DNA of 64,000 nt from Caenorhabditis elegans (lineage: Eukaryota; Nematoda; Chromadorea; Rhabditida; Rhabditidae). The stretch covers positions 2,232,001 to 2,296,000 of the forward strand of contig NC_003284.9 of the NCBI RefSeq assembly GCF_000002985.6, written 5' to 3'. The stretch's first letter is position 1; each line of letters opens with the position of its first letter. Positions 1 to 64,000 of the stretch are shown one piece after another. Below the pieces are notes generated by a model. It made no database searches. It saw only the letters and a list, made by a program, of their open reading frames with translations, and had not been told where the DNA came from. A program made the translations under genes and the position numbers.

Positions 1-642
1 GTCGGCGACTTGAAGGAGCAATGTCAAGTGTTTCTCTTCGACACCCTTTTCTTTGAAGTTTGGAGACACCGTTCCGATTAGGTTGCTAAAGCTTTTCGAG
101 TACTTTTTTCTTGGAGGAAGTAGGTTTTCACACACTTAAAACATCCGGTTATGACCTTCTTGCTCGCGACCATTTGAGGTGACAGAAGGATGAGTGAAAA
201 TGGAATTTAGATAAAAATCTGACTCTGACATTAACCAATGAATAATCGTTTCAAACAACAGGTGGCATAATTATTCGAGTATACCATACTCACTTTCATT
301 TCAGGTTTTTGTTTTCTAGAATGATTTATGATAAAATGTGAACTAACAGGAAAACCTTTTACCGTAAAATTTACACTTATTTTTTTCGAAATTCAATATG
401 ACCTGAAAAACTTGTAGTCTTCATTTTCTCTCTATTCTCAATGCACAAGAGTTTTACCAACAAACATCATGTTTCTACAATGACGATAATCGGATAAAAT
501 GATCAAAATAAAACTACAGATCTAGTAAATGAGAAAAGGAAGACACTGATCTTTTTTCACCAGTAATTTGTAAAACATATATAGTTCTATACTTTCATGA
601 TTGGTACGTTTTACAAAAGACTCCAAAAATAATGACGATACC
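1..642. other. Noncoding stretch at left edge
   Basis: I see no supportable gene. A short open frame at the extreme left edge (about 26 codons, + strand) could be the tail of a gene outside the window, but no splice signal or family resemblance supports it. The rest is AT-rich intergenic sequence. Confidence 0.4.
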
Positions 643-1000
643 TTAAAAGTGGAGTACCGAGGTCTGAGACATTGCATTTAACTGCGGAACATTAAAACGT
701 TCTGAAAATTTACTTTTAAACAAGTCATAGTGGTTCAAATTTTTGAATTAAAAGCATGTTTTCAGCTAAACTTGAAGATGTCAGTTGTTTCGCAAGAAAG
801 GTTTTCTTTGGTTATCACAGTTTAATTCGCTAATTTTTTCATGTTGTTTCTCTGAATGATATGCTTTCTCAGTCGATGGGTGCACAATTATGGCACCATT
901 TTCTGCGTCCATTGACCAAAAATGTATTTAAATCAACGAATGAACGCGTAATAAACGGACAAGAAAAGCATTAAAGAGTGTTAATAAAATAAAAATAAGG
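643..1000. repeat. TTAA-ended palindromic repeat, GGAGTACCG family
   Basis: It begins TTAAAAGTGGAGTACCG, the same terminal sequence style as the element at 57067-57397. Around 925-955 it contains an internal block (ATTTAAATCAACGAATGAAC and on) that recurs in the element inside the crn-4 intron near 24710. The right end is unclear because another repeat abuts it near 1000. Confidence 0.5.
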
Positions 1001-1002
1001 TA

Positions 1003-1100
1003 CCGTCCGCTGCGACACTGACAAGTTGACAACACTTTATATGTTTCAAAATTCGGTAGTTTCGGGCCATTTTGAGTCTCAAAAAGCAAAGACTGAGATT
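1003..1100. repeat. Diverged fragment of the GGTGGTGTAGTCGA repeat family
   Basis: The block CCGCTGCGACACTGACAAGT, followed by a 'gggccattttgagtct' stretch, matches the internal core of the full elements at 19617-20012 and 55369-55777. No terminal repeats are seen, so this is a truncated copy. Confidence 0.5.
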
Positions 1101-1349
1101 TCGACCGTGTGCCTTAAATTTCATCATAGATATCTTGTTTTTCCGAAATATCAAAGTTTGCTTCTTTGTGCTCAATTCTTCATTCCAAATTTGGTCTGAT
1201 AGGAACAAGCTTGGCAGCTTTTGTGCGGGAGCCCATCTGTGTGAAATAGGTCTCAACTGAAGCAGCCTTTCAGAAAAAGCTACAGCTGATGTCTGAATCC
1301 GTTCCCGTCAATTAAATGCAAATAACTGCATTGTGAAAATTAAGTAATT

Positions 1350-1510
1350 TTGTTTAAGCTTCTCGAGGCTTTGCTGAAAATTGACTCGAGGAAGAAGTTG
1401 TCCAAATTCGAAACATTGCACATGGTTCAGAATCATCTTGAATGCCTGTCACAGATTTTGACACAAGACTCCAAAAGTGAGAATCTCAAAAGCAAATCCG
1501 AATTATCAGT
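1350..1510 (+). pseudogene. Orphan lin-32/Atonal-like bHLH fragment (helix 2 to C-terminus)
   Basis: The + strand frame from about 1350 encodes KIDSRKKLSKFETLHMVQ, then a stretch ending CLSQIL, then TQDSKSENLKSKS. This is the loop, helix 2 and short tail of an Atonal-family bHLH protein. It is closest to what I remember of C. elegans LIN-32, whose gene I recall as a neighbour of vha-15. The basic region and most of helix 1 are missing upstream, where the sequence turns into AT-rich noncoding DNA. The frame stays open to a stop at 1572-1574 but loses resemblance after about 1510. Without the basic region it could not bind DNA by itself, so I call it a partial duplication or pseudogene. The alternative is an exon of a diverged paralogue whose first exon lies left of the window. 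Confidence 0.7.
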
Positions 1511-1574
1511 TATGCGAAATTTTCCTCAAAATGGCCCTGCACCTTTCCAGTTTGAACTCTCTTTTTTTTCATAG

Positions 1575-2320
1575 GTTTCAATAACGATTATGACAAAAAA
1601 AAATCGAATACTTTCCAAACTTTAATACGATACCTCTTGAAATAAATTTTTGAACATATTAAATTGTGTTTTTGACAAAATGAAACAGCCCAAATATGTA
1701 AAACCTCAGACATCGCAAGCTTCCGTGATAAATCTATCAAAAAAGTTCAAAGTCCGCATGATTTGTTCATTTCATACATTTTCAGGACTAGGATCAACAT
1801 ATTGGATACTAGACGAAACAATCGTCAAAAATCAGAAAATTCGCTACAAGGATCTGTTGCGTCGGGTGTGGCGATTTTTTTCCTTTTTTCCAATTTTTAG
1901 TCAGTTTTCTTTTTTTCTACGTAACATTCCGATTTTCTTGCCCTTTTCATTTAATCAAATCGATAATTATTGGTTTGAAATTTTGCAATTCACAAAATGA
2001 CGGGAGTAGGTATTATTTTATTTTATTTTTTTACCGCCAAATTTTTAACTTATGGTGGAAAACCTCACCTGGTGCGTAAGGTCCCGCAGCGAAAATCTCT
2101 ATTTCTCTCTTCACAGCATGCTCTCTCATCGGCGTTTTTTTGAAGAGATGGTGGCAGCGATAAAGAGAGAGAGGGAGAGAGATAATTTTTCTCTGAGGAG
2201 ACGCAGGCATGTAGTTTCACACTAGAAATGCGTTTGAAAGACTGGCTGTTGCAGCCATGTTTTCTGTATTCCACTTTGCGTTTTTTCTCATTTTTAATAA
2301 TTCTCATTTAGTTTCTAATT
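1575..2320. other. Intergenic region upstream of the first full gene
   Basis: No gene is supported. The stretch 2090-2230 is less AT-rich, with CT/GA runs (a GA-rich tract near 2160-2180), typical of nematode upstream regions. A TTTTCAG acceptor at 2319-2325 lies directly before the next start codon and is a likely trans-splice site. Confidence 0.5.
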
Positions 2321-2325
2321 TTCAG

Positions 2326-4464
2326 ATGTCTGAAGAAGATCAGTCAGCTCCGAATGGTTCGGTACCTGGTCCGGACGCTAAGGCTTGGCCGGAACTTACA
2401 GTTGATCTCGAACCCGAAGTGTGGAGGTAAGTTATGTATTGCAAAAAGTGGGAAACTCAAGCATCATTACTTTTCAGAGCTTTGTATCGAGAAAAACACG
2501 GTGAAAAATTCCGATGCTCAGTTGAAATGCTCATGGAACTTGAGGAAATTTCGTGTGAAATTGAGGCTGAACAGAAGCTTCTCGATATCCTTGTGAAAGT
2601 CACATTCATTGAAAGAAATCTGTGTTTGAATGGCCCACAAAGTGGAGAGAGTCTCTTCGAAAGTCTGGAAGAAGCTAGATCGGATGAGCAGCCACTGTTA
2701 TTCGCAACGGTCTCCGATCTGACATCATTCTGTGACTCCATGAAGCCAATATTCCAAACCGAGAAAGTGAAGGGTACACTTATATATCGCAATTCTGGAT
2801 ATCAATCTCGTCGTTTCATTCAATACATTCGTAGAAGACTTGAGCCTGGTGACGTCATCGATTCCACAACTTTTCGTCAAGTGTAAGTCTATATGGTGTT
2901 TCGTTACATTAATTACATGTTTTTCAGAATTCAAGACTTTCAAGAGACAATTGGCGTTCCTGATTCTGTGAAGACTTTTGCAAAAAGTGAGCTGACGCTT
3001 GATTTTACCTCTCTGCGTACTGTGGCGCGCAATGTTCCAGGATTTCGATATGGTAATATAGATATGTAACACTGAATGAATAACCCTTAATTTTCAGATA
3101 AAAGCCTAGAACGCCTCGATTTGACACCAGAAGCTGAACATCATCTTCCACTCCATTTGCCAATTTTCACGGAAACTCTCGATTTCAACAACCCGCATAA
3201 ACACGACTATTCACGAGTATTCTCTTGTTATGTTAGAAACGATTGCACCCAATACCCAAATCGATTGAAGGTATGATTTCTTATCTATCTCTATGAAAAT
3301 AAATATAATTTTTCAGGGAACTGTCGTTTCTGAGACTGGGCTTGGAATCGGTTTTATGTGCTTCCAGGACAACATGAAAGACTATCTTGGCAATGATTTG
3401 GAAAAGGGCACATTCAATGCAGCCAATTACAGATTTGTAAGTATTCCATCGTTGTAAGGGATTTTGTAAAATTTACTCATAAATGAGCAAAAATGAGAGA
3501 ATTTCATGATTTTAAATGTCCCGTCAAAGTTTAGGCAAATTGCTACATTTTTGAGAACTATGATCTTTTGAGGAAATCTAAAGCAATGTCACATGTAATG
3601 GCCCGTAGAATGTTTGAACACAATTAATTGAAGAAAAATTACAGTATAAAAATCTTTTTTAAAAAAGTTTTTTGGTCGAGTTCCAACATTATGAGTAACA
3701 AAAACTTAGTAGTAGTTGTCACTTTGACAGAAAATAAAACATTTCCAAACGTTTGTGAAAAGTTTTACTATGGTAACTGGTCACTTTGGCACTATGGGAG
3801 TAGTTTAAAACATTTTCCAAGCTGGCGCTACTCCACTAGGTAGATCAGCTTCAGATTTTCAGATTGTATAACTCATTCTGAATTGCCCGAAAATGATTCA
3901 AGGTGGCCTATCATTTACGGAATTTTGTCTGGAAATGTAGTACTTGGTCGTATTAGTAAGAATATAAAAAGAAACCACAAAACAGTTCCAGGAAATACAA
4001 AAAAAGCTGACCGAAAAACACGGAGCCTATTTTCAGATCTTCATTACGGCTAGCCACTTTTTCATAGTTTTCTACACTTTTTAAAATTCTGCAATTAATT
4101 AAAAAGTTAGAATTCATACTCAAACCTGTCAAAAATATTTCATTCTTAAACCATAATTTGTACAAAAAAAGCTTTAGATCTTCAAAAAAAAAATTATTAA
4201 AATTTTCAGCTCGCCGTAGAAGGAAACATTAATCCCAGCAACCTTTACGAACAATTTGAAGTGTTCAAAGTGGTGAACATTCCCTTCGGCTTTGACAACA
4301 ATCTTGTCACAACCGGGAACGAAACGATCTACCGGGTGCATTTCAATTTGGAAAAAGTGGACTCAACGTTTGAAAATGTGCAAACCGAACTTGAAGCTAC
4401 TCTAAGACGTGTAGTTCACCGAACTCGGAAATCGAAAGAAGACAACGATAATTCGGATGATTAA
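2326..4464 (+). CDS. Unrecognised 392-aa protein, six exons
   Basis: Exons: 2326-2426, 2478-2882, 2928-3052, 3098-3270, 3317-3436, 4210-4464. All introns are GT-AG, the frame is continuous, and the total is 393 codons with stop. The start is the ATG immediately after a TTTTCAG acceptor, the usual arrangement for a spliced-leader site. I recognise no family. The N-terminus is short and acidic/polar. The middle has a basic patch (YQSRRFIQYIRRRLEPGD, about residues 150-170). The C-terminus ends in an acidic tail (RKSKEDNDNSDD). There is no signal peptide or membrane segment, which suggests a soluble intracellular protein. Intron 5 (773 bp) carries a palindromic repeat. A polyadenylation hexamer follows at 4685. 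It may be nematode-specific; the exon structure is secure, the function is not known. Confidence 0.85.
3620..3842. repeat. Partial GGAGTAGCG/CGCTACTCC palindromic repeat in intron 5
   Basis: The right end GGCGCTACTCCACTAGG (near 3823-3840) matches the ends of the full element at 17510-17967. Nearby 'ggcactatgggagtagttt' is the same family's subterminal sequence. The left end has decayed. It lies wholly inside an intron. Confidence 0.5.
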
Positions 4465-4684
4465 TGAGCCCGCGGACCAGAAGTTTTTCATCAATTACTC
4501 TAATTTTTAACGTGCATAATGTTTTTCATGATCTCCCATGTTGAATGAATTTATTTTTGAAAAAGCTCACTTGCTCCTCAATCACAAACCATATCTTATT
4601 CTTCATCCCAACCCCATTGTTTTCCATTGTTTTATCAATTTTTCACACATATCTTCATTTATTTATTACGTTTTTTTTTTCCAA

Positions 4685-4690
4685 AATAAA
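4685..4690 (+). other. Polyadenylation signal AATAAA
   Basis: An AATAAA hexamer 221 nt after the stop codon of the 2326-4464 gene. It is the first canonical signal downstream in the sense direction. Confidence 0.6.
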
Positions 4691-5910
4691 CTGAGAATCG
4701 CTGTTGAATCGAAATCAATTTTATTTTGAAGCATTTAAATTAGAACTCCTCATGTATTTTCCGTTATCACGGATGATTTGATTGTCGAGAATTTTACGTG
4801 GAAAATGTAGCGAGGAGCGGAACTTTTATTTGGAAACTTTATAAAATATAGTGCTCGAAAGCGTTAAAACTTTTATTCAAACGTCTATGGGCCTAAAGAT
4901 TATTCTGGAAAGCATTATGTTAAGCCAACAAATATACAAATGAAGTAACTTGTTTTTAGATCGTTGCGAGACCTACACTGATATCTCAAAATTACATTAC
5001 CAATTTGAAATTTAAAAAAGAATTTTCAAAGCACGTAAAATATGGTATAGTTCAAAAACTTTTTTTGAGAAATTGGGGTCTCCCTTGATAAATATAGAAA
5101 AAAACTGATTCACTATAAATCATGACATATGTGAATTTTTTTAGAAAATAAATTTGAAAGTCACTGACGTTTCAGGGTTATAGAGCTCAGTCAGTTCTAG
5201 AAAACCGTACACATTTATTCTCAGAACATTTAAAATTTTGTTATACCGTTGCCAACAATATTTTCTTGATCTTTGCTCTCAGTGTTTTGTAAATCTAAGC
5301 AGTTTGACTTTAACAAGCGTGACCAATTAATTTACAATTCGAGATTATTATTAGAAATTTCACGCCAGATCAGAAAATATTTTTTAAAAAAACCTTAAAA
5401 TTTAAAAATAGCATATCATAGAATACATGGAATTTTGATGAGCACAAAATTAATATGTGAAAAAAACTTTCGAATTTGATTGAAATTTGGAAAAATTGAT
5501 AATTTTTTACTCAATCCATTTCCCGTGTTTCATCTCCCCGAAAAATATCCTATGCCATTTTTCTCTCCCCTCACCTTTGCCTATCGATTTTGACAGAGGG
5601 ACGGCTAGTAGAGACGCAGATAGAAAAGGAAACACTGCTCTCTTCTCTCTCGCCGTACGACGGGTCTCGCAACGATCACCGACCAGCCAGTGATTGTTGT
5701 TCTCTAACCATGATCTCTTGCATTTATTCCACTACTTTTCGAGTGTTTTTGAAGTTCTGGAATGCAAGTTTTTAGTTTTCGTCGTCGGAGTCAATAGATA
5801 AACACAATTTGAAACTTATATCGTCGTTTAAATTGTTTTTACTCCTATTTGAACATTTTTTCTTGGCAATTTTTTGAAATTGGTTAAAAAAATCATTTAA
5901 AAAATTTCAG
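4691..5910. promoter_or_regulatory. Intergenic region and vha-15 upstream sequence
   Basis: No gene is seen. Between about 5545 and 5700 the base composition rises in C and G, with CT-rich runs and 'gagacgcagata'- and 'cgacgggtctcgcaac'-like stretches typical of worm promoter regions. The region ends in the acceptor AAATTTCAG at 5902-5910, two bases before the vha-15 start, probably the trans-splice site. Confidence 0.5.
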
Positions 5911-5912
5911 CA

Positions 5913-7903
5913 ATGGCGGAAGTTCCTCATCACAATATCCCTGCGGTCGACATGCTCAACGCAACGTCTCGTCTTCAGCTCGAGGCTCAGGAGGTAAGAA
6001 AAACGTTATTTTCACTTTGATTTTCCGATAATTTGTGCATTTTCAGCTCCGTAACAATAAGCCAAACTGGGGATCTTACTTCCGCTCTCAAATGATTCAA
6101 GAAGACGACTACAACTTCATCACCAGCTTTGAAAACGCCAAGGTGAGATTATTTAATTTAACAACTGTGAAAATTGAATATATGTATAAATTTTAGTCGA
6201 AAGAAGAGCGTGACCAGGTTCTTGCCGCTAACAATGCCAATGGACAGGCAGCTAAGACCATGGCAAACCTCATCACTCAAGTCGCCAAGGATCAGAATGT
6301 ACGATATGTGCTTACTCTTTTCGACGACATGCTTCAGGTAAGAATTTACAAAGGTCTTGTGATCAATAATAGAAAAAATATTCAGGAAGACAAATCCCGC
6401 GTGGAACTTTTCCACTCTGCGGCTGCTCGTCAGAAGCGCACCGTCTGGTCGCAATATCTTGGAATCTTGCAACGACAAGATAATTTCATAGTCAACCAGG
6501 TATTTTTTGGGTGTTAAATGTTTTGGCATTAATTATGTCGTAATCCAGATGAGCTCCATCATTGCCAAGCTTGCCTGCTTTGGAACAACTCGCATGGAGG
6601 GACAAGATCTTCAGTACTACTTCTCCTTCCTCAAGGAGCAGCTTAAAAACTCTACGGTAAGAGTTTAAGTTTGCAATTTTAATTTTATGAATTTAAAGTT
6701 TCAGACCAACGACTACATGAACACCACTGCTCGTTGCCTTCAGATGATGCTCCGTCACGATGAATACAGACATGAATTCGTTGATTCTGACGGAGTTCAG
6801 ACTCTTGTCACTGCTCTCAATGGAAAGACCAACTTCCAGTTGCAATATCAACTTATCTTTGCTGTTTGGTGCCTCACTTTCAACGCCGACATTGCCAGAA
6901 AAGCTCCATCTCTTGGACTTATTCAAGCTCTCGGAGATATTCTTTCCGAGTCCACGAAGGAAAAGGTCATCAGAATCATTCTCGCTTCTTTCGTGAACAT
7001 TTTGAGCAAGGTTGATGAGCGTGAAGTCAAGAGGGAGGCTGCTCTCCAGATGGTTCAATGCAAAACTTTGAAGACTTTGGAGCTGATGGATGCTAAGAAA
7101 TACGACGACCCAGATCTTGAGGATGATGTCAAGTTCCTCACTGAAGAGCTGACCCTTTCAGTGCACGACTTGAGCTCCTACGATGAGTATTACAGCGAGG
7201 TAAATCTAAATCTCACCAAGACTTGCGGATTTGGGAGTCAGGTTCACTGCCTGGTGGTGCTCCCACTGGGCTATAATTTGAGCCACGTCCTAGCCAGGAA
7301 CCGTGGCCGATAATCCAGTCGTGGATTACTGCACTTCTCAATAGAAGCTGGCCGAACCTAGGGGGTGAGGCCGGACTTGAACTCGTGACCTCCAGATTGC
7401 TAGCGACCACCACTACCGACTTAGCTATCCTGACCCCGGATAATAGTTTTCATTAAATTGCAGGTTCGTTCCGGACGTCTTCAATGGTCTCCAGTGCACA
7501 AGTCAGAGAAGTTCTGGCGTGAAAACGCTTCCAAGTTCAATGACAAGCAATTCGAAGTTGTCAAGATCCTTATCAAGCTTCTTGAATCTAGTCATGACCC
7601 ACTGATCCTTTGTGTTGCTTCTCATGATATCGGAGAGTATGTTCGTCATTACCCGAGAGGAAAGACGTAAGTGTAAATGAGAATACTGCAATTTTCAAAT
7701 CAGAGTCTTCAAAATTCAATGTTTCCAGCGTCGTCGAGCAGTATCAAGGTAAGGCAGCTGTTATGCGTCTCCTGACTGCCGAGGATCCAAATGTTCGCTA
7801 CCATGCTCTTCTTGCTGTTCAGAAGCTTATGGTCCACAACTGGGAATATCTTGGCAAGCAATTGGACAGTGACGTTCAAACAGATACTGTCGCCGTGAAG
7901 TAA
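5913..7903 (+). CDS. vha-15: V-type proton ATPase subunit H
   Basis: Exons: 5913-5993, 6047-6142, 6197-6337, 6386-6499, 6549-6656, 6705-7199, 7464-7666, 7729-7903; 470 residues, the usual size for subunit H (Vma13p). This subunit of the cytosolic V1 sector stabilises the complex and couples or silences ATP hydrolysis when V1 leaves V0. The protein is all helical repeats, as expected of the HEAT/ARM-like fold. Strong family blocks include [16 protein letters not shown] (N-domain), [20 protein letters not shown] and [21 protein letters not shown] (C-domain, before the end). No membrane segment is present. The start ATG follows a TTTCAG acceptor. Codons such as CTC, AAG and GGA are frequent, as in highly expressed worm genes. 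Intron 6 (7200-7463) contains a tRNA-derived repeat. C. elegans vha-15 is, from memory, T14F9.1 on X. Confidence 0.96.
7205..7440 (-). mobile_element. tRNA-derived SINE-like element in vha-15 intron 6
   Basis: On the minus strand, positions 7437 down to about 7365 read like a tRNA. The start is GGGGTCA. A perfect A-box TAGCTAAGTCGG lies at complement 7416-7427 and a B-box-like GAGTTCAAGTCC at complement 7373-7384, with tRNA-like spacing. The 3' half then reads GGCCTCACCCC. The two ends can form an acceptor stem with one mismatch in seven, but the T stem pairs poorly, so this is not a functional tRNA. About 150 bp of unrelated body follows to roughly 7210. A pol III promoter head fused to a non-tRNA body is the plan of a SINE. 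Target-site duplications are not obvious. Confidence 0.65.
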
Positions 7904-8394
7904 ATCCCTTTCTGAAAATGCAATCTTATCTATCATTCACATTCCACTTGACCCCCAAACTAACTTTTGTTGTATAAAAATACAGTGTATTATTCTTTTG
8001 AAACTTCACTTCGTATTGTCGTTGTCACTGTACTATGCTTGTACACCACATTCCCATTTCTCTCTCTCTACCCGATACCGAACATCGTCTCACTGTACTT
8101 TTTTAGTGATAAATTTCATCTAGTTTTTACCTTCTACCTACATGTTCATCTAGTTACTTATTTTTCTGCGATATACTATTTTTTGTTTTAGTGATGATAC
8201 CTGTTCAATTTTTCACTTATTTGCAACGCCCAATAAGTAAAGTTTTTGAATTTTTTTTCTTGAAAGTATAATTATGTATTTGCCGATTGGAAAATCGTCG
8301 CGATCATTCTAAGATCTTGTCAATTTCAGGACAATACGAAAAGAAACATCAACTTGCCGTTTTTGTTTTGAAGAGCAAAAAATTGTTCAACTGA

Positions 8395-8400
8395 AATAAA
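8395..8400 (+). other. Polyadenylation signal AATAAA after vha-15
   Basis: A canonical hexamer 492 nt beyond the vha-15 stop. The nearer AATAAG at about 8231 may be used instead, so the true cleavage site is uncertain. Confidence 0.45.
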
Positions 8401-9840
8401 AGTTCTCTTCTGTTAAGATATGAAGTTTTGTAAAATTGAAAACGATTAACTTTATTCTATATATTTACTTTAGTCCAGAAAGTGAAAAAAATGCTGATTG
8501 TGAAATTACAGCGGAAGTTTTGGAATAGATCAAAAATAATTTGTCACCTCACTAGTTTTGCATGCAGAAAAGTTACAACTTTTGCAATTGTATCTGCTTG
8601 TGATTTTTAAGTGACTCACTTCAATCAATATTTAGAGATTTGTTGAAACCTATATTTGAATTATCAAAAAAATATGATTGATTGTGAATTCGTTTTTTGT
8701 GCTCCGCTGCGCCCAACTGGTATGGGACTCCCCCTCCATTTGAGCAGTTTAGGGCATTTCCGATTTTTTTCATAGAAAACTAGTTTTGGAATCGGGTTCA
8801 GCATACTAAAAAACCTATGAGTCTATAATTTTTTCCTGATATCTCAAAACTTGAGAACAAAAGAGCAAAAAGTTGAAAAATCGACCGCCCAACTGCTACG
8901 GGAACCCCTGAGATTTTCGATAATTTTGACAAAAAATCTCATTTTTTCGAAAGAAACCAAATTTTTCAGTTTCAAAGTTTCATTTCATTGTGTAATTCGG
9001 TGGTGTACTTTTCATTTTTCATATCATGGAAATAACTGAAAACATGCAAAAGCACGATTTTTAATATTTTATGATCTTTAAGCCCGACTTGAAGCAACTG
9101 AGTTGGCTGACAATTTCAACAACTGTGAGCCATTATAGAGCCAATATTGTACATAGCGTTTACCAAGCTTTTTGGTGCCACTCGACTTTTAAGCTCATAT
9201 CTGAGCAGCCGATAGAGCTTTCTTTACAAAAATTTACAGACTTATGCTGAAAAATATACAAATCATGAACCATTAACAATAGCTTTATCAATCTTCAAAT
9301 AAGTTTGGTCTTATTTATTTCATATACGCAATGAAACTAAGTTTATTTATGTTTTCGAATTTTCGATTTTCGATTTTCGAAATATATTTTCAGAAATCCC
9401 AGAAATATTTCAGGAATTCGAATTGATCACATATCAGATACCAAGGACCGTCAAATTATTTTTGTTCAAAACCCGCCGCTAACTCTCGGAACATAGATCC
9501 GATAATTGCGTTATGAACTCGAAATTCGACACATTTGTTTAAGCAACGTAACTTGTATGATTTAAATTGAAAAAAATAAATAATTCTAGATTTATTTTTA
9601 GACGCGCCTAGAAAATGAGGTCGTAAGGTTTTATCGAATCACTTGATATATCTTAAAATAACAGACTTATCTCTCTATAAAGTGCTCACAAAGTTCTGAC
9701 GTTTTTCCCACAATCTTTTCCTTTGCGAATCCACGTTAATTTTTAAAGCTTTTTACTTTTCAGTGTTCAGAAGATTGAGGTTTTTGTGCTCTGAAAAGTT
9801 CAACCCAACCCCAAAAACATCATTTTTAATCTGGTACAAC
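8401..9840. repeat. Intergenic region holding a dispersed repeat (8690-8960)
   Basis: Between 8690 and 8960 the order of blocks (CCCAACTGNTANGGGANNCCCC, then 'gcatttccgatttttttcata', then 'ggaatcgggttcagcatac', then GTTGAAAAATCGAC) recurs at 51615-51780. These are two copies of one dispersed element. The rest, 8961-9840, is AT-rich with no supportable gene and has a short ATTTTCGATTTTCGA run near 9358. Confidence 0.5.
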
Positions 9841-9875
9841 ATATAACAGTTTATGTCAAAAAATCAACAATTTTC

Positions 9876-11246
<1,371 letters not shown>

Positions 11247-11601
11247 TTATTGTAAAAAAACGGTATTAAATGTGAAAAATTGAACAAAAAAGGTCCAAAT
11301 CAGTAAGATATGCAACAAAAAAGGTAATGTAAAAAGAAATTGGAATGTGTTCAAATGAAAACGTTTTTGGAGCAACAGAAAAAAAGTAAAGAACAACCGG
11401 TCATTCAAAATCACCTAAGACAGAAATTTGGAAATGAGGAGAACAGATAAGGAATAGGTTGACAAGAATTTTGAGAATCACAATTGAAAGTTAACCGTTT
11501 CAGAACAGAGATCTATTGATGGAAGCAATTGAAAGAAGGCCGGAAACAAATTTTTGAGTAAAATGAAAAGGAAAGCAACTAGAAGTATATGATAACAACG
11601 A

Positions 11602-14600
11602 TTAAACTTCATCCACTGGATTTTCATGATTCTCGTTTCCAAGAAGGACGACAGCTCTGCAAACGGAGATTATGATTGACTTTTGAAACGGAGAGGGGAA
11701 AAACTCACTGATGACATCGCTTTCCGTGAACTGAGACTCGAACGGTTGGAGAGTCGCCAGTGGAAGTTGGCGATAAGCTTGATCTACATCCAAATAGTCG
11801 GAGAAATGCGTGACGGTATTCAGAAGAACACAGAGCATAAAGGTAGAAGTTGTAGAGATAACTGAAAACGGGGAAAGGTTTGGAACCATCTTTCAGCTTT
11901 GAGCTCTTTTCATAAACTACTGAATTTTACAAGAAGTGAAAAAAACCATAGCATGTATTGAATTTTTTGGAGAGTTGAAAAAAGAAAAAAAGCAATTAAT
12001 TTTTTGTTTTAGGTAGCCATACCTTGTGACTTGAAGAAGATTTGCAATGGCACGGAATATCTGCCAAAACAATGAACCACTAACTCGTCTGAAATGCTGT
12101 CCAGTTCAAAGAATTCTCAAAATATTAAGACTTACCGAACGAAGAAAGATATAACGGAGGCAGGAATATTGCAGATGATAAAAGTAGCAGATGTAACGAA
12201 CAGAAGAACTGATATACGACTGCGATCATCGCGCGGCGACCGAAGTTGGCGTTGAGCTAATGTTTCAGTCCGACTGTTTTGTGATGGCTGTCTCCAGAAC
12301 CAATTACGTTTGTCAATTTTCCGCAGGCCACGAACGACGCACATGTTCAGGATAACAAGAAGTAGAACGGGACCCCAGCGGCAGATACACTGAAAATTAA
12401 ACATAAAAACTACTTTTAAAAAAATTCGATTCACTTACTTCTCTTACTATAAGATAGAATTTAAAAACTTGAAGTGCCTCCACATCTTCGTTGCGAACAA
12501 TTGTGTAGATCGTTCTGGAAGTTGAAATTACACAAAAAAATCTGTCTAGAATATTAACTCACTTGTTGGTGAGAGCATCCGTCACGACACCAAGCTTCTT
12601 TTGGAAGACTGATGGAAAATATATCATCAGTGCAATAAAGTAGATCATGACAATGATGAGCATGGTACGACGACGGGATGGCTTTGTCTCATTGTTTTGA
12701 AAAAATTTAATTGGATGACAAACTGACACATATCTGTCCACTGTCATGGCAACAATATTCAACGCACTGAAATAGTTGATTTAATTAATGACCAATGTTT
12801 TGTTATAGACAATGCTGTCCAAAAAAAGTTATCCCTTTTACTTTTTAAAAATAAATTTGCTAATTTTTCCAATAAATATAACTCCGAGACTAGAACTGCT
12901 ATCGAAAAAAATTCTACCAACAAGATATGGCCCATTCCCTAAAATTATGGCAAAAACATCTCACGTATCCATTATTTTTTTAAAACGACTGTAACTCAAA
13001 ACGCAAGGGCAGTTTGTGAAAAAAAATAATTTTCATATAATTTTTCACTGTTAACAGTTATCTTTTTTTTTAATCCATATGGAAAGAAGATATTAGAATT
13101 CAAAGTGGAGAGGTTATTCGAGCGCATTTCTCATCGAAAAGGGACTCACGAGATGTCGGCCGCTTTATTTTTTTCCATGATTTTTATGAATAATAGAAAC
13201 ATATAATATGAAAACAATTAGACAAAGTCATGGGATATATATTTTTTCAGTTGAACATTTTTTGAAAACAATTCTAGTTTTGGAGCTATACTTATTTGAA
13301 CTATTAGAAAAATTATCAAAACACCAAAATGGGATATCTTTTTGACCACGTACATACCTTGCAGAAATAAGTGCGTTTATGAGCGGAAGCTCCAAATGAG
13401 CATGATAAAACATCCCGAGCTCCCATGATGGGTCTATCAGCTTGGCATGTCGGAAAAGAAATGGGATAAATGCGACAATACTTAAAATATCGGCAATAGC
13501 CGAAGCTTTCAAGTAGAGGAATATGCTAGTTCGAATGTGAAGAAGTGTGCACACATTCAGACATTGATTTATCATTCCTGAAATATAAAAACGTATACTC
13601 TCAGAATGTATAAATGAAAATACCTATGGATAAAACGATTGGCATAACGATGACATGGGCGACATAATCGACATGATTCATTTCGGGAGAATCATCCAAT
13701 GAAGTGGTGCGGAAGCTGAAATATAAAACAAATACAACTTTTTTAAAAAAGGTTTTTGATTATTGGATATTCATTAGGAATTCTCATTTCTGAGGATAGA
13801 AGTTTGATGATTCTCAATTTGGATATTGAACGTGGGAAACCCCCCGGCAAATGAAAGTTAGCATAAAATATGATTAAACTTAATCTCAAAGTTTCGTAAT
13901 GGCCTATAGAACTTTGTTACTTGCAATAGCATCGAAACTACAAAAACATTTTTAGCACCAGACACTATTAAAAAGTTCAGACCTAAACGGTTTACTCCCA
14001 AAATGCAGGAAATCCGTTACACCTCCATGCCACTAGACATTAAATTCTGTTTGAAAAACCAGATCCGTCAAAATCGAGATGTTTTCAAAAATATCAAATC
14101 GAGAATGGTCGAACAGTTGTGAAAAATCTTTTTTTTCTCTAAAAAATGGGAATAACTCAGTTTTTGCCACTTTTTTGGAAGTCATCGCTCAAAAAAATGT
14201 TATCTCCCAAGTTTAAAAAAACTGCCACTTTTTGACAGTTAGAAAAAAAGTAAAAATTTTTTTTTGAAAGGTTTACTAAGATACTCAGTCGTTTTGGAAC
14301 CATATGAGTGGTTGCTCACAATAACCCCCAAACATTAATAGTATTAGAATATTATTAGTAATAGTATTAGAATATATAGCCGAATATTCGAATCTCGGTA
14401 GTTTCAAAAGTATAGCATATTTTGGAAAATATATTATTGATTTAACCTATATGTTTTAAAAATTCTCAAAGAAAAAATTGTTTTAATTGGACTCTCTCAA
14501 AAATGCCTAAGTACGTAAAAAAAATCTGATTTTTTTCTTTAAATGTGATTTTATAAAAAAATTTGAAATGTTTCGCCTTCTTAAGTAAAAAGTGATTTTT

Positions 14601-15008
14601 TTACAGTTCCGCATAATTTGATCAAAAATTGATTTTATCTATACTCTACAGGACAGTTTAAACCTGCAGCAATGTTTGAAAGTACTTAAAAAGTTTGCAT
14701 TTGTGAAAAATTTGCTACTTTGACTGAAACGTTTAAAAAGCCTAAGAATTTTCGAGGATGTGCAATATTCGGCCATCGTGGACAATTATATATTCAAAAA
14801 TACAATTTATTAAAACATTGGAATATGTAGATATTAAGGTTGCAAAATGGCAAAATAAAATGCTGTGAGCACTAAGCATAGCGTTCACTTACAAAAAGTG
14901 CACCAATCCCGCGTTATAGACGATAGTGAGGAAAAGAACGAGTGCTTTCACAAAAAGTTTGTACTTATATCTGCAGTCGAAGATTCTACGCAGCAAGAAC
15001 AACAACAT
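11602..15008 (-). CDS. Rhodopsin-class GPCR, FMRFamide-receptor-like (AH9.1-like)
   Basis: Minus-strand exons: 15008-14893, 13715-13624, 13577-13358, 12766-12563, 12514-12439, 12389-12136, 12088-12023, 11861-11709, 11656-11602. The total is 411 residues with continuous frame. Approximate membrane helices: TM1 57-82, TM2 93-112, TM3 132-155, TM4 176-196, TM5 229-256, TM6 294-320, TM7 327-352. TM3 ends in DRY (153-155) followed by VSVCHPIKFF. TM7 has SYLYNFYLYAL in place of NPxxY. The TM2-TM3 pattern FYHAHLELPLINA and VAMTVDRYVSVCHP resembles invertebrate FMRFamide receptors, so a neuropeptide ligand and neuronal surface location are inferred. There is no cysteine at the usual TM3 disulfide position. 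Residues 18-38 form an extra N-terminal hydrophobic stretch. The start is chosen because an in-frame TAG lies just upstream in the same exon, after an acceptor. I believe the C. elegans counterpart is AH9.1. Confidence 0.9.
13960..14350. repeat. GGAGTAGCG-family repeat remnant in receptor intron 1
   Basis: The core 'ctcagtttttgccacttttttggaagtc' (about 14157-14186) recurs near 16250 (inverted), 41500 and 58375. The surrounding AT-rich sequence also resembles those copies. Terminal repeats are not intact. It lies in the 1,177-bp first intron of the receptor gene. Confidence 0.45.
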
Positions 15009-15031
15009 GGACGCCTAAGTCCGTGATATTT

Positions 15032-17509
15032 CTGTAAAAATACATTTAATCGAGAAGAAAAGAAGTTAAGGCGGCAAGCAATATATTTATATTGTTCGTG
15101 GAATAGGCGGCATCGTGCCATTTAATCTTGCACGATTACTGGTTTTGGCGTTCTCGGAAAACCGGGCGGGCAAAATTTAATTTGAAAAGGAGCAGAGGAA
15201 TATGCCAAAAAAAATTCGATCGCCTATACTCTTCCAAATAAAACGAATTGTGAGAAAAATGATGTGATGATGCGCAAACACTTGCCAAAAAGCAAAATAA
15301 CAGCGATAGAATTGAAATGCGAGAAGTGACGGGTACGTTGGCTTATAGCTCCATAGGGACCTTTGGTACCTGGCACTTTGTTGGTCAGAACTTGTTTTGA
15401 TGAGAAGACAAATATTAGTCAACTCAGAAATTATCGAGACTTGTTCAATTTGTGATGTATGTAAATTTGGATGAATAGATAAGAAAATTTCAGAGATCAC
15501 AAAACTTTTGAGTCAACAGAATCAAATAAAAAGTTCAAATTTCAAATCGATGAAATTGATGAATATCAAGGAAAAGCTTCTTGCGCTTTTTGTTTACAGA
15601 ATCCTAACAAAATCGAGAAACAGAACCACAGAATGACCTTGGAAATCAAATTTCGTGGTGTTGAGCTCTTTGTGTTGTGCAACAGAAGGCTATAATAGGC
15701 GAAAGTTATTGTGCAGCTTTTGAATTCTCACATCATCTCTAGACAAACACTCCGAATTAGAAATCAGGGCGAAGAGGGTTTCTTGAAATTAGTTTCCTTC
15801 CGAGCAAGGAATCAATGCAGAAAGCATTGAGTACGACGTCATGGGACCTTCTTAAACGTGAGAAATAAAAGTATGATGAAGTCTTTTGTACAACAAAAAA
15901 AAGTTCGAAATACATCTGAGACTTACCACGACATACTAAGAGGTCGAAGCGTGATCGGATTGGTTTACAAGAAAAAAAACGCATGAATGTACACAAACTA
16001 CGCATCATTCTTTCTTTTTGTGTAAGCAAAATTGGGGGCACTTTTGGAATAGTGTGACAGTAGAACATAGATTTTACAAAATTATATTATAGTACATCAA
16101 TAAAAAATCAAATGTGGCACCCAAAAAGTTTTAGCCACTTTATGAGCAAAATATAGCACTGCCGCATGTTTGGACTCCTACAATGTTTGAATATTAATAT
16201 TTAAATCAGAAGTCTATCTTCAAATTTAGAGGGCAACTTTTTTTATCGACGACTTCCAAAAAAGTGGCAAAAACTGAGATGTTTCCATTTATCAAAAAAA
16301 ATCATAAAATTTAGATATTGTTTTAAGGTGGAATAGCGCCACTAGAGATATAGTTTCATGATATGCCTATGGTACCATAATGACCAACATAACAAAAACA
16401 ATTTAAAAACAGTCGAGTCTTTCCTAATTCAATTTGAACCTGATCGTTGGAGGGCGGCTGCACGTTTTCATTTTTATTTATTGTTTTTTTCCTTTTCCAC
16501 AGATTTTCTTTAACGTTTTCAGTATATTTTACATGAAATTCGACAATGTAACGCATTAGCATAAGTCTGTAAAATTATTTAATTCAGGTTCAAAGCCGTT
16601 TAAAAGCGTTACTTTTTTTGCCTGTACTGTTTTTTTTAATAAAAATTTTGCATTTATCTTGACTTTTTCTCTGTTTTATGTAAAATTACACTGAAAACAT
16701 TTTTTTAAAAATGAAGCAGGCTTGCTCCATTGTAAAAATCACTTGGCCGGAGGTTCAAGTTGTATTAGAAAAAAACAGAGGTTTTTCCAATTTTCAAATA
16801 ATCATATTTAAAATCTAGAACATCTCACAAAGTTCGAAAAATTACAAAAACTTGTAAAGAACAACAAACAAGGTATATATATATATATAGAATATAGAAG
16901 ACTGATAACTCTTGAAACAATTCTTGCTCGTCAAAAGTCAAAACTAGACTAAAAATAACACCAGACAAGAAATAAAACATTGCGAGCCAGATTGTAGAAA
17001 AATTTTGTATTCTAGTAGATACATTTTAGTGTACATATGACTGATAGGACAAAGACTATATCTGAGCATTTAGAATTCACCAAAATTGTACCTTTCTGAA
17101 TTGTTATTCTGTTTTAAGTCATCAGAATTCATGAAAGCGACACCTAACACCTTTCTGGGTTTGAACTGCAAAATCTAGTTAATCAGAAATGCAAGCAACG
17201 AAACAGTCACAAACAGAGGTCAGGTGCTCAATTAATTAGCTTTGTTAGCGCGTAGGCGCAAAGCAATAATATATGACAAGCATTTTAGGCTAATCGTTCC
17301 GAAAGCATTTGTAGCGAAACATCATAAGAATGAAAGATTCATCATTAAATAAAATAGTTTGAAGAAGCCATTGAAGCAGATAACTTTGGAATTCCAGTTG
17401 GATAGTTCGAGAGATAAGAGTGGAAAAAGTTGAAAAAAACGCTTATCTAGTTTTTAAGCATACGTATCAAAGATGAATACATTAAGAAATATGATTCTAC
17501 CCCTATTAG
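15032..17509. other. Noncoding region with a repeat copy at 16085-16360
   Basis: No convincing gene is present. Several 60-107 codon minus-strand frames lack splice signals or family resemblance. 16085-16360 is another copy of the GGAGTAGCG family: inverted core 'gacttccaaaaaagtggcaaaaactgag' and the end GGTGGAATAGCGCC near 16328. A short (TA)n run lies near 16875. Confidence 0.45.
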
Positions 17510-17967
17510 TTAAAGGTGGAGTAGCGACAGTAGGGATTTTGTCTAAATACAGTTATAATGACAATAGTTACAATAAATAAAGTTATAATTAGGTAGTATA
17601 TTGACAACCGAATATTACTTTAAAACACCGAAAAGATTCAGATTTTTTAAAATTTCCACACAATGTTTTGGCAAATTGCCAAATTTAAAAAAAAAAGAGC
17701 TTTTATGGAAATTTTGGGAAATTTCGCATGTCCATAGAATGTCTTAACACCAATAATTAAAACGAAAATAAAGTATAAACAACATGGAAAAAAAATTTCC
17801 TTGGTAAACTTCCAAAATGATGAGTGGCAAAATTTAGTAATTGCCACTTTTTTCAGGAAAAAAAATCCAATTTTTTTTGAAAAGTTTTGTTATGATGTTT
17901 GGACATATTGGCACCATAGGAGAAGATAGTTTTTGACACTCTCCCTACTGGCGCTACTGTTCTTTAA
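17510..17967. mobile_element. Complete TTAA-ended MITE, GGAGTAGCG family
   Basis: The left end reads TTAAAGGTGGAGTAGCGACA and the reverse complement of the right end reads TTAAAGAACAGTAGCGCCAG. These are long imperfect terminal inverted repeats bounded by TTAA on both sides. The 458-bp interior is AT-rich and codes for nothing. TTAA boundaries suggest mobilisation in trans by a TTAA-targeting (piggyBac-like) transposase; C. elegans palindromic TTAA elements of this kind are known (PALTTAA class in Repbase, from memory). This is the best-preserved of about ten copies in the window. Confidence 0.75.
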
Positions 17968-18167
17968 AACATGAAAAAATATTAAACCAAAATGTGTAAT
18001 TTATATTTAATGATATCTCTCACTTACATGTTCGAGTTCATTTCTTGTTTTTTTCAATGAATCGTACCTAATTTCAGAGTAATTTTCAATAATAATAGTT
18101 TTCAATTTCTGATTTAAGCGTAAACAATCAACATTCAAAATCAAAACTCAATTTCAAAATGGCTTAC

Positions 18168-18317
18168 CCCATTCCGCTGTTTTCTTGCAGCATCTTGCAC
18201 TCTGACTCTAGTTTGAAACTTTCTCCAGAGCTTCCTTTTGGAGGTCTTTTCACACTTTTGAGCACAAATGAAAAAGAAAGAGTCGAGTGGGTTTCCGTCC
18301 AAAATAGACCAGGAAGG
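18168..18317 (-). CDS. Candidate orphan exon, 50 codons
   Basis: On the minus strand an acceptor TTTTTGCAG is followed by exactly 50 open codons and a donor GTAAGC, phase 0 at both ends. The translation begins PSWSILDGNPLDSFFFICAQ and ends in a basic stretch KRKLWRKFQTRVRVQ then RKQRNG. Good splice sites at both ends, length divisible by three, and a coherent hydrophobic-to-basic pattern suggest a real exon. I found no neighbours that join it with confidence. It could be a 5' exon of the receptor at 11602-15008 or part of a separate minus-strand gene. A second open frame across the acceptor, without splicing, encodes a hydrophobic segment (ATVFFALNSFIFNFLIFAAF). Confidence 0.3.
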
Positions 18318-19294
18318 CTGCAAAAATCAGAAAGTTGAAAATAAATGAATTCAATGCAAAAAAAACGGTAGCGTGAATGATGAGAATGATAATGTAGAAG
18401 AAGCGAGTTTTTGAAGATGTGAGCCTTAACAAAGTTTTACAATTTGCAGCGGAGCCGTCTTTTTTTAGGAAAAAAAGAAGGAGAAGAAGAAATGTGACAA
18501 ATTTTTGGAATTCGTTTATTCACGTCCTTGGAGTAACTTGGAGTAAAAAAACATCAAAAACAAATTGGAAGAAATTTTGAAAAAAAAATTAATACTGGTT
18601 TATGAATTTTCAAGAAGAACTGACACAAAATAAGTAGCACTGACTGATAAGAAAAGTTCATAAGATCACCTAGACCTACGTTACGTTCAAAACGATCACA
18701 CCCGTCATACTCCCACAATCCAGAAATATAGCTTCCAAAATAGACGGCACGCACAAATTTTCAAATTTTCATATGAGCTCAACATCAAAGGTTGCTCGTC
18801 TGCAGCAAATTGTGTCTGCTCGTCACCGACGAATTTCGAACGAAAAAAAAAAAGATGTGGTGCGAAAATTGTCGGACAATGCTGCATGTCTGGTCACTCA
18901 GCATGCAAATTGGAATAGGGTGCCTCCAAAAAAATGATTGTTTGAACTGAGGATAGAAAACGTTGAAAAGGCTGAAAAACAATGATAGAAGCTGGGTGAA
19001 CGAAATAATGAGTTTTGTCTGATAACGGTATCACTATTGAATTTCGCCGATTTCTATCAGAGCAACTGAAAGAAAAAATCAGTGAGTATGAGAGTACCGA
19101 AAATTCTCAAGTTTTTAGAAATCAACGAAACCATTCCCAGAATGTGTGAAAGATGCCTAGATTTGACGCAAGTAGGTGAGAAAACATTGCCGATCAGACG
19201 ACTAAAAAAAACTAAAAACTGGAAACTTGATCCTGTTTGTTGCCACAAAAAATTTTCTTTTCCGAATATAGAATTTTTTCAGGCTTTACTTATA

Positions 19295-20093
19295 AAGGAG
19301 GAGTACCGGTGGCAATTGCCGACCGGTACTTCTACAAATTGGGCCAGTGTGGCATGTTCTCAAATTAATTTTCATTAAACCTTCGTGGTGAAACATAGAA
19401 AAAAATTTCTGTATTTGAAAAAAATTTTGTTTAATTTGGAACAACTGAAAAAATGCTGAAAAATTATCAAAAAAATTATTGAAAATTTGTTGAAAATTTG
19501 ACTGATTTTTTTCCGCCAATTTTCTTAGAGACAATTTTGACACTATTTCAGTTGTTCCAAGTCAAGTAAAAGTTATTTTCAGATACAGAAAGTATTTTCA
19601 AACTTAACCTATAAGTTTAAAGGTGGTGTAGTCGATTTTTGTTGAATTTCATGATGAAACTTCATGAAAACTTCTCAAAAAAAGTTATGAGGACTCAAAA
19701 AATTGCCTAAAATTATTAAAAATTTGAAATTTGACTGACTTGACAATTTAAAAATACCTAAATGAAGTTGAAAACGCAAGATAATTACATTTTATATTCC
19801 AAATTTGTCGGTGATTTCAAAAAAAATTGTTTCCAGCCGCTGCGACATTGGCAAGTCGGTCAAATTTCAAATTTTAACTAATTTTGGACCATTTTTGAGC
19901 CGTCATAACTTTTTTTGTGAAGTTTTCAAGAAGTTTTATTATGAAATTCGGTGTTTTCAGACAATTTTGAGTCTAATAAAAAATTTGAAAAATTCGACCA
20001 CACCACCATTAATGGAAAATATTGTAAGAGCATACCACACTGGTCTATTTTGTAGAATTGCCGGTCGGCAATTGCCGCGTACCCCTGATTCTG
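19295..20093. repeat. Nested repeat: outer inverted arms around a TTAA element
   Basis: Positions 19295-19362 (GTGGCAATTGCCGACCGG, then CAGTGTGGCATG) match the reverse complement of 20026-20093. Between these arms sits a complete GGTGGTGTAGTCGA element (19617-20012). The simplest reading is an older palindromic element into which a younger one inserted, or two arms of one large foldback. Confidence 0.6.
19617..20012. mobile_element. Complete TTAA-ended MITE, GGTGGTGTAGTCGA family
   Basis: It starts TTAAAGGTGGTGTAGTCGAT and ends with the near inverse TCGACCACACCACCATTAA. The interior has the conserved block CAGCCGCTGCGACATTGGCA and inverted 'gagccgtcataactttttt' blocks. It is noncoding. Sister copies are at 54039-54587 and 55369-55777. 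Confidence 0.7.
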
Positions 20094-20419
20094 GGTACTT
20101 TGAACGTACAGACACAAAATGTGCTCCAATGAACAAAGTTCGCAATAAAAGTTCTCAAAAATAAAAATAAAAAATTATATAGCGATTCAAAAATTTGAAC
20201 ACGGAAAAGTGGTCGAAAAGTAGATTTTAGTTAAAATTAGCCTTTTTTTTAATTTTAAGCTTTTATTAAAAGTCTTTGAGAAATGTCTGAGAAGTTTCAT
20301 TGCAAAATTTGTTTAATTGAGCGCAATTTAGGCCTATTCGTTCAAAATACCCAGAACCATTCTCTTATGGACAAATTAAGAATAAACTAAATTCCGGGAA
20401 GTTGAGCTTTGGAAGCGGC

Positions 20420-20635
20420 TCAGTTTCCGGCAAATGGAGTAAACCAATTATATTCTCTGGTTTTTCCTGACGTTTGTTTAAGTGTAAACAAACCGAACAG
20501 TTTGTTTACATGAAAACGCAGCATTTTAATATCACCTGCAACGTCAAGGATCATAAGGAAGCGAATAAAGACAAAGAACCAGAAGCTAGGAATCAGAACT
20601 AAGTTTTTCAGAGGTACAGATGTTTTTTGTAACAT
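20420..20635 (-). CDS. Candidate small membrane ORF, 71 aa
   Basis: The minus-strand ATG at 20635 opens 71 codons. The N-terminal half is strongly hydrophobic (LVLIPSFWFFVFIRFLMIL), like a signal anchor. The C-terminal half is polar. A donor-like GTGATA right after the hydrophobic segment (about 20537) would end a first exon. Spliced in phase to the 18168-18317 exon it would give a different short product. There is no family match and no strong upstream acceptor, so this is only a candidate. Confidence 0.2.
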   Translation of the reverse strand: MLQKTSVPLKNLVLIPSFWFFVFIRFLMILDVAGDIKMLRFHVNKLFGLFTLKQTSGKTREYNWFTPFAGN

Positions 20636-20659
20636 TTCTTTGTAACATTTCACTGCTTC

Positions 20660-23600
20660 ATAGGAAGTTGATTGTGATCATGGAAACATGATAGAGAACA
20701 AAAAAATTAAAATTATAAAATAGAGCTCAAAAATATGGCAGTGTAAAAAAAACAAAAAAAGCTAAAAAAGAAACAAACTTCAATTTGAAATTCCAAAGCA
20801 AAAAGTATAAGGTTTCGGGTAGGAAAAACACAATGAAGGGTGTCGTGTGAGTGTGAAGGACATGCACACGGTTGGCAGCAGATTAGATAGCTCTTCTCTC
20901 CATTGTGGAATTATTCAAGACCACAGCTCATCGCGAGCTTGCGCGACTTTTTGTGAGTAAGAAAAGGCACTTTGAAAGTGAGAAATTCGGAAGTGGCAAA
21001 AAAAACAGGCAACAGAAAAAACGTTCGTAAAGAAAGCCACGTTGAGCTCCTATAGCTCCAATAATCCAAGGATTGAGGGTTTATTTTGATAGAAAAATAT
21101 ATAATAACTTCTAAAATCTGCATGAGCAAGTTTCATTTCTGTTTCAAATTTAGTTGAGGAAACTTTCAAAATTAGAATAGATATGCTTCAAGAAGTAAAT
21201 TATTAAGACCACTCAACCATAATGCTTAACAAGTTGGAAAAAGTAGGGATTTTTCAAAGAGTTTAAGCTAACAAATTTAGACATTTTTGAAATAGGCCTG
21301 TAAAGTTCGCCCGGTTATGTATGAAATTATTCATAAACATTTTTTCAATTTTGATTGTTTGAACAACTAGCTTCTAACTTCAGCTATTCAACTGATATCA
21401 TAATTTGCAAACTGTAATTTGCGAAAATACAGAAGAATTGATTTTTATTATATTTTTAACAATTGTGAGCCGATTTCATTAGTACGAAATTGAACATATT
21501 ATACAAAAAAAATTCTTAACATGGATAGAAAAAATAATTTTGAGTTAAAAAAGTTCCCAGCATGAGAAATTCTAAGAAACAATTACGAGATCTTTTCTAG
21601 CACCTATCAATTGAACGAAACAACTTGAGTCCAAAAATTTCGTGTTTTTTTAGATTTTCCTAGGGTATTATTAAATACTAGAAACATGTTAAAGTGAACT
21701 AGAACACACATCACTTTTGTCGCTATAAAATGTGGATCTTCGTAAAAAAGGAAACAAGAGCATAGTTGAGTGGATTATCAAATTAAAAATTAAAAGTTGG
21801 TCTACATACTATTAACAAGATCTTTGAATTCCATGTTTCACTGAATTCTAAAATTCTACCAGGAAATATTACAAACAAGGAAACACATCAAATTGATAAC
21901 TTGGCCCATAGGAGTTTTTATTTGTTGAATATATAAACGAGTTGTGTTGTGTTAGGTATCCATTGAATAAGAGATCAAAGGAATCTAATTTTTAAGGGTG
22001 AGAGTTGCCCCAGCATGTCTGGTGAATGTCTAGAATTGCACTCTACCAGTATATACATAATTTATACAATGGGGGTAATGTCTGCTTTGATCAAACTTTA
22101 CAAGAATGGATTTGGCTTTAAGGGTGAAATCAAGAAAAGTAGACACACAAAGCAGCACATTTAGAAAATTAAACCTTGAAAGGAGAAAAAAATGAGGAAG
22201 CAGTCTGAATGAATGATTCAGGGAATGATATCTTTCTCGTAAATGCGGACCCAAATGAAAAGGAAATCAAAAGACGAGGCTTCCGCCATGATTTGCATGA
22301 AGGTGGGTGGTGGCGGGCGTTGTGGTGAAAAAAGTTTTTGGTGGTCAAGAAACATCCTCTCATGTTTAAGAAGCTAGACGGAGAAAAAGGAAACTTGTGG
22401 GAAATTGTTGTGTTAAACTGCTCTTCTTTCTTCTTTTTTATTCCGGATGTTAGCTTTTAGACTTTGAGAGTAAAGAACTCGCACTCTGTTTCTTTTTTTT
22501 TAATTGAGTAAACAATGAAGAGATACACTGACCGACTTGCTGGCCATTTTTCCCTCTGAAACGTGATAATTAACACGTTCAATTGTCACGTTTCATAATT
22601 CATAATTCATATATTTACTATTCACAGATAACTAATACCAAGGTCAAGCGAGAGCAAAAGTTGCACGAAGAATTGCATTGCAGGTTTATTGCAACACGGG
22701 CAAGCAGAAAATAAGGGAAAAGTGATGGCATGCGAAATAATGAGAAATCCATTTAATTTGGTTGGTGTGAAGAAAACAAAAAACAAGAAAAGTTTGTGAC
22801 AAGCTCTAGTGCAGAAACAGAAGCAGAAACAAACTTGTAACTTGAAACTCGATGTTCAAAGCTCACGAGTAGATGAAAAAGTGATGAACAAATTGCCGAT
22901 TAATCTACACACTTGACAGTGTGAAATAAAAAAAATAAAAACTTAATAAAAATTTTATTTGAATAATAAAAAAATTGTGCTTATTTACAGCTTACAATGT
23001 ACTTGTGAAGCCCTAGGGAACTGGAGTCGGAATATTATTTTAAAATGTGGAAAAAAGTGTGATAGACTCATGTAGAGTAAAACTTTTCAAAACAGCTTTT
23101 AAAGTTTTTTTTTCAAAAAGCTGCAATCACTGAATTTTTCCAAGTTTTGGGAAAACTTTTGCACTGTCACATACTTCTGAAAAAAAGCTATTTTGTTCAT
23201 TTCGGCACCGCTGGTGCTACTCCATCTTTGAATTAGCAAACAGATTCTAAACTCGAGAGCTTCAAAAAATTTTAGTAAAAGGTATAGGATATGCTATGAG
23301 CAATATATTAGAAACACTAGTTCTCAAATAGTTTGTTAATTTAAAAAAAATCCAGAAAAAATTTCAAACTTTCAAATAAAACTGAGTCACAAGCCATTCT
23401 TACTTCACAAAGTGCAGACAGTTAGTTTTCAAAAATCAACAGATAAGCTTTTTTTGCAGGGGGTGAATGAGCTAACAAAAAATATATATCTTTGCCGTGG
23501 GCTCGCTAAATGACTTGTACAAACACAGAGCGGGTCAGCATGCAAGCAGGAGCAACAGTCGGCAGAAAAAGTTTCAAAATTGTTTTAATTTCTTATCATT

Positions 23601-24080
23601 CGAGAAAATCAAATAAATCGGATTATCAATAGCAACTGTTAAATAGAAAGGGACAGAAACATCTATTTTTAAAAAAGTTTTGCAAAAATAGAGAATAGAT
23701 ATATTAAAAAAAACCACATTTTCGTCTCATTTTAAAAGTGTAAGAAGATACTGGAATGTGGTGAAAGACAATACGGAGTTGACGACGCTTTTCTGGCAAT
23801 ATTTGGCACGTCTATTTATACACTTTTTTAAATCAGTTTCTGAAGAATTGATAATTAAGAGTTTATATTAATATAAAAATTTGTGATAATTCAAAAGTCA
23901 AAAAACGTAATGACATGAGAAAACCCGTGATGGGCAAATACCGTAAAAATCTGAATAAAAACTCGTTTCAGAGTACACGGAGAGCTTGGAAAAAATTCCT
24001 TATCACAAGTAACAAGTACAAGGACAAGTAATGAAGAGATGCGATTTGAAAAAAAAAACTTGGTATTAAATTGATGATGT
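20660..24080. other. Noncoding region with repeat fragment near 23000-23240
   Basis: No supportable gene. The end GGTGCTACTCCATCTTTGAA near 23212-23231 marks a decayed GGAGTAGCG-family repeat. The remainder is AT-rich intergenic sequence, with some open minus-strand frames lacking splice or family support. Confidence 0.4.
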
Positions 24081-24089
24081 TCACGGATT

Positions 24090-26074
24090 CTAGTAGTAAC
24101 CGGCAATTTTGGCAAAGTGGATAGGATCCTCCTCATTTTTGTAGAGATCATGTGGTGTCTGCTGATGACTTGTTCCACACACATCCATTCCTTTGCGGCA
24201 ATAGCGGCAGACTCCGTACATCTCGAGACGAAAGTCGCCTGCGCGAATTGTAGTCACGACAAGTGGCAGGACTCTTTCGAAAATCTTTCCAGCGTCCATG
24301 AAGCTGCTTCTCCATTCTTTGTTGTAGACCAGCGGTTGTCTGCGCCACTGTAAGGAAAATAAAATTATACACCAGTTTCGAAAACAGTGGTTTTGATATT
24401 TTTAACGTCAGACTAATTTTTGAAGTGGGAGCACCAAAATCGGAGAATTCGCTTTTTGGACGCAAAATGGCCAAAACTACAGGTTAATACTTTTGAGTGG
24501 AGGGAAATTATTTATTTTCACCGAAGAGCTCAAATAAGGACAAATTGACAAAGCCACAACTTGCAGAAGGAATTTTTTATTTGATTATCACTTTTTGTTA
24601 AATATTTTCGTAATTTGTTGCAAGTTAATTAGTTGATTTAAATACATTTTCGGTCTATGGGGACACGAATATGATACAGTTTTGTGTTCCCATCAACCGA
24701 GCATGAATTTAAATCAACTAACAAACGAGTAATAAATTACGAGAATATATATTGAAGCATGATAATTTGATAAAAATGAGGCTTAAATCTGGCAAAATTT
24801 GTGATTTTAGCCTAAAATAAGTATGTTTTTGAAAAAAAATTCTGCACGTCTCGTTACAAAAAGCCTGTTGTTTTAGGCCGTTTTGGGTGAAAAAATAGTG
24901 TCAAGTTTCGGTGCTCCGTCTTTAATTCACCTAGGGGTGCAAAATTTACAGAGACTACAATACTAGTTTGTTTTAGTATAAAAATCCTTTGAAAATTATT
25001 CATTTTTCTTCATCGGCTCTACACGCATTAATGTGATTTTTCCCTAAAAATTGACGCTTTTACAAATTGATCTACAATGTTCGGTTAGTTTTTCAAAAAG
25101 CCAGTGCGGGACTACTAGGTCTTTATCTAATTTTGGATTGGTCAGTGTGGGCACTGGCATAATATTAGTTGAAGATAATAAAAAGGCTGTAAGATGATCT
25201 TCAACATTGATCGAAACTTACCGAAGCACAACAGGTCAGCAGCTCGTTCACAGTAACTTTTGCGCCCATGTTAATCATTCGCTGGAGAATAGTAGCAATA
25301 TTCAGACAGTCATCCATGGCATCATGAGCACGTCCGATGGTTGGCAGATCGTAGTATTCGTTCATCTTGCCGATGTTGGTCTGAAAAGATTATTTATATC
25401 ATACATTTTTTTAAAAACTATTTGCAATTGAACTCACCGTCGCAGAAAGCTCTTTGGGGCCCATTCGATCCATCTCATTCGTGAAAATCTTGTACAAATT
25501 GATGTACTGACGGAAGAAAGCTGGCATTTGGATATTGGACAGTTTCATCTGATACTGAGCAATACGCCACAAATCCTGACGACTGTCACAGACGAAAGCG
25601 AACTTTCCTTCTTCCAATCCAAGCGTGATGAGCCACTGCTGGAACTGCTCGTAGACCACATCAAAGGTGTCGGCGGTGTCAATGGAACGTTGCGGGATTC
25701 CTGAAAACTTTATTGTATTATGTATATTTATAAAAATAACCAAACTATAAAAACGTACCGGTAAAATCGACACAGTTCTTTGTCAAAGTCCGATTGAGAA
25801 CAGGTTTGACGTACTTGTTGAAACTAATGTCCTCACGCTGAAAATTAACTATTATTAAATATTTTTAAACGGCAAAATTTCTCACAATTTTATCATTTGG
25901 GACATCATAGGCAACGATCGCGAACTGAATGACTTCGCACGGGTAATCTTGATTAGCAGCATCGGATGTTGTCTCAAAGTCGAGAATCTGAAATTGAAAT
26001 TGATATTTTAGATGCACACAATTTTGAGCTGAACCTACCAATAAAGTATCAAACGGACAGTGTTGGTAAGCCAT
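24090..26074 (-). CDS. crn-4: CRN-4, DEDDh apoptotic DNase
   Basis: Minus-strand exons: 26074-26039, 25987-25886, 25837-25759, 25700-25438, 25380-25222, 24347-24090; 298 residues. It is a DEDDh (RNase T/ERI-1-like) nuclease; in C. elegans CRN-4 degrades chromosomal DNA during apoptosis with other CRN nucleases. Catalytic residues fall at D15 and E17 (ILDFET), D115 (SRQD), H179 and D184 (GRAHDAMDD), the positions I recall for CRN-4. A C-terminal Cys/His-rich segment (GVCRYCRKGMDVCGTSHQQ) corresponds to its zinc-binding domain. The start ATG lies 28 nt downstream of a TTTTTCAG acceptor ending at 26102, the likely trans-splice site. Intron 5 (24348-25221) is enlarged by a palindromic repeat. All key residues are intact, so it should be active. 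Confidence 0.95.
24412..24932. repeat. Palindromic repeat inside crn-4 intron 5
   Basis: The left end GAAGTGGGAGCACCAAAATC pairs with the right end TTTCGGTGCTCCGTCTTTAA. An inner inverted pair, 'aattagttgatttaaat' near 24630 and 'atttaaatcaactaac' near 24708, gives a second palindromic level. It is noncoding and accounts for most of the 874-bp intron. Confidence 0.6.
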
Positions 26075-26104
26075 CCTGTATTGTGTACAGAGAGCGGTGA
26101 CCTG

Positions 26105-27340
26105 AAAAATGTAGATTATTGGCAAGAAAAGATACAGAAAGAGTATAAAGAAAAGAGAGATGCAAAATTGAATTTGGCTTAGAATCGCAATCTGGAAAAT
26201 CAATAATTGCAAACGACGGTCCAAGTGATAGGTGGCCAATGCGGACAGTGTTAACGAGAGAGAACGAGACGCAGAAAGCGAACGGCAAACTTTGAATATA
26301 TGTTCGGATTACTAAGGCTTAGAAACATAAAGTACTGACGACAATTCTTAAACATTTGAGCTGTTTGTGGAAAACGAGAAGAGAGAAACAAGAAAGTCAA
26401 CGCAGTAGTTAGATTCAGTATCTATTTAGCACTAATATCAAAAGTTAGAAAAAAAACTTAATCGGAAATTGGAAAACGTTGTTGCGAAAGAGAGCATGCA
26501 AGATTATGAAACTAAAAATGGATGCGCAACGACGTCGCAACGCGCGGCATCGAGACACAGGCAGCAAGTGAGCGGAGGTCACACACTTTTTTGGCGGGGG
26601 TCAAATCTCATCAAAAAGGCCAAATGACTCATCAACGCTGAAACCGTCCCTCCTCACTGTGTCTCTCTTTCTCTACGTCTCCGCTCTCTCTCAGTATGCT
26701 CTCGAACGCATTGTTATTTTGATTTCTATTACGCAATCGCCTCAAGATGGGAACGCCAACTTTTTTGGGGCGGGAAAATATACAGTTGATGAGTCTAGAA
26801 TTTTATTGACAAACCAGCTAGTAAAGAGTGAAAAGAAAATAAAAAGAAAATAAAAAGTAAAAAAAAAGTAAAGAAAAAGTAAGGACTGACTCTGAAAGTC
26901 TTCCAGAGTTTTGCCAAATTCTACAAGTTGAGACGGTTGGGCATGTTCCACCGATACTTTTCATAAAAATTTAATGATACAATATAGAAAAATATTTTCT
27001 TTACTTGAAAATAACTTCTAATTAACTTCAAACAACCGAGAAAGTGTTCAAAAATTTTCCGAATGTTGAAAATTGCCGGTGAAAATTGCCGAACAATTGA
27101 CGGATGATTTCTGAAGATTTTCCTAATTTTTTCTACTAAAATAAATAGCCAAAAGACATAAGATTTTATTGCAAAGTCAAAATTGATAAAGTTCAAAAAA
27201 TGTTGTAAATACAAAACGGTCATTGGGGTACGTAAACAAAAATCGTTCACGCTTGAAGAAAGAATAATCGGGAACATTTTCAGAAACATTTTTTAAAAAA
27301 CGTGTTCAAAACAAAATTGAGATCTATCACATGGAATATT
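26105..27340. promoter_or_regulatory. Upstream region of crn-4
   Basis: No gene is seen. 26220-26290 and 26510-26700 are C/G-richer, with 'cgcaacgacgtcgcaacgcg' and CT-rich runs typical of worm promoters; the former contains GACGTC. 26820-26880 is a repeated AAAAAGTAAA tract. A short fragment rich in 'aattgccg' at 27060-27100 resembles the repeat at 29618-29893. Confidence 0.4.
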
Positions 27341-28521
27341 TCAAAATGGGGGTCCTAGCATTGCATTGATTTCTGCGGATTGACGGGCACGACGGATTTG
27401 CTGGTTGATTTCTGTCAACAGATTCTGAAAAGGCACAAGTTTTTTATTTAGTTTATTACAAATCTCAATTAATGCAAACTCCCACCTGTAGCTGCTCGAC
27501 AGTGTTGGCCATTGCAATTTTCCCTTTATAACCATCAATATGAGCTGTACTGGCGTTCAACTTTTTTGTGATAACCATTTGCGTGTATTCCGAGATACCT
27601 GGTTGGGCGATTCGCTGAGTAAGATTGAGATCGTCAAACTGTTTTTGGTAAGTGTTGATGGCTGCCTGAAAGTTTTCAAAAATGAGAAAAATTACACAGA
27701 ACGAAACAGAAAGTAGGTCATAAAGTATTCTTTAAAAAACTTCAGAAATTCCGCGTCTACTCTAAAATACTTAAGATTAACTAATTCCGTAATGAGACCT
27801 TAGGAAAAGGTAGCAATTTTCACTACGGTTAAAAATTTAAGAAATTGGAAATTTTAGTTGAACTTAAAGAATTTAAACTACGTATTATTACAATTTTTCC
27901 AGAATATTTTCTTTTCAATTTGGTTTTTTAGACATTTAATTAATAATTATTATGGTAATACATGACATTTCACTACTCAAAATGTATTAAAATTTTATTT
28001 AAACATTTGTGAACACTTACCGCAATTTCTTTTCTCAACTGAATCACAGCAGGATCTTGAGCTCCACTTTCCTCGTCATCACCTTCCTTTTTCACTTCCT
28101 TTTCAGCCTCTTCGACGTTTTCCAGTTCATCATTTACTCCAGACCCAATTTTCTCAGTCACCTCTGCATCCGCCACATCTTCAGCAACCTGTGACTTCTC
28201 TCCATCCGTTTTTTGAGCATTTTTGTTATCATCAGAACTGTCAACTTTCTCATCAGCAGTCACAATGCCTTCTTCAGTTTTAGGGTTTTCCATTGAGTCA
28301 ACTTGATTTTTCTCGGCATTCTCATCGGCGGAATCTTTCTCAGGAACCTCGCCGTCAGTTGTAGTTGTCGCTTTTGGTGAACTACCAGCTTCTTCCGTTT
28401 TTACTGCTTCCTGGACTTCTTTCTTCACGGATAAGTCTTCCGGTCCATCTACTTCCATCGATTCATCCGGAAGAGAACTGTCATTCTCTTGTGGTTCATG
28501 TTTTGGAGTTGGTGACGACAT
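27341..28521 (-). CDS. Acidic 254-aa protein with a PEDLS motif
   Basis: Minus-strand exons: 28521-28021, 27665-27486, 27424-27341; 254 residues. The ATG follows an acceptor TTTTTGTAG by five bases. The first two thirds are low-complexity and rich in E, D, K and S, with no fixed structure expected. Near residue 30 lies GPEDLSVKKE, which fits the PxDLS consensus for binding the corepressor CtBP. The last third (about residues 160-254) is ordered and probably helical: AAINTYQKQFDDLNLTQRIA, then KLNASTAHIDGYKGKIAMAN and LTEINQQIRRARQSAEINAM. There is no signal or membrane segment. I do not recognise the family; a nuclear adaptor role is a guess from the charge pattern and PEDLS motif. The C. elegans counterpart is probably an AH9 gene. 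Confidence 0.85.
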
Positions 28522-29617
28522 ATTACCTACAAAAAAATACAATTAAGCAGGGATTTGAATTTCTGGAATGTAAAAAAAAAGAAAAAAAAAGTATGCATAT
28601 ACCAATTAGAACTAACATTCGAAAAATGAAACAAACAAATTTAGATCTACATAAAAAAAATAATGAATCTTCATTTAGTCTAGTTAGTTCTTAAAATTAA
28701 ATCCACATTTTTCTAAATTTTCAGAACCAATTAAATAAGAATCAATATGTTTGAGCTAGTTTACAATAACAGAGAAATTAAAATTACCAAAAAAATTTCA
28801 GAATTTATGCTAAATTTTGATACACACCCAGTAAAAAACAAACTCACACGTTTCAGAAAAATTCTGGTTAAAAAATAATTGTGTATTTTTCTCAAAAACC
28901 AGCAAACAAACAGTAAATAAACAGGAAAGAAAGTAGTCAAAATTCAATTGTCGGTCCTCCTTTAAAAATAGCAACAAAAAAAATTCCTGGAAAATTATCT
29001 GATATCACATTCAATTTTTTTTTGTTATAATTCACTTCACAAAAAACATGTTACAGTTTCAAAACCATTTAGCGAAATGCAAGAAAAAAAGCTGTACTCA
29101 AAACGGAACGCACAATGGAAAATGTAACAACGTGAGACGCAGGGTAACACGGTTGCCGTATGCGTGTGCTCCCCACCAAAAATCGATGGTTTGGTCTCAT
29201 ACATGTGTTTCTCCCGCCTTGGGTATAGAGCAGATGTTCATTACTGTTTTTTTGTGTGGCAGATGGAGGAGACTCGGGAAAATAGAGGATTTCATAAATA
29301 AAATAAAAATTCAAATTCATCAAAAAAAAATTTAGAAACTCATAGAATTCATTTACTAAACAGAAAATCAAGATCACTTTAGTTTCTTATAATTTTCTTG
29401 TTTTCAAGTTAGAAAAGTTAAAAAAAAACCACTTTACAGAAAATTTGAAACGGAGTAGTAGTGCCAAAAGGAGCAAAAATAAATCATAGTAAAAATTTTC
29501 AAAAAATTTTCGTATCGTTTTCGTTGAGAGTAAGAAATTGGCAAATCTTCAGTTTTTGGCAGTTTTTTACAAAAATTTAGCAATATCGAATGTTCGAATT
29601 CACACAGTGTTAGAATC

Positions 29618-29893
29618 AGGGGTGGGTGGCAAACGATTTTTCTAGCTAATTGGCAAATTGCCGGAATTGAAATTTCCGACAAGTCGGAAAATTGCCGGAA
29701 TTGCCGAATACTTTCGGAAAGTTGTGGTCTCGCACATTTTTTTTTAGAAATTTCGGAATTTCAATTTTAAGCGGCAAAATTGTACGCATCCTGTGAATGT
29801 TCCTTCATCTATTTTGAGAAGTAAGCAAACATCTTCCGGCAAATCGGCAAACCGGCAATTTGCCCATTTGCCCAGTTTGCCGCTTACCCTGTT
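29618..29893. mobile_element. Palindromic MITE-like element, GGCAAATTGCCGG type
   Basis: The left end CAGGGGTGGGTGGCAAACG is matched by the reverse complement of the right end, CAGGGTAAGCGGCAAACTG. The interior is made of repeated 'ttgccgg', 'ggcaaa' and 'tttccg' words. A partial relative lies at 51478-51600. It appears to be inserted within an older GGAGTAGCG-family element. Confidence 0.6.
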
Positions 29894-30711
29894 CTGAATA
29901 TTTATTTTTAGAAACATAAATAGACCATAAAAATCAAAAAAAAAATTTTGAGAGATGACTTCCAAAACAATGACAAGCAGTAGTTAACACTTTTTGAAAC
30001 AAATTGAAAAACTTTTTTGAAGTGTTTTGTTATGATACATAATTATTTTAACATCGATTATTTCCCCACTGACCGTACTTTATCTTTAAAAAACTATGAA
30101 AAACTTGAAAACTAAACTGAAAAGCACGTTTTTCAAATATATAGCGGCAGTAGACGTTGAGTTCGTGGCTTTTGTTCAGAATTATGAGGGAATATAAAAT
30201 ATTCACGTGAGAGAAAATATCCTCAATACATCTCTCAATGTTAAAGAAATCCACTAGATATGTGTGGTTTTACCATAAGCTTTTGCATGCTATCTTAACA
30301 TAAAAATCTTTTCAAACGAAATATTTAAAATATTATTGCATTTCGAAAACTCACTTTCCATTTGTGAAATTGGCATGCGAAAAACAATGAGCGTTATCCG
30401 TGCACGTGTATTCAAATGCAGTATTGAAAACATCGGCTGGATACCGCTTACCGTAGTTGCAGCCGGGAAAGTAGTAACATTTTATGCTAATAAATGAGAA
30501 AAAACAGTGGAATTGATGAACAATAAACATTGATTCAATATTTTATCATTATCAATTTTATGTAGTGTCTTTTCTTCGAGCATGAAGAGGAAAAGTGGGA
30601 AAGATAAGAGTCTAGAGATGTTTTGATTCTTTGCGTAAAAGTAGGAATTATAGAGACTAGGTGAAAAATAAAAACAACATTGTTTGTTTTTGATAAGTGG
30701 TGAATAAATGT

Positions 30712-31075
30712 TTAAAGGTTTAATACTACTCCTATGGTGCTAAAATAACCAAATATCATATCATAGAACAACTTTTCAAAAAAATTAGAAATGTTTTATT
30801 TATTAACGAAGTGTAGCAATTACCCAGTTTTTGTCCCTTATGATTTTGGAAATCAACAAAAAAAACTTTCTACGATTTTCATATTTTAATTTTAATTTGG
30901 TTTTTTTTCTGTTAAAACATTCCATACGACATTCAAAAATGATGGTAACTTGCCAAAACGTTGACTAAAAATGTGAGTGGTTTATTATGATATTCGGCCG
31001 CTTTGGAATCATATAAGTGAATTTTGAGAAAATCCCCAGAAAAATTCCCCAATGGAGCTAGGCCCCTTTATATAG
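30712..31075. repeat. Diverged TTAA-ended repeat, GGAGTAGCG family
   Basis: It begins TTAAAGGTTTAATACTACTC and ends near GAGCTAGGCCCCTTTA. The interior shares 'ttgtcccttatgattttggaaatc'-like and 'gatattcggccgctttggaatcata' blocks with other copies (for example near 14290). Ends are degraded. Confidence 0.45.
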
Positions 31076-31373
31076 AAGATTAGTCAGCTCAAAATAGGCA
31101 CCGAATATATTAAGTTTTGTTTATATAAACAAAGACGATTTTATTTTTATTATTCAAACTTTTCAAATTTGGAAAATATTCTTCACTTTATTTTGTTGAA
31201 AAAATAAACCTTAAAAAAATAAGAAATACAAGTTAAACAGTCAACTATTATTGATCGTTGACTCTAGCAGTGAAAATTTGAAAAAAAAAATCACCGTAAA
31301 CCCGAATGAGAGAGATTGAAAACAATTACATAAAAATAAATGTACAAAAGTTTCAGATATGACACTACGAACA

Positions 31374-34300
31374 TTAGAACATGAGATGTGTTTTGCTCTT
31401 TCCTGACGCAATCTTAATGGATCCACTTTTTTGCACTCCGATTTTCCTTCTCACCACGTACCACTCGACAAGAAGAGCAGTGATGACAAGTGCCAAGCAG
31501 ACCAGAAATAGGTTTCGTGCCCACCTGAAATGATTGAAAATATATTTTCCATACCTATACCATACCTATACCATACCTATACCATACCTATACCATACCT
31601 ATACCATACCTATACCATACCTATACCATACCTATACCATACCTATACCATACCTATACCATACCTATACCATACCTATACCATACCTATACCATACCTA
31701 TAACATACCTTTGCCATACCTATAACATACCTTTGCCATACCTATAACATACCTTTGCCATACCTATACCACACCGATACCACACCGATACCACACCGAT
31801 ACCATACCTACACTATTCCAAGGCTGTTTTCCCAAACCATATCCCCTTCACAACCAAGAATCAGCTCCAATAACTTACATTGGAACGGAATGATCTCTCT
31901 GTTCACCGTTCAGCTCGTAATAATCTTTCAGTGCATATCCCACATCATCCACCAGATCCTCGATAACCTTTGCTAGTGGCCAGCCTTAAACAATACACCG
32001 TTTCTGGTTAGCATTCAGTTATGCGCGTACCTTGCACCAACGCATTGTTGACTTCACTTTGTATGTTTGGAAGTAACATTCGAAGACGATGTGAGCCTGG
32101 AATAATTGAGTTGATCGAAGTCATAAGTTTTGAGTTTTGCTCGAGTTTGAAATGTACCTGTGTGCAATCTCACGTATGGAATTTTTCTGGCGTCATTCAC
32201 AACTCCATCGATTACAACAAGCTGGAAAACATATTTGGAAGGAGTGAATGGATAGAATGGCATCACTTACCGCTAGCAAATTTGTCTTGGTGCAAGATTC
32301 TCCGACACCAAACCATCGCTCATATACTTTCCACGAATAAACCTGAAATATACAATTTTTGATTTCAGCCAAGTACACACGAATATCACAGCTTCTGCAT
32401 CTTATTATCATTGAAGCTTTTTTTAAAACCAGTCCGCAATAATTTGCCATACCGTATTTTTTCGATTAGAATAACTGCAATGCTATTTCACCAAAATATT
32501 TTTCCTCATAAAATTGATCTGTAAATTTGCCGTTGAAGGAGAACTAAATTGTTGCTATATTTTAAAAGTGTTGCTATATTTTAAAAGTGTTGCTATATTT
32601 TAAATAACAAGTTTTTCTAAACAAATCAAATATCAATATGAGACTTATCAAAAGCTTCCCAAAAACTTTTCAAAACGGTTAAAAATGTTTTCAAACAATT
32701 GTGCTAATGCTAGCTGAAACCCTAAATTTTGCAAAATTTCCCATGTCACAGCTGTCGGAAATTAATGTTTATTTTATTATAATCCTTAAAATTTACCTAA
32801 ATTAATATATAAAGACCGAATTATACAGTTAATAAAAATAAAATCTTATGAAATTCAATGTGCAATCTTTATCACATCTAGGTGCCACAAAAAAGTTTGC
32901 AAAATTTAAGATTGCATCTAAAATTAGCTGATTTTTTTTTTAAATCTTTAACCGTCAGAAAAAATTATAAATTAAAAAAAAAAGTTTTATAACGAAGTTA
33001 GTTCATTTGAGCACATTTTGAATCTATACATTAAGTCTATACATGGGGATTTACTGAGATATCTGAATATTTTTATTTTGTGAACTCCATTCTTCAAAAA
33101 TAGATTTTATTGGAAACCGTTTAGCACTGCATTCAATTTCGTTTTTGTATCTCACGCAGGAAGTATTTTTCTCAGAAAACGTTTTGCTACATTCTGAGAG
33201 TCCCTCAACTCAAGATTCATCATTTCTAGCACGTGTTGAAGATGTGCCCACTTTGCGCACTGCAACCACTTCACCCAAAAAAAGAGCGATACTTGCGTGC
33301 AATGTGGAAAACGTGATAGAAAATTGGCTCATAATGATTCAGTTCCCCTTCCTGTCCCCACTTTGCAAGCTCAACTTTGGACTAACCCCCTCCCCCCTCC
33401 CGCTAAAAACGTATACTTTTTGAAACCTCCGACCACACCGACCTACCCGTAGGAACTTCCGCACATTTCCGACAATTCCAGTCACCATGTCCCCGTCAAT
33501 CTGGTCGCATTCGTTATCAAAGAGACAAGCGTACTCGGTTTTTTTCATGACATCATTTGCAGAAGCAGGCTGCTCCAGTTGTTTTGCTGGAAAAAATATA
33601 ATTTCGTTGGACAAGAGAGAGGCAGGTGTATTTCTCAACTGATTATGACGGCAAGTGTTGAAGTATTGCCGTTTGTGAAGAGTGATCGATACCTGAAAAT
33701 TGGGTGTTAAGATTGAAAAAAAAGAATTGTTTATACTTATTATAAGCTTTTTCAATTCCATAAACATTTGTGTAAGCCAGTTGGTGATGAAGATCGCACA
33801 CAAACGGAAGTCGAGGAATTGTGTAGCAAACCGATCGGTGCTGAAATTAGGTAGATTTGAATGAGTTGCAGAAACAGAATATATATTTAATTTTTGAAAT
33901 CAAAATTAAAAATTCGCGAACTGTTGAATCAAATATAGATTTGTCCTTTGTCATCTGAGAAAATAAATTCCAATTTATTTTCCTATAGTCTTGTAGATAC
34001 CGTATATTTTCAATTCATGCGGCAACCCTTTTTTTATTGCAATTTTTTTTTGTGAAACCTCATTAGTTTCGACATTTTGGAAACTTTTTCTGAACATGTT
34101 TTAATGATTCTTTGTTAATTCACAAAATGAATTTAAAAAATTAAATATTAAATTCAGGCCTAAAATATGAGTTTTTGTGACTGAGAGCTAGTGATCTACA
34201 ACTGAAAAGAGGTTTTTGAAAATCAGTACTGCAGTCTCTAATAGTGCTGCATTCAAAAAGGACCTTAAAATTAGTGACGGTACTCATTTTAATACCGTGA

Positions 34301-36045
34301 AAATTAACCGCGGCATAGGCCGATAAAAAAGAGCCCCGTTGCGATTTTAATAGGGAAAATACGGAAAATTGAATAATTTTTCCAAAGGTCACTGTTGTAA
34401 CTTACTACTGCAAATTTATTTGCTTTGTAACGTTCTTAATATGTAGTAGAAATTTACAATTTCACCCCCGTGACCTTCCTCACATATGCATAACATATTC
34501 TGTCGGGTTTTGAGTACGTAGTGACTTTTTTCATGAATATATGCTTGACAAGTGTTTCACATGGCTCGCATCAACTAAAATGGATGTGGTGGTCGTTTCT
34601 TTCCTTTTCACAATAAAATATGATGGAAGACGTCAAATAAATACATGTGTATGTATATATCATTTTTTTTGAGTCGCGTGCCTTTTTGTCTGCATAACTT
34701 TTTTTTTTGGTCTACAGAGATGAGCTGACAATTTGGAGGAGAATCAAAATTACTCCTATGCTAAAAATACATTTCAGGTTTTTTCTATAAATCTCAAGAA
34801 GTTTAGGGAGTTTGCAAAATGTTTTTGACAATTTTGACAATTGTTGATTTCAGATCAAACTCTTCTTTTCACAAAGTTTTTCGGCTCCTCAGTCCTTCAA
34901 AAAAAAATTGTGAACTTTTTGCGACACAATAAACGAGGGTCCTTGAGCAACCTGGAAGGAAGCATAAGCAGAAGAAAGGCAGGGAGGGGGGACACAATTT
35001 CTTTTTTGTTGTCGCCGAGGAATTTCCTTTTCTTCTATTTGTGGTTTTCAATACAAAAGAGAAAAGGAGTTTGAGTTTTTCGGCTTTCACAAATTGCGTT
35101 TACGGGGCGGCGAGACGATGTTGTTCACCTTGTGGTTTCCAAAGGAGACCACAAGAATGACTAATGTCGTTCACGCAGTTCACCGGGTAGGTCTTGACTT
35201 TAAAATTTGAGTGTCAAATTTTGAATCACAAGTCAAAAGTTCGAAACTATGGGGTTTCCTCCCTCTAGTGCACAATTAAATCTCTGAAAAAAAAACTCGA
35301 AATTCGTCATTCTTCCGGATATCGCCAGAGTAAATCTAAGACTACGGACACAAAAAAAACAACGATTGTCTTTCACTTGATTGGTTTCATAAGGATGAGC
35401 AAATGCTCAATATGCAAATAGAAAAAAAAAGCACGACGTCTTCGTCTTTTCCACGCGGCTTTCCTTTCTCATCCTTCTTCCTCGACGAGTTTTGGAGGGC
35501 CGTTCAACTTTTCGCAAAGTATATAGAAAAAGGAGAAAGGAGGAGAAGTATAGTGGAAAAAAGTAGGATACGGCGCAGAAAAAATATATATATATATATA
35601 TAAACAATAAAGCAATACTGAGCAGCAAAAAATAATTGGGTTTCTAATTGCAAGGTTTACGAACGCTTGAGTGATTTGTGGGGCACATGGAACGAAGGCT
35701 ACCCCTCCTAGGGCAAAACAGAGGGAATGTATAATTTATCTTATTTTTGCATTTTCAGAACGAACAATGCTAATTATTTTTCCTTTTTTCTCATTCTTCC
35801 TACCTCAGTTTTTCTAGAAAAGAAATTGGAAATTTGAAGCTAAAGCTTTTTTGGTTCTTAAAAGTTGAGGGGAGATTTTAAAGTTCAGCAAATAAAAAAA
35901 TAAAACATGAAAAAGTTGAACTCACAAAACTAGGTTCGGTGATCGGAGATGGGAAGTTGCATGGTGAAAATATGGGAGGCACAGGAATCTGACCCCCTTG
36001 GGCATAGACCGTCAGAAGGCAGATGACGAGTAGCTTGCGCATCAT
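31374..36045 (-). CDS. Type I membrane protein, possibly MOLO1/TPM-like
   Basis: Minus-strand exons: 36045-35926, 33840-33737, 33692-33640, 33586-33447, 32342-32271, 32221-32158, 32096-32031, 31984-31879, 31524-31374; 291 residues. Residues 1-16 are a signal peptide (MMRKLLVICLLTVYAQ). Six extracellular cysteines follow (29, 45, 55, 113, 119, 156), then a helix/strand domain including RWFGVGESCTKTNLLALVVI. A single membrane span (FLVCLALVITALLVEWYVV, about 246-265) precedes a short basic tail. Size, signal, Cys-rich ectodomain and C-terminal anchor match the MOLO1 (TPM-fold) family, whose founder modulates levamisole-type acetylcholine receptors in worm muscle. The sequence match is weak and from memory. 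The small exon 3 uses a non-consensus donor GTTGAG; it was kept because it alone preserves the frame on both sides. Intron 1 is 2.1 kb. Confidence 0.75.
31549..31812. repeat. 11-bp minisatellite, 24 units, in last intron
   Basis: There are exactly 24 consecutive 11-bp units (264 bp). Units 1-14 are CCATACCTATA. Units 15-20 alternate ACATACCTTTG with CCATACCTATA three times. Units 21-23 are CCACACCGATA, and the last unit is CCATACCTACA. It lies in the final intron (31525-31878) of the membrane-protein gene. The ordered variants show growth by block duplication, including a 22-bp unit. Confidence 0.95.
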
Positions 36046-36350
36046 ATTGCCATGAGAGTTAGGACATTGTGTGCTCCACACCAATAATATGCTCTGCCAA
36101 AAACGACGACGGCGGCGGCGACCGACTGATTCACCAAAACCCGAGGAGTTGCTCTCTGTGTGCTTCGCCCGACGACGGTCGTGTCCGAAGCGCGCGCAGG
36201 CAGCGCCGCCAATGCGCTCCGCCCACTTTGGCGCCGACTGAGGAGGCTAGGAGACATTGGGCAATAGGAAAACGGGGGGAAGCTTATAGTAGTGAACACT
36301 GGACTTGAAAACATTTCTCCCAAGGGGTACGCCACACACTAAGAGAATTC
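36046..36350 (-). promoter_or_regulatory. GC-rich upstream region of the membrane-protein gene
   Basis: 36095-36240 is unusually GC-rich for this window, with GACGACGGCGGCGGCGACC and GCGCGCAGGCAGCGCCGCC stretches, directly upstream of the start at 36045. There is no acceptor close to the ATG, so this transcript may carry its own 5' end rather than a spliced leader. Confidence 0.4.
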
Positions 36351-39000
36351 ACGATTAACGTACGTACAAACATTCTATTTCGATACTTGTTCTTGCTCTT
36401 GTCCTTGTTCTCAGTGACAAGTCCAGGTTGCTTAATTGAGTTTTTTTCTTAGAGAAGTGCGTCTTTCCTTTCCTTTTTTCATTTTCTTCATACTTCGCAC
36501 TTTTTATAGCTAGAGACCAAGTTTTTGGAAGTGATGTATTGGGTAGTAATAAAGTTGAGTACTCATGAATATTAATGGAAAGACGAGTTAATGATTGTAA
36601 ATATTTCTGACGCGAAAACACAAGATCTTTCAGAAAAGGAGTGATCTATCTTCCAAATACAGGGATTCAGTTTTTTTGGTACCTGTCTCAGAAATTTTTT
36701 TCAATTTCCACTCACCTGATAATTTAATCAAAATGGGAAATTGATTTGCATTCTCAGGTTAAGAAAACACTAATACTAAAACTAAAAAATTACGTTGAAT
36801 TTTAAAAATGATAAACATATTTGGTGCAGGTTTACCTTGAAAGTACCTACATTCATTCAGTATCACAAATAAATTCTCGAGGTATTCCATTCAAAATTTG
36901 TAGAAGTCAAGATCCCAAAGTAGTGTTTCAAATATTTACTCAAATTTCACCCCATATACTGAGAATGTTGAATTATTCATTACTGTGTACTCTCTCTCTC
37001 TCACGCCTAGAATTTCAGAAATGTTTCTGCAGTTTTTTGGACAAAACCGAATCAAATTTTATCTGGTCCATTTATTTTTTTCCATGCTTCAATTTTATTT
37101 TAAAAAGTGAAAACTCACTTGGCAACACACTATACGTCATCTCATCTAAAGCTTCATTTGAGACGGGCGTTGCCTAGTCTTCCCGAGGGAGATCTCAAGA
37201 AAATGTGCTCTCTGAAAGATTGCAACTCGCGCTGCTGTTGAATTTCATAACTCACGGGGAGGGCACCTGCAAATAAAGTGCATTTGAAAAAGCACGCTTG
37301 TGATTAGGAACCAGATGTAGTTGTGCTCTCTTCCAATTCTCAAGTGTAATTCAATCCAGCACGGAGGTAAAGGTACTCCATGTCATTTTAGAGCACTCTT
37401 CGCTTTTATTGGCGTGTCTCTGATGCACTTACTACAAACCACAAAGCACCAACGAAATTCAAGAGGGGACGGAAGTCAGGCTCGTACGCGTCTTCAAAAA
37501 AAAAATTCCGCAACGTAGTCTGTTCATCTCTTTTACACATACTCATTTTGACTCGTTCTAACTAAATCCAACGAAACACTTTTAGCTCCAGGTTTTTAGA
37601 AGCTTTGCAAGACAAAAAAAACCGGGCCGAAAAATAATTTCCTGTAAAGTCATTGTGCAGTCGGAGACTCCTAAAAGAAGGAAAGCAATTTTCCACAAGA
37701 AAACGACAAAGAAGCCACATTCACAATGAACCGAACCATTTATTGCTTTTGTAAGTACCAACTAATGTTAACTCGATATTAACTTTACGATAACACAGCA
37801 GTAGTGGAAAACAGGAAATTTGGAGGAAATTTCCGAAGAAAATTTTTTGAAGGGAATAAGCAGAGGTAAACGTTTTTCGTTCAATGACTTTATTATTTCA
37901 AACGACGGGAACACATTTTCCATCATCTTCGGAGCAAAGAGGGTTATTAAAATGCACGTTTTGTTACAATAAAATAAATAATTCAAAATGAAACTCGGAA
38001 AATGTTTCATTCATTGTGATTTTGAGGATAAATTTTGTAAAGTTATAAAACATTGAATTTTTCCGTTTAATTAAAGGCGGAGTGCGGAAGTATCATGGTA
38101 CAACTTTTCAGAACAAAAATTGGAGAATTTTTATTTTAAGTCAAAAAATGGCGAAAACGGAGTTTGCGCCACTTCTCGAAATATCTAAAGCACTGGCGCA
38201 TGTTTGAACCCCAACATTGCTAAAATATAAGAGTTTGGAACATAATTCAAACTGGAAGAAAAATACGTTTTTTTTATTAGCGATTTCCACAGATATATAA
38301 ACATTTCACCGCTATCTAACTTGAAATAAAAAATGTTGCCAAAAATTTGGAAAAGTTTTATTATGCATGTTTGGCTATTTGAATACCATAGGAATGGTTT
38401 TTTAAAATATTTTTCCACTGGACGTACTTCACCTATAACTAAAACTTGTCGTTGCTTTGGTATCACACTATATTTGTGAAAAAATGTAAAAAATGTTTCA
38501 TGTTTCATTGCAAACCATGTATTTTTTCTGTGAATCTTTGTTTGTAAAATTTCAAAAATTTCAGTTTCTTTATCAAATAAGCAATATTCGAAGAATGCTG
38601 TAGATCATAGCGTTGTTTCACAAAAAGGAACCTAAAAGCCGTCATAGTTTGCAATGTATTTTTTCTTTCAGATTATGTTCTCAATAAACTTTTTTTTTTG
38701 AATTTTAGTTCTCGAAAATAATCAGTACCAGTGTATTACAAAAGTTTCAATTTACATCAGCAAACTTTCGAACAATTTCCTAGAATTCTGTTTTTGGCAT
38801 AAAAAGTTTGCCGTGCTTACTATTAGTAAGCAATTTATCAAGCTAGGCGACTCTATTTTATTTCTGAATTGATCTCAATTAATTACTCATCTAAAAATAT
38901 TCCAACTGCACGATTTGAAGATGGATGAGTATGAATTGAAAACTCTTTATAGTCATGTACACCTTGCATGTTGACGGAAGCTATCAGAAACCAGCAAATA
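36351..39000. other. Noncoding region
   Basis: No supportable gene. It contains the repeat at 38071-38438 (listed separately), and a C/G-richer stretch at 37150-37500 with no gene signals that I can read. Confidence 0.4.
38071..38438. mobile_element. TTAA-started palindromic repeat, GGAGTAGCG family
   Basis: The start TTAAAGGCGGAGTGCGGAAG is matched in inverted form by CCACTGGACGTACTTCACCT at the right. It contains the family core 'gcgccacttctcgaaatatctaaagcactg' and is noncoding. It is 368 bp long, smaller than the copy at 17510. Confidence 0.6.
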
Positions 39001-39242
39001 ATTTATTTTTATAACACATTATTAATTTGTTTTCAATTATTTTTTTTGCACAATTTTTGTTTGGCTTACACGTTGAAAATGCGGAATTTGAGTGATTTGA
39101 GAAAGGAGTTCAGTAGATCAATTGAGATCAAAAATACAACAAAAACAATGAGAAATGCTGAGAGAACATGTAATAGTTTGACAAACAGGTTTGAAGAGAA
39201 GCAAGTATCCGTACCTAGTGCTAAATTTTATGAGATGTAAAA

Positions 39243-42200
39243 TTAAGCTTCGTCATCTGAAATACATCTCGAAACATGACGATTGCTGCTTGAAATTACA
39301 GTATTCCTTGGAGATCCGTTGGTTTCATAAATTGATGTTGCCAAGTAGAAAGCATTACACGCGAACTGCGAGAAGTACATCATTTGTGCGATTGCTGAAA
39401 AAATTTTGAAAATCACTCTGTTATGACAGGGCTTATTTTTAATAACGTCTACACTGCTCCGTTCTTACGAGTACTGATCCCATGATTTAACCCGACCTCC
39501 AGAAAAAGAAACGCCGAAAAAAAAGAGATTAAGGGAGAAATGAGTTCCTGGACAGATGGAGGGAAAATTTTGGAAAATTGAGTTTTGAGAAGATGAAAAT
39601 GTTTCCTTTCTTATGAAACCCACGGCCGGAAGTGTACGAAGCACAAAACTCACGTTCTAATGTTCGCACAATTTCATTTTCCAAGCTGCTCTCGTCGTAC
39701 GAAGCCCAAGCTCGGAAGATGTGTGAGGGGAGATTCAATAGCAAGTTGAGCACGGAAATTAGTATTGATCTCATTACCATTGCTGTCTTCTTTTTTGGGT
39801 TTCCGTGGTGTATTCGTTTGACGCTCTGAAATTTAAAGAATTTTATGCTTTTCCATTAATCTAAATTTCAAAATTTCTTCTGTGAAGTGAATCAAATATA
39901 TTTTGAACACACTAACGGTTTCGAGTATTATTTTTAATTTTTGCACAAAAATCACTGCGTCAGTACTGACTAATCAGAAAGTGAAAGCATGTAGTTTTTT
40001 TTTTTTTGAAAAAAAAAGCTAATTCAAAATTAAGATCAAAATATATTGTTGGATTTTTTTAAAATGATTTTTTTTCATTTGAATAAAAGTATTCATGTCC
40101 TGGCCCGAAAGTGTTAGATTTTTACGTGGAACTTTTTGTCCATGTTCAGTTTAGGATTATAGTTTTTAAGAGAAAGCCTAAAAATGCAAACTTATTTCAC
40201 GTTTTGATTAAATTACCATTTTTTAAAGAAATGAATTTGAAAACGTATTGGATAATTTTTTGAAACTACACAAGTACCAAAAAAAAGTTGTGTTTTACTT
40301 TGGATGCAAATTTGTTGGCTTTTGCTTACCGGTGTATTCGTACTGGCAGTTATTGAAATGGCCAAAGCGACATGTGCTTTATTGTCCAAAGTATCTGTTT
40401 CCCCTGTATGAGAAAACCGCTTCGTTGTCGCTGGACCACTGATAGCATATCTCCGATCAATGGTCACCCTATCCAATCCTTCGACTGAAAACGGAGAATA
40501 GCAGTGGATAAGAACCAGAAAATCCAACGTGATCCGTAACAAAGATGGGATTGCGTAGAAAAGAAAGATGTCGAGAAGATGAACGTGCTGAAACATATTA
40601 AAAATAATGAGATTAACTAAAACTCAACAAGTATGATTACCTTAAAAGCACTCTCGTGAAAAACATCATATTCTCCACATGACTTTTCTTCTTGTCGGTA
40701 CGTTACAAATATTAATGTATAGATTTGGAACATGCCAACAGCACCAGCAAGAAACCTGAAAATGAAATAAAAATGATAGAAAAAAAGGAATGAATTGTTT
40801 CTTTAAAATTGCATGGGGTACTTTTTTTTTCAGAATTATTGATATTTAAAAATCAATTTTTTTTTCCGGCAATCTAGAAAAACTATATTCCAGCAAGTTT
40901 TTGCATATTTTCTCTGCCAAAAAGTACTACGCCTTTGAAAACGCAACTCACTTTAACGCGTTTCGAGGTTGCCTCCAAATAGTACGATATTTGAACGGAT
41001 GGAATACCGCAATGTACCGAAGCACTGACAAAAAGAACCAACACCATACGGAGAATGCAGATGTCGAATGAATAAGAAAGATGCCGAACTTGCATATTGA
41101 GCTCAGGACAACTGTCGGAACTTCACCTTTTGGAGTGATGTGAAATATTGCCTGCATTAGAAGAGCACATAATGTGATGGAGTCGCCGACCTGGAAATGT
41201 TCACCTCAGCTTTGAAAGAAATTTGAGTTTTGATACTAAACATGAGAACTAAAAGTGCTCACTTTTGGAATGCAATTATATTATATTCATTTTCCAGTAA
41301 AAAAACTTCGAGCAAGATTCAAGTTTTGTTTTAGATTTTTTTCAGAGTTTTTTATAACTAATCCTATTAAAGATGGAGTAGTGACAGTGAGAAAATCTAT
41401 TTAAAATGTTTATGGCACCCTGACCAAATAATAGTTTTAAAAAAATTCATAAACATATTCTAAATATTTATACGATTTATTGAAAATTGAAAAAATCTCA
41501 GTTTTTGCCACTTTTTTGGAAGTCGTAATTTTATGTGTGTTCGAGCACTCCACACTGCTATAATTTTCTCACAAAGTGGCAAAAGTTTAATAAGTCCCAC
41601 TTTTTGAATCTCAGGATTTTTGAAAAATGTTTTTTTTTTTGAAAATTTATACTATGATCTTCATACTTTGAGTTATACAATGTTACTGTAAAGTCCCGTT
41701 TCAGATTTACTACTTCTGAAATGTCAGGATTTTTTTGTTGATTTTCGACTCCATGTGATTTTTCATTTTACTGCAATTCTCACGCTCTACAAACACACAC
41801 ACACAACGATCGCTGCTCTCACGCTTCCTTTTTATCCTTCCAATTTCCATCACACTCGCCACCCTAATTACACATCGCTCACCGCAAAACTCTTTGCTCG
41901 AAAAAAAAGTTTTGAAGAAAAATTCGCATAATACTTGTTTGTCTTTCTGTGCTTTACTCAACAACACCAACTCACCGACATGGCAGCCAGCGGTAATCCC
42001 GATGTGGTTTCGAAGCGGACGACGCTTTTTCTGAAAAATATGGGAACAATGAATATCAGAAATCATGGACAAATATTATGGATTAAAAATTTGTTGAAGT
42101 CTAAGAATTTGAAACGATCAGGCAGAAAAAAATTGTTGTTTCAAAAAATTTCACTGATAAGACGTGATAACAATAAACTCACCTTGCTACTCGTATTAAT

Positions 42201-42286
42201 TTCCGCAACACGTAAGTATTTAGAATAACTCCAGCTATTGGCACAGTGAATACCATTACCAAGTAGGCACTTTGAAGAAAAGCCAT
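39243..42286 (-). CDS. Divergent rhodopsin-class GPCR (AH9.4-like)
   Basis: Minus-strand exons: 42286-42183, 42030-41976, 41190-40952, 40755-40641, 40587-40330, 39825-39654, 39394-39243; 364 residues, continuous frame. Helices: TM1 7-27 (GVILN), TM2 55-72, TM3 80-108, TM4 134-152, TM5 175-200, TM6 274-297, TM7 315-336. The TM3 cysteine (C86) and ECL2 cysteine (C159) are both present. The DRY motif is LRY (110-112) within SVLRYIAVFHPFKY, and NPxxY is replaced by NAFYL. The third intracellular loop is long (about 201-273). The RYIAVFHPF pattern fits worm neuropeptide/FMRFamide-type receptors. The start is the first ATG after an acceptor (ending at 42338), with an in-frame stop upstream. An internal TTTTCAG inside the 40330-40587 exon is not used, because the frame runs through it. 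C. elegans AH9.4 is the likely counterpart. Confidence 0.88.
41367..41690. repeat. GGAGTAGTG repeat in receptor intron
   Basis: It starts TTAAAGATGGAGTAGTGACA and carries the core 'ctcagtttttgccacttttttggaagtcg' shared with several other copies. The right terminus is degraded. It lies in the intron between the exons ending at 41976 and starting at 41190. Confidence 0.5.
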
Positions 42287-43367
42287 ATTTATCGGGAAAC
42301 AGTAGTGCTATTGCATTAAACAGCAATGTGATGCGGACTGAAATAGAACATAAAATTGAGTTTGCAGACATATCCGGGGTGACGAGGGTAACTCGAAAAA
42401 TCAAAGAATGAGTTGAAAATTTTTTTGAAAAGCAGTTGTTTTTACTTTTAAAAATGCAATTCCATGTTTCACCGTATACTTGGTAATTTCTAGATGTTAA
42501 TTAACCTACAACAAATTTAATCGATATTTTAGATTTTCACAATAAATGTTCAATAAAATTGTAACATATGATATTAATTGAGACCAGTAATTGAAAAAAA
42601 TTAAAATAGTTGTTCGCAGAATAGAAACAATTTGAGGTATAGCTACAACACACTCGCTAATTATCAACTCAAAAGAAACTTATATTTATATTCAAACTTC
42701 AAACAATTCATAAAGGTTTTAACCTTAAATTATGTCTAGAAAAATGAGTTTTGTATGTTTGGAAACATATCATTTTCACAAAAAAATCCACAATAACCAT
42801 TCAAAATCAAACAGTTAAGTGTGCAAAGTTCAATCAAATAAAGAATTAAGAACTTGTGATAATACTCATATGATGAGTTCACAGTAGCAGAAATGTCAAA
42901 TAAACCCGATCAAAAAATGTGGGGAGTTCTGGGGTAGGAAAACATGGAACAAAAATAATTGAGAAAAGGGAAAACAACGATTCCAAAGTCAGTGAAGTCA
43001 GCAAAACCTGTTCAAGTTTAGCCTCTCGAATTGACGCAAAAACCGTGATCAGTTATTTCATAAAGTATGAAAACCAACCCTTGGCTCATCTTGCCTTCTT
43101 CCGTCAGACAACCATTTTGGTGATAAGCTGGCCTAAACACAGATTGATCTAACATTTTCGCGTGGTTTTAAAGCGTCATCCTCGCAAACTCAAGTGTTTT
43201 TAGTGACGACAAATCAAAAGCAAGCTACTAAAAATACAAGGAAATTCAGAGAAAGCAGAAACGAATAATCGGCAGCTTTGAGAAGTCTGTCATGCTCCAA
43301 TTTCTGGTGAATTGTTTCGCATTGTTAGTTGTGAAGATTTGAATCAATATACATAATTTTTAAAGAT

Positions 43368-43842
43368 GTGCCCACATAAACGAAATTTGCAATGAAACTT
43401 TTCAAAAATTGTTCAAAAGCACTTGATGGCGGTTCAAAATTTCAAACAAATGGGCGAATTTGAGATAAAATCTCTAATTTTGGACACTTTTCTATTTAAT
43501 AATAACTATTTTTTGTGCATATTTTGACCGTTTATCTCACATTGCTTTGTTTTTTAAGGTATATTTAAAACCGATAGGCGAGAAAGAATGAAAAAAGTGG
43601 TCACCAGTCGGCTTTAAGTGCACCATATTTAACGAAATATATAAAACAACCTAAATTTGCAATAAAAGATGATTATTCAAAAAAGGCCAATTTTGCACAG
43701 CTGAGACACTAAAAATGAGCAGAAATAGAAACTCTAGCTAAAATTAGGTCATCGAAATTTTGAACTGCCGTAAAAATGTTTGGCATTTTTTTAAAGAAAG
43801 TTTCAGTATGAGTTTTGTTTATTTGAGCACATTTTGGGTCTA
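43368..43842. mobile_element. Long foldback (palindromic) element, about 475 bp
   Basis: The left arm ATGTGCCCACATAAACGAAA through GGCGGTTCAAAATTTC is matched by the reverse complement of the right arm, which starts ATGTGCTCAAATAAACAAAA and contains GGCAGTTCAAAATTTC. It is noncoding. A related arm fragment ('gttcatttgagcacattttgaatct') lies at about 33000-33030. Confidence 0.6.
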
Positions 43843-43954
43843 AACTTTCAAACCCTTTATTTAATATTGTAATTAAAAAGATAAGCATCGTTTTTCCAAA
43901 TTATTTGCGATTCCATAATAACTGTTACAAAAATATTTATAACAAGGAAATGTA

Positions 43955-44206
43955 GCACACCACCTAGTGGTCACATCGGATCTATCACCAAATTATTCTC
44001 ATTAATTAAAAAAAAGGAAAGTGAATCACTCATCATCAAAACGCCCCGTTGGTACATATACTTTTTCCTACAAAGACGACTGAATGTTAAATTATGTAAA
44101 AAGTGTCGGAAACTAGTATGTGTCAACAAGTGAGGGCACCCCTCTTCTTCCACCTACATTATAGGCATGTTGTAGTATAGATTAGAACCACTAGGTGGGT
44201 GGCTCA
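43955..44206. repeat. Small inverted-repeat element
   Basis: The left arm CACACCACCTAGTGGTCACA and the right arm GAACCACTAGGTGGGTGGC are inverted copies about 220 bp apart. The 60-codon minus-strand frame between them has no family resemblance. Confidence 0.5.
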
Positions 44207-47200
44207 TGTTATTCCTGGATGAGGTTAACAAAAAATTTGCAGGATATGATTATATACACTTAATCCTCACATCGGTAAACAGGAAAAAGTCAAACATTTA
44301 TCGAACTTTTTGAAAATCTGATTTTCGAGTTTTTTTTTTCAAAAGCAATAAAAATATGCTTTACTCATTCAAAACATTAAACTAGAACATAGAGATTCAA
44401 TTATAGAAACCCCTGAAAAATAGAAAGCAAAAATAATTCTGAGGTACAATATTGAAGTACAGTGTGAAAACAAGCAATTTTGGAGATGATGATGGCACGG
44501 ATAGTATGTAGATTTGTTGCGAGAATATTCATTAGAAAGGGCGGGATATAGGAAATGCGCATACCAATCGCTTTCTCGTCTCTTTCATGTTTTCAGCAGC
44601 TTTACATATACAAAAAGTATACGACTGACAGAACAGTTCACTTCCATTGAAAGAACATTTATAGAATGACTAAAGACCTCTGGATGCAGATCATCTTCCA
44701 GTATGTTTCAACCGTTGGTCATTAGCATTTTAAAAGGATATTTGAAATTCCAAAAAGACATTATTATACAATTTTTAAAAATTCGAAGTAAAACACAAAT
44801 TGAGTAAAGAACAGGTTCAGATCATTTCCCAGTTTTCCAAAATTTAAGAATTTCATTGTACGTATTAGTTTCTAAAGTTAGTAAGTTTACTGTATTTAAA
44901 TAAAGTTGTGAATTTTGAATATTGAAATTGTATGTTTGTAACTACAGAAACTTGATTTGTATGGCGTAGAAGAAATTTTGTAAAGTGTCTTTAAAGTTAT
45001 GAAAAACTATTTTGGTAACGAAAGTTTTTAACAATTGTTTGAAAATGTTGTATGGCTCTACAAAATTTTGAAAAAATTATTTTAGTTAAAATCTTCAATC
45101 ATGAAAATGTTTTGTGTCGCAGCGGTAGGAACTTAACTGTTTGCGCATTATGGGCCACTGCGACATGAAAAAATCACAAAATTGGAGATATTAGCTAAAG
45201 TTGTGCCCCTTTTTTGGAAACTTCGAACCAAAGTTTCATAACAAGAAATACCTTGAACCAATATTCCACCGCGAAAATAAGCGTGTTTGATCTACATGAT
45301 CTATGTTTAAAATCACATTAAACTAATTGAATTATCTAGGATAAACAGGTACTGATCTAAGCTTATTTGTATTGATTTGTATGCCTATCGGTCATTTACA
45401 GATATTTTTTGGTATTTGTTGTACTAGGATTGCGGACCTTTAGCAGTTGATGTGGTCGGTTTCAGAAATATAACAACAAGAGGGCAACATTCATCAAAAT
45501 TCAGGAAGTTAATTTATATTCTTGTCACAACTGAAAACGAAAAAAAAATCAAGTAAACAAAATTTGATAAATTATCCAGAAACGCCAAATTGAAATTACG
45601 CTGTACCTAGGTCTAGAATGAATATTCACAACAACGGATGTCTACCACACAAGTACTCCAAAATTGTAAAAGATTTGTCTCAAGTAAACGTGTCTTAGAG
45701 TTTCTCCTGGTCCATCCCACACTCAAGTCACAGAGTTGTCAAATATTCATCCTTGCTTAGCAATTTCACGTGGGTTGACTTTAAAAAATGCAACTCCTTC
45801 CATATTGCAAAAATCACATCAATCCAGTGCAAAAAAAACGAAATGGACGATGAAAGTGTGAGTATGTAGATGTAGGAAAGCAATAGTTCTTGGAATGCAC
45901 TGCTCCACTAATTAGAGTTGAAGAAAAAATATATACGCAGTGGATCCATCCCTTGGCAAAAAAATTTCATCAAGTTCCGGGTTTTTCGGGGAAACTTGCA
46001 GATGTAAAATAAAACGTAAATGAAGAATTGGGCAAAGATCTGCTGAAAAAGAAACATCATTTGAGGTTATTCTGGGGTTGAATTTGAAATTAAATTCGCA
46101 CGAGTCTTGTCAAATCCCAGTAATTTCCGTTTTTTCTCGTTGTTCTGAACAGATGGATATTGCGGTTTACAGAACTTTGATGGTTGTTCATTGAAATCAA
46201 AGTTGCAGGAAAAATTTGTGGTGTGTTTGAATTTGATATTCAAAAAAAATTTAAACGAAACGGGTAAGGAGTCTAGAAATCATAAACTACGATTGCTTCA
46301 AAAAAATAGAAACTAGAGATTTTAAAAACTAGAGATTTTAAAAGTGAGACGTATAACTTTAATTAATGCAATTTCTTCATTCTAAAGGAAACCTGATCGT
46401 GTTCTAGATGAATAAAAAATCAAAGACCAACACAAAAAAAACCCGAATAAATAAATATGTCAACACAACGAGTACTAGTTTGTTGGCTTAATTTTGCTTA
46501 TTTTTTTGACATTTATACTTATAAGTTTATGAATTTATTTGGATGGGGCTTGCCCGAAAAAAGTTTTTTTAGGGATTTCATGAGTAATCTTTTAAAATTG
46601 ATTTCGTTTCAAATGTTTGCTAAATTGCATTTTCAAATTTAAAAAAAATTGGAAAAATTTCAGATAAAGTATTAACAAAAGTTGTAAGTTAAATATTTTG
46701 TAAATAAATTGCTCATCGGGTAGATAGTTAATTATGAAATCGAGAAAAATTAAAGCGAAAAAAAGGCAAAAAAGTATTAGAAATATGCTCCATTTCTCAA
46801 TGACGTTTTGAGTCTGAACCGGTGAAAATGAAAATTCACTGCGAACAATACTTCCAACTTAAACACCTGAACAAGTTTTTGGTAAAGACAATAGCAAAGC
46901 ATAATAAACGAGACTGGATGAATATACGTAGCTGAAAAGGTGCGAAACGTTTTTCGTCGAACACGTTCCAAAATGATTGACAAGAGCTTACATCGCAGAG
47001 GCAATTCAAACAAGCACTCAAAAACCTTTCATTTCTTTTCTGCTTCTTTTGGAATTTCGTGAAAAAGTCAAGTTTAGAATTTCCGGAATTCCCACGCCAA
47101 TTCGGACGTTCTAATTCTGAGGACCGGAGTTTAATTTGTCTGGAGGAAGAAAAGACAAGTTTTTTTCTGAATTGGAAATGTTAAGTTTTCATTCAAAAAT

Positions 47201-48659
47201 AAACTATTTTCAGTGGGAATTTCGTACAAATGATCTCATAACAGTAAAAAATGTTGTTATAAAACACTTCTGAATTTTCTTAAAATATTTTCAAAAATTT
47301 CATTCAATGTTTTCGTAAATTGTCAAATGTTTCAAAAACTGTGGTTTTTTTTAAATAAATTCAAACATTGCCGCAAGCACACATTTAAAACGCAAGTAAA
47401 ATATAAAACTTGTAGAAAAATTTTTTTGATCGACTTTAAACAATTTTAGACTAAACCCATTTAAATAACTTTATCAATAAGAAAATGGATATTTTCAATT
47501 TTGATAAAAAAATTTTCACATCCGCATTCACTACAAAACTTCTAGTTCTGAAGGTGTAAAAAGATACTTTTTGGCACGAGGCACAGGCAAAAGGTTATGT
47601 TGCAAATATTAAAGAACCTCTGACGCACTATTGTTGATCTAACAATATTCAAAACTGATACAATTGCGACATACATCCCCGAACCACAGAAATGAAAAAA
47701 AACATGAGAAAAGAATTTTACATTTTAATGGAACTTTGTCCTAAAATTGAATTGGTTGCGGTGGAGGGTGGGTGAGTGGACAGTTAGCGAGAAGTTTCTA
47801 CTATTTCTTGAAATGCATTGGACGAGCAACATTTATTATAACTGCCGAGTTGGTAACGGAAATAGTGGATAAATTTGAATTTATTTCCTTATTCAGCTCA
47901 TAAATAGACTTTTCTGAATATATATATTTTTCCGAAGCTTTTTATTGCGTGCAACTAGTTAGCCTAGTATGCGGATGAAACATGTTTTTGCAATGATCGC
48001 TTCACCTAGATTTTTGTCTTAAAAAGCTCAAAATGTTTTGATGGCATGGAAAGGCATCGAAAAACGAAAAAAAGATGAGCAGAACAAACAAATACATTTC
48101 GGCTTTCTGAACAATGAAGAATGAATGAGAATAACGACGATAAATTGAGAGAATTCGAAATTCTAAATTCTAATGACTGCCCCCAGTCCTCCCTCATTGG
48201 TCCAGCACAAAAAAAGTGACCTTCATGAAACATCTCGGTTTTCACTTTCATATCAGAATTTATTAAGGCATTTGCGTGTCACTCATCAATGAATACATCA
48301 GTGTGTTCCAGAAATCGTAGTCTGGCGATTGCACATTTAAAGATGCGAGGCTAGGTGCAACACTGATGACAGCATTTTCAAAAGCTAAACAACACAAAAG
48401 CGGTGGGAAACACGAAAGCGTGAGGACCACCAGCGAAAAACAAAAGGATTTTCACGTTTGTTTCAGAAATCACATGAACGTGTTACCATGAAACATTTAA
48501 CGGAAAAGGAGAGTGTTGGAGCAAGATGAGAGATCAAACTTTGAAAATGCTAAAGATTTAAACTTTTTTAATGTATACAGTTTGCAGATTTTTATAACTT
48601 TCCCTTTTTAAAAAAATTCAATTTTTATTCATTTTTTAAATTTGAATTAGATGCTCACT

Positions 48660-48995
48660 CCCGTGATCAAATATACCAGAATATAACAAACTATTCATGC
48701 TAGCTTGACCGGAAATATATTTTTTTTTAATTGAGAATTTAACCAAAAGCTGCTTTTTTCAAAAATTCAAAAGTACTGAAAAATCAAATGGAGCGCTTCT
48801 TTTTTCTTTTATAAAACTGTTTAACGTGATCAAATATACGAAAATAAAACAAACTAATTATGCTAGCTTGACCGGAAATATTTTTTTTTAAATTGAGAAT
48901 TTAACCAAAAGCTGTTTTTTTTTTCAAAAAATTCAAAAGTACTGGAAAATCATATGGAGCGTTTTTTTTCTTTCATAAAACTGTTTAGTGAGATC
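48660..48995. repeat. Tandem duplication of about 165 bp
   Basis: The block starting GTGATCAAATATACCAGAAT near 48662 is repeated as GTGATCAAATATACGAAAAT near 48828. Shared landmarks are GCTAGCTTGACCGGAAATAT, 'ttgagaatttaaccaaaagctg', 'attcaaaagtact' and 'ataaaactgttta'. A third start, GTGAGATCAAATTAAAATAT, follows at about 48989 but decays quickly. Confidence 0.8.
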
Positions 48996-50030
48996 AAATT
49001 AAAATATAAACTTTAGCTGTATTTTTTTATATAGAAATGAGGCACTGAAACTCTTTTAAGACTACATATTTTAAACTTTGAAAATAAAAGAAATCAACTT
49101 TCACTGTTCGATTTTACAGTTTCCATAAATTTTTTAAATGACCTGAGAACATTTACCAAAAATAAGTTATATTTTTGCCAAGTTTCAGGAGTATTCACAT
49201 ACATCAGGCAGAATTAAAAACAAACTATGAACAGGATTAAAGCTGTCTGTGAAAGTCCATGTGAACGAAGACAAATAAATATTCAGAAAACGCTGAAAAT
49301 ATGATGAAAGAAAATAGAATTCGCTCAATGTCACGTTTTCGAGATTTTTTTCAAATTATAATACTCAACAATTTGAGAATTTGAGCTAACAGCTATTTAC
49401 CAAAATCTGCGGTAAAGATAGACTTTTCTTGTTTTTTGATGCAAGTATGCAAAGAATTCTCCAGTTATTCTTAACTTCGAATAATTGAAAGAATAAATAA
49501 TAGAATATCAATGTTAAACTCAATGATGCTTGAGAAAGTGCTATTTTTTCTGCAAAAAAAATGTGTAGAAAATAGAAAATAAAATTCCCGGTACGCTGGA
49601 AAAGGCTCACATAAGGTCACGACAACTATTTGAAATGAGAAACTGAGACGAGGGAGTCGGTAGGATTAAACAAAATATAATTGGTTTCTAGATTGATGAA
49701 AATAGCAATCGCACAAGAAGGTTGTCATCAGCTTCATTACCAAAGCGTAGAAATAGGATTAGAGAACAAAGGTTTTTTCTTTCAAATTAAAATGCAATGT
49801 AGTACGCACAGAGTATCTTCTTGAGGGTGGCAATACATAGAACGTTATTATTAGGTATGATTTCGTATCTGATCTCACTATTTATTATTTATAGATTTAG
49901 ATGATCATCAACCAAAAAAATACGTTTTGAGTTCATGGATTTTTGAACTCGACACGAATTTTATCTTGATTTTTAATTCATACAAGTCTAGTCCAGTGGC
50001 ATCCAAAAAATCGGAAGGCAGATTTAACAG

Positions 50031-50251
50031 TTAAAGGCGGAGTTGCGTCGGTGGGGAATTTGTTAAGTACACTTATAATTATCAAAAACTACTTGAATTT
50101 TTTAAATTAAAATTTCATTCAAAGGTTTGGTAAATTGCCAAATATTTTTATAGAAATAATTGAGAGAAAATTAAAGTATAAAAACCATAGGGAAAAAGTT
50201 AAAACTGAGTAATTTTCACTTTTTGTTGGAAGCTAGCTACTCCAACTTTAA
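50031..50251. mobile_element. Short TTAA-ended MITE, GGAGTAGCG family
   Basis: It starts TTAAAGGCGGAGTTGCGTCG and ends GCTACTCCAACTTTAA. TTAA lies at both ends, with a 221-bp total and a shortened interior compared with the 17510 copy. Confidence 0.65.
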
Positions 50252-51477
50252 CTATGTTTTAGAAAAATGATTTTATTCTAGGCTATTAAAAATTGGATGC
50301 TTTATAACTCCACATTAATAAAGGTTTATAAATGAACACGTGTAATTTTTATAAAACTTCTACGGGCCCAAGAAAATACCAATGGGGCTATCCAAGTGCA
50401 TTTTTGTCCTTTTTTTGCCAAATTTTCCTGAATCAAGTAGAGACAAAAATGCACTTTCGCACCTTTGCATCCAATTTTCGTTTTTTTTTTTCAACTGACT
50501 TGACTGTTCAAAACAGTTTTGTATTTGAAAAAAGGTACAAAAAGGAGATCACAATGAGGCAAAAATGAATTTTCGTCCTAAAGTGGATTAGAAAAAAAGG
50601 AGCATAAAAGACAAAAAAGGGCAAAATAAATGAAACATGAACAAAATAAAACAAAAACGGCAAAATTATGATATAAACGGACTTTTAGAAAAATGCGGAA
50701 AAAAAATGAAAAACGTATACCTAATTTTCAGTTTTCAAACCACATTTGCTTACTATTAGTACAATAACATTTCATAAGTCGGAAATCAAACTAACCGACT
50801 CCCATATACAATTTCACGTATAAAAAATGAGTACTTCCTTTCTGACATCAAGTAAATGTATACAAGCTCCTTCGAAAAAATTATACTTTATCACGTCTTT
50901 CTGATGAATCAAGTCAAGAAAAAAGAGACAGGGACCTTTCGTCTACGCCGAGGCTGGATCTCTTCGTGCTTCTCTCTTTTCAAACTCTCGGAAAATTAGC
51001 TTGATTGGGTTCAAATTGAGTGTGCGTGATAAAACTTTGGCACCCCCACACACTTCCTGAAAATTCAATTAATTTTTCTTTGTTCAAAGGTGTTACTTGT
51101 TCGGGTTGGGATAACGTGCCTGGCAACATTGATATTTGAGAGAATAATAAATGTTAAGTTCAGGGGTCAATGATCGGTCAAGTGAAGGCGTTAATGAAAA
51201 CTAGGAAAACTAGGCTTTTTCCCCATTGAAGAATACATTGAAAATTGTAAATGTCACGCGTCGAGACATGCCAAACGGGAAAGGAAAAGATGAGGTCAAG
51301 AAGTGTTTTGTCTTTAAGGGTATCAATTTTTTCTTATTCGCATGTTTGGTGATAAAACAAAGAGCGCTTAGAACCAGAATTCAAACTAGTTGCAAAAAAA
51401 TCTTCAATGTCCATTTTCGTACAGTTTTCTCAATTGTTTTTGTAAAGCTTGAAAAAATAAAGTACATACATAGCAGT

Positions 51478-51900
51478 GGCAGGCGACAAACGGCAAATTG
51501 GCAGCTTGCCGAAAATGAAAATTTCCGGCAAATCAGCAAACCGGGAACTAGAGAATTAGCCGATTTGTCAAATTTACCGGTAAACCAGATTGCCTAGAAT
51601 TTTCGGCAAATTGTGAAATCTACACAATTGCTACAGGACCTCCCTTTATGAGGGGTCTAAAAAATGCCTGAATTTTTTCATAAGAAATAGTGATTGGTAT
51701 CGAATTCAGCATACCATAAAAAAACAAAAATTAGAAGCCAAAAATTGAAAAATCGACAGCAAAATTGTATATTAATTTAGTTTAATTTTATTTTTCAAAA
51801 ATTTGACCCTTTCCGAAACAATGGGAATTTCTGGTAAATATTTCGAAAACCTCAATTTTTTGCTATTTTTCTGGCAATTTTTGAGAACCCGGAATAATTA
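51478..51900. repeat. Two adjacent repeat fragments
   Basis: 51478-51600 is made of 'ggcaaattggcagcttgccg' and 'aaatttccggcaaatcagc' words, related to 29618-29893. 51615-51900 shares ordered blocks (for example 'gaattcagcataccataaaaaa' and GTTGAAAAATCGAC-like) with 8690-8960. Confidence 0.55.
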
Positions 51901-52010
51901 AAATTTAAACAAAGAGTCTTGGCAGGCTGAATCAGATCGAATATTAATTTTTCATGAAACAGGTCAGAAATGTCTTGGCTCCTCAAAACGTGATTTTCAA
52001 ACAAAATCAA

Positions 52011-52016
52011 TTTATT
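52011..52016 (-). other. Polyadenylation signal for sav-1
   Basis: TTTATT on the + strand, i.e. AATAAA in the gene's sense, lies 137 nt after the sav-1 stop at 52153. Confidence 0.6.
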
Positions 52017-52152
52017 CTCTGGAAATTTACAATTTTACACAACTGAACTATTAATGAGCATTCAAAAAAAACCTGCAGCTTACTACATCCCAACACACAA
52101 ATTGGCAAAAAAAAAACAAATGCAAGACTAAAATCGAAATGTTTCATTGTTT

Positions 52153-55100
52153 TCAATTCTCGTTGATCCTCGCAGGGGGCGGTCTTGAGACATCCCGTCG
52201 ATGAATCTCTCGGTTCAAAACATTTCGCTTCTTCTCATATCTAAAATATATCTGATGATTGATGTTTTCAAAAAAAAAGATGATCACAAGATTTTTTTGT
52301 TTGAGCTACTTACTTTTTCACAATATCGAACACTTCTTGTTTGTAAAGCTTCATCATCAGGTGTTCGTATTCCGTCAGCTGCTCGAAATTGAACAAATCC
52401 CACTGAAAATCGATTTTTCAGCAAAAAAAATTATTTCTGGCTCTCGCAAAAAAAAATACCTCTAACAGGTGGTCCAGCGACGAATCCGATTGAGCATACA
52501 TCAGTAGCCAGGGTGGCAGTTCTTTCTCCTCTATAATGTGCAGATTGGCATTCAAATCCACTTGGGAGCGGCTAGCAACATTTACAGATTCCGTTCGAAA
52601 AATTGGATTTGATATACCAGGGTGCTCGTATTGTGTTCTCTTCATTTCTTCACTGAAACAAACATTGTTTTTCTTTCGCTATAATAAAAAGCTTGTTCAC
52701 TCACTGATAGTAAAAAACTCCCTTCTCCGGATCGAAAAACTTCTTCCATCCAGGCTTGAGACTTTCATGAACAAAAGGATGAACCCAATGAGTTCGCCGG
52801 TTGGCATGATCAACGTAGTATGGCTGGTTTTCTGTGGTGAATTCTACAGCCCAGTTTTCCGGCAGTGGAATATCACTTGAACAGTCTAAAAACATAATTT
52901 CCAAGCAGTTCTTTAACACCAGAAACTTACCACAAGAAGATCGATATTGTTGAATTGTCATCAAATGTTCACTGGGAAGAGTTTGAAGCGATTGGAATCT
53001 TGGCGGTTGAGGGGAAGCCAGCCTTTTTTCACTGAAAATACTATATATAAATGCAGACTAATTTTCCTTCAAGGGCGAATCTTTTTCTTTTTATTTTTAA
53101 TTAGTTTTTTATTTAATTATACTTTTGAAATTATGAAAAATATAATACTCTTCAAACTTTTCATTAAAAAATTTGAAAAATTTTTCAATATTTGTTAAAT
53201 CCGGAACAATTGAAAAAATACCTTTTTTTAAATTGTTTTATGGTACTTTAAAAATTTCAAAAAATAAAAAGATGATATGTTTACCTTAAATTCTAAAATA
53301 TGAGATAAAAAACAAATTTTTTTAGTTTCCGATCAACGAAGAAAACTAAACGTAAAATAAATTACCAAAATCGCAAAAGCAAAAAAAAAGTCTCATTACG
53401 AATTTCGTTAACAAATTTTTAAAGCAAAAAACTTACATCACGCTGAGTTCCCGTGTGCCCTGTTCTACATTACCAATCGAGTGTGAGGCTGTCAGTGACT
53501 TCCTTGGAACATACCGCAGTGCTCCTCTACAAAATATCCAAATTATCATAAATATTAATAAGATATCACCGTCGTTTCATTGAGAACCGATTAAATTGTA
53601 CGACACGGCAATCTAAGGTCAAGTTGACGTCCTCCATGGTTCTTGTTTTTGCTTCAAAAAAGAAAAGAGTAGGGGGTTTTCACCTTAGTTTTTAATTTAG
53701 TAGTTTGAATAACTTTTCCAGCAGAAAACTGAATTCCGTTGTGATTTTGAATTTGGAAAACCCGTATTTGAATAAAATTTGCATAACAATATTGCTTCTA
53801 GTTCTTTTTAAAAATTGTCAGTGCTTTATAATAACCGCTTACCTGTTGAAGCTTCTTGAAGAGAGTACGTAGTTGTTTCGTGCTCCAAATGAAGTAGACG
53901 GCTCGTCGGATGGCTCCGTGTAGACATCGTTTTCACTGGAAAGTGAAAACTCAGATTTAAAATTTTTATCACAACGGGGATTTTTAGTACAAAGGTGCCT
54001 ACTAAAATAGCAGCTCAAATAATTGTGCGTGTTATGGTTTAAAAGTGGTGTAGTCGAAATTTTTGTGATTGTTTTTTTAGACTCGTAATTGTCTGAAAAC
54101 ATCGAATTTCAAAATGGAACTTCTTGAAAACTTCTCAATAAAAAGTTATGGCGGCTCAAATATTGATCCAAAATTTGAAATTTGAAATTCGACAGACTTG
54201 TCAATGTCGCAGTGGTTGGAAACTAACTTTCTTGAAATCACCGATCAATGTCGGGTATACAAGTTGATCATCTTCCGTTTTCAACTTGCTTTAGGTACAT
54301 TTAAAATCGATGGAGGACCAAAAGTTACCAAATTTTACCAAATCTGGTCCACCATAGGCCATAAACAAACCTACCTAAATCGATTTGATTTCAAAAAATT
54401 TAGTTTCCCTCTGCTGGAACATTGAGAAGTGGGTTAAATTTCAAATTTTAAACAATTTTAGGTCACTTTTTGAGTCGCCATAACTTTTTTTTATTAGTTT
54501 CCAAAGAGTTTCATTGAGAAGTTTGGTGTTTTGAAACATGTCCGTGTCTAATAAAGCAATAAAAAAATTTGACTACAATACCTTTAATAGCTTGATAGTG
54601 CTTTTTTGTACGAGTTTTTTCATGGAAAACCAAAAAAATGTCATATTCTAAAAAAACGAAACAAAGCATTGTTTCGTTTCGATTCCAACATTGACTTTTA
54701 ATATGATTTGAATCTGAGTCACTAGAAAAACGGATGCATGTAAGCACAATGACGCTTTTTCAAAAATATTCAAACCAAAAAAAAACCAAACCTAGCCGTA
54801 GATCTTGAATGAAGTCTTTCAAATTCCATTTCCTTCAAATCATTCAGATCGAAAAAGTCTTCTTGATGCTCAATATCATCCAGATCATCGGCTTCTTCGA
54901 CACTTGGATTTTCCGAATGATACATCTGAATTTCAGGCGGTGGTGTACTTGTTGGTGGTGGGGGTACGGATGACAAAATCAGTGTCGAGGCGGCAATAGG
55001 ACTTCTTCGAGTTCTGCTCACAGCAGTTGCTAAAATTTGTGCACTTTTATAATTCATACGCTAAAAATTGTAAAAAGCTCAAATCAAATACCTGCCAGTG

Positions 55101-55188
55101 ACGGAACTGTTGGTGGGCTCTCTCGTTTCACGTATTTACCCTGTGTTCCTTCTACCGACGTTACAGGTTTCCTTCGAGAGAATAGCAT
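52153..55188 (-). CDS. sav-1: Salvador homologue, WW-WW-SARAH scaffold
   Basis: Minus-strand exons: 55188-55092, 55029-54792, 53935-53843, 53526-53437, 53031-52931, 52885-52705, 52652-52460, 52402-52314, 52240-52153; 389 residues, close to human SAV1. Salvador binds the Hippo/MST kinase through SARAH-SARAH pairing and helps it activate Warts/LATS. Visible domains: WW1 about 213-243 (LPENWAVEFTTENQPYYVDH, ending THWVHP), WW2 about 251-278 (PGWKKFFDPEKGVFYY, ending TQYEHP, with tyrosine for the second tryptophan), and a SARAH helix from W332 (WDLFNFEQLTEYEHLMMKLY) to about 375. The N-terminal half is disordered, with a proline run and an acidic patch (EEADDLDDIEHQEDFFDLND). The ATG sits one base after a TTTGCAG acceptor. 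One donor is GTTTGG (after 54792), which is weak but keeps frame. From memory, C. elegans sav-1 is T10H10.3 on X. Confidence 0.93.
54039..54587. mobile_element. TTAA-ended MITE in sav-1 intron 2
   Basis: It starts TTAAAAGTGGTGTAGTCGAA and ends TTTGACTACAATACCTTTAA, with TTAA at both ends. The interior shares 'tgtcgcagtggttggaaac' and 'gagtcgccataactttttt' with the other copies. It is 549 bp, about 140 bp longer than its sisters through extra interior sequence (about 54260-54420). Confidence 0.7.
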
Positions 55189-55368
55189 ACTGCAAACAGA
55201 AAAACAATTGAATAGGGTCTTGAAACGAAAGCAGAAAGACAAATAAAAAGATGAGAAGTTTTTGCCATCACTTTTTATGAATTTATGCATTTTTAGACAG
55301 TCGACAAAAAATCTAAACTCTTGTTGGAAATTCGAAATGTGTGGTAATAAAATTTGCTTTAAAGGTGG

Positions 55369-55777
55369 TGTAGTCGAAGTTTTTCATCGATTTATTAGAC
55401 TTATAATTGCCTGAAAACATCATGTTTCATAATGAAACTTTTTGAAAATTTTTTTAAAAAAAGTTATGACGGCTCAAAAAATGGCCTAATATTAGTTAAA
55501 ACTTGAAATTTGACAGACTTTTCAATGTCACAGCGGCTGTTGAAAACGCAAGACAATTGACGTGTATACTTAAAATTTGACGGTGATTCCAAAAAAAATT
55601 GTTTCCAGCCGCTACTAGTCGGTCAAATTTCCAATTTTAACTAATATTAGGCCATTTTTAGAGCCATTATAACGTTTTTTTGAAAAATTTTCAAGAAGTT
55701 TCATTATGAAATTCGGTGTTTTCAGACAATTTTAATTCTAATAAAACAATAAAAAAATTCGACTACACCACCTTTAA
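55369..55777. mobile_element. Complete TTAA-ended MITE upstream of sav-1
   Basis: It starts TTAAAGGTGGTGTAGTCGAA and ends TTCGACTACACCACCTTTAA: the terminal 20 bases are perfect inverted complements. It sits about 180 bp upstream of the sav-1 start, inside the presumed outron or promoter. Confidence 0.8.
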
Positions 55778-57066
55778 CGTCTCGCGTGACCCAATTGAAA
55801 GTGATACGGTTTTCAAAATTAAAACAGAAAAAATTGTGACTAATCGGCAAATAATAAAAAAAAATTTTTAAGAACGATAAGATAGAGAAAAATCAAAGGA
55901 ATGTAACAAACTTGAAGCTCCTAGCAGCTTCACGATGATAAAAGGCTCAATGTCAGTGAGGGGAGAAAAATCAAAGTGACGCGGAAAAATAGTGAACTCA
56001 TCCCGGAGAGTCAAAACAGCAACATGTGTTACTGGCGTATTGTGTGTATGTGAGTGTGTCGCTGTCTGTGTGAATGTGCCGGTGTCAACCAACTCGGCGT
56101 TCTAAGACGTGATGAGAACCGAACAAGAGCGACACAACGTTGTGTAGAGGAAAAATGAATGAAAGACGCAGAGATGTAGATAAGTAGTACAGTTCTGTCT
56201 ATGTCTCTACTATGCAACCCGTCGTCTCGCGTTTTTAATGACTATTATAAGCGTCTGCGAGGACTGCCTGCCTAGGCCTATACCAGGACAGCAGTATAGA
56301 TAAAAAGGGAGGAAATGCGTTGGAATGCGCAGAATTGGAAGAAAGAGGTGGAATGTGATATAATGTAATGTTTTATTTACATCTTATGCAAAAACAATTA
56401 CCGTTGCAATTAATTGCGAAAATGGTGGAACAATACGAAAAGGGAGAATAGAGAAATTGAAAAGTTTGCCTCACAGAAACAACTTTTGTGTGTGTATGTA
56501 CAAGCATGTACATTTATGCGCCTTTTGTCTAACATGTGTAGTTGTGTTTTGGTTGAGCTAAAGTTATTGTCGAAAATGTTTGGGCAACGCAAAGAACTGA
56601 GCAGAAAACCGGTGAAGAAAAAACAAAAAAAAAGAAGAAGACAAGCCATGTTGCTCTGATATGACGGGTTTGTAAAGAAATGATGGAGGGTTACAAGTGA
56701 TGATAATCATTTAGAAAACCATGTCACATTCCAGTTTTGTGATTCATCACACAATACATATCGATTTCTTGAATATTAGTGTTATGTACACAAGACAAGT
56801 GTTATCTAATTCGAAAGTTTGGGCGTATTTCTTGATACGCCCACGTCCTGGTAAAATTTTAAATATAATAAAAAATTAGTAAAACATTAAAATAAAATAT
56901 GAAAATTTAGTTTTTTTTAAGCATAATAAAAAACCAAATAGAACGCTTGAATCGAATGAGTTTTTGAAATACAAAAATGCTAATTTTTGTCAAAAAATAT
57001 TACATATTTCTTTTTCAGAAATAATTGCGGTTTTTGTTATTGCAATTTTGAACTTAAAACAATATT
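55778..57066. promoter_or_regulatory. Upstream region of sav-1
   Basis: No gene is seen. 55920-56340 is C/G-richer, with TGTGTG runs and a segment CCGTCGTCTCGCG near 56220, and probably contains the sav-1 promoter. 56341-57066 is AT-rich with nothing I can identify. Confidence 0.4.
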
Positions 57067-57397
57067 TTAAGGTGGGGTACCGAAATCTGCGGAATATTTT
57101 GAATTGACTTCAAATTTTCCCATATTCGCATTGGAGCGCGCTTGCATCGTTTTTAATTCAGCGAAATTAAATAAAATAAACAAAGAAAATTGAACGATGC
57201 ATGCGCGCTCCAATGCGAATTTCTTTGGGCGCGCATTTGAAAAAAATGATGCGGGTACAAACGAAAAACATGATTTCAAACTTAAATATAAAATCAGAGA
57301 AATTTTTTTGATTTTTTTCACATCGATATTCAGAATCAAGGGAAAATTTAAAGTCAATTAAAAATACATTTCCCAGAATTTGGTACTCTACTTTTAA
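57067..57397. mobile_element. TTAA-ended MITE, GGGTACCGAAATC family
   Basis: It starts TTAAGGTGGGGTACCGAAAT and ends AATTTGGTACTCTACTTTTAA; TTAA flanks both ends. The interior carries a strong inner palindrome: GCATTGGAGCGCGCTTGCAT near 57129 and GCATGCGCGCTCCAATGCG near 57201. It is noncoding. Confidence 0.65.
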
Positions 57398-57728
57398 ACG
57401 TTTCAGACATCAAGAAAAAATGACAGCCTTTTCTAACGAATAAAAAAATTAATCAAAAATGTGTTGGTCGCTTCAAGCTCAAAACCTTTAAGCTCAAACC
57501 TCAAACTGAGCCCACATAAAATTTTTCATCCAGATTCATTAGTATTTTCATTATTACTTAAATAGAAAAACTATATAATTATTTTGCAGAAAAAATTTAT
57601 TTGAAGATTTAGTGTGTCTGTTCTAGATGCAAATCTGTAAAAACAATTAAAAGCAGGATTTTAAAAAGTTTTTTGAAACTTTTTTCATTTTCCTGCAATC
57701 AATCACTACATTTTAATCTGAAAAAAAA

Positions 57729-57742
57729 ACACACACACACAC
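57729..57742. repeat. (CA)n microsatellite
   Basis: A run of about seven AC dinucleotides directly after a poly-A tract. It is a simple repeat with no evident role. Confidence 0.9.
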
Positions 57743-58329
57743 ATATGCGCAAAAAAGTGTTCGATAGGAATATTCCTCTTATCTCAGTTATCTCATCTAT
57801 CGCCTGACCTTATTTTCCCGTCATTCAATAAATTTGCATACCGACGTTTTGAAAGAAAAGAAAGCAAAAAAGGCGTTGAAGTGGAAGAAGACGGCGTAAA
57901 AACATGACGAACATCATTAAGATCCCATCTGAATGTCTTTTCGTACTGCCGCCCTCGATACTGTTCGCGTAGTGGGCAATTTGTTGCAAATTTATCGAGA
58001 ACGCCGGGATTAGAACAACGAAAAAAAAACTTTGAAAGATAGAAATGACGTCGAGAAGATTTGCGGGCGAATTTTCGAGTGGTCAGACAGGGACTTTGCA
58101 AGGTAAACATGTATATCGAGATGTTTGATAACTATGTGTAAATGATTAAAAATAGGTTTTAAACATTTTTTACCTGGATATTGTCAAGGCGAAATTGTCA
58201 GACTTATTGTTCAGAGTTCTTCTTTTGATTTTTGTAAGTTTTACACACAAAACATTTTAACTGAAAGGAAACGAAAACAAAAAAACAGGAACATTTAATA
58301 GAGAATATATACGGTATATGAAAATGTTT

Positions 58330-59935
58330 TAATGTAAATATTTTATGATTTTTTGAACTTTGGAAAAATCTCATATTTTTGCCACTTTTTTAAGTCGTCG
58401 ATCCACACAAAATTTACCTTTGAATTTTAGGTACTTGTGTATTATACCCTTGCCATTTTAAAAATAAATTTTTTTAAATTATAAAATAAAAACGTGTGGA
58501 ATTTCAGGCCTAGGAAAACACCGTTCCTAAGCCTAACGAGGAAAATGGGTAATACGTTTAATTTAAACGAATAAATTAATGGAAATTTGACTAATTTTCA
58601 AAATTGGGGGAGTTTAATACACAAGTACCGAATTTTATAATTTATTTAGGTTTCAAATGATAAGATTTAAACATTTTAGGTATTGAAATTTTCGAAAAGT
58701 GGCAAAAATTCATTAATTGGCATTTTTTGGCTGTCAATTAAAAACTTTAAAAATGTTGCTTAAAAATAGTTTTACTATAATAATTGGTCATTTTTGCATC
58801 ATATATTGTATGGTAAATTTGGTATTTGGTAAATTTGGTAAATTGGTACGGGTATGGTCAAAATTCTGAGCGTCATTAAAACCATTCGAAAAATTGCGCT
58901 GAAAACATCTGAAAAAAATAAAAATCATGGAAACCGCTTAGAAAATAAAAATTATGATTTTTTTTTGAGTTTTATGAAAATTGAATTCATAATGTTTTTT
59001 GTTAACCGTGACCAAGTCGCGCAAATCTTCTAAGCTGATTAAGTTTATCATTCTGTCTTCTTTTCCACTGTTTGTCCTGTCATGAATCATCAAATTCCTG
59101 TTGCTTTGACCTTAAAATATTAGAAAAAAAAAGAGAAAAGAGCACTTGTTCATCCGATCACCCATTGTGCAAATTTTTACTGTCTGCTCCAATCAAGTTT
59201 GCCTTGAAGTAGCCTATTTCGGGATTGACCCTTAATGCCGACGGGACGGTCAATCGTTCTGTGATTTGTCACACCAAACAAGCCTGAACAAAAGTGTGTG
59301 TTTGTGTGTTCTTCCTCCTTCAACTCTCCTGCAAGTTGACCCACTCTTTCGATATTGTTCTGTTTGTGTTTTGGGGGCAACGGTATCAACTGGAAACGAA
59401 AAGAATGAAGCGTGCGCAAGTCAAGAGAGACAGCGTTAACCGTTCGGCACCCCTATTTGCACTTGTCTCCAAAAATTGGTGTTTCATTATTTTTCCTCAC
59501 AACTTGAAATGTGTTTTATGTACATGTTTTCCTTAGTTACAGTTACTCTGTTCATCGAAATTGTTTGTAGACTCGATATGTAATTTAACATTTCAATCAA
59601 ACATTTTTCATAATTGTCAGAAAGTGGCAAGTATCTAGATTTCAGCTAACATAATTTCTTTTGTTTCTTGTGAAAATTCAGTTTTCACCAGTTTTTTGAA
59701 AGTCGTCGATATGAACACTCATATTTCAAAGTTATAGAAGTTCCAGCATGTGACAATGCTTTAGATTTCTCCAGAAATTGTTCACACTTTTTTGATTTCA
59801 AATAATACATTTTCAATTTTTTTTTGAAAATTTATAATATTTAGTTATGATATTCATTTGTTTTAGCACTATAAAAAATTGTTTTAAAGCATTTTACCAC
59901 ACGGCCGTAGTCCACATTCGAAACAGATTTGTCCA
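58330..59935. repeat. Noncoding region with two GGAGTAGCG-family remnants
   Basis: 58370-58400 ('ctcatatttttgccacttttttaagtcgtcg') and 59690-59715 ('accagttttttgaaagtcgtcgat') are cores of the palindromic family. GGCCGTAGTCCACATTCGAA near 59903 is an eroded end. 59140-59480 is C/G-richer but has no clear gene. A duplicated 'ggtaaatttggta' run lies at 58813-58840. Confidence 0.4.
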
Positions 59936-60861
59936 AGAACATAGTGTTATTCCATTTTTGTGTAACCCGTATAACTAACTATTTTTTCTAAGAAACATTT
60001 GCAGAAAATGCATTTTCTGACAAAAGAATGCATATATCACACACACACACTATAAAAGTTCACACCCACCACCACTCTAGAAAAATGTTGTTTCTTCTTT
60101 CTCTTTCTCACATCTTCATTCCTTTTCTACTCGCACTTCTTCAGTACTCATGTACATGTCAGATGTTGTCTTCAAACCTTCTCAAGCCTTGATTTTTGAG
60201 TTTTCGTGTCAGAGCGTGCCTTGAAAAGTTCGTGTGCTCTGGACTCTAAGGTCAGGCAACATGAAAAAAAGCAAAAAGGATGGGTGAAAGGAGGCAAAAT
60301 GTTTATATTTCAGTATCCTCATAAAAATGTTGATATTTTCTATCAACAAAAAAGCAAAAGAATTTTCTCTACCTTCATTTTATATGTTCACGTTTAAACT
60401 TGAACCTTCCAGTGGTCTTGTTCTATTCTATCTTGAGCTCTATTTCTAATTTTGATTGGAATGTTTGCCAGATAATAGATTACGGCAAAGTGTGAAGAAA
60501 ACTGAGACCAAAAAAAAAACGACATTCGATGTAGATTCCGGCAAAATAATCAATTCCGGTTCTTGACCGATTGACATCCCGACTGCCCCCACCTCTTTCG
60601 GCCATTTCCCGCAAATATCGAATGCATACAAATTGTTATGGGGGGTAGGCTTTCAAAGTCGCAAGTTTTTTTAGGTTCTCAGTCTTGTCGATTCTCTTTT
60701 TCCTTTTCTTATCCCATCGTTTTCACGTACTGTTTTGTTTTTGAGGTTGTTCATTCATTATGAAATTAACTATGCATTTCTAGAAACTATTATGGTTTGA
60801 TCTTCTGTATCAACCGTTTTTTCTTGTTTTGAACGTTCTGTGATCTCATTTCCTTCAACAG

Positions 60862-60990
60862 ATGCAAGTTTTTTTTCTGACAGATGACGAAGGTGAACCT
60901 ATCAATGTAGAGTTCAACGATATTATATCAACCACCTATCCAAGTAACAAATTTATGAGTATCACTTTTGTAGTTTGCCAATTATTTTAA
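60862..60990 (+). CDS. Candidate exon or 42-aa ORF upstream of qsox-1
   Basis: An ATG at 60862 lies immediately after an acceptor TTCCTTCAACAG. The frame reads MQVFFLTDDEGEPINVEFND, then IISTTYPS, and stops at 60988-60990. A donor GTAACA follows 60943, so this could be a 5' exon. A second acceptor (TTTCTGACAG, ending 60877) lies inside. The acidic, low-hydrophobicity peptide looks coding rather than random. Splicing to the qsox-1 first exon at 62750 would join out of frame with the QSOX signal peptide and stop after about 33 further codons. It may be an unannotated small protein or a 5' exon of a longer transcript. Confidence 0.3.
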   Translation: MQVFFLTDDEGEPINVEFNDIISTTYPSNKFMSITFVVCQLF

Positions 60991-62749
60991 ATTGAGAAAA
61001 ATAGTAGTAAACACATGTTTTCATATTCTTAAATTTTGTTCAATTACAGTTTTTTGTTGTGAATTTTGTAAATTTCCGATCTGAAAAAAATGTGATTGAA
61101 ATTAATACGAGGGCTGTTTTTAGGACCACAAATTTAAAATATAGATGTATACAGCGCTCTAAGAAAATATCAAAAACGTTGTAAAAAAATTTTCACATAA
61201 TTTGTAGGAATTTTCTGTTTCTATTTTAGTGTGGAAAAAATAAAAGAAGCGTGATAATGATTTTCGCTCATCAAAGTGACGTCATTTTTGAAATTTTTGC
61301 ACTGCTGAGCAAATACATGAGACTTTCTTGATTATTTTGCTAAAAATTTGATATGAAAAACAGTTTGTCAATTTTCCCGACATTTTTCCTTTAAAAAAAA
61401 AGGAAAATTTAGGTTTATATTTAGCACAATTTTAGGTTTTTATTGAATTTATATTTGGTAATCAATTTTTCTTTACGGAAAAATTGGCTGAAAAATTGGC
61501 AAACTGTGATTTACAAAAAATATTAAAGAAAAAAGGAATTCAGAAGTTTTTTTTGTTGCTTTTGTTTCAATTGCTTTAAGGGCAGCAAAATTGAAAAAAA
61601 AAATTTCAAAAAATAAAAAAAATTGCATAAATATTTTTTCAACTTTATTTGGTCATTACGGTCTATTTTCTTTCAATTAAAGCAAGAATTTTTTTGCGGT
61701 TTTTTATTTATAACCTTTTTTATTTAAAAATAACCTGTTCTTAGAAGTAGTAAATACCATATGTTTTCTATTACTGCAGCACTTAATCATGAAAGGTTTT
61801 TGTTGATTTTAAAAATATCAGTAAACGAAACTAAAAGAAATGGTTGAACATTACTTTTTCAGTTGACACTTTTTGAATCAAAACTAAGGATAAATTTATG
61901 CAGCCAAAGTTGAGCAACGATGTGCATCACTAATAGAGAAAGTATAGTAGTAGTTTTGCAATTTTTTAATACTGTACACAATCTAGCTTAATGAAAATAA
62001 CATCAAAACATTGATTTAAATTTTTTTTTACATTACTTCATTTTTCTATTCAACACTATTTTAATTATAAGATTCATTAATTTTTCAAAGATTTTGAATT
62101 CAGTAATATTCATAGAGTTTTTGTTGACTAAATATATAACTCAGATTGGTTCCGTTGGTTTCAAACGACCTTCTTATCAGTGAAACTTCTTTAGTCACTC
62201 CTCACATCTTTCAATTTTATCTCTTTGATTAGTTCCACCTTTAATATGTATGTATTCGTTTCACTTTATGATTCGCTTTTCTTGCATTTCACAGTTCTTC
62301 TTTCCATTTGATAGATCCTCTTTCCCACTTGTGTTTTTGTTTGCACTGTTCCAGTTGTCCAACTATGTTTGTTAACAGAGTGTCTGCAGCTGCTGGTGCC
62401 CTCCTCCTTCTCCGTTAAATTCAAATATATTCAAAACAGCCGTTTTCCAATTCCCGCCTTTCCGTGTCCTTATAAAACGTGACGTAGAGTTTGGAATCAA
62501 CATACTTGCATTCAAAAGCATGTCACTAGAAACTTGAGTCCCTGCTGATCTGTGGAAAAAAACGACAATGAAAAAAGAAAACAACTTGTTTTTCGTGTGC
62601 ACTTGGATTTTCTCTGTTATTTATCAAATGATTTTCCGGGGAACACCACTTCTATGAACCCTCACCTCGTGTCTTATTTTTTTCTTTTTTTTTGCTCCTA
62701 CTTGCTCCCACTCATTCTCCAACTCATCCCTCACTCATGATATTTCCAG
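60991..62749. promoter_or_regulatory. Upstream region of qsox-1
   Basis: AT-rich with no gene signals until about 62150, then C/T-rich runs to 62740. It ends in the acceptor ATATTTCCAG directly before the qsox-1 start codon at 62750, a likely trans-splice site. Confidence 0.4.
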
Positions 62750-63399
62750 ATGTTCCTGTTAATCCTCTTAATAACACCGGTGCTGGCAGACATTGCTACA
62801 TATGGTTATCACCCGAAAGGTGCAAATCCCACATTGTATTCCCCTGAAGACAGGTAACAAAAAAATTTGCATTTTATTGTTTCATACAATATATTCAGCG
62901 TTTTACAACTCGATGAAGCAACTTTCAATGATACCATTTTTGGTGCTCAGTCCGGCGCTGCAGGATATCTCGTAGAGGTAGTACAAAATTGAAACTTTTA
63001 TTTCTTACAGACAAAATGTTTTTCAGTTCTACTCCGACTGGTGTGGTCACTGCCGAGCGTTTGCTCCAACCTACAAAAACCTTGCGAAAGATGTTGATGG
63101 CTGGCAGAATATTGTAAAAATTGCTGCAATCAACTGTGCTGATCCAGTGAATGAGCCAGTGTGTCGATCAAACGGAGTTCGATTTTTCCCATTAATCAAG
63201 GTTTTTGTTTTGAAAAATAAGTTCGTTAAACAGTAAACTTTCAGTATTTCCCTCGTGATTCTTTGAACTCCACGGAAGGATCTCAAATTAAACCATACTC
63301 AACGGTTTCTGAAATGAGAGGGCAACTTACAAAGGCAGTAATGGATGATTATGCACTCAACCGATACCCGGAATGGCCGACATTTGATTTCTTGAAGGA
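62750..63399 (+). CDS. qsox-1: Quiescin sulfhydryl oxidase, 5' part only
   Basis: Exons in the window: 62750-62853, 62899-62977, 63027-63200, 63245-63399, about 170 residues; the last exon ends mid-codon at a GTGAGT donor, so the gene continues past the window. QSOX proteins oxidise thiols to disulfides in the secretory pathway, passing electrons from a thioredoxin domain to a FAD-binding Erv/ALR domain, which must lie beyond 64000. Residues 1-13 are a signal peptide (MFLLILLITPVLA). The thioredoxin-like domain shows FYSDWCGHCRAFAPTYKNLA with the redox CGHC at 67-70, then INCAD, VRFFPLIKYFP with the expected proline, and the QSOX-typical ATYGYHPKGANPTLY near the mature N-terminus. The ATG directly follows an acceptor. 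From memory the C. elegans gene is T10H10.2, near sav-1 (T10H10.3), which agrees with this order. Confidence 0.93.
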
Positions 63400-63434
63400 G
63401 TGAGTTGCAAAATCGTGTTTTGAGAAAGTGTACA

Positions 63435-63459
63435 GGGTGGACTATAATTATAGTCACCC
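63435..63459. repeat. Near-perfect 25-bp palindrome in qsox-1 intron 4
   Basis: GGGTGGACTATAATTATAGTCACCC reads as its own reverse complement apart from one offset base per side. It could be a fused pair of transposon ends, because it is flanked by 'taca' and 'gggatatgg', or a hairpin. Confidence 0.6.
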
Positions 63460-63639
63460 GGGATATGGACGAAACAGTAATTGAAAATTTGAAGTCTTGT
63501 TTAGTAACAAAACTCAGATTCGTACGTCTTTAATAGCTCACGGACAATTACTTACTACGTTTTTACCTGTTCAGTGAAGGCTATGTAAACTGGCTACTAT
63601 TAACCCAAAAGTAGATCCCGTCAGATCGGTAGAGCGCAT

Positions 63640-63980
63640 TTGTGCTGGCGCTCCACTGCACACGAGCGGGAGCATATTTTTTTTTGTTGAAAATTTGTGA
63701 CGTCACATCGCGTTTCGAACAATTGTTTTTCAATTTAAACCTTAATGTTATTCAAACCTTTTAAAATAATTTTTCAAACAGCTTTGTTAATTTATAAAAT
63801 TGATATTCTAGCAAAATACAATAAAAAACGAATAATGTCAATTAACAAAATGTTTTTTTGAAAAATTATAAAAAATTCCGCTTAAATTGAAAACAATTTT
63901 TTGAAATGCGCTGTGACGTCACAAACTTTTAAAAAATATTTTCCCGCCTTTCGTGTGCAGTGCATGCAAACTGATGGTAC
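63640..63980. mobile_element. Inverted-repeat element with two TGACGTCA sites
   Basis: The left arm (63645-63742: CACTGCACACGAGCGGGAGC, then GTGACGTCACATCGCG) is matched by the reverse complement of the right arm (63870-63975: CACTGCACACGAAAGGCGGG, then GTGACGTCACAGCGCA). Arms are about 100 bp with an AT-rich spacer. Each arm carries the CRE octamer TGACGTCA, at 63698-63705 and 63914-63921. Just left of it, CAGATCGGTAGAGCGCA resembles a tRNA D-arm/A-box. The element may extend past the window. Confidence 0.65.
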
Positions 63981-64000
63981 AGCCTGACATCGCGTGCTGG

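Follow-up and report, generated by a model that had tools for sequence, protein, structure and literature searches.

An inverted copy of the last exon of lin-32 resides in the intergenic region upstream of its own parent gene on the X chromosome of Caenorhabditis elegans. The copy lies within the window analysed here, a stretch of 64,000 nucleotides (NC_003284.9, positions 2,232,001 to 2,296,000 of the forward strand), and it very probably represents an unprocessed partial duplicate, a pseudogene fragment in the course of neutral decay. Judging from its sequence, the fragment most likely has neither a protein product nor a role of its own. The fragment and the landmarks to its right are:

1353..1508, plus strand: inverted copy of lin-32 exon 3, very probably a pseudogene fragment (BLASTN and ungapped alignment)
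1359..1505, plus strand: exon 3 equivalent proper, 49 codons (ungapped, 20 differences in 147 bases)
2326..4464, plus strand: multi-exon gene at the right limit of the intergenic stretch, outside the feature under study (exons read by eye)
5913..7903, plus strand: V-ATPase subunit H gene, a landmark outside the feature (Pfam; outer limits by eye)

The fragment and its parent gene

The open frame and its translation (FKLLEALLKIDSRKKLSKFETLHMVQNHLECLSQILTQDSKSENLKSKSELS) are present at window positions 1353-1508 on the plus strand, as the preliminary description had given them. A BLASTN search of the genome (100,286,401 bases in 7 contigs, of which X, contig C6, comprises 17,718,942 bases) with the DNA of the fragment identified two places only, namely the fragment itself and lin-32 exon 3, the latter on the minus strand at X:2229205-2229360 with 88% identity over 156 bp (E 1.6e-47). 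When 1 kb around lin-32 exon 3 was in turn used as the query, that exon and the fragment were again the only places returned. In an ungapped alignment, 135 of the 156 bases are identical, and at the protein level the fragment matches the exon 3 place with 72% identity (E 1.1e-15); this likeness is far beyond chance. As the DNA search yielded no more than these two places, the proposal of a local partial duplication of lin-32 near vha-15, made earlier from the window alone, is correct, and the comparison with the lin-32 gene to the left of the window, which had also been suggested, identifies the fragment as a copy of its exon 3.

The parent, the C. elegans homologue of Atonal (PMC5765345), has a coding span at X:2229208-2230085 on the minus strand, directly left of the window. 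It is a three-exon gene with coding exons at X:2230085-2229943, 2229877-2229739 and 2229354-2229208, which, when joined, encode a bHLH protein of 142 residues (Pfam HLH, 71.4 bits). That this gene is lin-32 is established by the three exons, by a published allele context and by residue A91: the context of a noncoding lin-32 allele, taken from a part of PMC5765345, occurs once in the parent stretch, eight bases off the printed coordinate, and the same part of that paper places A91V in the bHLH domain, in agreement with an alanine at residue 91 of the deduced LIN-32 (counted by eye).

Exon 3 of lin-32 is located about 4 kb left of the fragment and on the opposite strand. The fragment, which is inverted relative to lin-32, has its first base 3,268 bp upstream of the start codon of that gene. 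Its end is some 0.8 kb away from the apparent ATG of the neighbouring gene to the right (2326), and the V-ATPase subunit H gene has its apparent ATG 4.4 kb beyond the same end. The inversion had escaped the preliminary description because lin-32 itself is outside the window. For two exons of the gene at 2326-4464 (2479-2883 and 4207-4464), no Pfam match was obtained at E 0.1, and exon 6705-7199 of the gene further right matches PF03224, V-ATPase_H_N, with E 3.8e-49. We take the latter gene, at 5913-7903, to be vha-15, and the proposed vicinity to lin-32 holds, with the lin-32 exons directly to the left of the window and this V-ATPase subunit H gene beginning at window position 5913. An intron of this gene harbours an interspersed repeat at window positions 7205-7445. 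There were 294 candidate places for it in the genome, 40 of which were scored, and 39 of these are other copies with 89-91% identity, scattered across contigs C1-C6. On the minus strand, the repeat resembles a tRNA when judged by eye (A and B box), but ARAGORN did not identify any tRNA within window positions 1-12000.

Edges, flanks and origin of the copy

The fragment comprises the equivalents of the last 6 bases of intron 2, of exon 3, and of about 3 bases past the stop codon. The intron end reads TTTCAG in lin-32 and TTTAAG in the fragment, so that five of the six bases are kept and the splice acceptor CAG has become AAG. At the other end, the last codon of the exon 3 equivalent (1503-1505) is TTA in place of the stop codon TGA of lin-32; as a consequence, the frame continues for 23 codons, TTA included, into unrelated sequence. 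The loop, helix 2 and lysine-rich tail that had been recognised earlier are indeed there, but the described extent was too short, as the end of helix 1 is also kept (LREVLP in LIN-32, LLEALL in the fragment) and the whole of exon 3 is represented. The reported absence of the basic region was confirmed; none occurs in the fragment, and no matching exon was found nearby.

On both sides of the fragment, similarity in the ungapped comparison is at chance level, and a BLASTN comparison of the lin-32 gene with window positions 1-2400 for a longer duplication gave the fragment and otherwise only hits at chance level (next best E 0.059). One further stretch of the 5' flank may be related to lin-32:

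1331..1355, plus strand: possible remnant of lin-32 intron 2, weak (local alignment score 25)

These 25 bases resemble a place in intron 2 about 275 bp before exon 3. For four flank lengths, and uncorrected for that choice, P for the match ranges from 0.001 to 0.014 when the target is intron 2 and from 0.017 to 0.074 when the target is longer; once the complete 400-base flank is used, the match to intron 2 is not significant (P 0.11). The 3' flank yielded nothing in comparison to lin-32 (P 0.32-0.97 over four lengths, 0.67 in a separate test). If real, the resemblance would mean that the duplication was originally larger and that the copy later lost about 275 bp internally, a suggestive but unproven possibility.

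The edges and the orientation of the fragment are directly visible in the alignment. With regard to the copying itself, we infer that it was most likely a local DNA event, such as a template switch or fold-back repair in replication, by which at least about 160 bp of lin-32 would have been copied, in inverted orientation, into the gene's own upstream intergenic region. Afterwards, the copy would have decayed while lin-32 remained constrained. Partial duplicates of this kind are well known in C. elegans. According to PMC3449122, they account for 21%, perhaps 38%, of the 290 young pairs surveyed in C. elegans, nearly all of which are DNA-mediated; according to PMC2728529, newborn duplicates of C. 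elegans share a chromosome in about 90% of cases, and newborn duplicates, by the context of the passage those of C. elegans, are often adjacent and inverted. The fragment resembles the surveyed partial duplicates (Katju and Lynch; PMC3449122, PMC2728529) in being a DNA-level copy of a single gene, on the same chromosome, nearby and inverted; unlike those, with dS under 0.1, it consists of a single exon without a gene model and has a dS near 0.13-0.20. No description of the fragment was found among the lin-32 papers listed, as judged by title and start of the abstract, and a literature query combining lin-32, upstream and inverted repeat produced no paper.

Within 282 kb of X, all five local pairs that passed our filter (at least 80 bp, less than 10 kb apart, low copy) are inverted, the lin-32/fragment pair included; 38 local pairs were present in all, and 33 had been dropped for copy number or length. 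In the same region, but outside the window, there are two further low-copy inverted pairs with less than 1 kb between the arms, X:2462301-2463812 and X:2486039-2487469, which align over 401 at 96% and 545 at 93% identity, respectively.

One feature that fits a local DNA event poorly is the tightness of the edges, since boundaries so close to those of an exon are a rare outcome of a DNA event that is blind to exons. An RNA-mediated origin, in which a cut piece of exon 3 mRNA was pasted in, would account for edges that lie no more than 6 bp from the acceptor and some 3 bp from the stop codon, and it would also be in line with the lack of any clear intron or 3'UTR homology by BLAST. However, no poly(A) follows position 1508, exon 2 is not joined to exon 3, five of the six intron-end bases are retained and a further weak match to intron 2 exists. 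In addition, few of the young duplicates in C. elegans are retrocopies (PMC3449122). We consider such a retrocopy unlikely.

Coding capacity and constraint

The 20 differences to lin-32 exon 3 along the 147 bp of ungapped alignment consist of 12 transitions and 8 transversions (K2P 0.15) and are distributed 5/8/7 over the three codon positions, with residue changes at 13 of 48 codons. By simulation (three transition shares, 50,000 trials each), 19 random substitutions on 48 sense codons are expected to change 12.9-13.8 residues (sd 1.7-1.8), the probability of 13 or fewer changes is 0.42-0.63, and the 48-codon frame stays free of stops in 36-44% of the trials. Estimates of dN and dS are similar to each other, with 0.13 and 0.20 by NG86 and 0.16 and 0.13 by YN00. 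With respect to clustering, 9 differences fall within 27 bp (P 0.07), and the longest identical run is 31 (P 0.12). The differences show the pattern of unconstrained, neutral DNA. A run of about 50 open codons had been taken earlier as a hint of either a recent origin or constraint; of these, constraint is not supported, given the even spread over codon positions and a number of residue changes as expected at random, and constraint on the frame was rejected on codon positions, dN/dS and simulation. At such a divergence, some 50 codons without a stop are no evidence of constraint. Sequence that is unconstrained but little diverged often retains an open frame, and the present one persists because mutations have so far been too few to interrupt it.

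Comparison with other bHLH proteins points in the same direction. Exon 3 of lin-32 has an HLH score of 34.1 bits, and the fragment scores 17.5 bits (17.6 and 18.4 for longer stretches), which is below the Pfam HLH cut-off of 20.7 bits. Among 11 changed residues that could be compared with NeuroD1, Twist1 and TAL1 (solved bHLH structures, three of eight hits), lin-32 agrees at 6, 5 and 6 and the fragment at 1, 0 and 0, respectively. As it is lin-32, and not the fragment, that agrees with the solved chains, the changes have mostly occurred in the fragment. In helix 2, residues common to lin-32 and the three solved chains are altered in the fragment from A to V, from Y to H and from I to L.

A second observation that runs against the preferred reading is the lack of indels, as the ungapped alignment contains none beside its 20 differences. 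The four other filtered pairs have 8 gap openings and 61 mismatches, from which 2.6 indels would be expected in the fragment and zero has P 0.07, although this control is not like for like with an ungapped alignment. At 0.32 indels per substitution, a genome-wide ratio for wild-type lines given in the part of PMC8727991 used here, 6.4 indels would be expected and zero has P 0.002. The objection is weakened by the gapped BLAST alignment of lin-32 and the fragment, in which 17 mismatches occur beside 2 gap openings that compensate each other, about as in the other pairs. Thus, the lack of indels was not taken as constraint, because the gapped count is like that of the other pairs, because the published ratio is genome-wide while exons have fewer homopolymer runs (PMC8727991, same part), and because this piece was picked for its open frame.

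The fragment is enclosed in a stop-to-stop frame of 76 codons (1344-1574), and it might be asked whether it is in use as an exon, either of a small or novel plus-strand gene encoding a basic-less HLH peptide with a dominant-negative, Id-like effect, or of the gene at 2326, which would have recruited it. Apart from the 76 open codons, an AG still present at the acceptor place (TTTAAG) and a net length unchanged from lin-32 exon 3 would be consistent with such a use. Against it, the first in-frame methionine of the frame is located inside helix 2 with no ATG in frame ahead of it, the stop codon is lost, residues of helix 2 are altered as listed above, the HLH score is under the cut-off, the differences are neutral in pattern and no second lin-32-like exon was found nearby. 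Id proteins are HLH proteins without a basic region, and the fragment would likewise carry a loop and helix 2 without one; unlike Id proteins, it is devoid of most of helix 1 and of a start codon ahead and falls below the Pfam HLH cut-off. A used exon is therefore highly improbable.

A real gene whose basic region is spliced in from the left, a case already raised in the preliminary description, was looked for with whole LIN-32 and rejected. Of the 21 matches listed by the genome search, 3 are the lin-32 exons, one is the fragment and the other 17 are weaker and located elsewhere; none to exon 1 or 2 is listed between lin-32 and the fragment (X:2230086 to 2233352). Neither could the parent provide a basic region by ordinary splicing, since lin-32 is on the opposite strand.

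Taken as a pseudogene fragment, the sequence displays homology to part of one parent gene (88% over 156 bp), a frame without signs of purifying selection (5/8/7) and disabling changes or missing parts, namely a lost stop codon, a changed acceptor, no ATG ahead and no counterpart of exon 1 or 2 found in the vicinity. It is like lin-32 exon 3 in length and in 88% of its DNA and differs from lin-32 in having no start and no basic region, in the altered stop codon and acceptor and in 13 of 48 residues. The joined exons and poly(A) of a processed pseudogene are absent, as there is a single exon and no poly(A) after 1508. The fragment also does not qualify as an Atonal-family bHLH gene, since it lacks the basic region as well as most of helix 1, neither of which was found in the vicinity, and has an HLH score of 17.5 bits as compared to the cut-off of 20.7.

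Possible silencing of lin-32 and implications

An inverted copy might also feed silencing or gene conversion of the parent gene, which would be compatible with its being a pseudogene fragment. In this scenario, a minus-strand transcript through both arms would fold to double-stranded RNA and give rise to endo-siRNAs. The two arms have 12 exact 22-mers and 6 exact 26-mers in common, and the calculated pairing of exon 3 RNA with the fragment antisense amounts to -218 kcal/mol. In C. elegans, ERI-6/7-dependent siRNAs act on recent duplicates and pseudogenes, as described in a part of PMC3213143. On the other hand, the loop would be about 4 kb long, and lin-32 is not mentioned in the main text of PMC3213143. 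Any contribution of the copy to silencing or conversion is accordingly very doubtful, and there is only a slight chance that it is a working regulatory element, in which read-through double-stranded RNA would tune lin-32 via endogenous siRNAs. If true, a proneural gene would carry, encoded in cis, a device for its own silencing.

The copy has a practical side for work on lin-32, as reporters, rescue clones, probes and RNAi triggers with exon 3, or with an upstream region longer than 3.3 kb, contain the copy or cross-match to it through the 12 exact 22-mers. Beyond that, the fragment provides a clean case of a small local inverted duplication in C. elegans.
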